Part shown: positions 1 through 64,000 of the stretch, piece after piece | How positions within the stretch are numbered: the first letter of the stretch is position 1 | Layout: each line of letters opens with the position of its first letter | DNA from: an uncultured Lachnospiraceae bacterium | Lineage (GTDB): Bacteria > Bacillota > Clostridia > Lachnospirales > Lachnospiraceae | Reading direction: 5' to 3' | Assembly (NCBI GenBank): GCA_945868435.1 | Contig: CAMBLG010000006.1 | Location: 1-64,000 of the forward strand | DNA length: 64,000 nucleotides | Position numbers and translations under genes: made by a program | The notes under the pieces: generated by a model | The model's input: the letters and a program-made list of their open reading frames with translations, nothing else | Told to the model about the DNA's origin: nothing | Databases searched by the model: none

Positions 1-33
1 TTTGAATTTTGTAGGGAGGAGAATAGAAATAGA

Positions 34-513
34 ATGAGACGTTCAGACAGAGAGGTAAAAGATTTTGATGGTATAATTAGAATTATGGAAAAATGTGATG
101 TATGTAGAATTGCATTAAATAATAACGGATATCCTTACATTTTACCATTAAATTTTGGAATGAAAGTTGATAATAATATTGTAGAGCTGTACTTCCATGG
201 AGCAAATGAAGGGATGAAATATGATTTGATTCAAAATGATAATAGGGCTAGTTTTGAAATGGACTGTGAACATAGACTTGTTACAGAATTAGAACGGGGA
301 AGTTGCACTATGGAATATGAAAGCGTTATTGGAAAGGGATATATTGAAATACTTCCCGAAGAAGAAAAATATGATGCTTTATGTATATTAATGAAACATT
401 ATCATCAAGAAACATTTCCGTTTAATAAATCAGTTATGCCTCATACAACGGTATTTAAGCTAGTTGTAGAGAATATGACTGGGAAGGTGAGGATGAAAAG
501 AAACGATAAATAG
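34..513 (+). CDS. Pyridoxamine-5'-phosphate-oxidase-like flavoprotein (NimA-type)
   Basis: This is a 159-residue protein of the split-barrel PPOX family, related to NimA-type nitroimidazole reductases and probable FMN- or heme-binding proteins. It is seen in the N-terminal pattern MRRSDREVKD followed by a short-chain barrel (CRIALNNNGYPYILPLNFG) and the later CDVCRIA / FEMDCEH / GKGYIEIL segments typical of the family. An AGGGAGGA ribosome site lies 13 bases before the ATG. The gene is AT-rich like the next two genes and unlike the rest of the window, so the three may be an accessory patch. Substrate and cofactor cannot be read from sequence; nitroimidazole resistance is only one possibility. 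Confidence 0.85.
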   Translation: MRRSDREVKDFDGIIRIMEKCDVCRIALNNNGYPYILPLNFGMKVDNNIVELYFHGANEGMKYDLIQNDNRASFEMDCEHRLVTELERGSCTMEYESVIGKGYIEILPEEEKYDALCILMKHYHQETFPFNKSVMPHTTVFKLVVENMTGKVRMKRNDK

Positions 514-642
514 AAATCCAATTTCTCTATTTTATGGTTAAAAGGAAAATTAAAGTTTTATCTTTGAAAGTAAAGCGACAACTTTCAGTCTTGCGGAGAG
601 ATTGAAAGCAACAGAAGATTTGAAGTTGTGGAGATTATGCCT

Positions 643-1227
643 ATGGTAAGCAAGTTAAAGTATGGTAATACAAATACATTTTTTATTCGTGGAATAGAGG
701 GAAATTTGCTTATTGATACTGATTATGCAGGAACTCTGCCTGCATTTTATAGAACGCTTAAAGAGAATAACATAAAAATCAGTGATATTACATATGTTTT
801 GGCAACACATTACCACCCGGACCATATGGGTATAGTAAGTGAAATTATGAAGCAAGGGGTAAGATTACTTTTGATTGATACACAATGTCAGTATATTCAT
901 TTTGCAGATGAGATTTTCAATAGAGATAAAAGATTAAGCTATGAACCTATCAATGCGGATAATGCAATTATTATAAATTGCAAGGAAAGCAGAGATTTCA
1001 TGCAAAATATTGGTATCAAGGGAGAAATCATCTCCACGACAAGTCACAGTAAAGACAGTATATCTTTAATTTTGGATAATGGGATTTGCATTGTAGGTGA
1101 TTTAGAACCTATTGAATATCTCGAAGCTTATGGGAAAAATATTTCACTAGAGAATGACTGGAATTGTGTTATGAGTCATAATCCTAAGATTATTTACTAT
1201 TCTCATGTAAATGAAAAGGTGCTATAA
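643..1227 (+). CDS. Metallo-beta-lactamase-fold hydrolase
   Basis: The protein is a compact MBL-fold hydrolase of about 194 residues. The zinc motif HYHPDHMG is present, followed by the expected downstream ligands: His in TTSHSKDS, Asp in VGDLEP and His near the C-terminus in YYSHVNE. A full binuclear metal site is therefore possible. The reading frame opens with a GTG at 628, but a GGAG at 630-633 lies nine bases before the ATG at 643, so 643 is the better start. Substrate is unknown; the fold includes glyoxalase II-like, ribonuclease and lactonase activities. It is AT-rich and sits between two other small accessory genes. Confidence 0.8.
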   Translation: MVSKLKYGNTNTFFIRGIEGNLLIDTDYAGTLPAFYRTLKENNIKISDITYVLATHYHPDHMGIVSEIMKQGVRLLLIDTQCQYIHFADEIFNRDKRLSYEPINADNAIIINCKESRDFMQNIGIKGEIISTTSHSKDSISLILDNGICIVGDLEPIEYLEAYGKNISLENDWNCVMSHNPKIIYYSHVNEKVL

Positions 1228-1313
1228 AGATTTTACAAAATCCTAAGTTGTAGAGCAGAAAATTTGTAAACTTGTTCAATCGATATAGTTTTGACTATTT
1301 GGAGGTAAAATAG

Positions 1314-1862
1314 ATGATATTTAGTGAGAAAGAAATAATATTAAAAAATGGTGAAAAGTGTATTTTAAGACCAGTAAGTAAAAATGATGCGAAAAGTATG
1401 ATTGAATATCTGAGAATGGTGTCTGGAGAAACGCCTTTTTTATTAAGAAATGAGGATGAGGTAAACTATACGATAGAAGACGAAGAAACTCTTCTTGATA
1501 ATAAGAGAAATGCCCCAAGAGAAATTATGATGGTAGCGGATGTGAATGGTATAATTGCAGGTAATTGTGGGATTGTATCAAATGGAAATCTACGTCGTGT
1601 GTATCATCGTTGTGGGTTTGCGATAGCACTAAAACGGGCTTATTGGAATCTTGGGATAGGAACTTCGATGATTGAATATGCTCTGGCATTGGCGAAAGAA
1701 ATGGGGTATGAGCAAGCCGAACTTGAAGTAGTAGATGGTAATGGACGAGCAAAGAATTTATACGAAAAAGTAGGATTTGTGGAAGAAGGTAAAAATATTC
1801 GGGCTCTAAAGTATGATGATGGAACATATCGAGATGAATACAAAATGATTAAAATCTTATAA
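1314..1862 (+). CDS. GNAT-family N-acetyltransferase
   Basis: The 182-residue protein is a Gcn5-related acetyltransferase of the RimI/RimJ/SpeG-like kind. The acetyl-CoA loop is seen as AYWNLGIGTSMIEYALALA, followed by the conserved segment YEQAELEVVDGNGRAKNLYEKVGF. The C-terminal DDGTYRDEYKMIKIL ending is common in ribosomal-protein and small-molecule acetyltransferases. A strong GGAGGT ribosome site precedes the ATG by seven bases. The substrate is not predictable. It is the last of three AT-rich genes and is followed by a hairpin terminator at about 1984-2020. Confidence 0.88.
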   Translation: MIFSEKEIILKNGEKCILRPVSKNDAKSMIEYLRMVSGETPFLLRNEDEVNYTIEDEETLLDNKRNAPREIMMVADVNGIIAGNCGIVSNGNLRRVYHRCGFAIALKRAYWNLGIGTSMIEYALALAKEMGYEQAELEVVDGNGRAKNLYEKVGFVEEGKNIRALKYDDGTYRDEYKMIKIL

Positions 1863-1983
1863 ATTACTGGGATTGAAAAGTACGATTTTCACCAGGATAG
1901 AGAAATCAATAACTCCCAGTTTGACGTTTCGATAAACCCCAAGTTGTAGGGGCAACAAGAATGGATGATATTTGTTAAAAAGG

Positions 1984-2020
1984 AAAATGGTACTTTCCGG
2001 TTATGGAGAGTGCCATTTTT
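1984..2020 (+). terminator. Hairpin terminator after the acetyltransferase
   Basis: A 15-bp stem (AAAATGGTACTTTCC pairing with GGAGAGTGCCATTTT through two G-U pairs) encloses a six-base loop and ends in a short T run. It lies about 120 bases after the acetyltransferase stop. The T tract is short, so termination may be weak. Confidence 0.55.
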
Positions 2021-2105
2021 CAAATTAAAGTTCAAAAAATATCTTGATAGCTCCGAAAAACACTTTTCGAGGAAAAATGATAGATCTAGTTCGAAGACAG
2101 ATTGC

Positions 2106-2431
2106 GTGGGTCTTGGAGAAGAAAAGTGTCTGAGAGACCCGAGAGGCAGCAGAATGGGAAAGGAAAAAGGATTCAGAAAGGTCCCGGAGCAGGCCGCCGT
2201 GGGTCTTGGAGAAGATAATAGTTTGAGAGACCCGAGAGGCAGCAGAATGGGAAAGGAAAAAGGATTCAGAAAGGTCCCGGAGCAGGCCGCCGTGGGTCTT
2301 GGAGAAGAAAATAGTCTGAGAGACCCGAGTGGCGTCTGATTAGGAAGGAAAAAGGGAATCAGAATGGTCTTGGAGCAGGCCGCCGTGGGCCTTGGAAACA
2401 AAAAATGTCTGAGAGACCCAAGCCGACACGG
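2106..2431. repeat. 93-bp tandem repeat, three full units and one partial
   Basis: Units begin at 2106, 2199, 2292 and 2385, exactly 93 bp apart. Each opens with GTGGGTCTTGGA (GTGGGCCTTGGA in the last) and contains CTGAGAGACCC about 25 bases later. The first two units are nearly identical, the third has diverged in its second half, and the fourth is cut after about 47 bp. Because 93 is divisible by three, frames stay open on both strands: a 31-residue repeat with core LRDPRGSRMGKEKG on the plus strand and one with PRPTAACSGTF on the minus strand. GGGTCT and AGACCC in each unit can form a short hairpin. I do not consider either open frame a proven gene. The block sits at the edge of the AT-rich patch. 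Confidence 0.9.
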
Positions 2432-2510
2432 AAATAAGAGAAAATGAACGTTGCAAATTTTTTGAGATGTAGTAGACTATAAATAGTATGGAAACTAAGG
2501 AGGATCTGGG

Positions 2511-2690
2511 ATGGGAAATGATAGATTCGAAAAGGTATATTCGCAGGGAGCTATGAATGTGACGGAGATTTGGATCGACAAGGAAAGCGGTGTGAATTAT
2601 CTGTATCATGCAAGCGGATATTCCGGTGGTTTGACGCCATTGTTAGACAGGGAAGGTAAGCCGGTCATTTCTCCGGTATATAATCGGTAA
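2511..2690 (+). CDS. Small DUF6440-like protein
   Basis: This 59-residue protein is short but convincing: an AAGGAGGAT ribosome site lies six bases before the ATG, and the sequence (VTEIWIDKESGVNYLYHASG, then GGLTPLLDREGKPVIS) matches my memory of the DUF6440 family, small single-domain proteins common in Firmicutes. The motif resembles a small beta-structured fold in which a ligand or metal is held by the YLYHASGYSGG loop, but no function is known. It stands alone between the repeat block and the DUF4190 gene. Confidence 0.8.
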   Translation: MGNDRFEKVYSQGAMNVTEIWIDKESGVNYLYHASGYSGGLTPLLDREGKPVISPVYNR

Positions 2691-2802
2691 GCCATATTGT
2701 TATGGAGTCATATGGAAAATGAATAGGGGACAATTAATTCATAGATTATTGATGGGAGCATATTCTCTTTTGGCTCTCATATCATAATAGATAGGAGCAT
2801 TC

Positions 2803-3201
2803 ATGAACGAAGATCAGTTTAAATATCAGCAGCCTTACCCACAGTACCAGCAGCCAGTAAAGCCGCCGAAGGGGGATGGCATAGGTTTTGGTGTGGCATC
2901 ATTGGTGCTTGGTGCAGTATCTATACTTATGTTCGGATGCTGTGTCAACTATATTCTGGCCATAATCGCAATTGCGTTGGGAATTGTACAGCTTGTGAAG
3001 AATAAACAAAAGGGACTGGCAATCGGTGGCATTGTGACCGCATGTGTGTCTATCCTGCTTGGTACATTGTTGTGGATTGGTGTGTTTGCCAATGCAGGAG
3101 AATGGAATACCGATAATCTTTATAAGGACTTTTATGAAGATTTTTATGAGGAATACGAGGATGAGTATTTCCCTCTGTACAATGATATTGATGAACTGTA
3201 G
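2803..3201 (+). CDS. DUF4190-like membrane protein
   Basis: The 132-residue protein starts with a Gln/Tyr/Pro-rich cytoplasmic tail (YQQPYPQYQQP, residues 7-17). Two membrane segments follow at about residues 28-53 and 65-92, joined by a short KNKQKG loop, and then a strongly acidic tail (DFYEDFYEEYEDEYF). This is the layout of DUF4190 proteins, which are widespread small Gram-positive membrane proteins of unknown function. The start is supported by a GGAG about seven bases upstream. The acidic tail probably faces outside. Confidence 0.75.
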   Translation: MNEDQFKYQQPYPQYQQPVKPPKGDGIGFGVASLVLGAVSILMFGCCVNYILAIIAIALGIVQLVKNKQKGLAIGGIVTACVSILLGTLLWIGVFANAGEWNTDNLYKDFYEDFYEEYEDEYFPLYNDIDEL

Positions 3202-3291
3202 AATGTAAGATGTTGAAAATGAAATGTTGCCGGGAAAAAGCAGTAGCAATGGAAGGCATATGTAAAAACGGTATCTACAATAAGGTGATGT

Positions 3292-3858
3292 ATGGCAGTA
3301 CAGGTACATAATGAGGTTGACCGAAAGTTGGCAGACAGCTTGAAAAAGCTGGCAGCAAGTCATCCCATTGAAAAGATTACAATTAAAGATATCACGGATA
3401 AAGCCGGGGTAATCCGACCGACATTTTATAACCATTTTCAGGACAAATATGAACTGTTGGAATGGATCATTGGCGTAGATCTGTTGCAGCCGATTTTTCC
3501 GTTGCTGCAGAATGGTATGACGACGGCGGCCATGGTGCTTCTTTTTTCCAACATCGAGAGAGAACGCGACTTTTACACCCGCGTGGTGAAGCTGGAGGGG
3601 CCGGTCACGTTTCATGACATTGCCCAGCGCGGCGTGAAAAAGCTGCTGCTGGAGCTGATTGAGGAGCGAATGACAGGTAAGAACCCGAAGCATGAGTGGC
3701 TGACGCCGGACGTGGTGGCAGCTTACTATGCACAGTCCATGTGTTTTATTACGGAAAGCTGGGTGCGCCAGGGAATGCCTTACGGTCCACAGGAGATGGC
3801 GGAAGCCTATCAGTACATGATTACCCGCTCCATGGAGGATATTATCAACGAGCTGTAA
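3292..3858 (+). CDS. TetR/AcrR-family regulator
   Basis: The 188-residue protein has a TetR-type helix-turn-helix at residues 8-55 (KITIKDITDKAGVIRPTFYNHFQDKYELLEWI) and a C-terminal region like the DhaS/TetR_C group. An AAGGTGAT ribosome site precedes the ATG. It lies directly upstream of, and in the same direction as, an MMPL exporter gene and its secreted partner. It is therefore the likely repressor of that efflux unit. A 19-bp inverted repeat just past its stop (3862-3909) is a candidate operator or hairpin. The inducing ligand is unknown. Confidence 0.88.
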   Translation: MAVQVHNEVDRKLADSLKKLAASHPIEKITIKDITDKAGVIRPTFYNHFQDKYELLEWIIGVDLLQPIFPLLQNGMTTAAMVLLFSNIERERDFYTRVVKLEGPVTFHDIAQRGVKKLLLELIEERMTGKNPKHEWLTPDVVAAYYAQSMCFITESWVRQGMPYGPQEMAEAYQYMITRSMEDIINEL

Positions 3859-3861
3859 GCT

Positions 3862-3909
3862 ACAATTTCCGGAATTTGTATTCCATAATATACAAATTCC
3901 AGAAATTGT
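3862..3909. promoter_or_regulatory. Long inverted repeat between tetR and the MMPL gene
   Basis: ACAATTTCCGGAATTTGTA is mirrored by TACAAATTCCAGAAATTGT across a ten-base centre, with one mismatch in 19 pairs. It starts three bases after the regulator's stop codon. It could be a TetR operator governing the exporter, or the stem of a transcript hairpin. It is not followed by a T run, which favours a protein-binding or processing role. Confidence 0.5.
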
Positions 3910-3932
3910 TTATTTTTAGCATACAATACAAA

Positions 3933-3968
3933 AAGATTGGATATTTTCATATCCGGTCTTTTTTTTTA
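3933..3968 (+). terminator. Terminator between tetR and the MMPL gene
   Basis: AGATTGGATAT pairs with ATATCCGGTCT (two G-U pairs) around a four-base loop and is followed by nine T residues. This should stop transcription from tetR, so the exporter probably has its own promoter or depends on read-through. Confidence 0.7.
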
Positions 3969-4034
3969 TACTCAGTTTCATCAAAGGAGCAATGACAAGT
4001 GCTTCCGCAACAAAATACAAAGAGGTGAAAGGAA

Positions 4035-6107
4035 ATGATCAAATTTGGAAAAGGAGTTGTAAAATTCCGAATCCCGATTCTGATAATGGCATTTTTGCTT
4101 TTGATACCATCCGGAATCGGTTACATGAAAACGAGAGTCAACTACGACATTCTTTCTTATCTGCCGGGTGAGATCGAGACTATGGAAGGGCAGGACATCC
4201 TGCTGGATGAGTTCGGCACCGGTGCATTTTCCTTCGTGGTAGCGGAGGGAATGGAAGACAAGGATCTGGAGAAGCTGGTGGATCAGATGGAGGACATCCC
4301 CCACGTAAAAAAAGTGGTTTGGTATGGTTCCCTCGGAAGCTACACGCTTCCAAGAGAGGCTTTGCCGGATGACATCTACGAGTTTTTCAATAACAGGGAT
4401 GCAGACAGCCAGCTAATGGCGGTTCTTTACGATGAATCCATGGCGGCGGACGGAACCATGGCGGCAATTGACCAGATTACAGACCTTGTGGGAGATCAGT
4501 GTTATGTCAGCGGTATGGCGGCAGTCATCAACGACATCCGTAAGCTGTCTGAGAAAGAAACCGTTATCTACGTCGTGATAGCAGTTATTCTGTCACTGAT
4601 TGTTCTGTCACTGACCATGGACTCCGCGTTTGTTCCGATCCTGTTTCTGCTCAGCATCGGAATGGCAATCGTGTACAATTTGGGAACCAACGTATTCAAA
4701 GGTGAGATATCCTATGTGACACAGGCGCTGGCGGCAGTCCTTCAGTTGGGTGTTACCATGGATTACTCCATTTTCCTGTGGCACAGCTATCAGGAGCAGC
4801 AGGAGCGGTTCGACGGGGATAAAGAGCGTGCCATGGCGCATGCAATCTCCAACACCATCACATCCGTTGTGGGAAGCTCTATCACTACGGTCGCAGGTTT
4901 CGTGGCTCTGTGTTTTATGAGCTTTACACTGGGCATGGACCTTGGTATTGTTATGGCAAAAGGCGTTGTCTTCGGTGTAATCGGATGTGTGACCATTCTT
5001 CCGTCTCTGATTCTGGTGTTTGACAAGGTGATTGAAAAGACAAAGCATAGAGCAATCCTGCCGGATCTTGGCCGGATCGCAAACTGGGTGACAAACCACA
5101 GTGCGGTATTTGTCATTGCTTTCCTGATCATTCTTGTACCGGCGCTTTACGGCTATACTCACACCGATGTGTACTATGATCTGGCCGGAACATTGCCGGA
5201 TTCTCTGGCAAGTAAGGTGGCCAACGATAAGATGGCGGAGCAGTATGAGATGGGTGCAACCCATATGATCATTGCCAGAAGTGATCTGTCTGAGAAGGAC
5301 AGCCTGAACATGATCGATGAGATCAAGCAGGTAGATGGCGTGAAACTGGCGGTTTCTCTGGATTCCGCTATGGGACCGCAGTTCCCACGGGAGATTTTGC
5401 CGGAGAACATTCAGGAGATCATGGTCAATGGCGATTATCAGATGATGCTGGTCAGCTCAGAATATGCCACTGCGTCAGATGAGGTAAATAAGCAATGTGA
5501 TGAGATCAATACCATTATCAAGAAATATGATGATTCGGCCATGCTGATCGGTGAGGCACCTTGTACCAAGGACCTGATTGAGATTACCGATCAGGACTTT
5601 AAGAAAGTCAGTGTGGTATCCATCGGAGCAATTTTTTTGATCATTGCACTGGTATTTCGCTCCATCTCGCTGCCGATCATTTTGGTGGCAGTCATAGAGT
5701 TCGCAATTTTCATCAACATGGGTATACCGGCTTATACGGGAACGGTGTTGCCGTTCATCGCCTCCATTGTAATCGGAACGATTCAGTTGGGCGCGACGGT
5801 CGACTACGCAATTTTGATGACCAATAAATATAAGAAAAACCGGAATCATGGCATGGAGAAAAAGGAAGCCATTACGGATGCCCTGGGCAAATCCATCCAG
5901 TCCATCATTGTCAGTGCCTTAAGCTTTTTCGCAGCGACCTTCGGCGTAGGAATGTATTCCAACATAGATATGATCAGTTCGCTGTGTACGCTGATGGCAA
6001 GAGGTGCGTTGATCAGTATGGTTGTGGTTATCTTCATACTGCCGTCCATGCTCATGGTATTTGACCGCTTGATTTGCGCTACAAGCATCGGTTTTCGTAA
6101 AAAGTAA
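4035..6107 (+). CDS. MMPL/RND-superfamily exporter
   Basis: The 690-residue integral membrane protein has the twofold RND layout of the MMPL family. Each half is one membrane helix (residues about 13-31 and 350-370), a large extracytoplasmic loop, and a five-helix bundle (about 180-335 and 540-685). The proton-relay type motifs are present in both halves: GVTMDYSIFLWH with D243 and GATVDYAILMTNKYKKNRN with D590. Such pumps export lipids, lipopeptides or drugs. A GGTGAAAGGAA ribosome site precedes the ATG. It lies between a TetR regulator and a secreted coiled-coil protein, a common Firmicute trio. The substrate is not evident. Confidence 0.93.
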   Translation: MIKFGKGVVKFRIPILIMAFLLLIPSGIGYMKTRVNYDILSYLPGEIETMEGQDILLDEFGTGAFSFVVAEGMEDKDLEKLVDQMEDIPHVKKVVWYGSLGSYTLPREALPDDIYEFFNNRDADSQLMAVLYDESMAADGTMAAIDQITDLVGDQCYVSGMAAVINDIRKLSEKETVIYVVIAVILSLIVLSLTMDSAFVPILFLLSIGMAIVYNLGTNVFKGEISYVTQALAAVLQLGVTMDYSIFLWHSYQEQQERFDGDKERAMAHAISNTITSVVGSSITTVAGFVALCFMSFTLGMDLGIVMAKGVVFGVIGCVTILPSLILVFDKVIEKTKHRAILPDLGRIANWVTNHSAVFVIAFLIILVPALYGYTHTDVYYDLAGTLPDSLASKVANDKMAEQYEMGATHMIIARSDLSEKDSLNMIDEIKQVDGVKLAVSLDSAMGPQFPREILPENIQEIMVNGDYQMMLVSSEYATASDEVNKQCDEINTIIKKYDDSAMLIGEAPCTKDLIEITDQDFKKVSVVSIGAIFLIIALVFRSISLPIILVAVIEFAIFINMGIPAYTGTVLPFIASIVIGTIQLGATVDYAILMTNKYKKNRNHGMEKKEAITDALGKSIQSIIVSALSFFAATFGVGMYSNIDMISSLCTLMARGALISMVVVIFILPSMLMVFDRLICATSIGFRKK

Positions 6108-6144
6108 AGTATTGTTCAGAAAGTGAAAGAAGGAGGAACATAGA

Positions 6145-8295
6145 ATGAAGTTACCGGAATTAAAGAATCGATTTATGGGAAAATATATGATAAAAATCGT
6201 TGCAGGTGTGCTTACCGTGGCGTTGCTGGGAAGCAGCCTGACAGCGGTGGCTGTTCAGGCGGACCAGAATGAGAAGGCTGAGGTGAAAACAAAGACCGTG
6301 GAAGAAACGGATACAGAGGATACGTTGTCAGACCTGCTCTCTGTTGAGGTGAATGATGAGAAAATCGGCAAGGAAGAAAATGTGTATATTCTCGCAGATG
6401 CCAACGGCAACGTGCATGACACCATCGTAACCAATCATTTGATTAACAATACGGATGCGGATACCATCCGCGACTATTCGGAGCTTACGGATATCGAGAA
6501 TACAAAGGGGAATGAGACCTATACGGCCAACGGAAAGGAACTGACCTGGCAGGCAGACGGCAAGGATATCTACTATAGAGGAAATTCCACTCAGGAAACC
6601 CCGGTTACCCAGAAGGTGACTTACTATCTGGACGGAGAGGAGATTGCACCGCAGGAGCTTGCGGGAAAAAGCGGTAAGGTAACAATCCGTTTTGACTATG
6701 TCAACAACTCCACCTACACCGAGAAGATCAATGGGGAAGAGGTAAACGTGAAGGTTCCGTATGCGGCAGTTACGGCCATGGTACTGGACGACCGCTTTAC
6801 CCATGTGGAGGTGACCAATGGTAAGCTGGAGAGCAATGGGGACAATGCTGTTGCAATCGGTTATGCACTTCCGGGGATCAAGGAGAGTTTACATGTGGAA
6901 GACTCTGATTTTGTAGAGGAACTGGACCTTCCGGAGTACTTTGAGATTACCGCAGATGTGGAGAATTTTGAACTGGATACGGCCATGACCATTGTGGTAA
7001 ATGCCGGAACTATGGTATCCATGAAGGAGGGGGATACTTCATCACTGGATACCATGATCAATGATCTTGTGGATGCTACAGGAAAGCTGAAGGATGGCTC
7101 TGCAGATCTTGCAGATGGTCTGGATACGTTACAGTCCAGTCTGGCTGATTACGCCAGCGGTATGAGCGAGCTGTACTCCAAGAGCGGAGATCTGGCAGGC
7201 GGTGTGAATACCTTGAATGCCAGCGCGGCATCTTTAAATAAAGGAATCCAGTCATTGGATAAGGCGCTCAATGCCCCGATGGGAAAAGAGGAGCAGGAGG
7301 CGGCAAAGAATGCGGCAGCAGCCAGTGTTGCAAAGGAATTTGAAGAGGGGAAAACGCAGGAAGTAGCAGCGCAGATTTACAGCGCACTTCGCTATGCCAA
7401 GACGGAGGATGGCAGCGTGACGGATGGTGCGCTTTACACCTCCCTTTACGATGGTGCATACAGTGCCAATGCTGCAGAGGCAGTTTACAATGAGGTGGTA
7501 AGACAGGTACTTCTCTCCGCAGCAGGACAGCCGGCAGACAGCGCCATTACTGCAGATCAGGCGGCAGCGGGAATCCAGGCATCCTTCGCCAAAGGCGCAC
7601 AGGCAGGTGATCAGACCAGCGCGGCGATGTATGCGGTATCTTCCGGCATGACCAGTGCACAGCTGGCAGAGCTTCTCTATGCAAAATCCGGTGCAAAGGA
7701 TACGCTTTTTGCCAAGACACAGAGCACAATAAAGGCACAGCTGGCAGCAGGACGAAGCAATGAGCAGATTCAGGCGGCTGTGGAGCAGAGTATGAATACT
7801 CTTGCAACCCAGCTTGCGGGGGCATGTCAGGAGGTTGCATCACAGGCGGCTCAGACAGCAGTAATCTCCGGCGCTGAGAGTGCAAAACAGACGATTGCTT
7901 CCCAGATTGAGGCCATTCAGGAAAGCGGATACAGCCTTGTAACAGGGGCCGGAGCCCTGAGCAAAGGAACTCAGACTCTGGCGGATCAGATTCCGACTCT
8001 CACGGAAGGAATTACCGCATTGAACGATGCGACAACTCAGATCGTGGACGGCGTAGACCAGTTGACTGACGGTTCTCATGAGCTGGCAGATGGAATGGTG
8101 GAGTTTGACGAGGAAGGAATCTCCAAAATCGTGAACAGCTACAATGGAGATATTAAGCCTCTGACAGACAGACTGCAGGCAATGCTGGATGCAGGAAAGG
8201 AATATCAGAATTTCAGCGGAGTCGCAGAGGGTGTTAACAGCAGTGTGAAGTTTATCTACAAACTGGATTCCGTGAAATGCGTGGAGGAAGAGTAA
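6145..8295 (+). CDS. Secreted or anchored YhgE/Pip-like coiled-coil protein
   Basis: The 716-residue protein begins with a basic N-terminus and a hydrophobic segment (residues 15-40, ending AVAVQA), which could be a signal peptide or an anchor. Residues 50-300 form a beta-rich region. From about residue 308 come YhgE/Pip-like repeats with spaced Leu and Gly (GSADLADGLDTLQSSLADYASG, SGDLAGGVNTLNASAASLNKG), which recur near the C-terminus (SKGTQTLADQIPTLTEGI, LTDGSHELADGM). A roughly 230-residue Ala/Gln-rich coil is inserted between them. The family lies beside MMPL pumps and is thought to act as an extracytoplasmic partner. It is 37 bp from the pump gene and probably co-transcribed. No C-terminal membrane segments are seen, unlike full YhgE. 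Confidence 0.75.
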   Translation: MKLPELKNRFMGKYMIKIVAGVLTVALLGSSLTAVAVQADQNEKAEVKTKTVEETDTEDTLSDLLSVEVNDEKIGKEENVYILADANGNVHDTIVTNHLINNTDADTIRDYSELTDIENTKGNETYTANGKELTWQADGKDIYYRGNSTQETPVTQKVTYYLDGEEIAPQELAGKSGKVTIRFDYVNNSTYTEKINGEEVNVKVPYAAVTAMVLDDRFTHVEVTNGKLESNGDNAVAIGYALPGIKESLHVEDSDFVEELDLPEYFEITADVENFELDTAMTIVVNAGTMVSMKEGDTSSLDTMINDLVDATGKLKDGSADLADGLDTLQSSLADYASGMSELYSKSGDLAGGVNTLNASAASLNKGIQSLDKALNAPMGKEEQEAAKNAAAASVAKEFEEGKTQEVAAQIYSALRYAKTEDGSVTDGALYTSLYDGAYSANAAEAVYNEVVRQVLLSAAGQPADSAITADQAAAGIQASFAKGAQAGDQTSAAMYAVSSGMTSAQLAELLYAKSGAKDTLFAKTQSTIKAQLAAGRSNEQIQAAVEQSMNTLATQLAGACQEVASQAAQTAVISGAESAKQTIASQIEAIQESGYSLVTGAGALSKGTQTLADQIPTLTEGITALNDATTQIVDGVDQLTDGSHELADGMVEFDEEGISKIVNSYNGDIKPLTDRLQAMLDAGKEYQNFSGVAEGVNSSVKFIYKLDSVKCVEEE

Positions 8296-8322
8296 GAGAA
8301 ACCAACTCTGGAGGGAAAGGTC

Positions 8323-8907
8323 ATGAACTGGATTGAAAATTTATTGATTGTGGCTGGCGCATCGCTGGACATATTTGTATATATGGAGTGCCAGGGTTCT
8401 CTGGTGCGCAGGGTAAACAAAAAGCATTTGTGCGGCATCTGCGCGTTCGTCACGTTCAGCCAGCTCGTGGCGCTTTTCCTGGGACACTGTTTGTCAGATG
8501 CCTTCTGCAGACGGCATCCGCTCCCCAATGAGGCAGTGCTTGGAGAACTGGTGGCTGTCGCAATTTTCTTCTGTCTTGGTGTTCGGCTCATGGGAAAAGC
8601 CATAAGAAACGAGCAGGTGGAGGAACGATTGGAGACAAAGCCGGATATGCATCGTCTGCTCCTTCGGACAGTAATAAGCAGTATTTACATGGCGTGTGCA
8701 GGAATCGCTTTCGGATTCCTGCACACCAATATTGTATACGCGTTACTTATGTTGGTGGTATTTACAGTCGTGTGTACCGTCAGCGGGATGTATGTGGGGT
8801 ACCGGTTTGGGATTGCAAATAAGTCAAAGGTGTATACCGCGGGAGCTCTGCTTTTGTGGGGAGCAGGAGTAGAAGTGTTGATTCGAAGTGTACTTCCGCA
8901 AATGTAG
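8323..8907 (+). CDS. MntP-like membrane protein
   Basis: The 194-residue protein has about six membrane helices in two related halves, as in MntP manganese exporters. The first half shows ASLDIFVYMECQGSLV, matching the family's ASxDAFxVS helix with its Asp (D17). In the second half the equivalent helix reads ISSIYMACAGIAFGFL, so the acidic residue usually found after SI is replaced by Tyr. The C-terminus (GYRFGIANKSKVYTAGALLLWGAGVEVLI) is MntP-like. A GGAGGGAAAGG site precedes the ATG, 27 bp after the coiled-coil gene. Manganese export is uncertain given the missing Asp. Confidence 0.65.
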   Translation: MNWIENLLIVAGASLDIFVYMECQGSLVRRVNKKHLCGICAFVTFSQLVALFLGHCLSDAFCRRHPLPNEAVLGELVAVAIFFCLGVRLMGKAIRNEQVEERLETKPDMHRLLLRTVISSIYMACAGIAFGFLHTNIVYALLMLVVFTVVCTVSGMYVGYRFGIANKSKVYTAGALLLWGAGVEVLIRSVLPQM

Positions 8908-9051
8908 TATTCTGTTTCCGAGCGGTTTGCTTTGATGGCAGTTGCAGAGGCAAAGTGGAATGAGCTTCGCGGAACCGGAACCTAATTACGCCGGATATCA
9001 GACCAAGTGTCTTGGTATCTATTAATCTGGTAGATATATATTCCTTTCATG

Positions 9052-9097
9052 AAAAAAGACATCATCACTTATAGAATTATAGGTGGTGGTGTCTTTT
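9052..9097. terminator. Bidirectional terminator between convergent genes
   Basis: AGACATCATCACTTATA pairs with TATAGGTGGTGGTGTCT (three G-U pairs) around GAAT. An A run lies on one side and TTTT on the other. It lies between the MntP-like gene and the convergent lacI-type gene and can serve both. Confidence 0.75.
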
Positions 9098-9146
9098 GCT
9101 ATGAGAGGGTAACTTTAGTCAGACCTCTAAAAAAGCGGTCATGTTT

Positions 9147-10163
9147 TTAAAGATTTTCGCGGATACGAATATCGATGTCCACATAATTCAGTTCCTGTTC
9201 CGGTGCAATGCCCTCCAGCAGGTACCGCGATAGCAGGTCTACCGGAAGATACCCCTGTTTGTATGGCTGTTGGCAGATGGTGGCGGTTATAATACCATTC
9301 TTGATAAGTTCGATGGTGGTAGAGACACTGTCGTAGGTAAAAATGCGCATGTCTTTGGTACGCCCAAGGGACTGTACCGCCTGACATCCTCCGTACACAC
9401 CTCCGGCAGCAAAGTAGAGCGCCTGGATCTCCGGGTGGTCGTTCAGCATTCGGCTTACCTTCTCAAAACTTTCTACATCATCATCATCATTCTCAACGGT
9501 ATCCACAATCTGTATACGCGGATATCGTTCTTTGATCATTTCCGTAAATCCCAAAATTCGATCCGAGTGACAGAGGATGTGATTGGAGCCGGTGACAATA
9601 CCGACCTTGATATCCCCGAAGGTCATCTGCCCCATCAGTCCGGCAGCCGTCTGTCCGGACAGATAGTAATTGCTTCCGACATACGCCATGCGCTTGGATA
9701 CGATATCTGTATTGACAGTAATGACTGCGATTCCCATGTCCTGTAGGCGATCAATTTCCGCTGCGATGAATAGGGAATTGTAAGGGGAAATTACAAGTCC
9801 GTGAATACCTTCCGCCAGAAGCTCCTCCATGGCGGCAAACTGTGCTTTTTCCTCGAAGGCTGTCTGGCGGATCAGCAGTGTGCAGTTGTAGCCGACCAGC
9901 TCCTGTTCTTTGGCAGCCACCCCCTCTAAGACTTCTTTGAAAAAGGGATTGCTTTCTGAAAAAAGAAGAACGCCGATCTTAATGTTCTTTTTCTGTGCTG
10001 CAAGCATTAGACCTGCCTTGTTGGGCTGGTAATGCAGTTTCTCGGCGATCTCACGCACGCGCTGTGCGGTCTGGGCATTGACGGAGCCGCGGTTGTTCAG
10101 AACGCGGTCTACGGTGCCGCGGGATACGCCGGCCAATTCGGCAATTTCTTTGATGGTAGGCAT
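9147..10163 (-). CDS. LacI-family sugar-responsive regulator
   Basis: This is a 338-residue LacI/GalR-family regulator. The N-terminal helix-turn-helix reads TIKEIAELAGVSRGTVDRVLNNRGSV, followed by the hinge helix KAGLMLAAQKK. Residues from about 60 onwards form a periplasmic-binding-protein-like sensor domain of the RbsB type (IKIGVLLFSESNPFFKEVLEGV). Two in-frame ATGs exist; the one at 10163 is chosen because a GGGG lies six bases upstream. It is divergent from the xylulokinase operon, which carries two GTGCNCGNGCAC palindromes with the central CG expected for LacI-family sites. It is therefore the likely repressor of that operon. The inducer is probably a pentose or its phosphate. Confidence 0.9.
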   Translation of the reverse strand: MPTIKEIAELAGVSRGTVDRVLNNRGSVNAQTAQRVREIAEKLHYQPNKAGLMLAAQKKNIKIGVLLFSESNPFFKEVLEGVAAKEQELVGYNCTLLIRQTAFEEKAQFAAMEELLAEGIHGLVISPYNSLFIAAEIDRLQDMGIAVITVNTDIVSKRMAYVGSNYYLSGQTAAGLMGQMTFGDIKVGIVTGSNHILCHSDRILGFTEMIKERYPRIQIVDTVENDDDDVESFEKVSRMLNDHPEIQALYFAAGGVYGGCQAVQSLGRTKDMRIFTYDSVSTTIELIKNGIITATICQQPYKQGYLPVDLLSRYLLEGIAPEQELNYVDIDIRIRENL

Positions 10164-10264
10164 AGGTGCCCCTTTCATTTATGCATTGTTTTGTATGTGT
10201 CCGATAGATTTTGCTGGATGTCCGGGCGGCAAGCGGTACACCGACTAAGCACGGTCATCCTCCT

Positions 10265-10304
10265 CCGATTGATGATCCCAGTGAGTTCCTTTCGATCATC
10301 AACG
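10265..10304 (-). other. Inverted repeat in the lacI-type leader
   Basis: CCGATTGATGATC is mirrored by GATCATCAACGG with a 15-base centre. It falls in the presumed 5' untranslated region of the lacI-type gene. A role as transcript hairpin or second binding site is possible; nothing else supports either. Confidence 0.35.
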
Positions 10305-10323
10305 GATTGCGAATAATAAAAAC

Positions 10324-10352
10324 ATGGTAACATTATGAGAGGGAAAAGTCAA
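10324..10352 (-). promoter_or_regulatory. Candidate promoter of the lacI-type gene
   Basis: Read on the minus strand, TTGACT (10352-10347) is separated by 17 bp from TACCAT (10329-10324). The -35 is good and the -10 matches four of six consensus bases. It is the best sigma-A-like candidate for the regulator. Confidence 0.4.
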
Positions 10353-10367
10353 TTGGAGATGCGGATA

Positions 10368-10379
10368 GTGCCCGTGCAC
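10368..10379. promoter_or_regulatory. Upstream LacI-type operator (GTGCCCGTGCAC)
   Basis: The site fits the same GTGCNCGNGCAC pattern as the one at 10495-10506. The centres are 127 bp apart, close to twelve helical turns, which would suit DNA looping by a tetramer or simply mark a second binding site. Confidence 0.65.
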
Positions 10380-10454
10380 GACTAAAAGTTGCACAAAACT
10401 TGGAGGCGGGATTTGTGGATAATAGATAAACAGGCAAAATTTCGGAAAAACAAG

Positions 10455-10506
10455 TTGAAAAAATTGGGTAAAAGTTGTATGCTAACACTAGAACGTGCAC
10501 GAGCAC
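10455..10506 (+). promoter_or_regulatory. Promoter and main operator of the xylulokinase operon
   Basis: TTGAAA (10455-10460), a 17-bp spacer and TATGCT (10478-10483) form a sigma-A promoter. Immediately downstream, over the expected transcript start, lies the palindrome GTGCACGAGCAC (10495-10506) with the central CG typical of LacI-family operators. A repressor bound there would block transcription initiation. Confidence 0.75.
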
Positions 10507-10561
10507 GAAATGGCGTTGCGCAAATATTGTTGAGCATAGGAAAGAAAGGCAAGGAGGGTTT

Positions 10562-12031
10562 ATGAATTACATAGGTATTGATCTGGGAACGTCCGCAGTT
10601 AAACTCCTGTTGATGGAGGGAAGCGGTAAGATTCTTAAGATTGTGAGCAGAGAGTATCCGATTAGTTTTCCAAAGCCGGGCTGGTCAGAACAGAATCCCT
10701 ACGATTGGTTTACACAGTCGATGGATGGACTTAAGGAACTTCTGGAAGAGAGTGACAAAAGCCAGGTGGCAGGCATCAGCTTTGGAGGGCAGATGCATGG
10801 ACTGGTGGCACTGGATGAGAAGGATGAAGTGATTCGACCGGCGATTTTGTGGAATGATGGCCGGACCACAGAAGAGTGCGATTATCTGAATCGGGTTATC
10901 GGGAAAGAGAAGCTTTCTTCTTATACGGCAAACATTTCCTTCACAGGATTTACGGCGCCCAAGGTCTTGTGGATGAAGAAAAACGAGCCGGAGAATTTTG
11001 CGCGGATTTCGAAGATTATGCTTCCGAAGGATTATCTGGCTTACCGGCTGTCCGGTGTACATTGTACCGATGTGTCCGATGCGTCCGGCACGTTGTTCTT
11101 TGATGTGAAGAACCGGACCTGGTCCCGAGAGATGTGTGAGATCTGCGGTATTCGTGATGAGTGGCTCCCGAAGGTGTTTGAGAGCTATGAGGCTGTGGGA
11201 ACCATCCGGCCGGAGTTGGCAGCGGAGCTTGGCATTCCGGAGAATGTGAAGATTGCAGCCGGTGCAGGAGATAATGCGGCAGCCGCCGTGGGAACCGGAA
11301 CTGTGGGGGATGGGGCATGCAATATTTCCCTTGGAACCAGCGGAACCATTTTCATTTCCTCAAAGAAATTTGGTGTGGATGAGAATAATGCACTGCATTC
11401 CTTTGACCATGCGGATGGAACCTATCATCTTATGGGTTGTATGCTTTCCGCTGCATCCTGCAACAAATGGTGGATGGATGAGATCATTGGAACAAAGGAT
11501 TACGCTGGGGAGCAGAAGAATATTACAGGTTTGGGTGAGAATCATGTCTTTTTCCTGCCTTACCTGATGGGAGAGCGTTCTCCGCACAATGACCCGAACG
11601 CGAGAGGAACTTTTATCGGCCTTACCATGGATACCACCCGTGCGGATATGACGCAGGCGGTACTGGAGGGTGTGGCATTTGCACTTCGGGATTCCTTTGA
11701 GGTGGCAAAGTCTCTGGGAATTCCGATTGAACGCACCAAAATCTGCGGAGGTGGGGCAAAGAGCCCGCTCTGGAAGAAGATAGTAGCAAACATTTTAAAT
11801 GTAAAGGTAGATATCCTTGAAAATGAGGAGGGACCTTCCATGGGTGGCGCAATGTTAGCGGCGGTAGCCTGTGGAGAATATGAGAATGTCGAAGAGGCTG
11901 CAAAGGCAATTGTCCGCGTCGTGGATACCATTGAACCGGATCCTGCGCTTGCCGCTAAGTATGAGGAGCGCTACCAGAAATTCAAAGAGATCTATCCGCG
12001 GTGCAAGGACATTTTCGCATTACTGGCATAG
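10562..12031 (+). CDS. xylB: Xylulokinase
   Basis: The 489-residue FGGY-family kinase phosphorylates D-xylulose to xylulose-5-phosphate in the cytoplasm. It shows the N-terminal phosphate loop YIGIDLGTSAVKLLL, the substrate-side SFGGQMHGLVALDE, the ILWNDGRTTEEC segment diagnostic of xylulokinases, and the C-terminal adenosine motif KICGGGAKSPLWKKIVAN. The ATG at 10562 follows AAGGAGGG by six bases; an earlier in-frame ATG at 10475 lies inside the promoter and is rejected. The gene precedes a fucose-isomerase-fold isomerase by 63 bp and faces a LacI-type regulator. A related ketopentose or ketohexose kinase role is a less likely alternative. Confidence 0.92.
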   Translation: MNYIGIDLGTSAVKLLLMEGSGKILKIVSREYPISFPKPGWSEQNPYDWFTQSMDGLKELLEESDKSQVAGISFGGQMHGLVALDEKDEVIRPAILWNDGRTTEECDYLNRVIGKEKLSSYTANISFTGFTAPKVLWMKKNEPENFARISKIMLPKDYLAYRLSGVHCTDVSDASGTLFFDVKNRTWSREMCEICGIRDEWLPKVFESYEAVGTIRPELAAELGIPENVKIAAGAGDNAAAAVGTGTVGDGACNISLGTSGTIFISSKKFGVDENNALHSFDHADGTYHLMGCMLSAASCNKWWMDEIIGTKDYAGEQKNITGLGENHVFFLPYLMGERSPHNDPNARGTFIGLTMDTTRADMTQAVLEGVAFALRDSFEVAKSLGIPIERTKICGGGAKSPLWKKIVANILNVKVDILENEEGPSMGGAMLAAVACGEYENVEEAAKAIVRVVDTIEPDPALAAKYEERYQKFKEIYPRCKDIFALLA

Positions 12032-12094
12032 GAAACAGAATTGAACTTTTCATCTTTATATCAAATGAATGAATTAAGTAGGAGGAAAAACAGT

Positions 12095-13576
12095 ATGAAC
12101 AACATTCCAGAAATCAAAATCGGTATCGTGGCAGTCAGCCGTGACTGCTTCCCGGAGTCACTTTCCGTGAACCGCAGAAAAGCCCTGGTGGAGGCTTATG
12201 CGAACAAGTACAACAAGGATGATATTTACGAGTGTCCGGTTTGTATCGTGGAGAGTGAAATCCACATGGTACAGGCACTTGAGGATATCAAGAAAGCCGG
12301 ATGCAACGCTCTGTGCGTATATCTCGGAAACTTTGGACCGGAAATTTCAGAGACACTTCTTGCAAAGCATTTTGACGGACCGAAGATGTTTGTGGCAGCG
12401 GCAGAGGAGACACAGAACAACCTGATTCAGGGAAGAGGAGACGCATACTGCGGTATGCTCAATGCCAGCTACAACTTAAAGCTTCGCAACGTAGGCGCAT
12501 ACATCCCGGAGTATCCGGTAGGTGATGCAGAGGACTGCGCAGATATGATTCATGAGTTCGTACCGATCGCTAGAGCAATCGCAGGATTGAAGGATCTGAA
12601 GATTATTTCTTTCGGACCGAGACCGCTTAATTTCCTTGCCTGCAACGCACCAATTAAGCAGTTGTACAATTTGGGCGTTGAAATCGAAGAGAATTCTGAG
12701 CTGGATCTGTTTGAGGCATTTAACAAGCATGCAGGGGATGCAAGAATCCCTGAGGTTGTGGCAGATATGGAGAAGGAACTTGGCGCAGGCAACAAAAAGC
12801 CGGAGATCCTTGAGAAGCTGGCACAGTATGAGCTGACTCTTCTTGATTGGGTTGATGCACACAAGGGCTATCGCAAGTATGTTGCAATTGCAGGAAAGTG
12901 CTGGCCGGCATTCCAGACACAGTTCGGTTTTGTACCATGTTATGTCAACAGCCGTCTCACCGGAAGAGGAATTCCGGTATCCTGTGAGGTGGATATCTAC
13001 GGTGTACTCAGCGAGTTTATCGGAACCTGCATTAGCCAGGATGCCGTAACACTTCTGGATATCAACAACTCTGTGCCGAAGGATATGTACAAGGAGTCCA
13101 TTGAGGGCAAATTTGACTATAAGCATACGGATACATTTATGGGATTCCACTGCGGCAATACCTGCTCAAGCAAGCTTTCCGCATGTGAGATGAAGAACCA
13201 GATGATCATGGCCCGCGCGCTGCCGGAGGAGGTAACCAACGGTACATTGGAGGGAGATATCGCTCCGGGCAATATTACATTCTACCGTCTGCAGTCTACC
13301 GCTGATTGCAAGCTTCGCGCATATGTGGCAGAGGGAGAAGTTCTTCCGGTTGCGACCCGTTCCTTCGGAAGCATTGGCGTATTCGCCATCAAGGAGATGG
13401 GACGATTCTATCGTCATGTATTGATTGAGAAGAATTATCCGCATCACGGAGCTGTGGCATTCGGACATTACGGCAAGGCATTGTTTGAAGTGTTCAAGTA
13501 CATCGGTGTGCCGATGGAGGACATCAACTATAATCAGCCGGCAAGCCTGCCATATAAGACAGAGAATCCATTCTAA
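12095..13576 (+). CDS. L-fucose/L-arabinose-isomerase-family sugar isomerase
   Basis: The 493-residue protein belongs to the fucose/arabinose isomerase fold group (COG2407-like), which interconverts aldoses and ketoses using Mn2+. The recognisable segments are the N-terminal IKIGIVAVSRDCFPESL, the central KYVAIAGKCWPAFQTQFGFVPCYVNSRL, CEVDIYGVLSEFIGT, and the C-terminal HHGAVAFGHYG with likely metal-binding His. The start at 12095 follows an AGGAGG. Together with xylulokinase under one LacI-controlled promoter, it probably supplies a ketopentose to that kinase, replacing a classical xylA. D-arabinose, L-fucose or D-xylose as substrate cannot be separated by eye. Confidence 0.85.
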   Translation: MNNIPEIKIGIVAVSRDCFPESLSVNRRKALVEAYANKYNKDDIYECPVCIVESEIHMVQALEDIKKAGCNALCVYLGNFGPEISETLLAKHFDGPKMFVAAAEETQNNLIQGRGDAYCGMLNASYNLKLRNVGAYIPEYPVGDAEDCADMIHEFVPIARAIAGLKDLKIISFGPRPLNFLACNAPIKQLYNLGVEIEENSELDLFEAFNKHAGDARIPEVVADMEKELGAGNKKPEILEKLAQYELTLLDWVDAHKGYRKYVAIAGKCWPAFQTQFGFVPCYVNSRLTGRGIPVSCEVDIYGVLSEFIGTCISQDAVTLLDINNSVPKDMYKESIEGKFDYKHTDTFMGFHCGNTCSSKLSACEMKNQMIMARALPEEVTNGTLEGDIAPGNITFYRLQSTADCKLRAYVAEGEVLPVATRSFGSIGVFAIKEMGRFYRHVLIEKNYPHHGAVAFGHYGKALFEVFKYIGVPMEDINYNQPASLPYKTENPF

Positions 13577-13592
13577 AAGTGATCTTGATAAG

Positions 13593-13627
13593 AACTCCGC
13601 TATACGCAATGTATGGCGGAGTTTTTT
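13593..13627 (+). terminator. Terminator of the xylulokinase-isomerase operon
   Basis: AACTCCGC pairs with GCGGAGTT, extended inwards by TATAC/GTAT, around a small loop and followed by six T residues. It begins about 16 bases after the isomerase stop. Confidence 0.9.
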
Positions 13628-13725
13628 ACATTATTTTGTATATCGCAGAGGAGTCAATATGCAGACTCCAAAAATTCAGCCGCTTATCGATGAAAAAATG
13701 GAAGGCATGTAGAAGCAACGGAACA

Positions 13726-13753
13726 TTGAAATTCTTCTGAAAAACTGTATAAT
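13726..13753 (+). promoter_or_regulatory. Sigma-A promoter of the yjbR-like gene
   Basis: TTGAAA (13726-13731) and a perfect TATAAT (13748-13753) are separated by 16 bp, 39 bases before the start codon. Confidence 0.65.
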
Positions 13754-13792
13754 ATTTTTGGAATTGATGTTCGAAGTCAGGAGAATTTGGAT

Positions 13793-14119
13793 ATGACAAC
13801 GAGAGAAGAAGTGCTGGCGTATGGCCTGTCTTTCCCGGATACATATCAGGATGCCCCTTTTCATGATGATAATTGGCAGCTTGTCCGTACCGGAAAGAAG
13901 AAAAGAGCGTTTCTGTGGACCTATGAGCGCAATGGACAGCTCTGTATCAATATCAAGGTTGATCCGCAGTGGAGAGACTTTTGGAGAAGTACGTATCCAG
14001 CGGTTCAGCCGGGGTATCACCAGAACAAAGAACACTGGAATACCGTGATATTGGATGGAACTGTACCGCGCGAAGAAATCATGCGCATGATTGCGGAAAG
14101 CTACGATCTAGTGGTGTAG
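13793..14119 (+). CDS. MmcQ/YjbR-family protein
   Basis: The 108-residue protein matches the MmcQ/YjbR family (double-winged CyaY-like fold) through REEVLAYGLSFPDTYQDAPFHDDNWQLVR near the start and the conserved INIKVDPQWRDFWRSTYPAVQPGYHQNKEHWNTVILDGTVP. These are small proteins thought to bind DNA. The frame could open at a TTG at 13787, but AGGAG at 13779-13783 is spaced nine bases from the ATG at 13793, which is chosen. It is a single-gene unit with its own promoter. Confidence 0.85.
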   Translation: MTTREEVLAYGLSFPDTYQDAPFHDDNWQLVRTGKKKRAFLWTYERNGQLCINIKVDPQWRDFWRSTYPAVQPGYHQNKEHWNTVILDGTVPREEIMRMIAESYDLVV

Positions 14120-14160
14120 CTAATTTGTGGTTTCACGATATTTCCACTGTAGGCAAGTGA

Positions 14161-14610
14161 ATGAAAAACTCGGTACATTGTACACCGATCGAGAAGGAAC
14201 TTGCGGAATGGCAGAGCGCATCCTATGAGAAAAATCCCAAACATCCGGAAAATCTAAAAATTCAATCTATTTCGGGCAACTGGGTTCGCTCAAAATCTGA
14301 GGCACTGATTGATATGATACTCTATGTCAATAAGATTCCTTTCCGGTACGAATGCGGCCTGCAATTGGGGAGCAGGCTTATGTATCCTGACTTTACGATT
14401 CGTCATCCCAAGACCGGAGAATTCTATTATTGGGAACATTTTGGATTGATGGATGTTGCTGAGTATCGGCAAAAGGTCTCGTTTAAGTTCAGTCTGTATA
14501 TGGAACATGGTATTTATCCGAACAGACAGCTGATCACGACTTATGAATCGACAGATGAGCCATTTGGTGCAAATCAAATTGAAAAAATTCTCAATCAATA
14601 TTTTGACTGA
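14161..14610 (+). pseudogene. 5'-truncated PD-(D/E)XK nuclease-like gene
   Basis: The 149-residue frame covers only the C-terminal part of a family of roughly 300-residue proteins that I recall as common in Lachnospiraceae. The nuclease-like core is visible: NWVRSKSEALIDMILYVNK (Glu), the IPFRYE segment, LMYPDFTIRHP (Asp) and FYYWEHFGLMD (Glu plus His). The N-terminal half is missing, and there is no ribosome site before the ATG, which abuts an upstream stop. I read it as a decayed remnant, although a shortened functional protein cannot be excluded. Upstream bases 14120-14160 hold nothing recognisable. Confidence 0.65.
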
Positions 14611-14736
14611 AGAAAATTCTTAGCCAATATTTTGGATGAAAAGGCGCATATTCGGTGGACAAAAATGTATTCTCATTCTCCTGCTTTTTATTGCACAGCA
14701 TAGAAAACACTTCTTGCCATGCATTGCCGAAAACAC

Positions 14737-14765
14737 TTGACATTTTTAGCGTGATTTACTATACT
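14737..14765 (+). promoter_or_regulatory. Promoter of the ileS T-box transcript
   Basis: A perfect TTGACA (14737-14742) and TATACT (14760-14765) are separated by 17 bp. Transcription would start about 14772 and produce a leader of about 540 bases before ileS. Confidence 0.8.
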
Positions 14766-14770
14766 AATAC

Positions 14771-15113
14771 CTTGAAAAAGGCGTAGAATGTTATATATCT
14801 TTCTGGTAAGAGAGATATGACGAGAAGCACATTTTCAATCAACCAACAAAGAAGAAAAACTATGACGAAGACAGTAGTTATGGCAGGAACGTGAAAGAGA
14901 GCCGGGATGGGTGAGAGCCGGTACAAGTAGTGTCATAATGAATATCACTTCTGAGTTGCGGCCCGAAAAAAGAACTGTTTTGAGTAGAAGCCGACGTATT
15001 TCCTACGTTACAGGGAACGTGTATAAGAGTATCGCAGTCGATACCCTAGTATATTGTAATCAGGTGGTATAACGCACGCCCGCGTCCTTATTACAGGATG
15101 CGGGCGTTTTTTG
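14771..15113 (+). ncRNA. Isoleucine T-box leader
   Basis: The leader shows T-box riboswitch landmarks in order: a Stem I region with GACGAAGACAGTAG and the AGAGAGCCGGGATGGGTGAGAGCCGG-like distal arm, a likely specifier ATC (Ile) at 14944-14946 inside AATATCACTTCTGAG, and the T-box bulge GGTGGTATAACGC at 15063-15075. The TGGT complements the ACCA end of tRNA-Ile. An intrinsic terminator follows at 15077-15113. Uncharged tRNA-Ile would stabilise the antiterminator and turn on ileS. An additional hairpin ATATCTTTCT/AGAGAGATAT sits at the 5' end. Exact 5' boundary is inferred from the promoter. Confidence 0.85.
15077..15113 (+). terminator. T-box terminator
   Basis: CGCCCGCGTCCT pairs with AGGATGCGGGCG (one G-U pair) around TATTAC and is followed by TTTTTT. 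Its 5' arm overlaps the T-box antiterminator, as expected for a regulated terminator. Confidence 0.9.
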
Positions 15114-15309
15114 TTATGGCGACGAGGAAAATGGACACAGTGCTTGCACAAGTGGACATTTGACGACCGCTAATCAGAGCGAGATTCGCAAAGCGTATCT
15201 CGTCTCTGTGTAACATACAAGATCATTCTGCGGAAAAACCGCGTAAGCGGCGGAATCCGGGATGACAGTCGTAGTGACGCGATACAGAGATTGATACAAG
15301 GAGGACACT
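15114..15309 (+). other. Leader between the T-box terminator and ileS
   Basis: No gene is seen in these 196 bases. They contain one strong hairpin (GCGAGATTCGC/GCGTATCTCGT near 15178-15205) and a CCGC/GCGG hairpin near 15239-15250, then AAGGAGGA just before the ileS start. A role in transcript processing or translation is possible but unsupported. Confidence 0.5.
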
Positions 15310-18300
15310 ATGTACAACAAAGTAGACACCAACATGAACTTTGTTGAGCGCGAGAAGGAAGTCGAGAAGTTCTGGCGCGACAACGACATCTTTAAGAAAT
15401 CGATGGAGAATCGCAAGGAAGGCGAGACCTATACCTTTTATGACGGACCGCCAACGGCTAACGGAAAGCCGCATATCGGACACGTGGAGACGAGAACCAT
15501 CAAGGATATGATTCCGAGATTCCAGACCATGAAGGGCAAGTATGTACCGCGTAAGGCAGGCTGGGATACCCACGGACTTCCGGTGGAAATCGAGGTGGAG
15601 AAGCTTCTGGGACTGGATGGAAAGGATCAGATCGAGGAGTATGGTCTGGAGCCTTTCATCAAGAAGTGTAAGGAATCCGTATGGAAATACAAGGGCATGT
15701 GGGAGGATTTCTCAGGAACGGTCGGTTTCTGGGCTGATATGGATGACCCGTATGTTACCTATGACGATAACTTTATTGAGTCCGAGTGGTGGGCGTTGAA
15801 GGAAATCTGGAACAAGGGGTTACTGTACAAGGGCTTTAAAATTGTTCCGTATTGCCCGCGCTGCGGTACACCGCTTTCTGCACAGGAGGTGGCACAGGGC
15901 TATAAGACGGTAAAGGAGCGCTCTGCAATTGTCCGCTTTAAGGTAGTAGGCGAGGATGCATACTTCCTGGCATGGACAACGACCCCGTGGACACTTCCGA
16001 GCAACGTGGCACTTTGTGTGAACCCGGATGATACCTATATCAAGGTAAAAGCGGCAGATGGTTATACCTATTACCTTGCGGAGGCACTTTCCGAGAAGGT
16101 GCTGGGCGGACTTGGCAATGACGAAGCGGGCGTCAAAGCCTTTGAAGTGTTGGAAACCTACAAGGGAAAAGATCTGGAGTACAAGGAGTACGAGCCACTG
16201 TTTGACTGTGCTAAGGAAGTCGCTGACAAGCAGGGAAAGAAGGGCTTTTTCGTGACCTGCGACAGCTATGTAACTATGACCGATGGTACCGGTATCGTGC
16301 ACATTGCACCGGCGTTTGGTGAGGACGATGCCAACGTGGGACGCAATTACGATCTTCCGTTCGTACAGTTTGTCAACGGAAAAGGCGAGCTGACGGAGGA
16401 AACCCCGTTTGCAGGTCTGTTTGTCAAGAAGGCAGACCCGGAGGTACTCAAGAACCTGGATGGAAGAAACCAGCTGTTTGAGGCACCGAAGTTTGAACAT
16501 GAGTATCCACACTGTTGGAGATGTGATACGCCGTTAATCTACTATGCAAGAGAGTCCTGGTATATCAAGGAGACGGCAGTCAAGGACGATCTGATCCGCA
16601 ACAATAATACGGTCAACTGGATTCCGGAGTCCATCGGTTCCGGTCGATTCGGAAACTGGCTGGAGAACATTCAGGACTGGGCAATCTCACGTAACCGTTA
16701 CTGGGGAACTCCGCTGAACATCTGGGAGTGTGAGTGCGGACACAGAGAGTGCATCGGAAGCCGTGCGGAGCTGGCAGAAAAAGCACAGGATCCGAAGGCG
16801 GCTGAAGTAGAGCTTCACAGACCATATATCGATGAGGTGAAGCTGATCTGTCCGGAGTGCGGAAAGAAGATGACCCGTGTACCGGAAGTGCTGGATTGCT
16901 GGTTTGATTCCGGAGCAATGCCTTTTGCACAGCATCACTATCCGTTTGAGAATAAGGAGCTGTTCGAGCAGCAGTTCCCGGCTCAGTTTATCTCTGAGGC
17001 CGTCGACCAGACCCGTGGATGGTTCCATTCCCTGATGGCAGAATCTACGCTGCTCTTTAACAAGGCTCCGTATGAGAATGTTATCGTTCTTGGTCACGTG
17101 CAGGATGAGAATGGACAGAAAATGTCCAAGTCCAAGGGCAATGCGGTGGATCCGTTTGATGCGTTGAAGACCTATGGCGCAGATGCAATCCGTTGGTATT
17201 TCTATACGGCAAGTGCACCATGGATTCCAAAGCGTTTCTCCGGCAAGCTTGTGCAGGAAGGACAGCGCAAGTTTATGGGAACTTTGTGGAATACCTATGC
17301 ATTTTTCGTTCTGTATGCGAATATTGATAATTTTGATGCGACGAAATATACGTTGGATTATGAGAAGCTTACCGTGATGGATAAGTGGCTCTTGTCCAAG
17401 CTGAATTCCGCAGTGGCAGCAGTGGATGATAATCTGGAGAATTACCGGATTCCGGAGGCTGCACGAGCTCTGGAAGAGTTCGTGGATGATATGAGTAACT
17501 GGTACGTGCGCCGTTCCCGCGAGCGCTTCTGGGCAAAAGGCATGGAGCAGGATAAGATCAATGCGTATATGACCTTGTATACGGCACTGGTTACCATCAG
17601 TAAGGCTGCAGCGCCGATGATTCCGTTTATGACAGAGGATATTTATCGCAATCTGGTTTGCTCTATCGATCCGTCTGCGCCGGAAAGTGTACACCTGTGT
17701 GATTTCCCGACTGTGGATGAGAAGGTGATTGACAAGGAACTTGAGGCTGCTATGGATGAGGTCTTAAAGATTGTTGTCATGGGTCGTGCATGCCGCAATA
17801 GCGCCAATATCAAGAATCGTCAGCCAATCGGAACCATGTATGTGAAGGCGGAGCGCAAACTGAGTGACTTCTTTGTTGCCATTATTGCCGATGAGTTGAA
17901 CGTAAAGAATGTATGCTTCACCGATGATGTGTCAAGTTATACGGATTACCAGTTCAAGCCACAGCTTCGCACCGTTGGTCCGAAATATGGCAAATACTTA
18001 AAGCAGATCCAGGAAACTTTGGCAGGACTGGACGGAAATAAGGCAATGGCAGAACTTAAGTCAGAAGGTGCGCTTAAGCTTGACAGTATCAGCGACGAGG
18101 TTGTATTATTAGAAGAGGATTTGCTGATTACCATGACACAGGCAGAGGGCTTCGTGACGGAAGGTGATAACACGGTTACTGTTGTTATGGACACCAAACT
18201 GACACCGGAGCTTATAGAGGAAGGCTTTGTCCGTGAGCTGATCAGCAAGATTCAGACCATGCGTAAGGAAGCAGGTTTTGAGGTGATGGATCACATTGCA

Positions 18301-18468
18301 GTATCTTACACCGCAGATGAGAAGGTAACCGGCATTTTCCAGAAGTATGGCAACGATATCATGTCAGAGGTATTGGCCGACAAACTCTCAGCAGATACGC
18401 TGTGCGGATATCAGAAGGAGTGGAATATCAACGGTGAGAAGGTTACGCTTGCAGTTGAGAAGCAGTAG
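15310..18468 (+). CDS. ileS: Isoleucyl-tRNA synthetase, long (type 2) form
   Basis: The 1052-residue class I synthetase charges tRNA-Ile. Residues 50-58 hold the HIGH motif (NGKPHIGH, H55) and residues 604-608 the KMSKS loop (KMSKSKGN). The editing domain follows the first zinc-type segment (CPRCG). A second pair of CxxC motifs (HCWRCDTP, CPECGKKM) lies before DCWFDSGAMPF. Length, the DGPPTANGKPHIGH form and GWDTHGLPVE fit the type 2 (eukaryote-like) IleRS, which in general resists mupirocin and lacks the C-terminal zinc finger of type 1. Start at 15310 follows AAGGAGGA. Expression is under the T-box leader just upstream. Confidence 0.97.
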   Translation: MYNKVDTNMNFVEREKEVEKFWRDNDIFKKSMENRKEGETYTFYDGPPTANGKPHIGHVETRTIKDMIPRFQTMKGKYVPRKAGWDTHGLPVEIEVEKLLGLDGKDQIEEYGLEPFIKKCKESVWKYKGMWEDFSGTVGFWADMDDPYVTYDDNFIESEWWALKEIWNKGLLYKGFKIVPYCPRCGTPLSAQEVAQGYKTVKERSAIVRFKVVGEDAYFLAWTTTPWTLPSNVALCVNPDDTYIKVKAADGYTYYLAEALSEKVLGGLGNDEAGVKAFEVLETYKGKDLEYKEYEPLFDCAKEVADKQGKKGFFVTCDSYVTMTDGTGIVHIAPAFGEDDANVGRNYDLPFVQFVNGKGELTEETPFAGLFVKKADPEVLKNLDGRNQLFEAPKFEHEYPHCWRCDTPLIYYARESWYIKETAVKDDLIRNNNTVNWIPESIGSGRFGNWLENIQDWAISRNRYWGTPLNIWECECGHRECIGSRAELAEKAQDPKAAEVELHRPYIDEVKLICPECGKKMTRVPEVLDCWFDSGAMPFAQHHYPFENKELFEQQFPAQFISEAVDQTRGWFHSLMAESTLLFNKAPYENVIVLGHVQDENGQKMSKSKGNAVDPFDALKTYGADAIRWYFYTASAPWIPKRFSGKLVQEGQRKFMGTLWNTYAFFVLYANIDNFDATKYTLDYEKLTVMDKWLLSKLNSAVAAVDDNLENYRIPEAARALEEFVDDMSNWYVRRSRERFWAKGMEQDKINAYMTLYTALVTISKAAAPMIPFMTEDIYRNLVCSIDPSAPESVHLCDFPTVDEKVIDKELEAAMDEVLKIVVMGRACRNSANIKNRQPIGTMYVKAERKLSDFFVAIIADELNVKNVCFTDDVSSYTDYQFKPQLRTVGPKYGKYLKQIQETLAGLDGNKAMAELKSEGALKLDSISDEVVLLEEDLLITMTQAEGFVTEGDNTVTVVMDTKLTPELIEEGFVRELISKIQTMRKEAGFEVMDHIAVSYTADEKVTGIFQKYGNDIMSEVLADKLSADTLCGYQKEWNINGEKVTLAVEKQ

Positions 18469-18471
18469 AGC

Positions 18472-18508
18472 AAAGGGGAGAGGGCGCAGTAGCACTGTCT
18501 CCCTTTTT
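18472..18508 (+). terminator. Terminator after ileS
   Basis: AAAGGGGAGA pairs with TCTCCCTTTT around a 16-base loop; the T run is part of the descending arm. It begins a few bases after the ileS stop. Confidence 0.75.
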
Positions 18509-18559
18509 CATCATATATCTCATAACGAAATATATTGGATTGCAAGAGGAGGAAAAATT

Positions 18560-21028
18560 ATGAGAGACAAAGTGTTCAGTAAAAAGGTATTTATTAAGAC
18601 AGTCACTGAGAATGTGAAGTCTATGTATCGGAAGACACTGGAGGAGGCAAGTCAGCAGGAGATTTTCCAAGCAGTTTCCCTGGCTGTCAAGGATGTGGTC
18701 ATGGATCAGTGGATGGCTACGCAGCAGGTCATCGAGCGGGATGATCCGAAGACGGTATACTACATGTCCATGGAGTTCTTGATGGGGCGCGCTCTGGGCA
18801 ATAACCTGATCAGTCTTGGGGCATATTCCGAGGTGAGAGAGGCTTTGGAGGAGATTGGTCTGGATATCAGTGTGATTGAGGATCAGGAGCCGGATCCGGC
18901 TCTGGGAAATGGCGGTTTGGGACGTCTGGCTGCCTGCTTTATGGATTCTCTTGCAACCCTGGGCTATGCGGCATATGGTTGTGGAATCCGTTATCGCTAC
19001 GGTATGTTCAAGCAGCAGATCATCGATGGATTCCAGGTGGAAGTGCCGGATTCCTGGTTAAAGGACGGATATCCGTTTGAGCTGCACAGACCGGAATACT
19101 GCTATGAAATCAAATTTGGCGGACGTGTGGAGCAGACCACAACAGAGGACGGACAGATGGCTTTCAAGCATGTGGACTATCAGTCTGTATTGGCGGTTGC
19201 CTACGATATGCCAATCGTGGGTTACGAGAATAATGTCGTAGATACATTGATTATCTGGGATGCTGAGCCAAAGGAGGAATTCCGTTTGGATTCCTTCGAT
19301 AAGGGTGATTATGAGAAGGCTGTGGAGCAGGAAAATCTTGCCCGCAATCTGGTGGAAGTACTCTACCCGAATGACAATCATGTCAAGGGAAAGGAGCTTC
19401 GCTTAAAGCAGCAGTATTTCTTTGTATCTGCAAGTATTCAGCGTGCGCTGGCACGTTTCAAAAAGCATCATACCGACCTGCATGACCTGCCGAAGAAGGT
19501 TGTATTTCAGATGAACGATACTCATCCGACAGTTGCAGTCGCAGAGTTGATGAGAATTCTTGTGGACGAGGAAGGCCTGTCCTGGGATGATGCGTGGGAT
19601 ATCACTACCCACAGTGTGGCTTACACAAACCATACCATTATGGCGGAGGCGCTGGAGAAGTGGCCGATCGAAATCTTCCAGAGACTTCTTCCGCGTGTAT
19701 ACCAGATTATTGAGGAGATCAACCGCAGATTTGTGGAGGAGATTAGAAACCGTTATCCGGGCAATGAGGATAAGGTTCGCAAGATGGCAATTCTCAGCGA
19801 CGGACAGGTAAAGATGGCGCATCTTGCAATCTGTGCCGGATATTCCGTGAACGGTGTTGCCAGACTGCACACAGAGATTCTGAAGAATCAGGAACTGCAC
19901 GACTTCTACGAGATGTATCCGGAGAAGTTTAACAATAAGACCAACGGAATTACCCAGAGACGATTCCTCGCACATGCGAACCCGCTTCTTTCCGATTTCG
20001 TGACAAAGTACGCAGGAAAGGGCTGGGAGACTGATCTGTCCAAGGTGGAGAAGCTTACAGCTGTTGCCACTGATCCAAAGGTACAGAAGGAATTCATGGA
20101 TATCAAGTACAAAAACAAGGTGCGCCTTGCCAAGTACATCAAGGAGCACAATGGCATTGACGTGGATCCGAATTCCATCTTCGATGTGCAGGTAAAGCGT
20201 CTGCATGAGTACAAGAGACAGCTGATGAACATCTTACATGTGATGTATCTGTATAATCAGCTGAAGGCAAATCCGAATATGGAATTCTACCCAAGAACCT
20301 TCATTTTCGGCGCAAAAGCCGCAGCGGGTTACCGCAATGCCAAGAATACAATCAAGCTCATTAATTCCGTGGCGGATGTGATCAACAATGATCCGTCTAT
20401 CGGCGGCAAGATTAAGGTTGTATTTATCGAGGATTACCGTGTGTCTATTGCCGAGTGGATTTTCGCGGCAGCAGATGTCAGCGAGCAGATTTCTACCGCC
20501 AGCAAGGAGGCTTCCGGTACCGGAAATATGAAGTTCATGTTGAACGGTGCTATCACCGTTGGAACCATGGATGGTGCGAATGTTGAGATGTACGAAGAAG
20601 TTGGAGCTGACAACATCTTTATCTTTGGAATGAGCGCGGATGAAGTCATTACCCATGAGAAGCGCAGAGACTACAATCCGGTTGAGATATACAACAATGA
20701 TCCGGAGCTTCGTCAGGCAATCAACAATATGGTGGACGGAACCTATGCGCGGAACGACCGTGAGCTGTTCCGTGAGCTTTACAACTCACTGTTGAATCCG
20801 CCACAGTCTGAGGTGGCTGACCGCTACTTCATTCTTGCTGACTTCCGCGCATATGCCAATGCGCAGCAGAAAATTTCTGCTTACTATCAGCAGAAGGATG
20901 CATGGGCAAGAAGTGCAATCTTAAATGTTGCCCATGTCGGCAAATTCTCATCTGACCGAACGATTCAGGAGTATGTAGACGATATCTGGAAGTTGGATAA
21001 GATTAAGGTAAATATGTCTGGATTCTAG
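18560..21028 (+). CDS. glgP: Glycogen/alpha-glucan phosphorylase (long form)
   Basis: The 822-residue enzyme releases glucose-1-phosphate from glycogen or maltodextrin. Family landmarks are KTVYYMSMEFLMGRALGNNL near residue 60, [23 protein letters not shown], the ligand-loop NDTHPTVAVAELMRIL, and the pyridoxal-phosphate site EASGTGNMKFMLNGAITVGTMDG with K658. The ATG at 18560 has AGAGGAGG eight bases upstream. The gene follows ileS after a terminator and is 7 bp from traX. A second, different phosphorylase begins at 62602, so the organism keeps two paralogues, probably for different glucans or conditions. Confidence 0.95.
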   Translation: MRDKVFSKKVFIKTVTENVKSMYRKTLEEASQQEIFQAVSLAVKDVVMDQWMATQQVIERDDPKTVYYMSMEFLMGRALGNNLISLGAYSEVREALEEIGLDISVIEDQEPDPALGNGGLGRLAACFMDSLATLGYAAYGCGIRYRYGMFKQQIIDGFQVEVPDSWLKDGYPFELHRPEYCYEIKFGGRVEQTTTEDGQMAFKHVDYQSVLAVAYDMPIVGYENNVVDTLIIWDAEPKEEFRLDSFDKGDYEKAVEQENLARNLVEVLYPNDNHVKGKELRLKQQYFFVSASIQRALARFKKHHTDLHDLPKKVVFQMNDTHPTVAVAELMRILVDEEGLSWDDAWDITTHSVAYTNHTIMAEALEKWPIEIFQRLLPRVYQIIEEINRRFVEEIRNRYPGNEDKVRKMAILSDGQVKMAHLAICAGYSVNGVARLHTEILKNQELHDFYEMYPEKFNNKTNGITQRRFLAHANPLLSDFVTKYAGKGWETDLSKVEKLTAVATDPKVQKEFMDIKYKNKVRLAKYIKEHNGIDVDPNSIFDVQVKRLHEYKRQLMNILHVMYLYNQLKANPNMEFYPRTFIFGAKAAAGYRNAKNTIKLINSVADVINNDPSIGGKIKVVFIEDYRVSIAEWIFAAADVSEQISTASKEASGTGNMKFMLNGAITVGTMDGANVEMYEEVGADNIFIFGMSADEVITHEKRRDYNPVEIYNNDPELRQAINNMVDGTYARNDRELFRELYNSLLNPPQSEVADRYFILADFRAYANAQQKISAYYQQKDAWARSAILNVAHVGKFSSDRTIQEYVDDIWKLDKIKVNMSGF

Positions 21029-21035
21029 GAGAATT

Positions 21036-21818
21036 ATGCAAAAAAAAGGTTTATCGGGCTACTGGCTCAAGGTTATTGCAGTGATTACAATGCTGATCGA
21101 TCATACGGCCGCTACCATTCTGGAGCAGATGCTGATGCAGCTTCCGGAATGGGGTCCGATCGACAATGCCAATTGGGAACAGTGGTACGTATTATATCTG
21201 ATTTTGCGTGGCATTGGCCGCATGGCGTTTCCGATATATTGCTATCTTCTGGTGGAGGGATTTACCCACACCAGAAGCAAAGCAAAGTACGCCCTGCGGC
21301 TGTTTGTTTTTGCGCTGATTTCAGAGGTGCCGTTTGATCTTGCGCTGAACGGTACGGCTTTCGATATGAGCTATAATAACGTATTTTTTACGCTTCTCAT
21401 TGGTCTTTTGACGATCACGGCAGCGGATTATATCCGCGAAAAACTGATGGTGAGGACAGATGGTGACGAACGTGTGATCTGGAAGGATGTTCTTCGCATT
21501 GTTCTTACGATGGCGGTACTGCTTGCGGGCGGTGCCATGGCAGAGCTTGTGTTGCGCTGCGATTATGGGGCATGCGGGGTGCTGGCGATTTTCGCACTCT
21601 ATGTGTTCCGGGAGCGGCGCGTGATGGGGTTCGCGCTGGCTGTGGCAATTCTTGGCGTGCTTTCAAGTACACTTGAATTTGCGGCGCTTCTCATGCTGAT
21701 CCCAATTCATTATTACGATGGTACGAGAGGGCGTCAGGTAAAGTATTTCTTTTACGCGTTTTACCCGGTGCATCTGTTGGCCCTGGCGTTGATCTGTTAT
21801 GCGCTGGGCTTAGGATAA
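21036..21818 (+). CDS. TraX-family membrane protein
   Basis: The 260-residue protein has six to seven predicted membrane helices. It carries the TraX signature at the N-terminus (KVIAVITMLIDHTAATIL, then RGIGRMAFPIYCYLLVEGFTHTRSK) and the family's VPFDLA segment near residue 100. TraX was first described as the F-plasmid pilin N-acetylase, but chromosomal copies are widespread in Firmicutes and their substrate is unknown; an acyltransferase acting on a surface protein or polysaccharide is the usual guess. It sits 7 bp after glgP and 12 bp before dnaE, so it is probably co-transcribed. Confidence 0.88.
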   Translation: MQKKGLSGYWLKVIAVITMLIDHTAATILEQMLMQLPEWGPIDNANWEQWYVLYLILRGIGRMAFPIYCYLLVEGFTHTRSKAKYALRLFVFALISEVPFDLALNGTAFDMSYNNVFFTLLIGLLTITAADYIREKLMVRTDGDERVIWKDVLRIVLTMAVLLAGGAMAELVLRCDYGACGVLAIFALYVFRERRVMGFALAVAILGVLSSTLEFAALLMLIPIHYYDGTRGRQVKYFFYAFYPVHLLALALICYALGLG

Positions 21819-21830
21819 AGGAGTCGGAAC

Positions 21831-24800
21831 ATGGCATTTGTACATCTTCATACCCATACCGAGTACTCCCTGTTGGATGGCTCGAATAAGATAAAAGAAT
21901 ATGTTGCCAGAGTCAAGAGTCTGGGGATGAACAGTGCTGCAATCACTGACCACGGTGTTATGTATGGCGTGGTGGAGTTTTACAAGACCGCCAAGGCGGA
22001 GGGCGTTAATCCAATCATTGGCTGTGAGGTGTATGTGGCTCCGAATTCGCGGTTTGACCGGGAATTAAGTCACGGGGAAGACCGGTATTTCCACCTGATT
22101 CTTCTGGCAGAGAATAATGAAGGCTACAGCAATCTGATGAAGATCGTGTCCATCGGTTTCACGGAGGGCTATTACTACAGGCCCCGCGTGGATTTCGAGA
22201 CATTGGAACGGTATCATGAGGGGCTGATCTGTCTGTCTGCATGTCTCGCAGGAGAGATTCCCCGTTACATTGTCCGTGGCTTTTATGATGAGGCGAAGAA
22301 AATTGCACAGAAATATGTGGATTGCTTCGGAAAAGACAATTTCTTCCTGGAACTGCAGGATCATGGCATCTCCGATCAGAAGCTGGTAAACCAGCAGCTT
22401 CTGCGCATGAGCCAGGAGATGGGAATCGGATTGGTGTGTACAAATGATGTGCACTATACCTGTGCGGAGGATGCGGAGGCTCATGATGTGCTTCTGTGTA
22501 TCCAGACCGGTAAGAAGATTACGGACGAGGACCGGATGCGCTATGAGGGCGGACAGTTCTATGTGAAGAGTGAGGAGGAGATGCGGGGGCTTTTTCCCTA
22601 TGCCCTGGAGGCGGTGGAGAATACCCAGAAGATTGCGGACCGATGTCATGTGGAACTGGAATTTGGAAACTATAAGATTCCAAAATACGAGGTGCCGCAG
22701 GGGTACGCCAGTGCCTGGGAATTCCTGAATGATCTATGTGACAAGGGATTTCAGGACAAATACGAAAACAATGCGGAATACACGAAGGAACAGTGTGAGA
22801 GCATCTATCAGGATATGCAGTATGAGCTGGGCATTATCCAGAAGATGGGCTTTGTGGAGTATATTCTGATTGTCTGGGACTACATCAACTGGTGCCGGAC
22901 TCATGACTGCTGGGTTGGACCTGGACGAGGCTCTGCTGCGGGAAGCAAGGTGTGCTATTGCACCGGAATCACGAACATCGATCCCGTCAAATACAATCTG
23001 CTCTTTGAGCGTTTCCTGAATCCGGAGCGTGTGTCCATGCCGGATATTGATGTGGATTTTGAGTATGCGGAGCGCTACCGCGCCATTGAGTATGTCACGG
23101 AAAAGTATGGCAAGGATTCGGTAACGCAGATCGTAACCTTCGGTACCATGGCGGCGCGGGGCGTCATCAAGGCGGTGGGAAAAGCGCTTGATTTCCCTTA
23201 TGCCGAGATGGACCGTGTGGCCAAGATGGTGCCCATGGAACTCAACATTACCATTGATCGTGCACTGCAGATGAATCCGGAATTCAGAAGCCTCTATGAA
23301 GGGGATGCGCGGATGCATGATCTGATCGATATGGCAAAGCGCCTGGAGGGGCTGCCAAACCATACTTCGGTTCATGCGGCGGGGGTGGTCATTTATCCGG
23401 GAGTGGCAAGTGATTATGTGCCGTTGGGAAGAGCCAGTGACGGAAGTCCTACAGCGGAGTATAACATGGTGCAGCTGGAGGAACTGGGACTTCTGAAGAT
23501 GGATTTTCTGGGACTTCGGACACTTACCGTGCTGAAGGATGCCGTAAAGAATATTAAGGCATCCACCGGTATCGATGTGGATATTGACCACATTGATTTC
23601 AACGATAAGCCCATGCTGGATTTCATCGGAACCGGTAAGACCGAGGGCGTGTTCCAGCTGGAGTCTGCGGGAATGCAGAACTTTATGAAGGAGCTGAAGC
23701 CTCAGAATTTCGAGGACATTGTGGCCGGTATTTCCCTGTATCGTCCGGGACCGATGGATTTTATCCCGAATTATATCAAGGGTAAGAACAATCCAAACGA
23801 AATCGTGTACGTGACACCGGAGCTGGAATCCATTCTGGAACCGACTTACGGATGTATTGTTTACCAGGAGCAGGTTATGCAGATCGTGCAGAAGCTTGCC
23901 GGGTATACCATGGGACAGGCCGATAACATACGCCGTGCCATGAGTAAGAAAAAGCAATATGTGATTGATGCGGAGCGCCAGAGCTTTGTTTACGGAGATG
24001 CAGAGCGGGGAATCAAGGGCTGTGTGGCCAATGGGATCGACGAGAAGGCTGCCAACAGCATTTATGATTCTATGGTGGATTTCGCAAAGTATGCCTTCAA
24101 CAAATCCCATGCGGCAGCATATGCGGTCATCAGTGTGCAGACAGCATGGCTCAAATACTATTATCCGGTAGAGTTTATGGCTGCGCTCATGACTTCGGTG
24201 ATTGACAATTCCGGAAAGGAAGCGGAATACCTGCTTCACTGCAAAGAACTTGGCATCAAGGTGCTTCCGCCGGATATCAATGTGGGGCTCGGTGAGTTTA
24301 CCGCAGAGGGAGATCATGTCCGCTATGGGCTGTATGCCATTAAGTCGCTTGGACGGCCGGTCATAGACAAGATTATCGAAGAGCGTCAGTTGGGAGGACC
24401 TTACCGCACGCTGCAGGATTTTATTGAGCGGACTGCGGAGCGGGATATCAACAAGCGGGCAATTGAGAATCTGATCAAGGCAGGAGCGTGTGACAGTTTA
24501 GACGGAACCAGAAAACAGATGACGATGGTGTATTCATCCATTGTGGATCAGGTACTGCATCAGAAGAAGTCAACCATGTCCGGACAGATGAGCCTGTTTG
24601 ATCTGGTGTCAGAGGAGGAGAGATCGAACTTTGAGGTGCATTATCCGGATGTGGGAGAATTCCCGAAAGAAATGCTTCTTGGATTTGAGAAGGAAGTCCT
24701 CGGAATCTATCTGAGCGGACATCCGCTGGAAGAGTATATGGACAAGCTGAAGAAGAGTGTCACAGCTCATGCGGCGGATTTTATGCGGGAGGAAGAAACC

Positions 24801-25328
24801 GGAGCTGTCAAGGTGGCGGACAATGCTCATGTGATCGTGGGAGGCATGATCGCGGCAAAGACCGTCAAATTCACCCGCAATAACAAGGCGATGGCGTTCA
24901 TCAGTATCGAGGATCTGACCGGGACGGTAGAGGTGATCGTGTTCCCGAAGGATTATGAGCGTTACCAGCGTTTCCTCGACGAGGATGGCAAGGTGTTTGT
25001 TGTGGGGCGCGTGACCATTGAGGATGAGCAGGATGGCAAGATCATCTGTGAGCGCATCGTGCCGTTTGACGATACGCAGAAAGAAATCTGGCTGCAGTTT
25101 TCGACCAAAGAGGAGTTCGCACAGAGGGAAGAAGCGTTGTATGCACTGCTTGCGGAGTCGGATGGAAACGACGAGGTAGTCATCTATGTGGCGAATCCGA
25201 AAGCGGTCAAGAGACTTGGAAAAAGCCGCTCTGTGCGGGCAAATCAGGAACTGCTCGACACATTGACGGACTTCGTGGGCGAAAATAATCTAAAACTTGT
25301 TGAAAAGAGCCTTGAAAATCGTCTGTAA
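21831..25328 (+). CDS. dnaE: DNA polymerase III alpha subunit
   Basis: The 1165-residue replicative polymerase subunit opens with a PHP domain (FVHLHTHTEYSLLDG, then AITDHGVMYGVVEFYK). The palm follows GPGRGSAAGS; catalytic acids are D405 and D407 in PDIDVDF and D558 in LLKMDFLGLRTL. Fingers carry RRAMSKKK and NKSHAAAYAVISVQTAWLKYYYP. An OB-fold domain near residues 985-1075 reads VIVGGMIAAKTVKFTRNNKAMAF. It is the DnaE (not PolC) type, without an exonuclease domain. The start at 21831 follows AAAGGAGTCGG. Downstream pfkA has its own promoter overlapping the dnaE end. Confidence 0.97.
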   Translation: MAFVHLHTHTEYSLLDGSNKIKEYVARVKSLGMNSAAITDHGVMYGVVEFYKTAKAEGVNPIIGCEVYVAPNSRFDRELSHGEDRYFHLILLAENNEGYSNLMKIVSIGFTEGYYYRPRVDFETLERYHEGLICLSACLAGEIPRYIVRGFYDEAKKIAQKYVDCFGKDNFFLELQDHGISDQKLVNQQLLRMSQEMGIGLVCTNDVHYTCAEDAEAHDVLLCIQTGKKITDEDRMRYEGGQFYVKSEEEMRGLFPYALEAVENTQKIADRCHVELEFGNYKIPKYEVPQGYASAWEFLNDLCDKGFQDKYENNAEYTKEQCESIYQDMQYELGIIQKMGFVEYILIVWDYINWCRTHDCWVGPGRGSAAGSKVCYCTGITNIDPVKYNLLFERFLNPERVSMPDIDVDFEYAERYRAIEYVTEKYGKDSVTQIVTFGTMAARGVIKAVGKALDFPYAEMDRVAKMVPMELNITIDRALQMNPEFRSLYEGDARMHDLIDMAKRLEGLPNHTSVHAAGVVIYPGVASDYVPLGRASDGSPTAEYNMVQLEELGLLKMDFLGLRTLTVLKDAVKNIKASTGIDVDIDHIDFNDKPMLDFIGTGKTEGVFQLESAGMQNFMKELKPQNFEDIVAGISLYRPGPMDFIPNYIKGKNNPNEIVYVTPELESILEPTYGCIVYQEQVMQIVQKLAGYTMGQADNIRRAMSKKKQYVIDAERQSFVYGDAERGIKGCVANGIDEKAANSIYDSMVDFAKYAFNKSHAAAYAVISVQTAWLKYYYPVEFMAALMTSVIDNSGKEAEYLLHCKELGIKVLPPDINVGLGEFTAEGDHVRYGLYAIKSLGRPVIDKIIEERQLGGPYRTLQDFIERTAERDINKRAIENLIKAGACDSLDGTRKQMTMVYSSIVDQVLHQKKSTMSGQMSLFDLVSEEERSNFEVHYPDVGEFPKEMLLGFEKEVLGIYLSGHPLEEYMDKLKKSVTAHAADFMREEETGAVKVADNAHVIVGGMIAAKTVKFTRNNKAMAFISIEDLTGTVEVIVFPKDYERYQRFLDEDGKVFVVGRVTIEDEQDGKIICERIVPFDDTQKEIWLQFSTKEEFAQREEALYALLAESDGNDEVVIYVANPKAVKRLGKSRSVRANQELLDTLTDFVGENNLKLVEKSLENRL

Positions 25329-25340
25329 AGAGTATAAAAT
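25312..25340 (+). promoter_or_regulatory. Promoter of pfkA inside the dnaE end
   Basis: TTGAAA (25312-25317), 17 bp, TAAAAT (25335-25340). The -35 lies within the last codons of dnaE. About 55 bases separate it from the pfkA start. Confidence 0.55.
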
Positions 25341-25398
25341 ATAACAGGCTAAGTGGATTATAAATAATCAGATATTTTAACATATGGAGGATGCAGTG

Positions 25399-26370
25399 AT
25401 GGCAAAAGAGATCAATACGATTGGTGTTCTTACCAGCGGTGGTGATGCGCCGGGAATGAACGCTGCGATTCGTGCAGTGGTTCGTCAGGCTCTTTCCAAG
25501 GGTAAGAAGGTTAAGGGAATCAAGAGAGGATATGCAGGACTTTTAAATGAGGAGATCATTGATATGGATGCGACCAGTGTGTCCGATACGATTTCCCGTG
25601 GTGGTACAATTCTTCAGACTGCGCGCTGTATGGAGTTTGTGACAGCGGAAGGCCAGCAGAAGGGTGCCGACATCTGCAAGAAGCATGGCATTGATGCCAT
25701 CGTTGTAATTGGAGGAGACGGTTCTTTCCAGGGAGCACAGAAGCTTGCAGCACTGGGCATTAACACCATCGGTGTTCCGGGAACCATCGATCTGGATATT
25801 GCATGTACTGATTACACCATCGGCTTTGATACTGCGATCAATACTGCAATGGAAGCCATTGATAAGGTAAGAGATACTTCAACTTCACACGAGAGATGTT
25901 CCATCATCGAGGTTATGGGCCGTGGCGCAGGACATATCGCACTGTGGTGTGGCCTTGCCAATGGAGCGGAGGAAGTTCTTCTTCCGGAGAAATATGACTA
26001 TGACGAGCAGCGCTTGATCGAGCAGGTGAAAACAGCTCGTGAGCGTGGCAAACAGCATTACATCATTATCAATGCAGAGGGAATCGGACATTCCCAGAGC
26101 ATGGCTAAGAGAATTGAGGAGGCAACCGGTGTTGAGACCCGTGCTACCATTCTTGGTCATATGCAGCGTGGTGGAAGCCCGACCTGTAAGGATCGTGTTT
26201 ATGCTACCACGATGGGAGCTTTGGCTGTGGATCTGCTCTGCGAGGGCAAGTCCAACCGTGTTGTTGCACACCATGCAGGAAAGTTCGTTGATTTTGATAT
26301 CGATGAGGCTCTGGCAATGCAGAAGGGTGTTGACGAGTACATGTATCAGATTTCCAGATCTCTGGTATAA
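25399..26370 (+). CDS. pfkA: ATP-dependent 6-phosphofructokinase
   Basis: The 323-residue enzyme phosphorylates fructose-6-phosphate in glycolysis. It shows the ATP-binding IGVLTSGGDAPGMNAAIR (residues 6-23), the second nucleotide motif VIGGDGSFQGAQ (around 104), the catalytic TIDLDIACTDYTIGFDTA with its Asp base, and the effector and substrate motif EVMGRGAGHIAL. The GGDGS motif argues for ATP rather than pyrophosphate as donor. The upstream in-frame ATG at 25384 is inside the ribosome site; GGAGG at 25386-25390 suits the ATG at 25399. A strong terminator follows. Confidence 0.96.
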   Translation: MAKEINTIGVLTSGGDAPGMNAAIRAVVRQALSKGKKVKGIKRGYAGLLNEEIIDMDATSVSDTISRGGTILQTARCMEFVTAEGQQKGADICKKHGIDAIVVIGGDGSFQGAQKLAALGINTIGVPGTIDLDIACTDYTIGFDTAINTAMEAIDKVRDTSTSHERCSIIEVMGRGAGHIALWCGLANGAEEVLLPEKYDYDEQRLIEQVKTARERGKQHYIIINAEGIGHSQSMAKRIEEATGVETRATILGHMQRGGSPTCKDRVYATTMGALAVDLLCEGKSNRVVAHHAGKFVDFDIDEALAMQKGVDEYMYQISRSLV

Positions 26371-26390
26371 TTGGAGAAAAGATAAAGTCG

Positions 26391-26419
26391 GAGGGCTGTC
26401 CGTTGACAGCCCTCATTTT
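26391..26419 (+). terminator. Terminator after pfkA
   Basis: GAGGGCTGTC pairs perfectly with GACAGCCCTC around a CGTT loop, followed by ATTTTG. Confidence 0.85.
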
Positions 26420-26437
26420 GCGGTTAAGGGGAACAGT

Positions 26438-27232
26438 ATGATCACGAGCACGAGTAATCAGCAAATGAAGAATCTGACGGCGCTCATGAAAAAGGCGAAG
26501 GAGCGCAAGTCGCAGCATTGTTTTGTTGTGGAGGGCAGTAAAATGTGTATGGAGGCGCCAAGGGAATGGGTGCGTGCCATGTATGTATCGGAGAGCTTTG
26601 CGGAAAAAGACCGCAATCAGAAGCTTTTGGAGAGCTATACCTATGAGCTTGTGTCCGACAAAGTGTTTGCAGCAGTGTCCGACACCCAGACACCACAGGG
26701 AATTCTGGCTGTGGTGGAGATGCCGGAGTATCAGCTCTCGGATCTCCTCAGGGGGGAGAAAACCCACCTGCTTATTCTGGAGAGCATTCAGGATCCGGGC
26801 AATCTGGGTACAATGCTTCGGACCGGCGAGGGGGCAGGCGTTACCGGAGTGATCATGAATCGGACCACTGCAGATCTGTTCAATCCCAAGACGATCCGTT
26901 CCACTATGGGGAGTATTTACCGGATGCCATTTGTGGTGACGGAGGATTTGCATGCCACGGTTTTGCAACTGAAAAGACAAGGCGTTTCGTTGTATGCGGC
27001 CCATTTGAAGGGAGTCAGAGCTTATGATGAGCCGGATTATACCGGTCCCTGCGGCTTTTTCATCGGGAATGAGGGAACCGGACTGACCGATGAACTTGCG
27101 GAGCTGGCAGATACCTATGTGCGCATTCCCATGGAAGGACAGGTGGAGTCCTTAAATGCGGCGGTTTCCGCAGCGCTGCTCATGTATGAATGCGGCCGTC
27201 AGAGGAGGAGAAAGCATGAGAATCTGGTTTAA
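26438..27232 (+). CDS. TrmH/SpoU-family rRNA 2'-O-methyltransferase (RlmB-like)
   Basis: The 264-residue protein has an N-terminal substrate-binding domain (residues 1-95) and a C-terminal SPOUT domain. The three SpoU motifs are seen: NLGTMLRTGEGAGVTGVI, FIGNEGTGL and the knot segment IPMEGQVESLNAAVSAALLMYE. It should methylate a ribose on rRNA or tRNA using S-adenosylmethionine; RlmB-type 23S modification is the usual assignment. The ATG at 26438 follows AAGGGG by seven bases and comes after the pfkA terminator. The next small gene starts inside its end (17-bp overlap), implying translational coupling. Confidence 0.9.
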   Translation: MITSTSNQQMKNLTALMKKAKERKSQHCFVVEGSKMCMEAPREWVRAMYVSESFAEKDRNQKLLESYTYELVSDKVFAAVSDTQTPQGILAVVEMPEYQLSDLLRGEKTHLLILESIQDPGNLGTMLRTGEGAGVTGVIMNRTTADLFNPKTIRSTMGSIYRMPFVVTEDLHATVLQLKRQGVSLYAAHLKGVRAYDEPDYTGPCGFFIGNEGTGLTDELAELADTYVRIPMEGQVESLNAAVSAALLMYECGRQRRRKHENLV

Positions 27233-27479
27233 GATATGGGATGATACGCATTTGATCCGCACGGAGACCATTGAGGATGAACGCGATGAAACCAGAACCC
27301 ATAAGATTTTTGATGCGCTGGAGGAGGCCTGCTATCGCTTCGACCTGGGAAAGCCCATCTGGCTGGATGCCAATGTCGAGGAGTTCAAGCGCCATGCCAA
27401 AACACGGTTCGGGAAAGATAATTTTGTGGAGGAAATCGACTTTGATTACTTGGAAATGCAGGTAATCGAGGAGGATTAG
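27216..27479 (+). CDS. Conserved small protein coupled to the TrmH-family gene
   Basis: I do not recognise this 87-residue protein. It starts at an ATG following AGAGGAGG and overlaps the methyltransferase stop by 17 bp. The sequence is acidic, with a central LEEACYRFDLGKPIWLDANVEEFKRHAKTRFGKDNF, suggesting a single compact alpha/beta domain. No membrane segment or metal motif is seen. It resembles short conserved proteins in Lachnospiraceae next to housekeeping genes. Coupled translation hints at a shared role with rRNA modification, but that is inference. Confidence 0.7.
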   Translation: MRIWFKIWDDTHLIRTETIEDERDETRTHKIFDALEEACYRFDLGKPIWLDANVEEFKRHAKTRFGKDNFVEEIDFDYLEMQVIEED

Positions 27480-27499
27480 AGGACAAAAGGGAAAATATG

Positions 27500-27508
27500 T
27501 GATATAAT
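27500..27508 (+). promoter_or_regulatory. Extended -10 promoter of the alarmone-synthetase gene
   Basis: TGATATAAT combines a perfect -10 with the TGN extension. No good -35 is present, which is acceptable for an extended -10 promoter. Confidence 0.6.
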
Positions 27509-27590
27509 AACACATAGGAGTTCTGCCGAAAGAGGAGAGTAATCAGGGGATAGATTAAAATATAGATGTTTGGGAAAGTGGGGCGATTTT

Positions 27591-28298
27591 ATGGATACTT
27601 CACAGGGAAAGAATGGGGAAATCAATGAGGGAATCGACAGCTGGGAGACTGTCATGTTTTTATATAATTCCGCTTTAAAGGAAGTAAGTACCAAGCTGGA
27701 AATCTTAAATGATGAATTTGTTCACATACACAAATACAATCCGATCGAGTACATCAAGTCGAGGATTAAGACGCCGGAGAGTATTGTAAAAAAGTTAAAA
27801 AGGGATGGTTACGAGAGCTCGATTGAGAATATGGTCAATTATGTAAAGGACATTGCGGGAATCCGAATTGTCTGTTCCTTTACATCCGATATCTACCGTC
27901 TTGCCGAGATGATTGGCAAGCAGAACGATCTGACCGTGATTTCCATCAAGGATTATATCAAGCATCCCAAGGTTAGCGGATATAAGAGCTTTCACATGAT
28001 TGTGACGGTGCCGATCTTTCTGTCGGACCGCGTTGTGGACACCAAGGTAGAGATTCAGATCCGCACGATTGCCATGGATTTCTGGGCAAGCCTGGAGCAT
28101 AAGATCTACTATAAGTTCGAGGGGCATGCGCCGGACTATATCAGTCGGGACCTGCGGGAATGCGCGGAAATCGTGTCGAACCTGGATGCCAAAATGCTTC
28201 AGCTTAACGAGGCAATCTTAGAGGCTAAGGCTCGGCAGGATGCAGAAGCTGCCCAAGCTTGTGAAACAACCCCTGAGGAACGGCAAAGCCAAAGATAA
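27591..28298 (+). CDS. Small alarmone synthetase (RelQ-type GTP pyrophosphokinase)
   Basis: The 235-residue single-domain synthetase makes (p)ppGpp from ATP and GTP or GDP. Family landmarks are IKTPESIVKKLKRDGY, KDIAGIRIVCSFTSDIYRLAEMI, HPKVSGYKSFHMIVTVPIFLSD, and the product-site VEIQIRTIAMDFWASLEHKIYYK. No hydrolase, TGS or ACT domain is present, as in RelQ/RelP. The start at 27591 is preferred over a TTG at 27570 because of the GGGG upstream. The last 74 bp overlap the end of a convergent membrane-protein gene, so the two transcripts are antisense to one another there. Confidence 0.93.
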   Translation: MDTSQGKNGEINEGIDSWETVMFLYNSALKEVSTKLEILNDEFVHIHKYNPIEYIKSRIKTPESIVKKLKRDGYESSIENMVNYVKDIAGIRIVCSFTSDIYRLAEMIGKQNDLTVISIKDYIKHPKVSGYKSFHMIVTVPIFLSDRVVDTKVEIQIRTIAMDFWASLEHKIYYKFEGHAPDYISRDLRECAEIVSNLDAKMLQLNEAILEAKARQDAEAAQACETTPEERQSQR

Positions 28299-28680
28299 TA
28301 CCGAAGGTAATGGCGAGAGCAATTTCCAGCGTCTGGAGGCCATTTGAGGAGAACGCCTGGTTCTCTTCGTTGATCAGTGCGTAAACTGTATAGTAGATGC
28401 CGGCTCCCGGCACCAGTGGGAAGATGCCCGTCAGCAGAAACATGGTTGCCGGGCATCTTCTTATGACAGCCATAGTTCGGGAAAACAGTGTCAGGATCAG
28501 TGTGCCGATGAGACTTCCAAACACGGGGCTCAAACCGGCACCGACGATGATAAAGTAGAACAGCCACCCGATGGCTCCGGATAAACCGCAGAACAACAAC
28601 TCCTGTTTCGGAGCGGAGAACAGGATCGCAAATGAAATAGTGGCAATCATGGCTACAATAAACTGAATGATAAAAGTCAT
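28225..28680 (-). CDS. ThrE-type exporter, C-terminal half (YjjB-like)
   Basis: This 151-residue protein has about five membrane helices and matches the ThrE_2 half of split threonine/serine exporters. Landmarks are GLSGAIGWLFYF, the GSLIGTLILTLFSRTMAVIRRCPATMFLLTGIFPLVPGAGIYYT segment and a C-terminal GIIFGFAVPQGLF. Its start ATG at 28680 overlaps the stop of the preceding gene in an ATGA, with GGAGG upstream, so the two halves are translationally coupled and presumably form one transporter. It ends within the convergent alarmone-synthetase gene. Confidence 0.85.
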   Translation of the reverse strand: MTFIIQFIVAMIATISFAILFSAPKQELLFCGLSGAIGWLFYFIIVGAGLSPVFGSLIGTLILTLFSRTMAVIRRCPATMFLLTGIFPLVPGAGIYYTVYALINEENQAFSSNGLQTLEIALAITFGIIFGFAVPQGLFHKLGQLLHPAEP

Positions 28681-29453
28681 AGGTTGATACCTCCTCCCAG
28701 ATATCGGAATCCGGTAATGGTGAGAAAAACGCCAACTGCAATGCACAGTGCAGACAACAGTGCGTCAATCAGGTGGATGGTTCCGGACAGATAGTCCCCA
28801 TTGTAAAAGTCGCGGATGGACGTTGTGAATACAACACCCGGAACCAAAGGCATGATCGCTCCGATAATGACTTTGTCATACAGGATTGGAGCGCCGAGAA
28901 GCAGGCACACAATACTGATCACAGAGACGAACATGCTGGCAAATACATTGGTTAAAAATTTGGATACGCGGTGCTTTTGAAGGACAAACAAGAGCTGTTG
29001 TTCAAAAAGTCCGATGATGAAGGCGATTCCTGCGTCCAGCACACCTCCGCCGAACAGATAGCAGAAGCAGGCACTGCCAATGCCGCAGGCCAATACTGCA
29101 ATCAATCCGTGGTATGTGGGAAGCGTTTTGCACTGTTCTAACCGTGTCCAGGCATCGGAGACAGAACAGTCATGGTTGCAAATGTCTCTCGTCAGCTGAT
29201 TGAGAGCAGAAATTTTGCCGAGATTGACTGAGCCCAAAGGAACGTGGCGCACCATGCTGCAGGCGTCTTCCTTGTCCTCGTTTGCGCTGGCAAAAATACC
29301 GTTGGAAAGTACATACACATCGATATTTTCCACATCATAAGATTCAAGAATATGGATCAGGGAATCCTCTACCCGGTAGATTTCAGCTCCGTTTCGAAGC
29401 ATGGCATCTCCAATCTCTACCGACAGTGTAAGGATGTCTTTCGTGCAAGTCAT
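28677..29453 (-). CDS. ThrE-type exporter, N-terminal half (YjjP-like)
   Basis: The 258-residue protein has an N-terminal cytoplasmic region with the family motif ILTLSVEIGDAMLRNGAEIYRVEDS (hydrolase-like), then FGSCAACF-type membrane helices in the second half, including the LVPGVVFTTSIRDFYNGDYLSG segment. It is the ThrE_1 half of split amino-acid exporters of the YjjP-YjjB type, used for threonine, serine or, in some bacteria, succinate. AAAGGAGA precedes the ATG at 29453; an earlier ATG at 29486 lacks a ribosome site. It is divergent from the spoVAA unit. Confidence 0.85.
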   Translation of the reverse strand: MTCTKDILTLSVEIGDAMLRNGAEIYRVEDSLIHILESYDVENIDVYVLSNGIFASANEDKEDACSMVRHVPLGSVNLGKISALNQLTRDICNHDCSVSDAWTRLEQCKTLPTYHGLIAVLACGIGSACFCYLFGGGVLDAGIAFIIGLFEQQLLFVLQKHRVSKFLTNVFASMFVSVISIVCLLLGAPILYDKVIIGAIMPLVPGVVFTTSIRDFYNGDYLSGTIHLIDALLSALCIAVGVFLTITGFRYLGGGINL

Positions 29454-29534
29454 AGTATCCAGGTTCTCCTTTAATTCATTATACATCTATTTCTAATTTA
29501 TGCCCGAAAACACGGCATGTCAATCATTTTCCGA

Positions 29535-29563
29535 GAATAAACTGCAATTGTCTGCGCATACTA
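29535..29563 (+). promoter_or_regulatory. Sigma-G-like promoter of the spoVAA-spoVAB unit
   Basis: GAATA (29535-29539), 17 bp, CATACTA (29557-29563). This matches the forespore sigma-G consensus (GHATR, 17-18 bp, CATWHTA) at every position. It lies 52 bases before the first gene of the unit. Confidence 0.75.
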
Positions 29564-29615
29564 CCCCAAGACACCATAGCCATAGAACATAGAAAAAGAC
29601 GAGGGAGTGATATAT

Positions 29616-29801
29616 GTGAAGACAAGGCAAAGCAGGCAGGCAGTTCCGTGGGTCAGACGGTATCGGTGTTTCTTATGGATATTGCTGCTTACCCTAGTGT
29701 TGTTGGCAGGGGGCATCTGCTACGGACTGTCCGACAGAACAGAAATACCGAAGGAGGGAACGCTGGTTCACAGGGGAGAATTTTATGAGAGAAAAGCATG
29801 A
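29616..29801 (+). CDS. Small single-span membrane protein before spoVAA
   Basis: This 61-residue protein has a basic N-terminus and one membrane helix (about residues 20-41, CFLWILLLTLVLLAGGICYGL), followed by a short tail. The GTG at 29616 is preferred over the GTG at 29607 because GGGAG lies eight bases upstream. It overlaps spoVAA by 17 bp and shares its sigma-G-like promoter, so it is probably a sporulation gene. I do not recognise a family. Confidence 0.65.
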   Translation: MKTRQSRQAVPWVRRYRCFLWILLLTLVLLAGGICYGLSDRTEIPKEGTLVHRGEFYERKA

Positions 29802-30450
29802 GATTGTTTATGTAAAGGCAGCGCGAAACAGTGTCTGCTTACAGCCACAGGTAAAACTGTCAGATGTCATGTCGGTGGAGTGTGCCAATCCGGTCATTTG
29901 CGCAGGAATTAAGAATATGACGCTCTACTCTTTTCAGGGGCAGAAAAATGAGAATCCAAAACAGAAAGGAAAGAAAAAGCGCGTCGAAGTGTTTTCCATC
30001 TTAAAGGTGATCGAACTCATTACGCAGGAATATCCGGAGGTGGAAGTGGTCAGTTATGGTGAGCAGGATTTTGTAGTGGAGTATATTGTTGCACCTTTTG
30101 CCCCAAAATGGCTGGAAATTGTAAAGGTGGTCATTCTCTGTATTATTATTTTTATGGGATCTGCATTTACCATTATGGCATTTAACAATGACGTGTCCAT
30201 CGGGGAGGTGTTTGACCGCTTTTATGGTCAGTTTATGGGTGTGGACAAGCCCCGGGTTTCGGAAATTGAAATCTTTTACAGCATTGGTCTGGCAGCGGGA
30301 ATTCTTGTGTTCTTCAACCACGTCGGAAAGAAGAAGCTGACGCTGGATCCGACGCCAATTCAGGTGGAGATGCGCAAGTATGAGAAGGATGTCGATACGA
30401 CCTTTATCGAGAATGCAGGGCGGAAAGGAAGCGAGGAAGATGTGGGTTAG
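29785..30450 (+). CDS. spoVAA: Stage V sporulation protein AA
   Basis: The 221-residue protein has a soluble N-terminal domain (residues 1-105) and two membrane helices (about 110-130 and 168-186). It ends in the family-typical tail KLTLDPTPIQVEMRKYEKDVDTTFIE. SpoVAA belongs to the inner-membrane channel that moves Ca-dipicolinate into the forespore and out at germination. AGGGGAGA precedes the ATG. The gene is overlapped at both ends by its operon partners. Confidence 0.9.
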   Translation: MREKHEIVYVKAARNSVCLQPQVKLSDVMSVECANPVICAGIKNMTLYSFQGQKNENPKQKGKKKRVEVFSILKVIELITQEYPEVEVVSYGEQDFVVEYIVAPFAPKWLEIVKVVILCIIIFMGSAFTIMAFNNDVSIGEVFDRFYGQFMGVDKPRVSEIEIFYSIGLAAGILVFFNHVGKKKLTLDPTPIQVEMRKYEKDVDTTFIENAGRKGSEEDVG

Positions 30451-30889
30451 ACATATACTGCTGGCAATTCTCGCTTTTGGCTGTGGCGCGGCGGTATCCG
30501 CCGGAACCTTTGCCTTTCTGCTGGTACTTGGAGTGGTGCCGCGCCTCCTTGGTAAAACCAAGGAGGCATCACGGATTTTCATGGCGGAAAACCTGATTAT
30601 TCTGGGCGTACTGACCGGTGCGGTGTTATCGGTTTTTGAATGGAAGGCAGCTTTTCCGGTGGCATGGATAACCCACGTGTTGTTTGCGGGGTATGGGATA
30701 TCAGCAGGAATATTCGTGGGATGTATCGCGGTGGCATTGGCGGAAATTTTAAATACCTTTCCCATCACATTCCGAAGGTTGAACATTAAGAGGGGATTGA
30801 GCTGGGCGCTTTTTGCCATGGCAATAGGGAAAACGGTTGGCTCACTGTACTACTTTTTGTGTGGATTCAGTCTGCCAAGGTACTGGTAA
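30440..30889 (+). CDS. spoVAB: Stage V sporulation protein AB
   Basis: The 149-residue protein has four to five membrane helices and matches SpoVAB (AVSAGTFAFLLVLGVVPRL, then FAGYGISAGIFVGCIAVALAEILNTFPITFRRLNI). It overlaps spoVAA by 11 bp; the ATG at 30440 follows GCGAGGA. It is a membrane part of the SpoVA dipicolinate channel in the forespore. In Bacillus spoVAA and AB lie beside spoVAC-AF; here AC and AD-AE are elsewhere in the window. Confidence 0.9.
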   Translation: MWVRHILLAILAFGCGAAVSAGTFAFLLVLGVVPRLLGKTKEASRIFMAENLIILGVLTGAVLSVFEWKAAFPVAWITHVLFAGYGISAGIFVGCIAVALAEILNTFPITFRRLNIKRGLSWALFAMAIGKTVGSLYYFLCGFSLPRYW

Positions 30890-30946
30890 CGCAGGGGCCA
30901 AATGTGCTATAATCATGTCATTCAAGAACGGACAGGAGGGTGACAT

Positions 30947-31282
30947 ATGGTACCATCAATTGCCAGACAGAGTGTGATTATCAAATGTAATTCCCAGAAG
31001 TCGGTACTTCTGGGAAATTACGAGTTTTACTATATCGGAGGGCTGATGAATCAGCTCTTTGGATTACAGGCCAGCGAGGATATGCAGCCCCAGGAGCTGA
31101 TTACATATTTGCAGGAACAACTGGATGCACTGGAACCAAAGAATGAACAGGAAGCCTATCTGATACATATGGTCAAAAATTATGATCCGCTGCCGGAATA
31201 CGATGAGCAGATGAAACAGCTATTTCGTTGGGGAGCGGACGAGAAGGAGCTGTGGCAGGTGAAGACCTCTTATGAGAAGTAA
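30947..31282 (+). CDS. Unknown small protein with a DNA hairpin in its start region
   Basis: The 111-residue frame begins at an ATG after AGGAGGG and is preceded by an extended -10 (TGCTATAAT, 30905-30913). I do not recognise it. The C-terminal two thirds are hydrophilic and helical (QELITYLQEQLDALEPKNEQEAYLIHMVKNYDPLPEYDEQM). Codons 16-23 lie in a perfect 11-bp inverted repeat (TTCCCAGAAGT, 30991-31001; ACTTCTGGGAA, 31006-31016), which would fold in the mRNA. The protein product is likely real but the hairpin may regulate it or indicate a later start. Confidence 0.6.
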   Translation: MVPSIARQSVIIKCNSQKSVLLGNYEFYYIGGLMNQLFGLQASEDMQPQELITYLQEQLDALEPKNEQEAYLIHMVKNYDPLPEYDEQMKQLFRWGADEKELWQVKTSYEK

Positions 31283-31391
31283 ATTTTGATAAATTTAACG
31301 AATTATATAATCAAGGTGTTTGCTTTTTGGTACATGAGTACTATACTTATTAATATGCAGAGGATTCAAGACACATAAAAGGGAGGAAATC

Positions 31392-31596
31392 ATGACAAAA
31401 GAACAATATCGCAGGGCGAACCAATAAGTGCTTATGCGGCAACGGCTATTCCGGGGATTGTCTGAGCAGACCAAGGATGCGTCCAACAGCATTACATCCA
31501 TTATTCAGGAACTGAATGAGGACACCAAGCGCGCCAATGAGAGTCTGCAAGGATGTATTGGAGAATATCTTTAAGCTGACTAAGGAATTGAAGTAA
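31392..31596 (+). pseudogene. Methyl-accepting chemotaxis protein remnant
   Basis: GGGAGGAAAT precedes an ATG with MTKEQYRRANQ, the usual N-terminus of clostridial chemoreceptors, followed at once by a TAA. In the same frame comes LSEQTKDASNSITSIIQELNEDTKRANESL, which is the conserved C-terminal signalling helix, then a one-base shift into VLENIFKLTKELK and the stop. Everything between start and signalling tip is deleted, including sensor, membrane helices and HAMP. An intact relative of the class lies at 54870. Confidence 0.8.
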
Positions 31597-31662
31597 TACA
31601 TATTATACGAAAAAGGTCAAAAACTATGGAACTTTGCCGCTGGTGCAGGGTTCCGTTTTTGT

Positions 31663-31691
31663 TTGACAGAAATGCGCATTCCATATACAAT
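31663..31691 (+). promoter_or_regulatory. Promoter of the flotillin gene
   Basis: A perfect TTGACA (31663-31668), 17 bp, TACAAT (31686-31691). It leaves a 5' leader of about 150 bases before the start at 31847, in which I see no other gene. Confidence 0.8.
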
Positions 31692-31846
31692 GGATGATAA
31701 CTGATGAAACTGATGGGGTGGAAGGTATCTGCCGCAAATCGGAAATAGCAGGTGGTATTTGGGGGATTTTACGGTATATTCAGCCGGGCCGATACCATAT
31801 AATGAGACTAACAACAAAACAGGTAACAAAAGAAGGGAGAACAGTT

Positions 31847-33358
31847 ATGGATCTATTGATCAAGATCGCGATTGCGGCAGCAATCATTGTGATACTCATT
31901 GTTTTACTTTGCATTGGATATGTGAAGGCTCCACCGGATATGGCATATATCATTTCCGGATTCAAGAAGAAATCCAAGATCGTAATCGGAAAGGCTACCA
32001 TACGAATTCCATTTTTTGAGCGTTTGGATAAGCTGAATCTCCGATTGATCCCGATTGATGTTAAGACCAGCAACGCGGTGCCTACCGCAGACTACATCAA
32101 TATCAATGTAGATGCTACCGTCAACGTGAAGATCAGCAATGACGCTGAACGTCTTCGCTTGGCAGCAGAGAATTTCCTGAATAAGAACACGGAATACATT
32201 GCCGGTGTAGCCCGTGAAGTATTGGAAGGAAATGTCCGTGAGATCGTCGGTAAGATGAAACTGGAGGAGATGGTTTCCGACCGTCAGAAATTTGCTAATC
32301 TGGTTAAGGAGAACGCGGAGCCGGATCTGGCTGCCATGGGACTGGATATCATCAGTTTTAATGTTCAGAACTTTGTGGACGGCAATGAGGTGATCGAGAA
32401 CCTTGGTATTGACAATATTGTCAAAATCAAGAAGGCAGCAGCCATCGCAAGGGCAGAGAGTGAAAGAGACATCAAGGTGGCACAGGCATCTGCGGATAAG
32501 GAATCCAATGATGCGGCTGTAGCAGCACAGACCGAGATTGCCAAGAAACAGAATGAGCTGGCAATCAAGAAATCCGAGCTCCAGATGGAGGCAGACACCA
32601 AGAAGGCTATGGCGGATGCGGCTTACGAGATTCAGAAGGAGGAACAGCGTAAGACTATCGAGGTTACCACTGCCAATGCGGATATTGCGAAGCAGGAACG
32701 AGAGATTGAGTTAAAGCAGAAGGAGGTTGCTGTGAAGGAGCAGGCTCTGGAAGCTGAGATCAAGAAGCAGGCCGAGGCAGACAAGTATGCCGCTCAGCAG
32801 AGAGCAGACGCAGCGCTCTATCAGCGCCAGAAGGATGCGGAGGCAAAACAGTTTGAGGCACAGCGTGAAGCTGAGGCGCGTAAGGCCCAGGCAGAAGCCG
32901 ACCGATACTCCAAGGAGCAGGAGGCAGCAGGTATCCGTGCGGTAGGTGAAGCGGAGGCATCTGCAATCCAGGCCAAGGGGATTGCGGAGGCAGAGGCAAT
33001 GGAGAAGAAGGCAGAGGCTTACGCGAAGTACAATAAGGCTGCGGTCGCAGAGATGATGATTAAAGTCCTTCCGGAGATTGCCGGCAAGATTGCAGAGCCT
33101 TTGGGACAGATTGATAAGATCACAATCATCGGTGGGGGTGATGGTGCCGGAAATGGTGTGGATCAGGTTGCCGGAAACGTACCGATTGTGATGACGAAGC
33201 TCTTTGAGAGTATGAAGGAGGCAACGGGAATCGATCTGGCTGAGATTGTCAAGGCAGATACATATGATGCGAAGGTCAACCGCAACGTCAATGTCACAGG
33301 ACTTGACGGTGTAAATCTGGTCGTACAGAATAAGGAAAACGGCGAAAATCTCCTGTAA
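31847..33358 (+). CDS. Flotillin-family protein
   Basis: The 503-residue protein has an N-terminal membrane segment (residues 4-26), an SPFH/band-7 domain (about 28-200, with PPDMAYIISGFKKKSKIVIGKATIRIPFFERLDKL) and a long Glu/Ala/Lys-rich coiled coil (about 200-410). It is similar to YuaG/FloT flotillins, which form membrane scaffolds. It resembles full-length family members in size. The ATG at 31847 follows AGAAGGGAGA. It has its own promoter and a strong terminator, so it is a single-gene unit. Companion yuaF-type genes are not seen. Confidence 0.9.
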   Translation: MDLLIKIAIAAAIIVILIVLLCIGYVKAPPDMAYIISGFKKKSKIVIGKATIRIPFFERLDKLNLRLIPIDVKTSNAVPTADYININVDATVNVKISNDAERLRLAAENFLNKNTEYIAGVAREVLEGNVREIVGKMKLEEMVSDRQKFANLVKENAEPDLAAMGLDIISFNVQNFVDGNEVIENLGIDNIVKIKKAAAIARAESERDIKVAQASADKESNDAAVAAQTEIAKKQNELAIKKSELQMEADTKKAMADAAYEIQKEEQRKTIEVTTANADIAKQEREIELKQKEVAVKEQALEAEIKKQAEADKYAAQQRADAALYQRQKDAEAKQFEAQREAEARKAQAEADRYSKEQEAAGIRAVGEAEASAIQAKGIAEAEAMEKKAEAYAKYNKAAVAEMMIKVLPEIAGKIAEPLGQIDKITIIGGGDGAGNGVDQVAGNVPIVMTKLFESMKEATGIDLAEIVKADTYDAKVNRNVNVTGLDGVNLVVQNKENGENLL

Positions 33359-33385
33359 AAGCAAACAGAATACAAAAAGATTGGA

Positions 33386-33416
33386 AAATCCGTGCATGTC
33401 CTGCACGGATTTTTTG
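33386..33416 (+). terminator. Terminator after the flotillin gene
   Basis: AAATCCGTGCA pairs perfectly with TGCACGGATTT around a five-base loop, followed by a T run. The sigma-G-like -35 of spoVAC begins right after it. Confidence 0.9.
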
Positions 33417-33444
33417 TATATTCGCAGAAAAAAAGCAGATACTA
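33416..33444 (+). promoter_or_regulatory. Sigma-G-like promoter of spoVAC
   Basis: GTATA (33416-33420), 17 bp, GATACTA (33438-33444). It deviates from the sigma-G pattern only at the first -10 base. It sits 34 bases before the start. Confidence 0.6.
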
Positions 33445-33477
33445 ACAAAAATATGTAGACTGTGAGGGTTTGTGAAT

Positions 33478-33969
33478 ATGAGCAATGAGAAACAAAAACT
33501 GACACTGGAACAGGAGCAGGAACGCAACGATGCCTACAATGCATATGTGGAGCAGATCACACCTACCCACAATCTCTGGGCCAATATGGGGAAGGCATTT
33601 TTGCTGGGCGGTGCTATCTGTCTGCTGGGGCAGTGGATCGTCAATCTGGCTATGAATAGCTATGGGATGGAGAAGGAGGATGCCTCGCTGTGGTGCAGCC
33701 TGATTCTTGTGCTGCTGTCGGTAATTCTTACAAGCTGTAATGTGTATGGACAGCTTGCCAACTGGGGCGGAGCGGGAGCACTGGTTCCAATCACCGGTTT
33801 TGCCAACGGTGTGGCTTCCTCTGCCATCGAGTTCCAGAAGGAGGGACAGGTATTTGGAATCGGCTGCCAGATTTTTAAAATTGCAGGTCCGGTCATCCTC
33901 TATGGTATTTTTTCAAGCTGGGTATTGGGGGTAATCTACTGGATTTTGAAGCTGCTTCAGATTGTTTGA
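33478..33969 (+). CDS. spoVAC: Stage V sporulation protein AC
   Basis: The 163-residue protein is SpoVAC: after a hydrophilic start come the family segments NLWANMGKAFLLGGAICLLGQW, GQLANWGGAGALVPITGFANGVASSAIEFQKEG and FGIGCQIFKIAGPVILYG, with about four membrane helices. SpoVAC is thought to be the mechanosensitive pore of the dipicolinate channel. GAGGG at 33464-33468 is nine bases from the ATG at 33478 (GTG at 33472 is too close). It is a single gene separated from both its usual partners spoVAB and spoVAD. Confidence 0.92.
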   Translation: MSNEKQKLTLEQEQERNDAYNAYVEQITPTHNLWANMGKAFLLGGAICLLGQWIVNLAMNSYGMEKEDASLWCSLILVLLSVILTSCNVYGQLANWGGAGALVPITGFANGVASSAIEFQKEGQVFGIGCQIFKIAGPVILYGIFSSWVLGVIYWILKLLQIV

Positions 33970-33994
33970 TTTCCCAGAGCAAATATGGTACAAT
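33966..33994 (+). promoter_or_regulatory. Promoter of the GGDEF-like/EAL gene
   Basis: TTGATT (33966-33971) overlaps the spoVAC stop, then 17 bp and TACAAT (33989-33994). A leader of about 57 bases follows. Confidence 0.65.
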
Positions 33995-34057
33995 ATTCCC
34001 AATATGATTATTGCAATTATGGAGTAAATTGGGTGAGTAAGCGATAAGGGGAAGCGT

Positions 34058-35737
34058 ATGAGGAATGATCAGTTTTGGAGCAGCGGTTCAAACTGCATAC
34101 CTGCGATTTTAAATACGGTGAATAATCTGTCCGAAGATTCCTATTTCTTTGCCATTAATATGAAAAGTCACTGGACCTGGTGTTCGGAGTCGGCACGCAG
34201 GCATTTTGAGATATCGGATGCCTATGTGGAGGATGTCATGGCGGCACTTGCGAAGCAGGTATATCCGGAGGATATGGAGGAGTACAACTGGGCCGTGGAA
34301 AGGCGTATCCGCGGGGAGGATATCGAGGGAGAACTCTGCATACGGATGAAGGGAATACAGAACGATTACGATATGTTCAGCTTCCACATGGATCGGTATC
34401 GTGATCCTGAGGTGGGGGCAGACTATATTCTGTGGGTTCTCAAAAATGAGAACATCCTGCCGGATTTCGATGCATTGACGGATCTGTATTCCAAGACCAA
34501 ATATCAAAGTGATCTGGAGCGTGTGATTCAAGAGACGGATGGCTGTCTTGCCATATTGAAAATTCGCATCGAAGGATTTAACACGCTCAACATCATTTAT
34601 GGCACAGCATTTGCCAACCATGTGCTTCAGGAGGTTGCGCTGGCTTTTATCTTTAAGATGGATGAGAACAGTGCCGTATACCGCCAGGACGGGGAGAAGT
34701 TTGCATTTATTTTAAAACATTGTTCCAGAGATTCGCTGATTGCATATGAACAGAGGGTGCGGCAGATATTGTCGGAAGAGATTTATGTGGAAGGACAGCA
34801 TATCTCCCTGAAGATCAGTTCCGGTGCGATTATTCTGGAGCATTACAGGGGGGATGCCTCCGTGGTACAGAGTCAGGTGGCTTATGCCCTGAATCATTCG
34901 ACACGGGAACATCAGGGCAATCTGATCATATTCAATGATGAAGTGCAGCTGTCACGCCATGTGGATCTGGATCTGATGAAAGTGATTCACCAGTCGGTGC
35001 GGGACAATTGCAAAGGCTTTTATGTTGAGTATCAGCCGGTTGTAAACTCGAAGAACAGCGCCATTGTCGGAGCGGAAGCCCTTGTCCGTTGGAGCATGGA
35101 GCCATACGGAAAGGTGCCGCCGGGAATGTTTATCGAATGGATGGAAACGGATTCCAGCATGTACGACCTTGGTAATTTTGTTTTAAGAACAGCGTTGAAT
35201 GACATCAAACCACTTTTGGAGATTTGTCCAAAGTTTTTCATCAATGTGAATATATCGGCCAGACAGTTGGAGAGACCGGAGTTTCGCGGTGCGGTGCTTC
35301 AGATGCTGGAGGAGACCGGGTTTCCGGCCGAGAATCTGTGCATGGAACTGACGGAGCGCTGTAGAGATTTCCCGGTTGAGATCATCCGCAAAGAGGTGGA
35401 ATTCTTTCAGAGCCATGGGATTCGTTTTGCCATGGATGATTATGGGACAGGCAGCGCGTCCTCGGATATTGTCATGAATGTTCCCATGGATGAGATTAAG
35501 CTGGATATGAGCTTTATCCGGGGAATTCAGGAGAATCCGAAGAATCAGGCCATGGTAAAATCCATCGTAGAGTTTGCCAATGAATCGGGAATGAGTACCT
35601 GTCTGGAGGGCGTGGAGACGGAAGATCTGCAGGATTACTTGAGGTCCTACGGTGCGACATGGTTCCAGGGCTATTATTACAGTAAACCGGTGCCTATCAC
35701 AGAAGTGGAAAAATTGCTGCGCAGCCAGGATGGATAG
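34058..35737 (+). CDS. EAL phosphodiesterase with degenerate GGDEF domain
   Basis: The 559-residue protein has a PAS-like N-terminus (1-135), a GGDEF-like domain (about 137-300) and an EAL domain (about 310-555). The GGDEF site reads RQDGEKF (209-215), so it should not make c-di-GMP. The EAL site is intact by eye: EAL at 340-342, NVNISARQL, ELTE, DDYGTGSASS, IKLDMSFIR and EGVET. It should therefore hydrolyse c-di-GMP, possibly regulated by GTP at the dead GGDEF domain. No membrane segment is seen, so it is cytoplasmic. It probably co-transcribes with the next membrane protein (29-bp gap). Confidence 0.9.
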   Translation: MRNDQFWSSGSNCIPAILNTVNNLSEDSYFFAINMKSHWTWCSESARRHFEISDAYVEDVMAALAKQVYPEDMEEYNWAVERRIRGEDIEGELCIRMKGIQNDYDMFSFHMDRYRDPEVGADYILWVLKNENILPDFDALTDLYSKTKYQSDLERVIQETDGCLAILKIRIEGFNTLNIIYGTAFANHVLQEVALAFIFKMDENSAVYRQDGEKFAFILKHCSRDSLIAYEQRVRQILSEEIYVEGQHISLKISSGAIILEHYRGDASVVQSQVAYALNHSTREHQGNLIIFNDEVQLSRHVDLDLMKVIHQSVRDNCKGFYVEYQPVVNSKNSAIVGAEALVRWSMEPYGKVPPGMFIEWMETDSSMYDLGNFVLRTALNDIKPLLEICPKFFINVNISARQLERPEFRGAVLQMLEETGFPAENLCMELTERCRDFPVEIIRKEVEFFQSHGIRFAMDDYGTGSASSDIVMNVPMDEIKLDMSFIRGIQENPKNQAMVKSIVEFANESGMSTCLEGVETEDLQDYLRSYGATWFQGYYYSKPVPITEVEKLLRSQDG

Positions 35738-35766
35738 AGTAGTTTGTTGAAAGAGGCATAAGTCAG

Positions 35767-36429
35767 ATGTTTGAGAAAATGAAGGGGATGACCCTGAAAC
35801 AGAAAATTGGATATTACATAGAGTATTATGGTGTTATTACCCTTGTAATTCTGGCGGCAATCATTGTGGCGATCACTTTTATCGTGCAGCATGTGCAGGC
35901 CAGGGAGCAGGTGGCCGGTGTCATACTTGTGAATTCTACAACGATGATGACAGAGGAGACCAAAGAACAGGAATATATGAATGATTTGCTGGCGTCTCTG
36001 GACATTGATCCGGACAAGAATGAAATCTATGTCAACGGAGGAATTCAGATTGGAGAAGGCATAGACGCTACGATGGCAGCAAGTAGCATCCAGGTACTGC
36101 AGACTCTCATCATGAGCCATTCGGTGGATATTGCATTTACGGATGAATCCTATCGGGATTCCTTTATACGCAATGAATGTCTGGATGATCTTCGCGATTA
36201 TCTGGATGATGAGATACTGGAAAAGTACGCGGATGATATTATTTATTTTACCAGTACGGAGACGGGGGAAGAGATCGCGGCCATGATTCGTGTATCGCCG
36301 GATTCCAAGTGGATGCAGGGGATGAAATGGTATACAGGGGACTGTTATGCAGGCATTATCGTGAAGCCGCAGAATAAGGATGTGGCTGTGCACATGCTGC
36401 TTCGGGCATTGGGGGAAGAAGAATTCTAA
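35767..36429 (+). CDS. Membrane-anchored protein of unknown function
   Basis: The 220-residue protein has one N-terminal membrane helix (about residues 19-45) and an extracytoplasmic domain of about 175 residues. It contains an INGGIQIG-type repeat-free alpha/beta region (IYVNGGIQIGEGIDATMAAS) and a C-terminal WYTGDCYAGIIVKPQNKDVAVHMLLRALGEEEF, which recalls bits of extracellular solute-binding-like proteins common in Lachnospiraceae. No family is recognised. It follows the EAL gene by 29 bp and precedes a cupin gene by 20 bp, so the three may be one unit. Confidence 0.7.
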   Translation: MFEKMKGMTLKQKIGYYIEYYGVITLVILAAIIVAITFIVQHVQAREQVAGVILVNSTTMMTEETKEQEYMNDLLASLDIDPDKNEIYVNGGIQIGEGIDATMAASSIQVLQTLIMSHSVDIAFTDESYRDSFIRNECLDDLRDYLDDEILEKYADDIIYFTSTETGEEIAAMIRVSPDSKWMQGMKWYTGDCYAGIIVKPQNKDVAVHMLLRALGEEEF

Positions 36430-36449
36430 GGGAAGCGGAGAATAAAGGT

Positions 36450-36818
36450 ATGATAAAGAAAAATTACGATGAGTTGGAGTCCTATCGCCCTGAGGGAGTC
36501 AGTGGTGTTACCTGCAGACGTTTTCACGGTAAGTCTGAGACCGGAGCCAGCAAGTTCTGGATGGGGGTGTCGGAGATTGAACCGGGAGGCGGCGCAGATC
36601 TGGAATGCGATGACCATTCTATGGAAAAGGTTTACTACGTTCTGGAGGGGAAAATCACAGTTACGGACAAGAATGGCAACCAATATGTTGTGCATGCCAA
36701 CGAGAGCATCAGTTTTCCGCCCAATGAGGAGAGCGGGCTCAAGAATGAGGGCGAAAGCGTGGCCAGAATGTTGGTGATTACCGATTATCCGGATGCGGAA
36801 GATGCAGTAGAAAGGTAG
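36450..36818 (+). CDS. Cupin-domain protein
   Basis: The 122-residue protein is a single cupin barrel. Motif 1 reads GGGADLECDDHSMEKVYYVLEGKITV (metal-type residues H and E), and motif 2 follows as ESISFPPNEESGLKNEGESVARMLVI. Such proteins may bind a small molecule or metal and often sit beside their regulator; here a LysR gene starts 8 bp after its stop. Substrate unknown. Start follows AGCGGAGAATAAAGGT. Confidence 0.85.
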   Translation: MIKKNYDELESYRPEGVSGVTCRRFHGKSETGASKFWMGVSEIEPGGGADLECDDHSMEKVYYVLEGKITVTDKNGNQYVVHANESISFPPNEESGLKNEGESVARMLVITDYPDAEDAVER

Positions 36819-36825
36819 AGAACGC

Positions 36826-37734
36826 GTGACATTACAGCAGCTTAGATATATAGTGACCGTAGCGGAGACAGGGAATATCACAGAGGCGGCCAAGCGGCTT
36901 TTCATTTCCCAGCCCAGTCTTACCAATGCAATTCATGAATTGGAAAAGGAAATGCAGATTACGATCTTTCACCGGACCAATAAAGGAGTATCCATTTCCA
37001 ATGAGGGTGATGTGTTTCTTTCTTACGCAAGGCAGGTGTTGGATCAGGCCAATCTGTTGGAAGAGAAGTTCCTGAACAAGAAAGAGCAGAGTCCCAGATT
37101 TTCCGTGTCCTGCCAGCATTATTCCTTCGCAGTCAATGCGTTCGTGGATGTGATCCGCGAATTCGGCGGAGACAAATATGATTTTACACTGAGGGAAACC
37201 CAGACCTATGAGATTATTGAGGATGTCAGCCGGTTGAAAAGTGAGATCGGTATTTTGTATACATCCTCCCAAAACGAAAAGATTATCCAGAAAATCATCA
37301 GTCAGAACGGATTGAAGTTTGAGCCATTGTTTACGGCGAAGCCCCATGTGTTCATTTCATCCGAGCATCCGTTGGCCCACAAGAAGGTGTTGACACTGGA
37401 GGAACTGGAGGAATATCCGTATTTGTCGTTTGAGCAGGGAGATTACAATTCCTTTTATTTTTCGGAAGAAATCCTGAGTACGTTGGACCGGAGCAAAAAT
37501 ATTAAAGTGCGGGACAGAGCAACCCTTTTTAATCTGGTGATTGGTCTGCAGGGATACACCGTCAGTTCCGGTGTGATCAGTAAAGAATTGAATGGGGAAA
37601 CGATCATCGCCAAGCCACTTGCAGTGGATGAAACCATGCGGATCGGCATTATCACCCAGAAAAATATGCCGCTCAGTCGATATGGTACTGCTTATGTGGA
37701 GTATTTGAAAAGGCATATATCCATAGAAAATTGA
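36826..37734 (+). CDS. LysR-family regulator
   Basis: The 302-residue protein has a classic LysR winged helix at residues 1-60 (TLQQLRYIVTVAETGNITEAAKRLFISQPSLTNAIHELEKEMQITIFHRTNKGV) and a substrate-binding domain after residue 90. Translation starts at a GTG eight bases after the cupin stop. It lies between the cupin gene and metF, and a 37-bp nested palindrome stands in the gap before metF, so it may control metF. The inducer is unknown. Confidence 0.9.
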   Translation: MTLQQLRYIVTVAETGNITEAAKRLFISQPSLTNAIHELEKEMQITIFHRTNKGVSISNEGDVFLSYARQVLDQANLLEEKFLNKKEQSPRFSVSCQHYSFAVNAFVDVIREFGGDKYDFTLRETQTYEIIEDVSRLKSEIGILYTSSQNEKIIQKIISQNGLKFEPLFTAKPHVFISSEHPLAHKKVLTLEELEEYPYLSFEQGDYNSFYFSEEILSTLDRSKNIKVRDRATLFNLVIGLQGYTVSSGVISKELNGETIIAKPLAVDETMRIGIITQKNMPLSRYGTAYVEYLKRHISIEN

Positions 37735-37753
37735 TATTATGGAAACAAATTAT

Positions 37754-37790
37754 AATGTTTTGAAATAGTTTGAAACTATGGAGAAACATT
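37754..37790. promoter_or_regulatory. Nested palindrome between lysR and metF
   Basis: Outer arms AATGTTT/AAACATT and inner arms ATAGTTT/AAACTAT are centred on the same base (37772). The centre lies about 66 bases before the expected metF start, the usual place for LysR activators. A T run follows at 37791, so it may instead terminate the lysR transcript. Both could be true. Confidence 0.5.
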
Positions 37791-37803
37791 ATTTTTTTCT
37801 ATT

Positions 37804-37831
37804 TTGCAAAGTCGGACAGACAGAGTATAAT
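37804..37831 (+). promoter_or_regulatory. Promoter of metF
   Basis: TTGCAA (37804-37809), 16 bp, TATAAT (37826-37831), 43 bases before the start codon. Confidence 0.65.
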
Positions 37832-37873
37832 AACAGACAGTAAATTGATCACAGAGGAGCATAAAGAACAATC

Positions 37874-38734
37874 ATGAAGATATCAGAAATATATGAGAAG
37901 AAGAAAAGAAGCTTGTCTTTTGAGATTTTTCCACCCAAAAAGGAGAGCGAGCTTGGAAATATTGATGAGACGCTGGCAGTGTTGTGTGAGCTGAAACCGG
38001 ATTTTATCAGTGTTACGTTTGGCGCAGGCGGAAGTGCCAACTGCAACCGCACCATAGAGCTGGCAAAGAAGATCAAGTATGAGTATCACGTTGAACCGGT
38101 GGTTCATCTGACCTGTCTGCATTACAATAAGGCAGAGATTGACGAGTTTGCTAAGATACTGAAAGCGGAGGGGCTTGAAAATATTCTGGCTCTCCGTGGA
38201 GACCGGAACCCGAATCTTCAGGCAAAAGAGGATTTTGCCCACGCTTCGGATTTGATTTCGTATCTGAAAAAGGACAATGATTTCTGTATCGCCGGAGCCT
38301 GCTATCCGGAATGCCATCCGGAATCCGCAGACCGTGTCAGTGAACTGAAGAACCTGAAGACAAAGGTCGATGCCGGAGCGGAGGTTTTATTGTCTCAGTT
38401 GTTTTTTGATAATGAACAGTTTTTCCAGTTCCGTGAGGATTGCAGAATTGCGGATATCAATGTGCCGATTGTTCCGGGAATCATGCCGGTTATCAATGCG
38501 GCTCAGATCAAGCGCATGATTACCATGTGCGGAGCTTCATTCCCGGAGCGGTTTCAGAAGATCATTCATAAATATGAGGATAATAAGGAAGCGCTGTTTG
38601 ATGCGGGAATGTCCTATGCATTAAGCCAGATCATTGATCTGCTGGTCAGTGATATAGACGGAATTCATCTATATACCATGAACAATCCGGCTGTGGCCAG
38701 AAAGATATGTGAAGGAATACGGAATATTATTTAA
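37874..38734 (+). CDS. metF: Methylenetetrahydrofolate reductase
   Basis: The 286-residue flavoenzyme reduces 5,10-methylene- to 5-methyl-tetrahydrofolate for methionine synthesis or one-carbon metabolism. The TIM-barrel landmarks are SFEIFPPKKE (catalytic Glu), DFISVTFGAGGS, HLTCLHYN, LALRGDRNP and the FDN...VPIVPGIMPVINAAQI segment near the C-terminal half. Length is that of bacterial MetF without the regulatory domain. The start at 37874 has AGAGGAGC 16 bases upstream. It is an isolated gene with its own promoter and terminator, next to a LysR regulator. Confidence 0.95.
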   Translation: MKISEIYEKKKRSLSFEIFPPKKESELGNIDETLAVLCELKPDFISVTFGAGGSANCNRTIELAKKIKYEYHVEPVVHLTCLHYNKAEIDEFAKILKAEGLENILALRGDRNPNLQAKEDFAHASDLISYLKKDNDFCIAGACYPECHPESADRVSELKNLKTKVDAGAEVLLSQLFFDNEQFFQFREDCRIADINVPIVPGIMPVINAAQIKRMITMCGASFPERFQKIIHKYEDNKEALFDAGMSYALSQIIDLLVSDIDGIHLYTMNNPAVARKICEGIRNII

Positions 38735-38751
38735 TTGAAGTCAGAATCAAG

Positions 38752-38783
38752 AGAGGCAGTCGTTATGGCTGTCTCTTTTTTTT
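38752..38783 (+). terminator. Terminator after metF
   Basis: AGAGGCAGTC pairs with GGCTGTCTCT (two G-U pairs) around GTTAT, followed by a long T run. Confidence 0.85.
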
Positions 38784-38811
38784 ATTTTTGGTATGAATAT
38801 TTTGAAAGCGG

Positions 38812-38840
38812 TCGACAAACTTTGTGAGATGAAGTATTAT
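38812..38840 (+). promoter_or_regulatory. Promoter of the GH3 gene
   Basis: TCGACA (38812-38817), 17 bp, TATTAT (38835-38840). About 55 bases before the GTG start. Confidence 0.65.
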
Positions 38841-38894
38841 GAAAAATATACAGTTCGTTGGATGGGCTGATGTTCAAACTGGGAGGTACATAAC

Positions 38895-41657
38895 GTGAGT
38901 GAATTTACGGTAGATATGGAACAATATACAGCTTGCGCCAGTGAGGCTGTTGCCGAAGGCTGTGTGCTGCTTAAGAATGACAGGGAGGCGCTTCCGCTTC
39001 GGGAGGGGGATCGTGTTGCGGTATTCGGACGAATGGCATTTCACTATTATAAGAGTGGTCTGGGTTCCGGTGGACTGGTAAATACAGAATATGTTGTGAG
39101 CATTCTGGATGCTCTGCGCAACGAGCCTTCGATTACTGTGGATGAGTCTGTGTTGGCCGTATATGAGGAGTGGATCCGGGAGCATCCCTATGATGAGGGA
39201 CAGGGATGGGGAAAAGTTCCGTGGAGTCAGGAGGAGATGCCGGTAAGTGATGAATTGATTGCGAAAGCTTCCGGGGATGATGTGGCTCTTGTGGTCGTCG
39301 GAAGAACTGCAGGAGAGGACCAGGATAACGCCAACAAACCGGGCAGTTATCTACTGACGGAGATCGAGCGGGATATGATCGAGAAGGTTAGTCATGCGTT
39401 TTCGCGCACCGCAGTGATTCTGAATGTGGGCAATATCATAGACATGAAATGGGTGGAAGAACTGGGGCCTGCCGCAGTGCTCTATGCATGGCAGGGCGGG
39501 CAGGAAGGCGGTAACGGTGTATGTTCCGTGCTGACCGGCAAGGTGAATCCCTGTGGAAAGCTGGTGGATACCATTGCAAAAAGCATTGAGGATTATCCGT
39601 CCACAGTGAATTTTGGAGATGAGAAGAAGAACATATACAAAGAGGATATTTATGTTGGATACCGTTATTTCGAGACCTTTGCAAAGGATAAGGTGATGTA
39701 TCCCTTTGGTTACGGTTTATCCTACACCGATTTTTCCATCGATGTATCTGGGACAAAGCTGGAGGAGCGCGGAGGAATGCTGTGCCTCAATGTGGATGTC
39801 ACCAACACGGGTACCGTATCCGGAAAGGAAGTGGTTCAGGCCTATGTGGAAGCCCCGCAGGGCGCTCTGGGAAAACCTGCCCGGGTTCTTGTCGGCTATG
39901 CCAAGACCGGAGTGATCGAACCGAAGGCCGTGGAGCAGTTGAATCTTGAGATCCCGTTTTCCGTCTTCGCTTCCTTTGATGACAGCGGGGCGACCGGACA
40001 CAAGAACTGTTATGTGCTGGAGGCAGGCGAGTATCGTGTCTATGTGGGGTCTGATGTCAGAAGCGCGGCGCTTGCGGAGAGCTTCACGCTGGATTTTACC
40101 GTTGTGGAGGAACTGAAGGAGGCCTATGCCCCGGCAGAGGCGTTTGAGCGTATGCGTCCGGCGGAGGATGGAAGCCTTACGTATGAAGTTGCGCCGCTTC
40201 GCACGGTGGGACCCTATGACTGTATGGAGATGCCGGAAGAGATCCTGTATACCGGTGATCAGGGATATAGGCTTTCGGATGTCTATGAGCAAAAGGTGTC
40301 CATGGAAGACTTTATTGCCCAGCTTTCCGAGGATGATCTGGTATGTCTGTTCCGTGGAGAGGGCATGTGTTCGCCGAAGGTGACACCGGGATGTGCTTCC
40401 GCTTTTGGAGGCCTGACCGAATCCTTAAGGAGATTTGGAATTCCGGCGACCTGTACGACGGATGGACCGTCAGGTATTCGTATGGATGTGGGAACGAAGG
40501 CTTTTTCGCTCCCTAACGGGACCTCTCTGGGATGTACTTTTAACGATGAGCTGGTAGAACAATTGTATCAGTTCACAGGGCGGGAATTGAGAAAGAATCG
40601 TATTGATGCGCTGTTGGGGCCGGGATTGAATATTCATAGAAATCCACTGTGCGGAAGAAATTTTGAGTATATTTCAGAGGATCCGCTTGTGACCGGCAGG
40701 ATGGGGGCTGCCCAGATCCGGGGACTGAATGTGGTGGGGGCCACCGGAACCATCAAGCATTTTTGCGCCAATAATCAGGAGGCAAACCGACGTCAGGTAG
40801 AGTCTGTTATCTCTCAGAGAGCACTTAGAGAGATTTATCTGAAGGGATTTGAAATTACGATGAAGGAGGGCAATGCCCGCTCTGTTATGACGACCTATGG
40901 CCCGGTAAACGGAATCTGGACCGCGGGAAGTTATGATCTGAATACCCGTATTCTGAGGGACGAGTGGGGCTTTGACGGAATCGTTATGACCGATTGGTGG
41001 GCAGAGGCGAATTATGAGGGACAGCCCTCCAGCACGAAAACCCATGCACCGATGGTTGCCGCCGGCAACGACCTGTTCAAGGTATGCCAGGATGCAACAG
41101 ACCATAATCAGGATGATGTTATGACTGCTCTGCACGAGGGAAAGCTTACGATCGGACAGCTGCAGCGGAATGCAGCACATATCCTTGGGTTTATTCTCAA
41201 AAGCCCGGCAATGCTCTATGAGATGGATGCGATATCCGAAGAGGAGCTGGCAGAGCGCAAGGAGCTGGAGGATGCAGAAGGCGTCTGCGGTGAAATCGTG
41301 TACTATGAGGCGGATGAGGCAAACAATATAACGATTCCGGGAACCGGGTGGGATACTGCAACCGGTTCATCGGTAGTGTTTGGCATATCGGCTGTAAGCG
41401 GATTTTACGATCTGGAGATTACAGTAAAGAGTGAACTGGGACCATTGGCACAGCTTCCGGTTTCGGTCTACTATGACAATGGATTCAAAGAGACCATCAG
41501 CTTCCGGGGAACGGAAGGGGCGTTTGTGACGGAAAAACGCGATTTTGGCGAAATTTTCGGACCAAATCATTATGTTAAGCTTTATTTCGGTGCCACGGGG
41601 CTTGTGATCGACCATGTGACGCTGCGCTTCCGGGAGAAAATGGAGATGCCGTTTTAA
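38895..41657 (+). CDS. GH3 beta-glucosidase with swapped domain order
   Basis: The 920-residue protein is a family 3 glycoside hydrolase whose C-terminal domain comes first: residues 10-215 carry the GH3_C sandwich (LLKNDREALPL, VALVVVGRTAGEDQDN), then fibronectin-like (SGKEVVQAYVEAPQG), and the catalytic barrel lies at about 480-770 (TTDGPSGIRMD, LGPGLNIHRNPLCGRNFEY, GIVMTDWW). The probable nucleophile is D700. A further beta domain ends the protein. This order is known from Ruminococcus albus and Butyrivibrio enzymes. No signal peptide is seen, so it acts inside the cell on short oligosaccharides. GTG start after GGGAGG. Confidence 0.93.
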   Translation: MSEFTVDMEQYTACASEAVAEGCVLLKNDREALPLREGDRVAVFGRMAFHYYKSGLGSGGLVNTEYVVSILDALRNEPSITVDESVLAVYEEWIREHPYDEGQGWGKVPWSQEEMPVSDELIAKASGDDVALVVVGRTAGEDQDNANKPGSYLLTEIERDMIEKVSHAFSRTAVILNVGNIIDMKWVEELGPAAVLYAWQGGQEGGNGVCSVLTGKVNPCGKLVDTIAKSIEDYPSTVNFGDEKKNIYKEDIYVGYRYFETFAKDKVMYPFGYGLSYTDFSIDVSGTKLEERGGMLCLNVDVTNTGTVSGKEVVQAYVEAPQGALGKPARVLVGYAKTGVIEPKAVEQLNLEIPFSVFASFDDSGATGHKNCYVLEAGEYRVYVGSDVRSAALAESFTLDFTVVEELKEAYAPAEAFERMRPAEDGSLTYEVAPLRTVGPYDCMEMPEEILYTGDQGYRLSDVYEQKVSMEDFIAQLSEDDLVCLFRGEGMCSPKVTPGCASAFGGLTESLRRFGIPATCTTDGPSGIRMDVGTKAFSLPNGTSLGCTFNDELVEQLYQFTGRELRKNRIDALLGPGLNIHRNPLCGRNFEYISEDPLVTGRMGAAQIRGLNVVGATGTIKHFCANNQEANRRQVESVISQRALREIYLKGFEITMKEGNARSVMTTYGPVNGIWTAGSYDLNTRILRDEWGFDGIVMTDWWAEANYEGQPSSTKTHAPMVAAGNDLFKVCQDATDHNQDDVMTALHEGKLTIGQLQRNAAHILGFILKSPAMLYEMDAISEEELAERKELEDAEGVCGEIVYYEADEANNITIPGTGWDTATGSSVVFGISAVSGFYDLEITVKSELGPLAQLPVSVYYDNGFKETISFRGTEGAFVTEKRDFGEIFGPNHYVKLYFGATGLVIDHVTLRFREKMEMPF

Positions 41658-41703
41658 CAGGAAGCGGTTTCCGATACAAAAACGATGAATGAGAGGTAAG
41701 AAC

Positions 41704-42390
41704 ATGAACCCGCAAGGCGAAATAACCTGGACGAGTGAAAACATCTACGAGGATTTATGCAGGAAAATTGAAACGCTTGTGTATATGCCGGGAACAAAGC
41801 TGAGCGAGAATGAGTTATGCAACGTGTACGGCGTGACACGGCATGTCATCCGCAACGCGTTTTCCAGACTCAAGCAGAGGCGGCTGCTCGAGGTATATCC
41901 GCAGAGAGGTTCCTATGTGAGCCTGATTGACATGGAATATATTGCCAACCTTATGTACATAAGGGAGTCTGTGGAGCAGGAGGCGGTCTTTCGCATTATC
42001 CGGATGGAGGACCGCGGCGAAATCATCTTAAAGCTTCGGCAGGCTATCAAGGCGCAGAAGAATGTGACACCGGGAACCAGCTATTGGGAGGAGTTTTATG
42101 AACAGGATAATCTGTTTCACCAGACCCTGCTGGCCTCGGTGGGAAAGCCGGATGTGATGAATCTTATTTCGGGACCTTATATTCACATCCGCAGGTGGCG
42201 CAACTATGAAATTCGTTCTGAGGAGCGGATGCGTGAGATCGTTACGGAGCATGAGAGCGTTTTGACTGCGATTGAAGAGGGCAATTGGGAAGAGGCGAGA
42301 AAACAGCTGCATTTTCATCTTGACACGATCAACCGATGTACAAAACCTTTAAAGGAGAAAGAAGCACAGTATTTCTTAATAGAAAAATGA
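41704..42390 (+). CDS. GntR/FCD-family regulator
   Basis: The 228-residue protein has an N-terminal GntR winged helix (residues 10-75, GTKLSENELCNVYGVTRHVIRNAFSRLKQRRLLEVYPQRGSYV) and a C-terminal FCD domain with the likely metal ligands in QDNLFHQTLL, EHES and LHFHL. The ATG at 41704 follows GAGAGG; the earlier ATG at 41689 is rejected. It overlaps the transporter gene by 4 bp. It probably regulates that gene in response to an organic acid or sugar acid, perhaps with the preceding GH3 gene. Confidence 0.88.
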   Translation: MNPQGEITWTSENIYEDLCRKIETLVYMPGTKLSENELCNVYGVTRHVIRNAFSRLKQRRLLEVYPQRGSYVSLIDMEYIANLMYIRESVEQEAVFRIIRMEDRGEIILKLRQAIKAQKNVTPGTSYWEEFYEQDNLFHQTLLASVGKPDVMNLISGPYIHIRRWRNYEIRSEERMREIVTEHESVLTAIEEGNWEEARKQLHFHLDTINRCTKPLKEKEAQYFLIEK

Positions 42391-43292
42391 GTGATGTATT
42401 AATTTTACAGATCACGATGCTCATTTTAATCATCGTGGGTGCAGTGATAAAACGAATAGGGATCATCAGTGAAACCGGGCAGAAGAATATCAATGATCTG
42501 GTTATCTATCTGGTTCTTCCCTGTAATATTTTGAAGTCGTTCATGATCGACTGTGACAGTGAGGTGTTTCGCCAGTTTGCGTTGGTTTTGCTCATTTCAA
42601 TCGGTGTTCAGATTGTAAGTGTTGTCATCGGAAAGCTCTTGTACAGTAGAAAAGAGCTGGGGCATAGGATGAGTCTGCAATACGGCGTAATCTGTTCCAA
42701 TGCGGGATTTCTGGGAAATCCGGTGGCAGAGGGAGTGTTTGGTTCTATCGGTCTTGCTATGGCAAGTGTGTATCTGATTCCGATGCGCATTATGATGTGG
42801 TCTTCGGGCATTGCGATATATACGCAATCCACCGATTGGAGGGGAACGGTTAAAAAAGTTGTGACCCATCCCTGCATCATTGCCTGTGTGTTGGGACTGC
42901 TTCTTATGGTCAGCCAGTGGCAGCCACCGGAGGTGATACTGAAACCAATCACGACCATTGGCAACTGCAATACGGCGCTGTCTATGATGGTGATCGGAAT
43001 GATCCTGGAGGGGGCGGATCTCCGGACACTTTTTGACCGGGAGGTTTGTGCATACAGTTTTTTGCGCCTGATCGTGATGCCGGCTGTGTTGTATGGTCTG
43101 TGCCTTTTACTGCACGTTCCGGCCCTTGTGACAGGGGTATGTGTGCTGCTTACCGCCATGCCGGCTGGGGCAACAACCAGTATTCTCGCTTCCAAGTATC
43201 ACGCGGATGAGCTCTTTGCCACGAAGCTTGTGGTGACATCGACGGTATTATCAATGGTTACGATTCCAATCTGGAACATGATATTGATTTGA
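42387..43292 (+). CDS. AEC-family transporter
   Basis: The 301-residue membrane protein has about ten helices in two halves, as in the auxin efflux carrier (AEC) family. Landmarks are NDLVIYLVLPCNILKSF in the first half, the RMSLQYGVICSNAGFLGNPVAEGVFG region, and VCVLLTAMPAGATTSILASKYHADELFATKLVVTSTVLSM at the end. These transport organic acids, malonate or amino acids. The ATG at 42387 overlaps the gntR stop as ATGA. The next gene is 16 bp downstream, so transcription may continue into the sensor kinase. Confidence 0.88.
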   Translation: MSDVLILQITMLILIIVGAVIKRIGIISETGQKNINDLVIYLVLPCNILKSFMIDCDSEVFRQFALVLLISIGVQIVSVVIGKLLYSRKELGHRMSLQYGVICSNAGFLGNPVAEGVFGSIGLAMASVYLIPMRIMMWSSGIAIYTQSTDWRGTVKKVVTHPCIIACVLGLLLMVSQWQPPEVILKPITTIGNCNTALSMMVIGMILEGADLRTLFDREVCAYSFLRLIVMPAVLYGLCLLLHVPALVTGVCVLLTAMPAGATTSILASKYHADELFATKLVVTSTVLSMVTIPIWNMILI

Positions 43293-43308
43293 TAGATGGG
43301 GGTAGAGG

Positions 43309-44805
43309 ATGGAGAGCCGATCAGAAGACCGTTACGGAAAATATCATATCAAATTTCCAATCCGGAACAAGATTCTAATATTGTCTGCGGCAACAGCGCT
43401 GCCTTTTGTTATTCTGGTTATTTACCTGCTGATTTCCATGGCGCAGTACAGCAAAACCTACGATGAACTTGTGGCAGGTATGACCGTTGCCAACAATTAT
43501 AATCTTAACTTTAAGGAAGAGATGGATGAGAGTCTGTACAAGCTTGTGGTAGGTTATGTTACGTTTGATAACATCTCAGAAGATGAGACGCTGAAAGATC
43601 CGTATGCAATGATTGGCGAGCTGCGAAGCGAATTTACGAAGCTGATGGATTCTACCACAGAGACCGAGAGCAGGTTCTGGCTTCAGAGTCTTCTGCGCAA
43701 TATTGACACGTTGGAGGATCGTGTGGATGATATTCGGCGGAGTCTGGAGGTAGGAGAACAGTACGACCAGAATATTGAAGAGCTGGATAACAATATCTAT
43801 ATTCTTACGGAGCTTATTCAGGATGATATTCAGTATTTTATCTATTACCAGACCCGCAGTATGGAGCATGTGTCTGCAACGCTCAATCAGCAGGTCAATC
43901 GCTTTATTGTGGTATGCAGCATTCTGATTATCATACTTCTTGCCGCAGTGACAGTTATGACGCTTTTTCTGTCATCGGGGATATTGCGGCCGATAAGAAA
44001 GCTGTATGATGCAACCATGCAGGTGGCAGAGGGAGATTTTGAGACGCGGGCACCGGTGGACTCCAATGATGAGATTGCTGTGCTGGCTTTAGGCTTCAAC
44101 GACATGGCGGAGAATATGCAGGGACTGATCCGCAAGATCAAGGAGGATGAGGGCAAAATGCGCCGTGCGGATCTGCGCCTTTTGCAGGAGCAGATCAATC
44201 CGCATTTTCTGTACAACACGTTAGATACCATTGTGTGGCTCATCGAGTCCAACGAGACGGAGCAGGCGGTGGATATGGTGGTAACGCTGTCCAATTTTTT
44301 CCGAATCGTGTTGAGTAAGGGAAAAGAATTTATCACCATCCGTGAGGAGACCGAACATATTCAGAGCTATCTGGAAATCCAGCAGGTGCGCTACCACGAT
44401 ATTATGGAATATGACATAAGGATCGATGAGGCAATTTATGATTATCGTATTCCAAAGCTGACCCTGCAGCCCATTGTGGAGAATGCGTTGTATCATGGTA
44501 TAAAATATAAACGGGCAAAGGGCTTTATTCATGTTAATGGCGAGCGGGATGGGGATAAGATTTATCTGACGGTGCAAGATGACGGTGTAGGCATGGACGA
44601 GGAAGAGCTTGTGCAGATTCGGGAGGAAATCAGCCGCCCCTGCAAGGAGACGGAGAAAGGCTTCGGGCTGGCGAATGTCAATGAGAGAATCCGTATGTAT
44701 TACGGCAGTGAATACGGTATGTCCATTGAGTCGGAAAAGGGCAGGGGAACGATTGTTGAGCTGGTAATTCCTGCGGACAGGAAGGAGAAGGAAAATGAGG
44801 CATAA
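43309..44805 (+). CDS. Sensor histidine kinase (YesM/LytS type)
   Basis: The 498-residue kinase has two membrane helices (about residues 25-47 and 197-220) around a 150-residue extracellular helical sensor, then a HAMP domain (SSGILRPIRKLYDATMQVAEGDFETR). The His_kinase box is QINPHFLYNTLDTIVWL with H299, and the ATPase shows PIVENALYHGIKY and GFGLANVNERIRMYYG. This type typically senses sugars through partner proteins. Its gene overlaps the following lipoprotein gene by 11 bp. Its partner response regulator is third in the set. Confidence 0.94.
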   Translation: MESRSEDRYGKYHIKFPIRNKILILSAATALPFVILVIYLLISMAQYSKTYDELVAGMTVANNYNLNFKEEMDESLYKLVVGYVTFDNISEDETLKDPYAMIGELRSEFTKLMDSTTETESRFWLQSLLRNIDTLEDRVDDIRRSLEVGEQYDQNIEELDNNIYILTELIQDDIQYFIYYQTRSMEHVSATLNQQVNRFIVVCSILIIILLAAVTVMTLFLSSGILRPIRKLYDATMQVAEGDFETRAPVDSNDEIAVLALGFNDMAENMQGLIRKIKEDEGKMRRADLRLLQEQINPHFLYNTLDTIVWLIESNETEQAVDMVVTLSNFFRIVLSKGKEFITIREETEHIQSYLEIQQVRYHDIMEYDIRIDEAIYDYRIPKLTLQPIVENALYHGIKYKRAKGFIHVNGERDGDKIYLTVQDDGVGMDEEELVQIREEISRPCKETEKGFGLANVNERIRMYYGSEYGMSIESEKGRGTIVELVIPADRKEKENEA

Positions 44806-45817
44806 CCGGATAATGCAGTGTGTATTGTTGCTGTGCAGCCTGCTATTGCTTGTCGGCTGTGGAACGCGTTGGGATATCCACACGGAGACAACAGAGGATA
44901 CACTTACGCCGATGGATGACAATCTGATTGTGGTGGGGGTGTCTCAGATCGGCAGTGAATCGGTGTGGCGGACAGCAAATACATCCTCAATTCAGAATGT
45001 ATTTACTAAGGAAAACGGATATTTTCTCATATTTGATAATGCGAGACAGAAGCAGGAGAATCAGATTAAGGCAATCCGCAGTTTTATCTCACAGCAGGTG
45101 GATTACATTGTGTTTTCTCCAATCACAGAGGATGGGTGGGACACGGTATTAATGGAAGCGAAGGAGGCAGGAATTCCTGTAATTCTGTTTGACCGTCAGG
45201 TAAAGGTGAGCGACCGGAGCCTCTACACCACCTGGGTCGGTTCTAACTTTGAGGAGGAAGGCCGGCGCGCCGGACTTTGGCTGGCGGAGTATCTGGAGCA
45301 GACCGGAAGAAGCGGAGAGGACATCCAAATCGTGGTGCTGCAGGGAACAGAAGGTTCGACATCCGTGATCGGACGCACGGAGGGCTTTGACAGTGTGGCT
45401 GCTTTGCATGACAACTGGAAGATTCTTGAACAGGCGGATGCGGAGTATACCACTGCCAAGGGAAAAGAAGTCATGAAGGATATGCTGGGCAGGTACGAGC
45501 AGATTGATGTGGTGGTATCCCAAAACGATGATATGACCTTTGGAGCGATGGAAGCCTTGAAGGAGGCGGGGGTTAGCACCGGCGTGGATGGTGATGTCAT
45601 TCTGCTTTCCTTCGATGCGGTAAAGTCTGCATTAAAGCTTGTGGAGGACGGGCAGATCAATGTGGATATCGAATGTAATCCCAATCAGGGAGAGTCCATT
45701 GAAAAGGTAATTCGTGACATGGAAGCAGGAGAAGAGATCGAGTCTGAGTACTATGTGTCGGAGCAGATATTCACACCGGAAAATGTCTCGGATTATCTGC
45801 CGGACAGGACGTATTAA
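44795..45817 (+). CDS. Sugar-binding lipoprotein, likely sensor for the kinase
   Basis: The 340-residue protein is a type I periplasmic-binding-protein (RbsB-like) lipoprotein: signal segment with lipobox LLVGC (C22), then VVGVSQIGSESVWRTAN. It resembles the importer's binding protein at 47019 segment by segment (WRTAN/YRTAN, KENGY/EENGY, GIPVILFDR/GIRVILFDR). Because it sits between kinase and response regulator and overlaps the kinase gene, it is more likely a signal receptor presented to the kinase than a transport protein. The ligand is probably a hexose or pentose in furanose or pyranose form. Confidence 0.88.
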   Translation: MRHNRIMQCVLLLCSLLLLVGCGTRWDIHTETTEDTLTPMDDNLIVVGVSQIGSESVWRTANTSSIQNVFTKENGYFLIFDNARQKQENQIKAIRSFISQQVDYIVFSPITEDGWDTVLMEAKEAGIPVILFDRQVKVSDRSLYTTWVGSNFEEEGRRAGLWLAEYLEQTGRSGEDIQIVVLQGTEGSTSVIGRTEGFDSVAALHDNWKILEQADAEYTTAKGKEVMKDMLGRYEQIDVVVSQNDDMTFGAMEALKEAGVSTGVDGDVILLSFDAVKSALKLVEDGQINVDIECNPNQGESIEKVIRDMEAGEEIESEYYVSEQIFTPENVSDYLPDRTY

Positions 45818-45843
45818 AACATACAGTAAGGTGAGGGGAAGAT

Positions 45844-46896
45844 ATGTTTAAGGTATTTTTAGTAGAGGATGAGAGTGTTATCCGTGAGGGACTGAAGAAT
45901 AATATTCCGTGGGAGGAGTGCGGGTATGAGCTTGTGGGAGAGGCGTCGGATGGTGAGATGGCGCTGCCGATGATTCGCGAGCTGCGGCCGGATTTACTCA
46001 TTACGGACATCAAAATGCCCTTTATGGACGGGTTGACATTGAGCAGAGTGGTGATGTCTGAATTGCCGGGAACCAAAATCGTCATCATCAGCGGCTACGA
46101 CGAATTTGAGTACGCAAGACAGGCCATACAGATCGGTATCGAGCGTTATCTTTTAAAGCCGATTACCCGTAAGGACATGAAGCACGTATTGGCGGAATTG
46201 AAAGAGAAGCTGATGCAGGAGCGGGCAGAGCAGGACGATAATCTGGATGTGGACCCCAGGCAATTGCGCCCGGAGGTTCTGCGGGAGTTTCTGGACAGGG
46301 GAACTGCAGGTGAAATTCCCGACTTTGTGCATTCCTACATGCAAAGTGTGGGGGATGCGGTGGAATCGAGCATTTTTCGAAGTTATCTTGTGCTCAATAT
46401 CAGGTTTACCGCCATTTCCTATGTGGAGTCTCTTGGGACATCCCAGGAGGAATATTTCAGCATGTTGTCCAACCCGGAGTGGGATATGAAAATGGGTGCC
46501 TCTGAAGTGGAATCGTATTTCATGGATATGGTTGAGACTGCCATTGCGCTGCGCAGCCAGAAGGGCGATTATCAGAGCGGCAAAGTACTTCGGCACGCAT
46601 TGGATTATATTGATGAGAATTTTGATAAGGAGAGTCTGACTTTAAATTCCGTGGCGGAGGCAGTGAACGTCAGTGGCAACTATCTGAGCACGATTTTCAG
46701 TCAGAGCATGCAGAAGACTTTCACCGAATATGTGACCGGAAAACGCATGGAGAAAGCCAAGACGCTTTTGCGCAGCACAGATGCTCCGGCCAGTGAGATT
46801 GCGCAGGCGGTGGGGTATAACGATGCACACTATTTCGGACTGGTATTCAAGAAGACACAAGGCTGCAGTCCGCGTGAATACAGGACTTTAAAGTGA
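45844..46896 (+). CDS. Response regulator with AraC-type output (YesN type)
   Basis: The 350-residue protein has an N-terminal receiver domain (residues 1-120, with phospho-acceptor in LLITDIKMPFMDGL and the Lys in YLLKPITRK) and a C-terminal AraC helix-turn-helix (about 245-350, FDKESLTLNSVAEAVNVSGNYLSTIFSQSMQKTF, then YNDAHYFGLVFKKTQGCSPREYR). It pairs with the kinase at 43309. It should activate the importer genes that follow 122 bp downstream. Confidence 0.94.
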   Translation: MFKVFLVEDESVIREGLKNNIPWEECGYELVGEASDGEMALPMIRELRPDLLITDIKMPFMDGLTLSRVVMSELPGTKIVIISGYDEFEYARQAIQIGIERYLLKPITRKDMKHVLAELKEKLMQERAEQDDNLDVDPRQLRPEVLREFLDRGTAGEIPDFVHSYMQSVGDAVESSIFRSYLVLNIRFTAISYVESLGTSQEEYFSMLSNPEWDMKMGASEVESYFMDMVETAIALRSQKGDYQSGKVLRHALDYIDENFDKESLTLNSVAEAVNVSGNYLSTIFSQSMQKTFTEYVTGKRMEKAKTLLRSTDAPASEIAQAVGYNDAHYFGLVFKKTQGCSPREYRTLK

Positions 46897-47018
46897 CATG
46901 AAAAATTTACCCATACATCTGAAGATATTCACCTTGCGGAAAAAGCGGCAGAATGTTAAGGTTAAATTACCGAGGGGAAACACCTTGGGAACAATCAAAT
47001 GTATGGGAGGAAAAGAAT

Positions 47019-48041
47019 ATGAAAAGAAAAGTTTTGGCACTCTTAACTGCATCTATGATGGTGTTTGGACTGGTTGCCTGTGGTGGAGACACAACAGCTG
47101 ACAGCGGCAATGCAGGTGCACAGGCAGATGCACAGGCAGGCGCTGATGGGGGAAGCGGCGATCTGATCAAGGTTGGTATCATCAATAACGATCCGAATGA
47201 GTCCGGATATCGTACTGCCAACGACAAAGACATGAAGGAAATGTTTACCGAGGAGAACGGTTACGAGGCATCCTTCGCATATAGTCTTAAGAACGACGAG
47301 CAGATTACAGCAGCTCAGAAGTTCATTCAGGACGGCGTTGACTATCTCCTTCTTTCTGCTGCTGATACAGCCGGATGGGATTCTGTATTACAGGATGCAC
47401 AGGACGCAGGAATCCGTGTAATCTTATTTGACCGTACCATCGATGCTGATGAGAGCCTGTATGAGGCATCTATCGTATCTGATATGTCCAAGGAAGGTCA
47501 GACAGCAGTTGACTGGCTGGCAAGTCAGGGACTTGACGAGTACAATGTCATCCATATTCAGGGTGTTATGGGATCTGCAGCTCAGAAGGGCCGTTCCGGT
47601 GCACTGGATGAGAAGGTTGCAGCTGAGAGCAACTGGAATATCGTAACACAGCAGACCGCAGAGTGGAACGCAGAGAAGGCACAGCAGATCGTACAGTCTG
47701 TTATCGATTCAGGCACAAGCTTCAACGTTATCTATGCTGAGAACGATGATATGGCAAAGGGTGCTGTAGCAGCTCTTGACAAGGCAAACATCTCTCACGG
47801 TGTTGGCAAGGATGTCATCGTAATGGGCTTTGACTGCAACAAGTGGGCATTGGAGGAACTTCTTGCAGGCAATTGGAACTATGATGGACAGTGTAATCCA
47901 TTCCAGGCATCTTATATTGACGAGATCATCAAGAAGATTGAGAATGGCGAGACCATCTCAGAGAAGACCATCATCATGGACGAGAAGGGATTTGACGCTT
48001 CTACAATTACACAGGAAGATGTTGATACTTACGGAATTTAA
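47019..48041 (+). CDS. Sugar ABC transporter binding lipoprotein
   Basis: The 340-residue lipoprotein (lipobox LVAC, C21, then an Ala/Gly/Asp linker) is an RbsB/YtfQ-type binding protein with the segments KVGIINNDPNESGYRTAND, AGIRVILFDRTI and NVIYAENDDMAKGAVAALD. Start at 47019 follows GGGAGG. It is followed by a hairpin and then by the ATPase and two permeases, the order of the YtfQRT-YjfF galactofuranose importer. The hairpin likely sets higher expression of the binding protein than of the membrane components. Confidence 0.92.
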   Translation: MKRKVLALLTASMMVFGLVACGGDTTADSGNAGAQADAQAGADGGSGDLIKVGIINNDPNESGYRTANDKDMKEMFTEENGYEASFAYSLKNDEQITAAQKFIQDGVDYLLLSAADTAGWDSVLQDAQDAGIRVILFDRTIDADESLYEASIVSDMSKEGQTAVDWLASQGLDEYNVIHIQGVMGSAAQKGRSGALDEKVAAESNWNIVTQQTAEWNAEKAQQIVQSVIDSGTSFNVIYAENDDMAKGAVAALDKANISHGVGKDVIVMGFDCNKWALEELLAGNWNYDGQCNPFQASYIDEIIKKIENGETISEKTIIMDEKGFDASTITQEDVDTYGI

Positions 48042-48099
48042 TTAGACAAAGCGTAGCTGTCAGATACAGATACGGATATGTTTGGTAAAGATTGAATGA

Positions 48100-48131
48100 G
48101 GGCGCGGCGCGACAGGTGCCGCGCCCTTTTT
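48100..48131 (+). terminator. Hairpin after the binding-protein gene
   Basis: GGGCGCGGC pairs with GCCGCGCCC around a nine-base loop and is followed by TTTTT. It lies between the binding-protein gene and the importer ATPase gene, probably a partial terminator or an mRNA-stabilising hairpin. Confidence 0.85.
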
Positions 48132-48157
48132 AAAAAGAGTAAAGGAGTGAATGCACG

Positions 48158-49678
48158 GTGAAGGATCAATCGATATTGGAAATGAGAAATATCTACAAGA
48201 GCTTTCCGGGCGTGAAGGCTTTGCAGGGGGTAGATTTCACATTGTGTGAGGGCGAGATCCACGCCCTGATGGGAGAAAACGGTGCAGGAAAGTCCACCCT
48301 GATCAAGGTACTTACCGGAGTCTATGAGAAGGATGAAGGAGAAATCTTCTTGAAGGGATTGGATAAGGCAGCGGTCATCCGCTCCCCACAGGATGCGCAG
48401 AAGCTTGGCATCAGTACGGTTTATCAGGAGATTACACTCTGCCCGAATCTTTCAGTGGCAGAGAACATGTACATCGGAAGAGGAACCGGTGTCGGACAGA
48501 ACTGGAAGAAGATGAATGCGGATGCGGATCGGATATTAAAATCTCTGGATATTCCGGCGAAGGCGAAGCAGCAGCTTTCTACCTGTTCCATAGCCATTCA
48601 GCAGATGGTTGCCATTGCAAGAGCTGTGGACATGGATTGTAAAGTGTTGATTCTGGATGAGCCCACCTCATCTCTGGATGAGCAGGAGGTAGAGAAGTTG
48701 TTCGGCCTTATGCGGGATCTGAAGAGCAGAGGTGTAGGCATTATTTTCGTTACCCATTTTCTGGATCAGGTCTATGAGGTATGCGATAAGATTACGGTGC
48801 TTCGGGATGGCAAGCTGGTGGGTGAATATGCCATAAAGGATTTGCCACGGGTAAAACTGGTATCCAAGATGCTGGGAAAAGAACTGGACGATGTATCGGA
48901 TATTCGTTCCGAGGCACAGGTATATACCGGAGAGGGCGCTGGGAAGAATGTATTTGAGGCGGAAGGCCTTCAGAGTAATGCGGGCATCAAGCCCTTTGAC
49001 TTCCATATCCAAAAAGGCGAGGTCAATGGTTTTACCGGTCTTTTGGGATCCGGTCGAAGCGAGTGCGTGAGAGCCATCTTCGGAGCGGATCGTGTAATTG
49101 CAGGAAAAGTGAAAAAGAACGGAAAGCCGGTCAAGATCAGTAAGCCGATCGATGCAATGAAGCAGGGAATTGCATATCTGCCGGAGGATCGTAAAGTGGA
49201 CGGTATTGTGGGCGATCTGTCTGTGCGGGATAATATCATTCTTGCAATGCAGGTACTTCGGGGGCCGCTTCGTCCATTGAGCAAGGCGGAAGCAAACAAA
49301 TACGCAGATGAATATATTAAGCTTTTGGAGATCAAGACCGCTTCTGCGGATACCCCGATCAAATCTCTGTCCGGAGGTAATCAGCAGAAGGTAATTTTGG
49401 CCCGCTGGCTTTTGACACATCCGGAATATCTGATTCTGGATGAGCCTACCAGAGGTATTGATGTCGGCACCAAGATTGAGATACAGAAACTGGTACTGAA
49501 GCTGGCATCCGAGGGAATGAGCGTAACCTTCATTTCGTCCGAGACGGATGAGATGTTAAGAACCTGCTCCCGTCTGATCGTCATGCGTGACCGCAAGGTT
49601 GTGGGCGAACTGACTGGAGAAGAGTTGACACAGACGCAGATTATGAATACGATTGCCGGAGGTGACAAGGAATCATGA
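48158..49678 (+). CDS. Sugar ABC transporter ATPase (MglA/YtfR type)
   Basis: The 506-residue protein is a two-domain sugar importer ATPase. The first domain has a full Walker A (GENGAGKSTLIK), signature LSTCSIAIQQMVAIARA and Walker B LILDEPTSSLD. The second has a divergent Walker A (GLLGSGRSECVRAIFG), a good signature LSGGNQQKVILARWLL and LILDEPTRGID, as is usual for this class. Start is a GTG ten bases after AAAGGAG. It overlaps the first permease gene by 4 bp (ATGA). Confidence 0.94.
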   Translation: MKDQSILEMRNIYKSFPGVKALQGVDFTLCEGEIHALMGENGAGKSTLIKVLTGVYEKDEGEIFLKGLDKAAVIRSPQDAQKLGISTVYQEITLCPNLSVAENMYIGRGTGVGQNWKKMNADADRILKSLDIPAKAKQQLSTCSIAIQQMVAIARAVDMDCKVLILDEPTSSLDEQEVEKLFGLMRDLKSRGVGIIFVTHFLDQVYEVCDKITVLRDGKLVGEYAIKDLPRVKLVSKMLGKELDDVSDIRSEAQVYTGEGAGKNVFEAEGLQSNAGIKPFDFHIQKGEVNGFTGLLGSGRSECVRAIFGADRVIAGKVKKNGKPVKISKPIDAMKQGIAYLPEDRKVDGIVGDLSVRDNIILAMQVLRGPLRPLSKAEANKYADEYIKLLEIKTASADTPIKSLSGGNQQKVILARWLLTHPEYLILDEPTRGIDVGTKIEIQKLVLKLASEGMSVTFISSETDEMLRTCSRLIVMRDRKVVGELTGEELTQTQIMNTIAGGDKES

Positions 49679-50745
49679 AAAAAGAAAATGTATTTTCCAG
49701 ATTGATTCACAATCAGATTTTTATTCCGATCGCGGCACTTTTGATACTGACGCTTTTTAACCTGATTGCGGATCCTTCCTTCTTCAAGATTTCAATGGGA
49801 TATAACAGCACAGGAGATCCGGTACTGTCCGGTTACCTGATTACGATTCTGGATTACGGTTCAGAGCTTGCAATCCTTGCAATCGGTATGACGCTGGTAA
49901 CGGCGGCATCTGGCGGACAGGATATCAGTGTGGGCGCCACGATTGCTGTGGCTGGCTCTGCAATGCTTCGAGTGCTCTGCGGCACCAATTCCCGCCCGGA
50001 TGAGCTGCAGGCTCCGATCATTGTTGCATTTCTGGTGGGGTGCCTTGCAGCAATGCTGTGTGGCGCATTCAACGGGGTGCTGGTTGCGTACTTTAAGATT
50101 CAGCCGATGATTGCCACTTTGATTCTCTTTACCGCAGGGCGTTCCATTGCAGCGTGGATCAATAACAACGAGCTTCCGGTTATCAATGATGTGGGATTTA
50201 CCTACTTTGGAGGATTCATTCCCGGAATTCCGATTCCGACACCGTTTTTCATTGCGGTAATCTGTATGATCATCATTGCACTGGTGCTGAAGTTTACGAC
50301 ATTGGGACTTTACACACAGTCAGTGGGTATCAATGAGAGCTCTTCCCGGTTAAACGGTTTGAACCCGGCGTTTATTAAGTTCTTGACCTTTGTTATTCTC
50401 GGTGTGTGTGTGGCTGTGGCAGCCCTGATCAAGGTAAGCCGTATTTCTTCCATCAATTACTCCGTTATCGCAAAGGATATCGAGATGGATGCCATTCTGG
50501 CAGTCGCTCTGGGTGGTAATTCTCTGAGCGGAGGTAAGTTTAATATGGCAGCTTCCATACTGGGAGCTTATGTGATTCAGTTCCTTACAACAACACTCTA
50601 CAAGCTGAATGTACAGTCCGATGCGTTGTCCGCGTACAAGGCAGTCGTTGTCATCATTCTGGTTGTTTTGAGCGCACCGTCCGTGAGAGAGAAGCTTTCC
50701 TCATTGGGGAAGAAGTTAAAACCGCAGTCAAAGGAGGTGGCTTAA
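49675..50745 (+). CDS. Sugar ABC transporter permease (YtfT-like)
   Basis: The 356-residue membrane protein has about nine helices and the BPD_transp_2 signature of ribose-type permeases (AIGMTLVTAASGGQDISVGATIAVAGSAM and AVALGGNSLSGGKFNMAASILGAYVIQFL). Its start overlaps the ATPase stop, and the next permease starts 1 bp after its stop, so the three are translationally coupled. Together they form the membrane core of the importer. Galactofuranose is the best guess from the YtfT/YjfF pairing; other furanoses or pentoses are possible. Confidence 0.92.
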   Translation: MKKENVFSRLIHNQIFIPIAALLILTLFNLIADPSFFKISMGYNSTGDPVLSGYLITILDYGSELAILAIGMTLVTAASGGQDISVGATIAVAGSAMLRVLCGTNSRPDELQAPIIVAFLVGCLAAMLCGAFNGVLVAYFKIQPMIATLILFTAGRSIAAWINNNELPVINDVGFTYFGGFIPGIPIPTPFFIAVICMIIIALVLKFTTLGLYTQSVGINESSSRLNGLNPAFIKFLTFVILGVCVAVAALIKVSRISSINYSVIAKDIEMDAILAVALGGNSLSGGKFNMAASILGAYVIQFLTTTLYKLNVQSDALSAYKAVVVIILVVLSAPSVREKLSSLGKKLKPQSKEVA

Positions 50746-50746
50746 C

Positions 50747-51796
50747 ATGGCAGCAGAAAAGAAAGCAGCCGGCACGGTTAAGCTGGGCACAAGATTTAAA
50801 AACATGTCAGATACCAATCTGCTTCTGACGATTACGATCGTTGTATTTTTCCTGATGTATATTGGCGCAATGATTTTTCAGGGAGGTGGTTTTTTAAAGC
50901 CACAGACTTTCTTTAACATCTTAAATGCCAACGCTGCGCTGATCATAACATCCTGTGGGTTAAGCCTTGTCATGATTACCGGAAGCATTGATATCTCTGT
51001 CGGCGGCGTAGTGGCATTGGTCAGCATGTGCTGTGCGGTATATCTGGATTATATGGGAGGGAATGTGTTTGTGTCTCTTCTGATCGCACTGGGCATTGGC
51101 CTCGCCTTTGGATTGATTCAGGGATTTTTGATCGCGTATCTGGATATTCAGCCTTTCATCGTCACGCTGGCAGGAATGTTCTTTGCCAGAGGCATGACAA
51201 CGATTGTACATACGAATCCGTTCAATGTTGAGAACGAGGCCTTTGTGGCACTGAAGAATACCCGTGTTAATGTTCCGGGAATGGGTTCCGTCAATAAGCT
51301 TGGCAATTATGTTCCGGCTTATGTGGAAATCGGTGTAGTGGTTGCCCTGATTATCGTTATCATATTGTTTGTTGTGCTCCGTTGGACCAAGCTTGGACGC
51401 AGCTTCTATGCAGTGGGCGGAAACAAGCAGAGTGCATTGATGCTGGGTATCAACGTAAAACGAACCAAGTTCCTGTCTCATCTGATCTGTGGCATTTTGG
51501 CAGGTATCGGTGGATATGTGTACTTCCTGCACGTTGGATCCGGCGCAGCCTCCCATGCCAGTGGTATGGAGATGAACGCAATTGCTTCTTCCATTATCGG
51601 AGGAACTATGCTGACCGGTGGTGTCGGCAATATCATCGGAACATTTTTCGGAGTGCTGTCCTTGAGCACGATTCAGAACATCGTATCTTCCGCAGGCCTG
51701 GATCAGGCTTGGTGGACCGGAATAACCATCGCGGCAATGCTGTGTCTGTTCCTTGTGATCCAGAGTGTTGTCATGGCGAGAAAGAAAAAAGCATAG
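50747..51796 (+). CDS. Sugar ABC transporter permease (YjfF-like)
   Basis: The 349-residue permease is the second membrane subunit. It has about nine helices with ALIITSCGLSLVMITGSIDISVGGVVAL and the C-terminal IASSIIGGTMLTGGVGNIIGTFFGVLSLSTIQNIVSSAGLDQAWWTG. The gene starts 1 bp after the first permease and ends the importer operon. Two unlike permeases are typical of the galactofuranose and related importers. Confidence 0.92.
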   Translation: MAAEKKAAGTVKLGTRFKNMSDTNLLLTITIVVFFLMYIGAMIFQGGGFLKPQTFFNILNANAALIITSCGLSLVMITGSIDISVGGVVALVSMCCAVYLDYMGGNVFVSLLIALGIGLAFGLIQGFLIAYLDIQPFIVTLAGMFFARGMTTIVHTNPFNVENEAFVALKNTRVNVPGMGSVNKLGNYVPAYVEIGVVVALIIVIILFVVLRWTKLGRSFYAVGGNKQSALMLGINVKRTKFLSHLICGILAGIGGYVYFLHVGSGAASHASGMEMNAIASSIIGGTMLTGGVGNIIGTFFGVLSLSTIQNIVSSAGLDQAWWTGITIAAMLCLFLVIQSVVMARKKKA

Positions 51797-51804
51797 AAGA
51801 CAGC

Positions 51805-51833
51805 TTTACTTCATTCTCCGGAAAAGCTATAAT
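51805..51833 (+). promoter_or_regulatory. Promoter of the 746-residue protein gene
   Basis: TTTACT (51805-51810), 17 bp, TATAAT (51828-51833), 36 bases before the start codon. It separates this gene from the importer operon. Confidence 0.65.
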
Positions 51834-51869
51834 ATAAGGAGCGTTATTCAAGGAGAGTGGGTAGGGCAT

Positions 51870-54110
51870 ATGAATGTATTGAAGGTAAAAGCGGGAGACC
51901 TGGTTGCAAAGCGCCAGGATAAGGTGATGGAGTGGTATCTGATACAGGAGGGTATGGTTGTGCGTCAGTTCGCGTTCGCCCAGAGCGTGATGGCGCGCAA
52001 CTCCATCATCGGTATTATGGAGAACGAATGGTTTTCCTGCGATTATGTAGCAAAGGAGGATTGCACGCTCATTGTGATTCCGTGCAAGAATGCCTTTGAT
52101 CTGCAAATGATTTTACATGAACATGAGAATTTTCGGCCGATCTTTCTTCGGACGGCTGTGGAGCAGAGGCATCAGCTTCTGTGTCTGTATGCAAATCTTC
52201 AGCGCAAGACGCTTCTTTTGCATTCTGCTGCTGAGACCCTGTACAACGAGTATAAGACCCTGTGTGCGGAGCTGCTTCTGGATGAGCAGGATTTTGCCCG
52301 CATGGAGCACTTTGAGGCGCTAACCATGCAGCATAAGGCGGAAAACTGGGAGATTACCAACAGCAACAGTCTGGTCAAGAATTACCTTCGGGAGTATATG
52401 CAGTTGATGGTGAAGGATGATGCACTGTGTGTTGGCGCGATCATGGAGGCATCTGCGCAGATGCGGCGTGTGACACAGGGAATCGGAGAGATGGTGCATT
52501 ATTTATTGTATAATCGCGATATTCTCTGTGCAGATTCCGAGGATGATATTTTCCATCTGTATTTTAATATGGCGGTGCAGCTTTCCCGTAAAAAGAAGGA
52601 TATTACCGGTGCGCGGGAACATATGATGCAGATCATTGAACAGATGGAGACGCTTGGAATATACACCGGCCATCAGTTGGAAGAGTGTCGCAGTGTCTGT
52701 GAGAATTATAATTTTGCAAAGGCATCCCAGGGACGGCTCAATGTCGCAAAGGAGGATTGTGTTTCGCATATTCTCACGTATGCAGGGTATGAAAAACAAG
52801 AGATTCGCAGTTTCAAGCAGCTTCTGGAGCAGTATCGCAGTCTGCCGGATATGCAGTCTACGGATAACGATGCGAGGCGCCTGCGCAGAGAAATCTCCAA
52901 GGTGTTCTATGATGCATATGAAAAGGCATTTCTGCATTCCATGGAGGATGCGCAGAAGCCGTCCCCGATTCTGCTCCTGTTCTTCAACTTTGGCTTTATG
53001 GATGTGGGACTTCTGGGGGAGGAGAACACCAACGCGCTGTATAATCTGACTGATTCGCTGGGGCTGTTTGAGTCCGAAAACATATATACGATGTATGCCT
53101 GGCTGAAAAGCATTTATTTTGGGAAGAAGGAGCCTTCCAGAAACGAATTTGATCAGGATTACAGGGGCTACCTCAAAGAACAGCAGCGTCTTGGGGAGAT
53201 TACGGAAGAACAGTATGAAGAGTATCAGAATGATGTGTATCGCAAGATTGAGTTTGAGATACACAATATGTTCCAGACTGGACATCGGGTGACCTATGGG
53301 CGGGTTTCCAGCTTCTGTCCGATCATTGCGGACTATGATCTGATCAATGTGGTGGAGAAGATGGCCGTCACGGCAGAGCGCATTGAGAATGCCATCAATA
53401 AGGTGCGACAGCTGGATTACTCAATCCTGTACCGGGAAGTGCTGTTCTCAGATCTGGAAAAGGGCATTAATCAGGAATGGATTATGAAGGAGGTTATGCC
53501 GGATGTGATTCTCATGCCCAATGCCGGAAGCAAGGGTATGCTTTGGCAGGAGGTTTCCGGCACGAAGAACGATACTCCGGCGCGATTCATATTCCCGATT
53601 TTGACTGCCGTGGATGTGGATGAGCAGATGGTGGAGAATATGGGGCGTTACCGCTGGGAAATCTGCCGTCGTATTCAGGGTGTATACTGGAATGATATCC
53701 GGGACAAATCACTGACCGCTGAGTATTATGATTACATACAGTTTTACAAGAAGAATCACGAGTTGTCCGCGGATGCGAAGGAGAAGATTAAGACGGCGCT
53801 GGGAAGGGCAAGAAATAATTACCGCGAGGTATTTGTGAAAGATTACCAGAACTGGATGAAGTACGAAGCCCAGGGAAGCTTCCGTTTGAATAAGGTGGTT
53901 AGAGACATCTTTGTGCGCTATTGTCCGTTCTCCAAGGAGGTGCGCCAATCTCTTGCCTCCAATCCGCTATATCAGTCTGCATTTGGCAAGCTGGATGCGG
54001 AGAACCGGAAAAAGGCACAGCGTCTTGCCGCTCTGTACGATAAATATGAGGCGGCAGGAGGCGAACTGACATCGGATCTCAAGGAAAATCTGAGATTTTA
54101 TCAGATGTAA
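51870..54110 (+). CDS. Large protein with cyclic-nucleotide-binding-like N-terminus
   Basis: This 746-residue cytoplasmic protein is not in any family I can name. Residues 1-100 look like a degenerate CRP/cNMP-binding beta-roll (LVAKRQDKVMEWYLIQEGMVVRQFAF, NSIIGIMENEWFSCDYVAKEDCTLIVIPC). No DNA-binding helix-turn-helix follows; instead comes a long alpha-helical region (100-560) with many charged helices. The C-terminal 190 residues have a conserved-looking core: PNAGSKGMLWQE, GRYRWEICRRIQGVYWNDI and RLNKVVRDIFVRYCPF. No membrane helix or signal is seen. It has its own promoter and a terminator. Function unknown; a regulatory or stress role is possible. Confidence 0.75.
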   Translation: MNVLKVKAGDLVAKRQDKVMEWYLIQEGMVVRQFAFAQSVMARNSIIGIMENEWFSCDYVAKEDCTLIVIPCKNAFDLQMILHEHENFRPIFLRTAVEQRHQLLCLYANLQRKTLLLHSAAETLYNEYKTLCAELLLDEQDFARMEHFEALTMQHKAENWEITNSNSLVKNYLREYMQLMVKDDALCVGAIMEASAQMRRVTQGIGEMVHYLLYNRDILCADSEDDIFHLYFNMAVQLSRKKKDITGAREHMMQIIEQMETLGIYTGHQLEECRSVCENYNFAKASQGRLNVAKEDCVSHILTYAGYEKQEIRSFKQLLEQYRSLPDMQSTDNDARRLRREISKVFYDAYEKAFLHSMEDAQKPSPILLLFFNFGFMDVGLLGEENTNALYNLTDSLGLFESENIYTMYAWLKSIYFGKKEPSRNEFDQDYRGYLKEQQRLGEITEEQYEEYQNDVYRKIEFEIHNMFQTGHRVTYGRVSSFCPIIADYDLINVVEKMAVTAERIENAINKVRQLDYSILYREVLFSDLEKGINQEWIMKEVMPDVILMPNAGSKGMLWQEVSGTKNDTPARFIFPILTAVDVDEQMVENMGRYRWEICRRIQGVYWNDIRDKSLTAEYYDYIQFYKKNHELSADAKEKIKTALGRARNNYREVFVKDYQNWMKYEAQGSFRLNKVVRDIFVRYCPFSKEVRQSLASNPLYQSAFGKLDAENRKKAQRLAALYDKYEAAGGELTSDLKENLRFYQM

Positions 54111-54128
54111 CTGTATCAAACAAATATA

Positions 54129-54194
54129 AAGAAGACCAAAGCTGCATTGCTATTTGAGACTAAAAGGCTATGCGATAACAGGTCTTCTTTTTTT
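54129..54194 (+). terminator. Terminator after the 746-residue protein gene
   Basis: AAGAAGACC (54129-54137) pairs with GGTCTTCTT, followed by a T run. The loop is 43 bases, so folding is less certain than usual. Confidence 0.5.
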
Positions 54195-54249
54195 GTGACA
54201 GTTGCTACGGTTCTCTCAGACATTACGCCGGTTCTGGCGGATGGTGAGC

Positions 54250-54660
54250 TTATTATGAAGCTTCATTATCACAGAGAGGATGGAGCCTACGATGGCTGGG
54301 ATGCATGGCTTTGGCCGGACGGCGGTGAAGGAGGCGGCTATGCCTTTGCGGATGAGGGCGGCGAGATGGTATCTGGAACTGTACATATTTATGTGGAGTC
54401 CGGTGTGGAGGGCTACACAAAGGAATATGGTGAGGATGCAGTGATCGGAACCAAGCTGAAAGGTACAGTGTACAATGGGGATACAACCTTGCAACGCAGC
54501 CGAATTCTTATCTGACACCGGATTTTGCATATTTTAACGATAATATTCGTGACGGACTGAAGGGAAATGTATTCAATGCGGAGGATACCGGATTTGTTTC
54601 CGGCAAGGAAGGCATGGAAGAACTGATAACCAATATTTTTCGTGTTTCAAAGCAAAACTT
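54250..54660 (+). pseudogene. Pullulanase remnant
   Basis: Fragments of a type I pullulanase remain. First, the starch-binding PUD domain: MKLHYHREDGAYDGWDAWLW and the Gly-rich GGEGGGYAFADE. Then, after a deletion, its continuation VSGTVHIYVESGVEGYTKEY. Then, in another frame and after loss of nearly the whole GH13 barrel, YLTPDFAYFNDNIRDGLKG and VFNAEDTGFVSGKEGMEE. The first frame ends at a TGA at 54513-54515. It cannot encode an enzyme. Starch use would rely on other genes. Confidence 0.8.
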
Positions 54661-54869
54661 TATCCCGAATATTTTTATTGTCATTGGAACTCATATCCGG
54701 TTTGGGCCAGGATATGAGTTCTTTGTATTGTATAGAAAAGTATAACTATTCGTAAGGTGGGGTTCAGTTACAGAAAAGTATAGTTTTTTTTCGTAGGAAA
54801 AACTGTAGAAAGGGACGTAAATATCGTGTATAATAAAGGAAATTTATAAAGGGGATGGAGGACGTAAAA
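54661..54869 (+). other. Gap before the chemoreceptor
   Basis: No gene is seen. A hairpin GAACTCATATCC/GGATATGAGTTC (54687-54721) is followed by a weak T run and may be the old pullulanase terminator. GTATAATAAAGG near 54828-54839 may hold the -10 of the chemoreceptor promoter, but I find no convincing -35. Confidence 0.5.
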
Positions 54870-56933
54870 ATGGGGAATAGGAAACATGAAAACAGTGGCA
54901 AAAAACCAATGTTGCATTTCAGTATTCAGAGCAAGTTGATTATCTGTTTTCTGGTGCCAATCGTATTCATGATTGCGTTGGGGGTGCTTTCTTACCAGAA
55001 AGCTGCTACGGGAATGAACAGATCTTACCGTGAGTCCACAGAGCAGACGATTCAGATGGCAACAGACTACATCGATATGGGGGCCTCATTTATTGAAGCG
55101 GAGGGCCTGAAATATGTGGTGGATTCTGAACTGGCAAGGTATTTTCTCGGACTATGTGACAATGATATATTCGAAGTAAAGTCAACGATTGAAAGCCAGA
55201 GATCAACGGTCAGCGCGTCTCAGGTAGGAAATGAGTTTATCAGCAATATCCATCTGATTCCGAATAGTGATCACCAGATGATCAGTACCAAGAGTATGAG
55301 CAAGATGGGAATTATGGACGAGTATCTACAGGAAATGGGAGTGCAGAAGGGAAAATCTCTGCCTAAGTGGGTGGACAAGCATAATACATTGGATGAGAAA
55401 TTGGAAATAAAATCCTCAGATTATATTCTTGTCTACCAGATGATGATACAGTCGGGTGAAGGCATTGTTGTCATTGATATGAAGACAGATGCTATCCGCG
55501 ATTTCCTCAAGGGTCTTGATCTGGGCGAAGGAAGTACCGTTGGATTTGTTACGGCAGGCGGCAGAGAGATTGCCGTGAGGAACGGAGAACGTGTTCCGGA
55601 GGAAGAGGGCGTCATTTTTGCGGACAAGGAATTCTTTTTGCAGTCAGGCGAAGAAACGGGAACTTCCGAAGTGACGATAGACGGAACAGACTATCTGTAC
55701 TTATACAGCAAGAGCGAGGATACCGGTGCCAGTATATGTGCGCTTGTGCCAATGAGGCTGGTAACGGGGCAGGCTGATGACATCCGGACGATTACCATTA
55801 TCGGTGTGCTTTTGGCCAGCGTGATTGTTATTGTGATCGGATTGGGAATCAGTGGAAGCATTCGAAGGAACATGAAACGAATTTCAAAGAGCATGGAAGT
55901 GGTTTCGGAGGGAAATCTTGCTACCACCGTTTCGGTAAAAGGAAAGGATGAATTCCGGGGACTTGCTGCTTCTGCAAATCATATGATTGCGAATAATAAG
56001 CAGCTTGTGCAGAAAGTAAGTCTGGCCACGGACAAACTGGCAGGTTCCGCAGGTGAGGTGACGGATGTATCTGCTGTAATTCAGGATTATTCGCTGGATA
56101 TCAGTAAGGCAATTGACGAGATTAATGTCGGATTTGAGCGACAGACAACGCACGCGCAGAAATGCGTGGAGAAGACAGACACGCTTTCAGCAGAGATCCA
56201 GGAGGTTGGACGGGTGGCCGGCGAAGTCGAAGCATTGGTTAAGAATGCGGAGAGTATGATCTACAGCGGAATGGAGATTGTACGGCTTTTGGGTGAGCGG
56301 GCCCAGGAGACTACTGAGGTCACAGCCAAGGTGGGAGAGAGTATTGAATCCCTTAAGAAAGAATCTGAAAGTATCAATCAGTTTGTTACCATGATAACAG
56401 ATATTTCCGAGCAGACCAATCTGCTGTCTTTAAATGCTTCCATCGAAGCTGCGCGGGCAGGAGAAGCAGGTCGCGGATTTGCGGTGGTTGCCGAGGAAAT
56501 CCGTAACCTTGCCGATAATTCGGCACAGGCAGCAGGTGAGATCCGGGACAATGTGGCGCAGATTGCGGAACATACGGTAGAGAGTGTTGAAAATGCAAAA
56601 CAGGCAGGCACTATGGTTGCGTTGCAGACAGAATCCGTTAAGGAGGTTATCGGCGTATTTGAGAAGATGAATGATGCAATGGAAAAGCTGTTTGAAGGTA
56701 TGAAACAGATTTTAGTCAGCACAGAGAGGGCTGACCAGGAGAGAGAAGATACCCTTGAGGCTGTGCGGAGCATTGCACAGATTATTGATGAGACAGCGGC
56801 AAGCGCTGAGGTTGTCAGAAACGTTGCTGCCAGTCTGCAGAAGAATGTGGATAACCTGAACGATACTGCGGAGAGTCTTGGTGACAATATGAATGAGTTG
56901 AAGACGGAGATTTCCGTATTTAAGATTGAGTAG
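54870..56933 (+). CDS. Methyl-accepting chemotaxis protein
   Basis: The 687-residue receptor has an N-terminal membrane helix (about residues 23-43), a large extracellular sensor (about 45-300, likely Cache-type), a second helix (about 307-332), HAMP ([19 protein letters not shown]) and a long signalling coil. The tip reads [41 protein letters not shown], the hallmark of the family. The ATG at 54870 follows GGAGG by eight bases. It is not linked to flagellar or che genes in this window. Ligand unknown. Confidence 0.95.
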
Positions 56934-57008
56934 CAGCGTGGTTCTGAATGACAGCAGATATGCCGCTGGCTTTGTGAACCTTACTATATGCTGAGGGGGA
57001 AGCAAAGA

Positions 57009-57716
57009 GTGCAGAAGTTGGTGATCGTAGCACATATACATACGCAGTTTCCGGAGAAATTTGGAATTCCGAGGCAGAGCGGGCTGGTGCCGGAGGCACT
57101 GGGGCAGATTGTATTTGAACCGGAATATCGCAACCCGGATGCAGTGAAGGGGATGGAGGAATTTTCCTACCTATGGCTTTTGTGGAGCTTTTCTATGGTG
57201 AAGCAGGATAAGTTCTGTGCCACGGTTGCACCACCCCGACTCGGCGGAAAAGAAAGACGAGGGGTGTTTGCCACCAGAGCCCCGTATCGCCCCAATGCAA
57301 TCGGGTTGTCTTCCGTGAAACTGGAGGCGATACATTTGGACGAGACCCTTGGACCGGTGCTTACTGTGTCGGGCGTAGACCTGTTGGATGGAACGCCAAT
57401 TTATGATATCAAACCATATCTGCCATATACGGATAGTCATCCGGATGCTTTGGGTGGGTTCGGAGAGGCACATCGGGACGATGGGATTGCGGTCTCTTTC
57501 CCGGAGCAGGAACTGTATAAGCTGCCGGAACGTCTCAGGGACACCGCATTGGCGCTGCTTGAGCAGGACCCGCGGGCTGCTTACAACAAAAAAACGGATT
57601 ATGTATATGGTATGGCATTAGAGGATTATGATATTCGTTTTACAGTGCAGGATAATTGCCTGACAGTTCAGGAAGTAACCCGGCGGGATGGAACAGGCTG
57701 GGAGAAGATTAAGTAG
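57009..57716 (+). CDS. tRNA t6A37 N6-methyltransferase (TrmO/TsaA family)
   Basis: The roughly 235-residue protein matches TrmO (YaeB/TsaA): VAHIHTQFPEKFGIPRQSGL, then GMEEFSYLWLLWSF, PPRLGGKERRGVFATRAPYRPNAIGLSSVKL and VSGVDLLDGTPIYDIKPYLPY. TrmO methylates N6 of threonylcarbamoyladenosine at position 37 of certain tRNAs using S-adenosylmethionine. A GTG at 57009 with GAGGGGG upstream is preferred over an ATG at 56988 that lies before the ribosome site. It is a single gene between the chemoreceptor and apt. Confidence 0.88.
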   Translation: MQKLVIVAHIHTQFPEKFGIPRQSGLVPEALGQIVFEPEYRNPDAVKGMEEFSYLWLLWSFSMVKQDKFCATVAPPRLGGKERRGVFATRAPYRPNAIGLSSVKLEAIHLDETLGPVLTVSGVDLLDGTPIYDIKPYLPYTDSHPDALGGFGEAHRDDGIAVSFPEQELYKLPERLRDTALALLEQDPRAAYNKKTDYVYGMALEDYDIRFTVQDNCLTVQEVTRRDGTGWEKIK

Positions 57717-57784
57717 TACCCGGGCAAAGAGACGCAAAGAAGTTTCAGAATATAGAATAGGAACACAGAAAGCGAGGAATGCAT

Positions 57785-58309
57785 ATGAGCAAAGTAGAAG
57801 ATTATATCAGGAGCATACCGGATTTTCCGGCGCCGGGAATTATTTTCCGTGATGTAACCAGCATTTTACAGAGTGCGGAAGGGTTAAAGCTTTCCATTGA
57901 TGAGCTGGTAAAAAAACTGGATGGTGTGGAGTTTGATGTGATTGCCGGAGCGGAGAGCCGTGGCTTTATCTTCGGTATGCCGATCGCATATCTTTTGAAT
58001 AAGCCGTTTGTACCGATCCGTAAGGCAGGAAAGCTTCCCTGTGAGACGGTGTCCAAAACTTATGATCTGGAGTACGGCACTGCAACTATTGAGATTCACA
58101 AGGATGCCATCACTCCGGGCATGAAGGTGGTTCTGTTGGATGACCTGATTGCCACCGGAGGAACAATTAAAGCAGCGGCTGAGCTGGTGGAAGAGCTGGG
58201 AGGCGAAGTTGTAGAGTGCCTGTTTCTCATGGAACTTGTAGACCTGGGGGGACGGAAATCGCTGGAAGGCTATAAAGTGGATTCAGTTGTCAAGTATGAG
58301 GGCGCATGA
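57785..58309 (+). CDS. apt: Adenine phosphoribosyltransferase
   Basis: The 174-residue enzyme salvages adenine to AMP with PRPP. It shows the N-terminal YIRSIPDFPAPGIIFRDVT, the AGAESRGFIFGMPIAYLLNKPFVPIRKAGKLP loop and the PRPP motif VVLLDDLIATGGTIKAA. The ATG at 57785 is favoured because GAGG lies eight bases upstream. Usually apt precedes relA in Firmicutes; here the neighbour is spoVAD, 126 bp downstream. Confidence 0.97.
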   Translation: MSKVEDYIRSIPDFPAPGIIFRDVTSILQSAEGLKLSIDELVKKLDGVEFDVIAGAESRGFIFGMPIAYLLNKPFVPIRKAGKLPCETVSKTYDLEYGTATIEIHKDAITPGMKVVLLDDLIATGGTIKAAAELVEELGGEVVECLFLMELVDLGGRKSLEGYKVDSVVKYEGA

Positions 58310-58337
58310 CGGGAATCTTTCATAATTTTTTTTAGAA

Positions 58338-58367
58338 GAATAATTGACTGTATGTTTGCACATACTG
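58338..58367 (+). promoter_or_regulatory. Sigma-G-like promoter of spoVAD-spoVAE
   Basis: GAATA (58338-58342), 18 bp, CATACTG (58361-58367). Only the last base departs from the sigma-G consensus. It is 67 bases before the spoVAD start. Confidence 0.65.
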
Positions 58368-58434
58368 ATGTCAAACCAGAGCTTTGAATTGCAGATGCTT
58401 TTTGGAGCGGATGTTTAAGGAAGGGAGACACAGT

Positions 58435-59463
58435 ATGGAACAACAAGTTGGAAGTGGGAGTCTCTGTTTCAAGGAGGCTCCTTTTATATTGTCCTCTGCC
58501 TCTGTCGTGGGGACCAAGGAAGGAGAGGGTCCACTGGCAGACGAATTTGATTGCATCGGTGCTGACGACAAGTTTGGACAGGATACATGGGAGGCGGCGG
58601 AGAGCAGCCTGCAACAGGAGGCGCTGACCATTGCATTAGGTAAGGCAAAGCTTGCTCCGGAGGATATGCGCTATCTGTTTGCCGGGGACCTATTGGGGCA
58701 GCTTATCGCATCCTCCTTTGGGTTAAAGAGTTTTCAGATCCCATTCTTTGGCCTCTACGGTGCATGCTCCACATGTGGGGAGTCCCTGGCCTTGAGTGCC
58801 ATGACGGTGGCGGCTGGATATGCGGATTTTGTGGCGGCTGTAACCTCCAGTCACTTTGCCAGTGCGGAAAAACAGTTTCGGTTTCCTCTGGAATACGCGA
58901 ATCAGCGTCCGGTGGCTGCGACCTGGACTGTGACGGGAAGCGGTGCCTTTATCCTGGGAAAAAAGGCGAAGGAAGGTCAAACTCCGCTTGCGCAGATTAC
59001 CGGAATTACCACCGGAAAAATCGTGGATTACGGGGTGAAGGATTCTATGAATATGGGAGCTGTCATGGCACCGGCTGCGGCAGAACTGATTGGCCAGCAT
59101 CTGGCGGATTTTGGAAGAAAACCGAAGGACTACGATGCAATCATTACCGGAGATCTGGGTAAGGTCGGACGGGAAATCCTGATTGATCTGCTATTGAAGC
59201 AGGGAACGGATATCAGCAGCGTGCATGAGGATTGTGGAATCGTCATTTACGACAACGAGGCGCAGGGAACCGGTTCCGGAGGTTCCGGCTGTGGATGCTC
59301 GGCAACAACCTTAAGCGCCCATTATCTGCCAAAGCTGGCGAGCGGCGAGTGGAAGCGTATTCTGTTCGTGCCGACAGGGGCACTGCTTTCCACGGTCAGT
59401 TTCAATGAGGGAGAGTCCATTCCGGGAATCGCTCATGGGATTGTTATCGAGGCATGTGCATAG
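58435..59463 (+). CDS. spoVAD: Stage V sporulation protein AD
   Basis: The 342-residue protein is SpoVAD, a thiolase-fold protein that binds dipicolinate for the SpoVA channel. Landmarks are LFAGDLLGQLIASSFGLKSFQIPFFGLYGACSTC, NQRPVAATWTVTGSGAF, IVDYGVKDSMNMGAVMAPAA and the C-terminal GSGGSGCGCSATTLSAHYLP. The ATG at 58435 follows AAGGAAGGGAG. It is 35 bp before spoVAE and about 24 kb from spoVAC, unlike the usual spoVAC-AD-AE cluster. Confidence 0.95.
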   Translation: MEQQVGSGSLCFKEAPFILSSASVVGTKEGEGPLADEFDCIGADDKFGQDTWEAAESSLQQEALTIALGKAKLAPEDMRYLFAGDLLGQLIASSFGLKSFQIPFFGLYGACSTCGESLALSAMTVAAGYADFVAAVTSSHFASAEKQFRFPLEYANQRPVAATWTVTGSGAFILGKKAKEGQTPLAQITGITTGKIVDYGVKDSMNMGAVMAPAAAELIGQHLADFGRKPKDYDAIITGDLGKVGREILIDLLLKQGTDISSVHEDCGIVIYDNEAQGTGSGGSGCGCSATTLSAHYLPKLASGEWKRILFVPTGALLSTVSFNEGESIPGIAHGIVIEACA

Positions 59464-59498
59464 ATTTTTGGAAAAACTGACATAAGGGAGGAAAAAAC

Positions 59499-59858
59499 AT
59501 GGACTATATAATTGCATTTCTTGTGGGAGGCGTCATCTGTGCCCTGACACAGATTCTCATGGAAAAAACAAAAATGATGCCGGGAAGAATCATGGTTCTT
59601 CTGGTATGTCTCGGCGCGGTTCTTGGAGCAGTTCAGCTTTACGAGCCGTTTTCGGAGTGGGCAGGAGCCGGAGCCAGTGTGCCGCTTCTTGGCTTTGGAA
59701 ACAATCTCTGGAAAGGTGTCAAGGAGATGGTGGATGAAAAGGGATTTCTTGGTATTTTCCTTGGCGGGTTCAAAAACTGTGCCGGAGGTCTGTCGGCGGC
59801 GCTGGTCTTTTCCTATATTGCCTCTTTGCTCTGCCAGCCGAAAATGAAAAAACATTAG
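59499..59858 (+). CDS. spoVAE: Stage V sporulation protein AE
   Basis: The 119-residue protein has three to four membrane helices and matches SpoVAE(b): FLVGGVICALTQILMEKTKMMPGRIMVLLVCLG, then GAGASVPLLGFGNNLWKGV and GGLSAALVFSYIASLL. It is part of the membrane channel with SpoVAC. AGGGAGGA precedes the ATG. It forms a two-gene unit with spoVAD under a sigma-G-like promoter. Confidence 0.95.
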   Translation: MDYIIAFLVGGVICALTQILMEKTKMMPGRIMVLLVCLGAVLGAVQLYEPFSEWAGAGASVPLLGFGNNLWKGVKEMVDEKGFLGIFLGGFKNCAGGLSAALVFSYIASLLCQPKMKKH

Positions 59859-59866
59859 GGTTCACA

Positions 59867-59914
59867 TTGTAAAAATCCTATAACTGTGCTACTATGAACG
59901 AAGTTCAGATAGTA
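59867..59914 (+). promoter_or_regulatory. Promoter and likely operator of the second tetR gene
   Basis: TTGTAA (59867-59872), 17 bp, TACTAT (59890-59895). The -10 is one arm of an imperfect palindrome TACTAT-GAAC-GAA-GTTC-AG-ATAGTA (59890-59914), well placed for autorepression by the TetR protein encoded just downstream. Confidence 0.55.
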
Positions 59915-59930
59915 CAAAGGTGGGAAATGT

Positions 59931-60461
59931 ATGCGGCAGAAGGTGACTTCAAGAGAACAGATCCGCGAGGCTGCGCTTGCGATTGCGGTCCGTGAGGGCA
60001 TTGATCATGTGAGCATTCGAAAGCTGGCTTCGGCATGCAACATGGCGGTGGGATCCATGTATAATTATTATCCGGATAAGGATGCGCTGATCGCGGCTGT
60101 AGCGGAGACTTTTTGGGGAACAATCATGAAGGATCAGGAGAAGCTGTATCGCAGAGGAATGGGCTTTACGGATTTTTTGGAGCAGTATTACAGCTTTCTG
60201 TACAGCCGGCTGTCCCATTACGATAAAAGCTGGCTTTCGGAATTAAATGGGAGAAGACCCCAGAAAAAGGAAGCCGTGCAGCTTTTGCATCATGTGCTGG
60301 TGGAGGACAGACGTGTGGATCCGACCATTTGGAATATGGAGTTAAATCAGGATATCTTCATTGAATATGTGTTTGTCAATATCCTTGCACTCCTGCAAGC
60401 GGGGGAGAACAACTGCCGCTTTTTCATTTATTTATTGGAACATTTCTTATATGATGTATAA
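59931..60461 (+). CDS. TetR-family regulator
   Basis: The 176-residue protein has a TetR helix-turn-helix at residues 8-53 (REQIREAALAIAVREGIDHVSIRKLASACNMAVGSMYNYYPDKDALIAAV) and a short ligand domain. AAAGGTGGG precedes the ATG. No transporter gene is adjacent; the next gene encodes an Asn/Thr-rich lipoprotein. Target unknown; it may regulate itself through the palindrome at 59890-59914. Confidence 0.88.
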   Translation: MRQKVTSREQIREAALAIAVREGIDHVSIRKLASACNMAVGSMYNYYPDKDALIAAVAETFWGTIMKDQEKLYRRGMGFTDFLEQYYSFLYSRLSHYDKSWLSELNGRRPQKKEAVQLLHHVLVEDRRVDPTIWNMELNQDIFIEYVFVNILALLQAGENNCRFFIYLLEHFLYDV

Positions 60462-60484
60462 AATTCGATTCTTGAGACACACTA
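60456..60484 (+). promoter_or_regulatory. Possible sigma-G-like promoter of the lipoprotein gene
   Basis: GTATA (60456-60460), 17 bp, CACACTA (60478-60484), one mismatch in the -10. It overlaps the TetR gene end. I find no sigma-A promoter here, but the match is weak. Confidence 0.35.
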
Positions 60485-60525
60485 TCTCCTGTAAGTGGTA
60501 ATACCATAGTAAAAAGGAGATATGT

Positions 60526-60975
60526 ATGATGAAAAAACTGAGAATTCTTATGACAGGCTGCATGCTGGCAGCAACCATGTGCTTGTTTGCTGCATGTGGA
60601 AATGGCAACAACACAACAACCACACCGGATACCAATGCGGTGCAGGACAACAATGCCGCGGGCACGACCAATGGCGGTGTGACCAATGGAACTACCAATA
60701 ATGGGGACACAAACGGAACCACCAATGGAACTGTAAACAATGACACAGTCAATGGCACGGATGCAAACACCGCGGATACAAACAACAATGTTGGCAATGA
60801 TGTGAATGATCTGGGCGACGATGTTGGCAATATCGGAAGAGATGTTGTAAACGGTGTTGAGGATGCCGGCGGTGCCATTGTGGATGGAGTGGAAGACATC
60901 ACCGGAACAAACAATGGAACCAATACAACAGGCGGCGTAAGCGGCAATGCACCTGGAACAACAGGCGGACGTTAA
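60526..60975 (+). CDS. Asn/Thr/Gly-rich lipoprotein
   Basis: The 149-residue protein has a signal peptide with lipobox LFAAC (C24), so it is anchored outside the cell membrane. Residues 25-75 are an Asn/Thr/Gly-rich low-complexity tract. The remaining part has GNDVNDLGDDVGNIGRDVVNGVEDAGGAIVDGVEDI, an amphipathic Val/Asp/Gly repeat, and a Gly/Thr-rich end. AAAAAGGAGA precedes the ATG. Function unknown; such proteins in Lachnospiraceae are sometimes spore or envelope proteins, and a sigma-G-like promoter is possible. Confidence 0.8.
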   Translation: MMKKLRILMTGCMLAATMCLFAACGNGNNTTTTPDTNAVQDNNAAGTTNGGVTNGTTNNGDTNGTTNGTVNNDTVNGTDANTADTNNNVGNDVNDLGDDVGNIGRDVVNGVEDAGGAIVDGVEDITGTNNGTNTTGGVSGNAPGTTGGR

Positions 60976-61049
60976 GGAAAACTGGTCATATGCATCCGAC
61001 TGGAAATTCCGGTGAAGAGTCAAGGTTCTCATCGACAGAGGAAATGTGT

Positions 61050-61556
61050 ATGAACAGAGAGACTTATCAAAAAATGACTCAGCCATTTCGAGACAACCCG
61101 AAATTGGCTAAGTCAATACATATTCTGAATAAGCTGCTGACCGGACTGGTGTTTGCGTCCTATCCGGTGCTGCTCCTATATTTATTGTGGAATCGAAGCA
61201 ATGCCTTGTATATGTCCATCGTTGTTCCGCTGGACGGATTTCTGATTGTAAGTGCTTTCCGGTATCTGTTCAATCGCAGAAGACCTTATGAAAGATTTGA
61301 TCTTGCTCCGGTAATCCCCAAGGACACGAAAGGGAAGTCCTTTCCCAGCAGGCATGTGTTTTCCGCTGCTGTCATTGCGGGCACATTTCTGGTACAGTCG
61401 GAACCGGTGTTGGTTCTTTGGGGAATGATCCTAATGGTTGCAGCACTGCTACTTGGCGTCATCCGGGTACTGTCAGGGGTTCATTACATCAGTGATGTGG
61501 TTGCAGCTCTGGTGTGTGCCGGAATTGGTTGGGTGTCATATGGTATTTGGCTTTAA
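61050..61556 (+). CDS. PAP2-family membrane phosphatase
   Basis: The 168-residue membrane protein has the PAP2 phosphatase motifs in order: FNRRRPYERF (motif 1, K/RxxxxxxRP), SFPSRHVFSA (PSGH-like, PSRH) and VLSGVHYISDVVAA (SRxxxxxHxxxD). It should dephosphorylate a lipid phosphate such as undecaprenyl-pyrophosphate or phosphatidylglycerol-phosphate. GAGG before the ATG at 61050 fixes the start. Its last 68 bp overlap the end of a convergent araC-type gene. Confidence 0.88.
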   Translation: MNRETYQKMTQPFRDNPKLAKSIHILNKLLTGLVFASYPVLLLYLLWNRSNALYMSIVVPLDGFLIVSAFRYLFNRRRPYERFDLAPVIPKDTKGKSFPSRHVFSAAVIAGTFLVQSEPVLVLWGMILMVAALLLGVIRVLSGVHYISDVVAALVCAGIGWVSYGIWL

Positions 61557-62382
61557 ATGCCCGGTTAAAGTAGGAGAGATTCTCAAATCCGACCTCTGCA
61601 GCAATATCCAGAATTGTGGAGTCTGAGGAGGTCAGAAGCCGGGAAGCCATGGTCAGCCGGTAATCCTTCAGATAATCAATGAAGGAGGTGCCCATGGTGT
61701 CCTTGAAGTAACGCATAAAGTGTGATTCCGAAAAATCTACGATGGTCGCTACATCTGCAATGGTAATGTGGTTCATATAGTGATTCTCCACATATTTGAG
61801 GATGAGCTTCATCTTGTCCAGTGTTTTTTTGTTTCCGTTGGCAGAACTTAGATTTCGACAGCGGTTATCCAGAATAAACAGAAGCTGATAGAGCTGGCTT
61901 TTTATGAACAGTTCATAGCCCTGCGGTTTTGTCTTACAGATTTCATCACAGGCGTCGATCGGCGTAGCAATATCCTTATAATATGGGTAAACAGGCGTGA
62001 AAATAGTCGGCACGGTAATCCTGCCCGCCAGAAGAGGAGAGAGAAAATTCGTGCTGCAGGAATCCGACTGCTTGGATATCAGCATATTGGGATGAAAAAT
62101 AATGTTCTCATATTCCATGGACTCGTCCGGCAGCTGGTCAATGGAGTGAAGCTGTCCCGGAAGAATCAATGCAATGGTAGGTGCTTTCACCTTGTGGGAC
62201 TTAAAGTCCACCGTGATCTGTCCGCACCCCTTTTTCACATAGATTAATTCCATCTCATCATGCCAGTGCAGCGGTACTCTGGGAAAATCCAGCGGAATCG
62301 AGCACAGATACGTATTATATGGAAATTCCATATCCCCGTGGGTCTTGTCTTCGTGATAGTTTTCGTATTCCAAAATATTCAT
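61489..62382 (-). CDS. AraC-family regulator with cupin sensor domain
   Basis: The 297-residue protein has an N-terminal cupin-type effector domain (residues 15-100, FPRVPLHWHDEMELIYVKKGCGQITVDFKSHKV, then ALILPGQLHSI) and a C-terminal AraC double helix-turn-helix (about 190-290, HITIADVATIVDFSESHFMRYFKDTMGTSFIDYL, VGFENLSYFNRAFKAKYHMTPNQFR). It resembles sugar-responsive regulators. It is divergent from the second glycogen phosphorylase gene (219-bp gap), which may be its target, and converges with the PAP2 gene. Confidence 0.93.
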   Translation of the reverse strand: MNILEYENYHEDKTHGDMEFPYNTYLCSIPLDFPRVPLHWHDEMELIYVKKGCGQITVDFKSHKVKAPTIALILPGQLHSIDQLPDESMEYENIIFHPNMLISKQSDSCSTNFLSPLLAGRITVPTIFTPVYPYYKDIATPIDACDEICKTKPQGYELFIKSQLYQLLFILDNRCRNLSSANGNKKTLDKMKLILKYVENHYMNHITIADVATIVDFSESHFMRYFKDTMGTSFIDYLKDYRLTMASRLLTSSDSTILDIAAEVGFENLSYFNRAFKAKYHMTPNQFRHTPELQPHH

Positions 62383-62601
62383 AATAGGATACTATCATTA
62401 TTTCGGACAAAAATCAATTCCTAGACAAATCAAACAATTATCCTTGCGTAAAGTTGTGAAAAAGTGACAGACACAAAATGATGGAATAAGAAAAATGATA
62501 GGATTGTGTTATTTTATGAGCGGATATGACAAGAAAGAAGGGAAAATAATACCTATAATAAGCTTATCATTCGAACCGAACAAAATTATGGAGGGAAAAT
62601 T
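62383..62601. promoter_or_regulatory. Intergenic region between araC-type gene and second glgP
   Basis: This 219-bp divergent region contains TATAAT at 62554-62559 followed by a long leader with GGAGGG at 62590. No good -35 was found at the proper spacing, consistent with activator-dependent transcription. No operator was recognised. Confidence 0.4.
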
Positions 62602-64000
62602 ATGACACTTTCAAAGGCAGTATCACAGAAATACGCAAAGACCATTGAGAAATGCTCCAATGAGGAAATTTACATCGCTTTGCTTGAGATGGTTAAGACC
62701 ATGGCAGAGGATAAGGTTTCCAACGAAGGAAAGAAGAAGTTATACTACATTTCCGCTGAGTTCTTAATTGGAAAGCTATTGTCCAACAACCTGATCAATC
62801 TTGGCATTTATGATTCCGTAAAGTCTGAGCTTGCCGCTTCCGGCAAGAGCCTGGCTGAGATTGAGGAAATCGAGCTTGAGCCGTCTCTTGGTAACGGTGG
62901 TCTGGGACGTCTGGCTGCCTGCTTTGTAGATTCCATCGCAACCTTGGGCTTGAATGGTGACGGTGTTGGTCTGAATTATCACTATGGACTTTTTAAGCAG
63001 GTATTTGAGAATAACCTTCAGAAGGAGACTCCAAATCCTTGGATTACCGAGAACAGCTGGCTGACCAAGACGGACATCACTTACCCGGTACAGTTTGGTG
63101 GATTTACCGTACAGTCCCGTTTGTATGACATCGATGTTGTCGGATACAATAACCGCACAACAAAGCTGCGTCTGTTTGATATTGAGTCTGTTGACGAGAG
63201 CATTGTTGGAGATACCATTGACTTCAATAAGGATGAAATCGAGAAGAACCTTACCCTGTTCTTATATCCGGATGATTCCGATGACAAGGGACGTCTGCTC
63301 CGTGTATATCAGCAGTATTTCATGGTAAGCAATGCAGCAAGACTGCTCATTGACGAGGCTGTTGCCAAGGGCTCCAACCTGCATGACCTTGCAGATTACG
63401 CTGCTGTACAGATCAATGATACCCATCCTTCTATGGTAATTCCGGAATTGATTCGTCTGCTTCAGGAAAGAGGAATCCTGATGGACGAGGCAATCGAGAT
63501 TGTACAGAAGGTTTGTGCGTACACCAACCATACCATTCTTGCAGAAGCTCTGGAGAAGTGGCCAATCGCATTTTTGGACAAGGCAGTTCCGCAGCTGATG
63601 CCAATCATTCGCGAGCTGGACAACCGTATCCGCGGCAAGGTAAGTGATGAGAGCACCTACATCATCAAGGATGGCCTTGTACACATGGCTCATATGGATA
63701 TCCATTATGGCTACAGTGTAAACGGTGTTGCTTATCTTCACACGGAGATCTTAAAGGACAGCGAGCTGAACAATTTCTATAAGCTCTATCCGGAGAAGTT
63801 CAATAACAAGACCAATGGTATTACCTTCCGCCGCTGGCTGATGTCCTGCAACCCGGAACTGTCTGCAATGATTACAGATCTGATCGGAGAGGGTTGGAAG
63901 AAGGACGCCAATGAGCTGGAGAAGCTTGGAAACTTCGTCAATGATGACGCTGTTTTAGACCGTCTCCTGGCAGTAAAGGCAGGAAAGAAGGCTGAACTGA
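62602..64000 (+). CDS. glgP: Glycogen/alpha-glucan phosphorylase (second copy, cut by window end)
   Basis: The first 466 codons of a second phosphorylase, open to the window edge. GGAGGG precedes the ATG. It has [67 protein letters not shown] and [14 protein letters not shown]. The pyridoxal site lies beyond the window. It differs strongly from the copy at 18560, starting without that protein's longer N-terminus (residue 1 corresponds to about residue 10-15 there). It faces an AraC-type regulator across a 219-bp gap. Probably used for a different glucan or growth condition. Confidence 0.93.

Follow-up and report, generated by a model that had tools for sequence, protein, structure and literature searches.

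The tandem array and its surroundings

The window, here the whole stretch of DNA that was analysed, comprises the first 64,000 nucleotides of contig CAMBLG010000006.1 from an uncultured Lachnospiraceae bacterium (genome G000). A GNAT acetyltransferase gene (1314..1862, plus strand; PF00583, E 7e-14) is followed by a terminator-like hairpin with a T run (1989..2020, plus strand; located by a home-made consensus scan and in the sequence), which lies about 85 bp before core 1 of a tandem array of four 33-bp palindromic cores at 93-bp steps (2105..2419, plus strand; TRF and core list). The acetyltransferase gene is on the same strand as the purine-rich strand of the array. TRF gave a period of 93, 3.4 copies, and a score of 479 for 2105-2419, in agreement with the 93-bp repeat described in an earlier reading of the letters alone (the sequence-only reading): three full units, starting at 2108, 2201, and 2294, and a partial fourth from 2387. 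Cores 1 to 3 (2108..2140, 2201..2233, and 2294..2326, plus strand; core list and exact-pattern search) have the form GGGTCT-N21-AGACCC, and core 4 (2387..2419, plus strand; core list), which closes the array, has the left arm GGGCCT with one mismatch. The GGGTCT/AGACCC pair that had been attributed to every unit is thus present in three of them, with 21 bases between its arms, but not in the fourth. The middle of the core (N21) is purine-rich and usually contains an A-tract.

Three 60-bp spacers (2141-2200, 2234-2293, and 2327-2386) enclose cores 2 and 3 (2141..2386, plus strand), and these spacers have relatives in arrays elsewhere in the genome, forming a spacer cluster of 10 pairs from 5 loci. 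Units 1 and 2, said earlier to be nearly identical, agree at 89/93 positions, and units 2 and 3 as well as 1 and 3 agree at 78/93. When the units were aligned to matches elsewhere in the genome, the conserved element was the 33-bp core and not the 93-bp unit. A repeated 6-bp palindrome (14-26-base loop) was found in one of 50 window tiles of 1,260 bp, that of the array. A 24-bp tandem repeat of two copies was also reported by TRF at 33131-33177.

Two open frames run through the array and were judged not to be genes: one of 124 aa on the plus strand (1965..2339), which is lost in other arrays, and one of 170 aa on the minus strand (1889..2401), which had no homologue at E 0.01. Neither frame scored above the Pfam cut-off. 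A frame-keeping repeat of 31 codons had been proposed for both strands, with a repeat-protein gene as one possible meaning. Both strands are open in the window, but arrays elsewhere have periods of 81/82, 91/92, 103, and 114 bp, and spacings such as 82 or 92 bp break the frame; a coding role was therefore rejected, the 81/82, 91/92, and 103 bp periods being out of frame in many arrays. Similar short frames had also been suggested for other Lachnospiraceae genomes, and those that turned up were all versions of the window locus: the plus-strand frame had 10 matches in the protein database, each of them such a version.

Distribution of the core

The 2.57-Mb assembly of the own genome contains 80 exact copies of GGGTCT-N21-AGACCC and none of the reversed control, and 77 places were listed for a variant pattern in which RAG follows the core. 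By hand count, about 17 sites are present among the places listed, one of them a single core, where contigs ending in one same array were taken as one site. Contigs C1, C4, C7, C15, C23, and C26 end in or very near arrays; it therefore seems that assembly breaks off at the arrays and that the number of cores is probably underestimated. According to the author's choice of ORFs, the arrays sit between longer ORFs and are overlapped only by frames running through the repeats.

In the genus search the core was present in 2 of 62 genomes (80 in G000 and 12 in G021, one of the latter, C194, without the A-tract). The family search gave at least one core match in 17/397 genomes and more than two only in G000 (80), G298 (22), and G365 (5), with one or two matches of the reversed control in many genomes too. 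A two-core pattern compared against a genome collection returned 19 stretches, 17 of which belong to Lachnospiraceae or Roseburia MAGs (7 of the 17 from MAGs named from deer); the other two, L049 (Caldiserica) and L050 (Streptomyces), seem to be unrelated and were excluded. The first match in G021 (L020), in an AT-rich stretch, looks spurious. The number of distinct Lachnospiraceae carriers is nine, the own genome and eight others, because G475 appears to be the same as G021 (L036 and L058 are the same sequence) and G476 the same as G298 (same coordinates). The core had no match in viral contigs.

In 10 of 11 co-directional gene pairs of the own genome, judged by hand, the purine-rich strand is the coding strand, or in 11/11 if L060 is oriented by its flanks rather than by its A-tract; three of these pairs rest on contigs assumed to be neighbours, and for at least three of the flanking proteins Pfam gave no match. 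This bias may stem from transcription and also from the direction of replication. A Pfam scan of 30 proteins neighbouring arrays revealed no functional theme. With the home-made scan, a same-strand terminator within 100 bp upstream was found in 3 of 20 own entries and 0 of 24 other-genome entries, and a terminator beside every array is thus not the rule.

Core spacing and DNA turns

Cores in the own genome are nearly all head to tail, with spacings of 81/82, 91-93, 103, or 114 bp, and the GGGTCT arrays of G021 are head to tail at 82/83 bp. Ten loci with four cores, at about 81-51-81 bp, were found in G474, G477, and G478 when cores with up to three arm mismatches were included: four are exactly 81-51-81, five are within one base, and one is 91-51-80. 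By the A-tract orientation rule, the order is forward-forward-reverse-reverse in four of the ten and mixed in six. The spacing classes are about 10.3 bp apart, one DNA turn. For 94 exact adjacent pairs, reduced by similarity to 49 spacer clusters, the best period was 10.25 bp (R 0.91), and R was at most 0.45 in 3,000 random sets; some clusters may share old ancestry, and the distances 132, 153, and 184 are sums. With the six basic classes alone (51.5, 70.5, 81, 92, 103, and 114), 0.6% of random sets match the fit. With cores about whole DNA turns apart, proteins bound to them would share one helical face.

The same phasing was seen with other arms. All 16 exact-core spacings below 200 bp for GGGCAT-N21-ATGCCC are 51, 52, 80, 81, 92, or 132 bp (pairs with an imperfect core, which were left out of the 16, add 82, 143, and 154), and two GGGCAT loci of G021 have the order forward-81-forward-52-reverse-81-reverse. 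Among divergent relatives of the protein described below, gene-side arrays have periods of 53/54, 62, 64, 75, and 86 bp, with steps near one turn and a fitted period nearer 11. Individual examples of divergent gene copies beside tight palindrome arrays are L158, L159, L163, L164, and L152 (53/54, 64, 75, 62, and 86 bp).

A nuclease-like protein beside the arrays

An all-against-all comparison of ORFs from array loci identified one protein family that adjoins GGGTCT arrays in five carriers; other shared neighbours were response regulators and others. The partner, about 255 aa long, begins with a coiled-coil and ends in a PD-(D/E)XK-like domain. It lies within 250 bp of an array in five of the nine carriers, at 53 bp in G000 (L014), 74 bp in G473 (L040), 85 bp in G474 (L054), 244 bp in G479 (L087), and 250 bp in G478 (L085); the chance expectation of such adjacencies is 0.15 by a hand estimate with about 2,500 genes per genome. 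Most arrays lie away from the gene. Partner matches, one to five per genome with fragments included, were present in 8/9 carriers (all except G477) and in 6/13 non-carriers. G477 (L045, L047, L057, L078-L084) has 15 exact GGGTCT cores and several four-core sets without a detectable partner gene.

No Pfam match of the partner exceeded the cut-off. Fold-comparison rows were PD-(D/E)XK-like, with an alpha-beta core as in TnsA, Bax1, and VRR_NUC. In the alignment, PDF is invariant and the E of WEHFG nearly so, and the lysine position is not K in the rows shown; judged from the sequence, the expected catalytic lysine seems to be absent. Homologous proteins number 2,169 at E 0.001, and 46 of 150 family genomes have partner matches, some of them fragmentary and some consisting of the domain within a much longer frame; together these figures suggest that the family is abundant and unannotated in gut bacteria. 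The window itself contains a remnant of a second copy of the family (14173..14604, plus strand), which covers query residues 109-252 only at 65% identity and has a full-length relative in metagenomes (P0012, 266 aa, 105 member sequences). A 29-bp repeat of 2.2 copies (14580-14642, TRF) overlaps the end of this remnant, and at 14850-15330 a sequence that looks like a T-box leader precedes a gene that starts with MYNKVDTNMNFVEREKEVEKFW and resembles isoleucyl-tRNA synthetase.

Carriage of the partner by phages or plasmids was rejected. Seven plasmid records carry the C-terminal domain (31-43% identity over 42-64% of the query), five of them annotated as AAA family ATPase, and no plasmid match extended over 80% of the query. 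Three short unannotated records labelled as phage match, two of them with 27-28% identity and a query coverage of 81-96%. Of nine loci with the domain on viral contigs, eight match the C-terminal part only.

Palindrome arms and protein relatives

Flanks of the gene copies contain cores built to this geometry but with different arms (GGGCAT, GGGCGT, GTATCT, GGACAT, GGGTAC, GGGTAT, and more). A repeated palindrome was found within 600 bp of the gene in 31 of 57 copies (68,529 bp), compared with 4/57 in the next 600 bp outward (61,045 bp) and 0/57 in each of ten shuffles. This test used 6-bp arms and a loop of 14-26, a range set after the first version had been seen and therefore post hoc, and it left out two of 59 loci (L149 and L157) in which the gene was not located by the script. 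Six Y1-transposase loci had no such palindrome. Near one divergent gene copy (L129, 1485-2370), similar TTTTTC/GAAAAA palindromes lie on either side, like the ends of a mobile element.

Arm identity varies with protein identity (Mantel r 0.60, P 5e-5) across 31 of the 59 loci, where single-palindrome loci (such as L109, L120, L121, and L125) took their arms from the flank survey; within a close subfamily of 19 the value was 0.48 (P 3.5e-4). GGGCAT cores were searched for in 22 genomes. G021 has 25, G298 has 5, and G010 has 4, each of these genomes having a gene beside a GGGCAT palindrome; G474 (10) and G103 (6) also have them, and a GGGCAT-flanked gene was identified in neither. G046 has one, and the remaining 16, which include the own genome, have none.

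Signs of copying

Seven copies of a GGGCAT-core repeat are present on six contigs of G474, with about 78-98% pairwise identity in pieces of up to 509 bp. The left end is common to six of the seven, right ends differ or hit contig ends, and comparison of the seven established neither a target-site duplication nor an empty site. A block of about 80 bp found in other copies is missing from both L177 and L178, and L176-L182 as a whole have the appearance of a composite dispersed repeat whose copies differ by such blocks. In the own genome, one spacer cluster is common to five loci. Versions of the window locus in metagenomes (P0001, P0002, P0006, P0007, and P0009) have two cores versus four, as read from translations. 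Of the three possibilities raised by the sequence-only reading (structured RNA, mobile repeat, and repeat-protein gene), the mobile repeat is the best supported, with dispersal here and in eight other genomes, although movement itself is presumed.

Proposed function and alternatives

The preferred explanation, to which a probability of roughly 0.6 is assigned, is that the array consists of DNA sites of the nuclease-like protein, and that the cores disperse in a REPIN-like manner without a RAYT transposase. The 33-bp core, usually with its A-tract, would be the recognition unit of the family of about 255 aa; dimers or larger assemblies would bind cognate arms, different relatives recognising different arm sequences, and several cores on one DNA face would form a multi-core protein complex. 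The repeats, their dispersal, the spacing classes, the linkage to the gene, and the covariation of arms with protein are observed, whereas binding of the core, cutting or nicking of DNA, and a causal part in copying are inferred for the protein: cuts or nicks at multi-core complexes may promote copying to new intergenic sites, and units may be gained or lost through its action on cognate cores, as in REP/BIME/REPIN with RAYT. As far as sequence can tell, recognition is better supported than protein-driven movement. A broader claim, that a widespread Lachnospiraceae class of repeats and short PD-(D/E)XK-like proteins with differing palindrome specificities evolved independently of REP/RAYT, in which the proteins seed the host genome with cognate arrays at whole helical turns and these spread and rearrange by cuts or nicks at multi-core complexes, is tentative and falls a little short of an even chance.

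The arrays might instead be binding sites for chromosome architecture or regulation by a catalytically dead nuclease, with their spread incidental. A cooperative complex on one DNA face would fit the helical-turn spacing, and the seemingly absent lysine, the location between longer ORFs (as chosen by the author), and the agreement of purine-rich and coding strands in 10/11 or 11/11 pairs are all in keeping with such a role. It is nevertheless considered unlikely, as the 30 neighbouring proteins have no common theme and near-identical copies at several G474 sites point to copying.

An anti-phage device, in which the nuclease domain attacks invaders and the arrays serve for storage, for marking of self, or for titration of the protein, is improbable. 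The C-terminal domain, about 125 residues, matches PDC-S68, a PADLOC candidate, at its ends (E 1e-29) and occurs on the seven plasmid records mentioned above, five of them AAA family ATPases, but domain-bearing relatives are larger (PDC-S68 profiles have 1,202-1,273 positions), none of the nine viral loci with the domain has a repeated palindrome in its 3-prime flank, and most arrays lie away from the gene.

Still less probable is a structured RNA whose hairpins are transcribed in 3-prime regions. The array folds better than shuffles (z -3.5 on the plus strand and -2.2 on the minus strand), a sense-strand bias exists in the own genome, and the bases outside the arms are Watson-Crick in 67% of 69 cores from other genomes versus 29% expected. 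In 79 own cores, however, outer pairing is not above expectation (34% versus 38%), and the outer pair, by eye mostly constant within a genome, is also expected of a symmetric half-site. Rfam gave no credible match in 1900-2600 (with a limit of E 5 there were two hits, each well under its gathering score), mirror-order arrays have no single sense strand, and core spacing follows DNA turns. The least credible explanation is a tandem-repeat accident confined to this locus, or a coding repeat, for, even with both frames open and a core number that varies between versions of the locus, the 80 exact cores at dispersed sites contradict it, as do the frame-breaking periods and the lack of any protein family above cut-off.

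If the nuclease-like protein does act on these cores, bacteria would have a second way, unrelated to RAYT/REPIN, to maintain palindromic repeats, one that uses a restriction-enzyme-like fold. With each protein relative paired to its own arm sequence, the specificity code could be tested directly, and contacts between proteins on DNA could be read clearly from the helical-turn spacing.

Comparison with known systems

No description of this family of repeats and proteins was found in the open-access literature that was searched. Tandem intergenic repeats of the MIRU/VNTR kind have periods of 50-100 bp and variable copy number. The present arrays resemble them in period and in differing among versions of a locus, and differ in their conserved palindromic core, discrete phase-keeping spacings, and linked gene family. 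Unlike the spacers of a CRISPR array, many own spacers are near copies of each other within arrays and some are common to several loci; no cas genes were found among 30 flanking proteins (Pfam). In TIGR-Tas systems, the Tas protein has a Nop-type domain; the partner here matched no Pfam family above cut-off, and its fold rows are PD-(D/E)XK-like. The near-identical dispersed copies (7 in G474, on six contigs) are reminiscent of a transposable element or MITE.

TnsA of Tn7 (PDB 1f1z and 1t0f) gave a middling Z, as did the Bax1, VRR_NUC, Holliday-junction resolvase, and Can2 rows, and sequence matches of the partner among solved structures were at chance level (best E 0.33 and 0.18). The C-terminal residues are homologous to those of PDC-S68 and of the plasmid AAA ATPases, but here the domain belongs to a short protein that has a coiled-coil of its own, often with palindromes alongside.

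The nearest parallel is the REP/BIME/REPIN family with RAYT (TnpA-REP). These are palindromes between genes, present in many dispersed copies and arranged in ordered arrays; the RAYT gene is flanked by its own repeats, repeat types are tied to different genes, and repeat and protein co-vary (PMC2817692, PMC3116915). RAYT itself was rejected as the partner: PF01797 (IS200/IS605 Y1, HUH) had 1-2 matches in G021, G478, and G473 and none in G000, G298, G365, G474, G477, and G479, that is, the own genome and five other carriers, some of these assemblies being incomplete (G000, 84%). REP palindromes are described as having a GTAG or CGTC tag at the foot (PMC3733652); outside the arms here, almost no bases are conserved in the 69 cores from other genomes, and CgT precedes and gAG follows in the 79 own cores. 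Compared with REPIN inverted doublets, facing pairs at 51/52 bp and mirror-order fours occur in other genomes, the own cores being nearly all head to tail. The core also departs from REP in having 6-bp arms around 21 bp and spacings that follow DNA turns, and the partner is PD-(D/E)XK-like, where RAYT is an HUH Y1 transposase. With a different protein family, the present system nonetheless resembles REP/RAYT: its palindromes are dispersed between genes and ordered into arrays, their types go with different genes, and many gene copies are flanked by their own, coevolving repeats.
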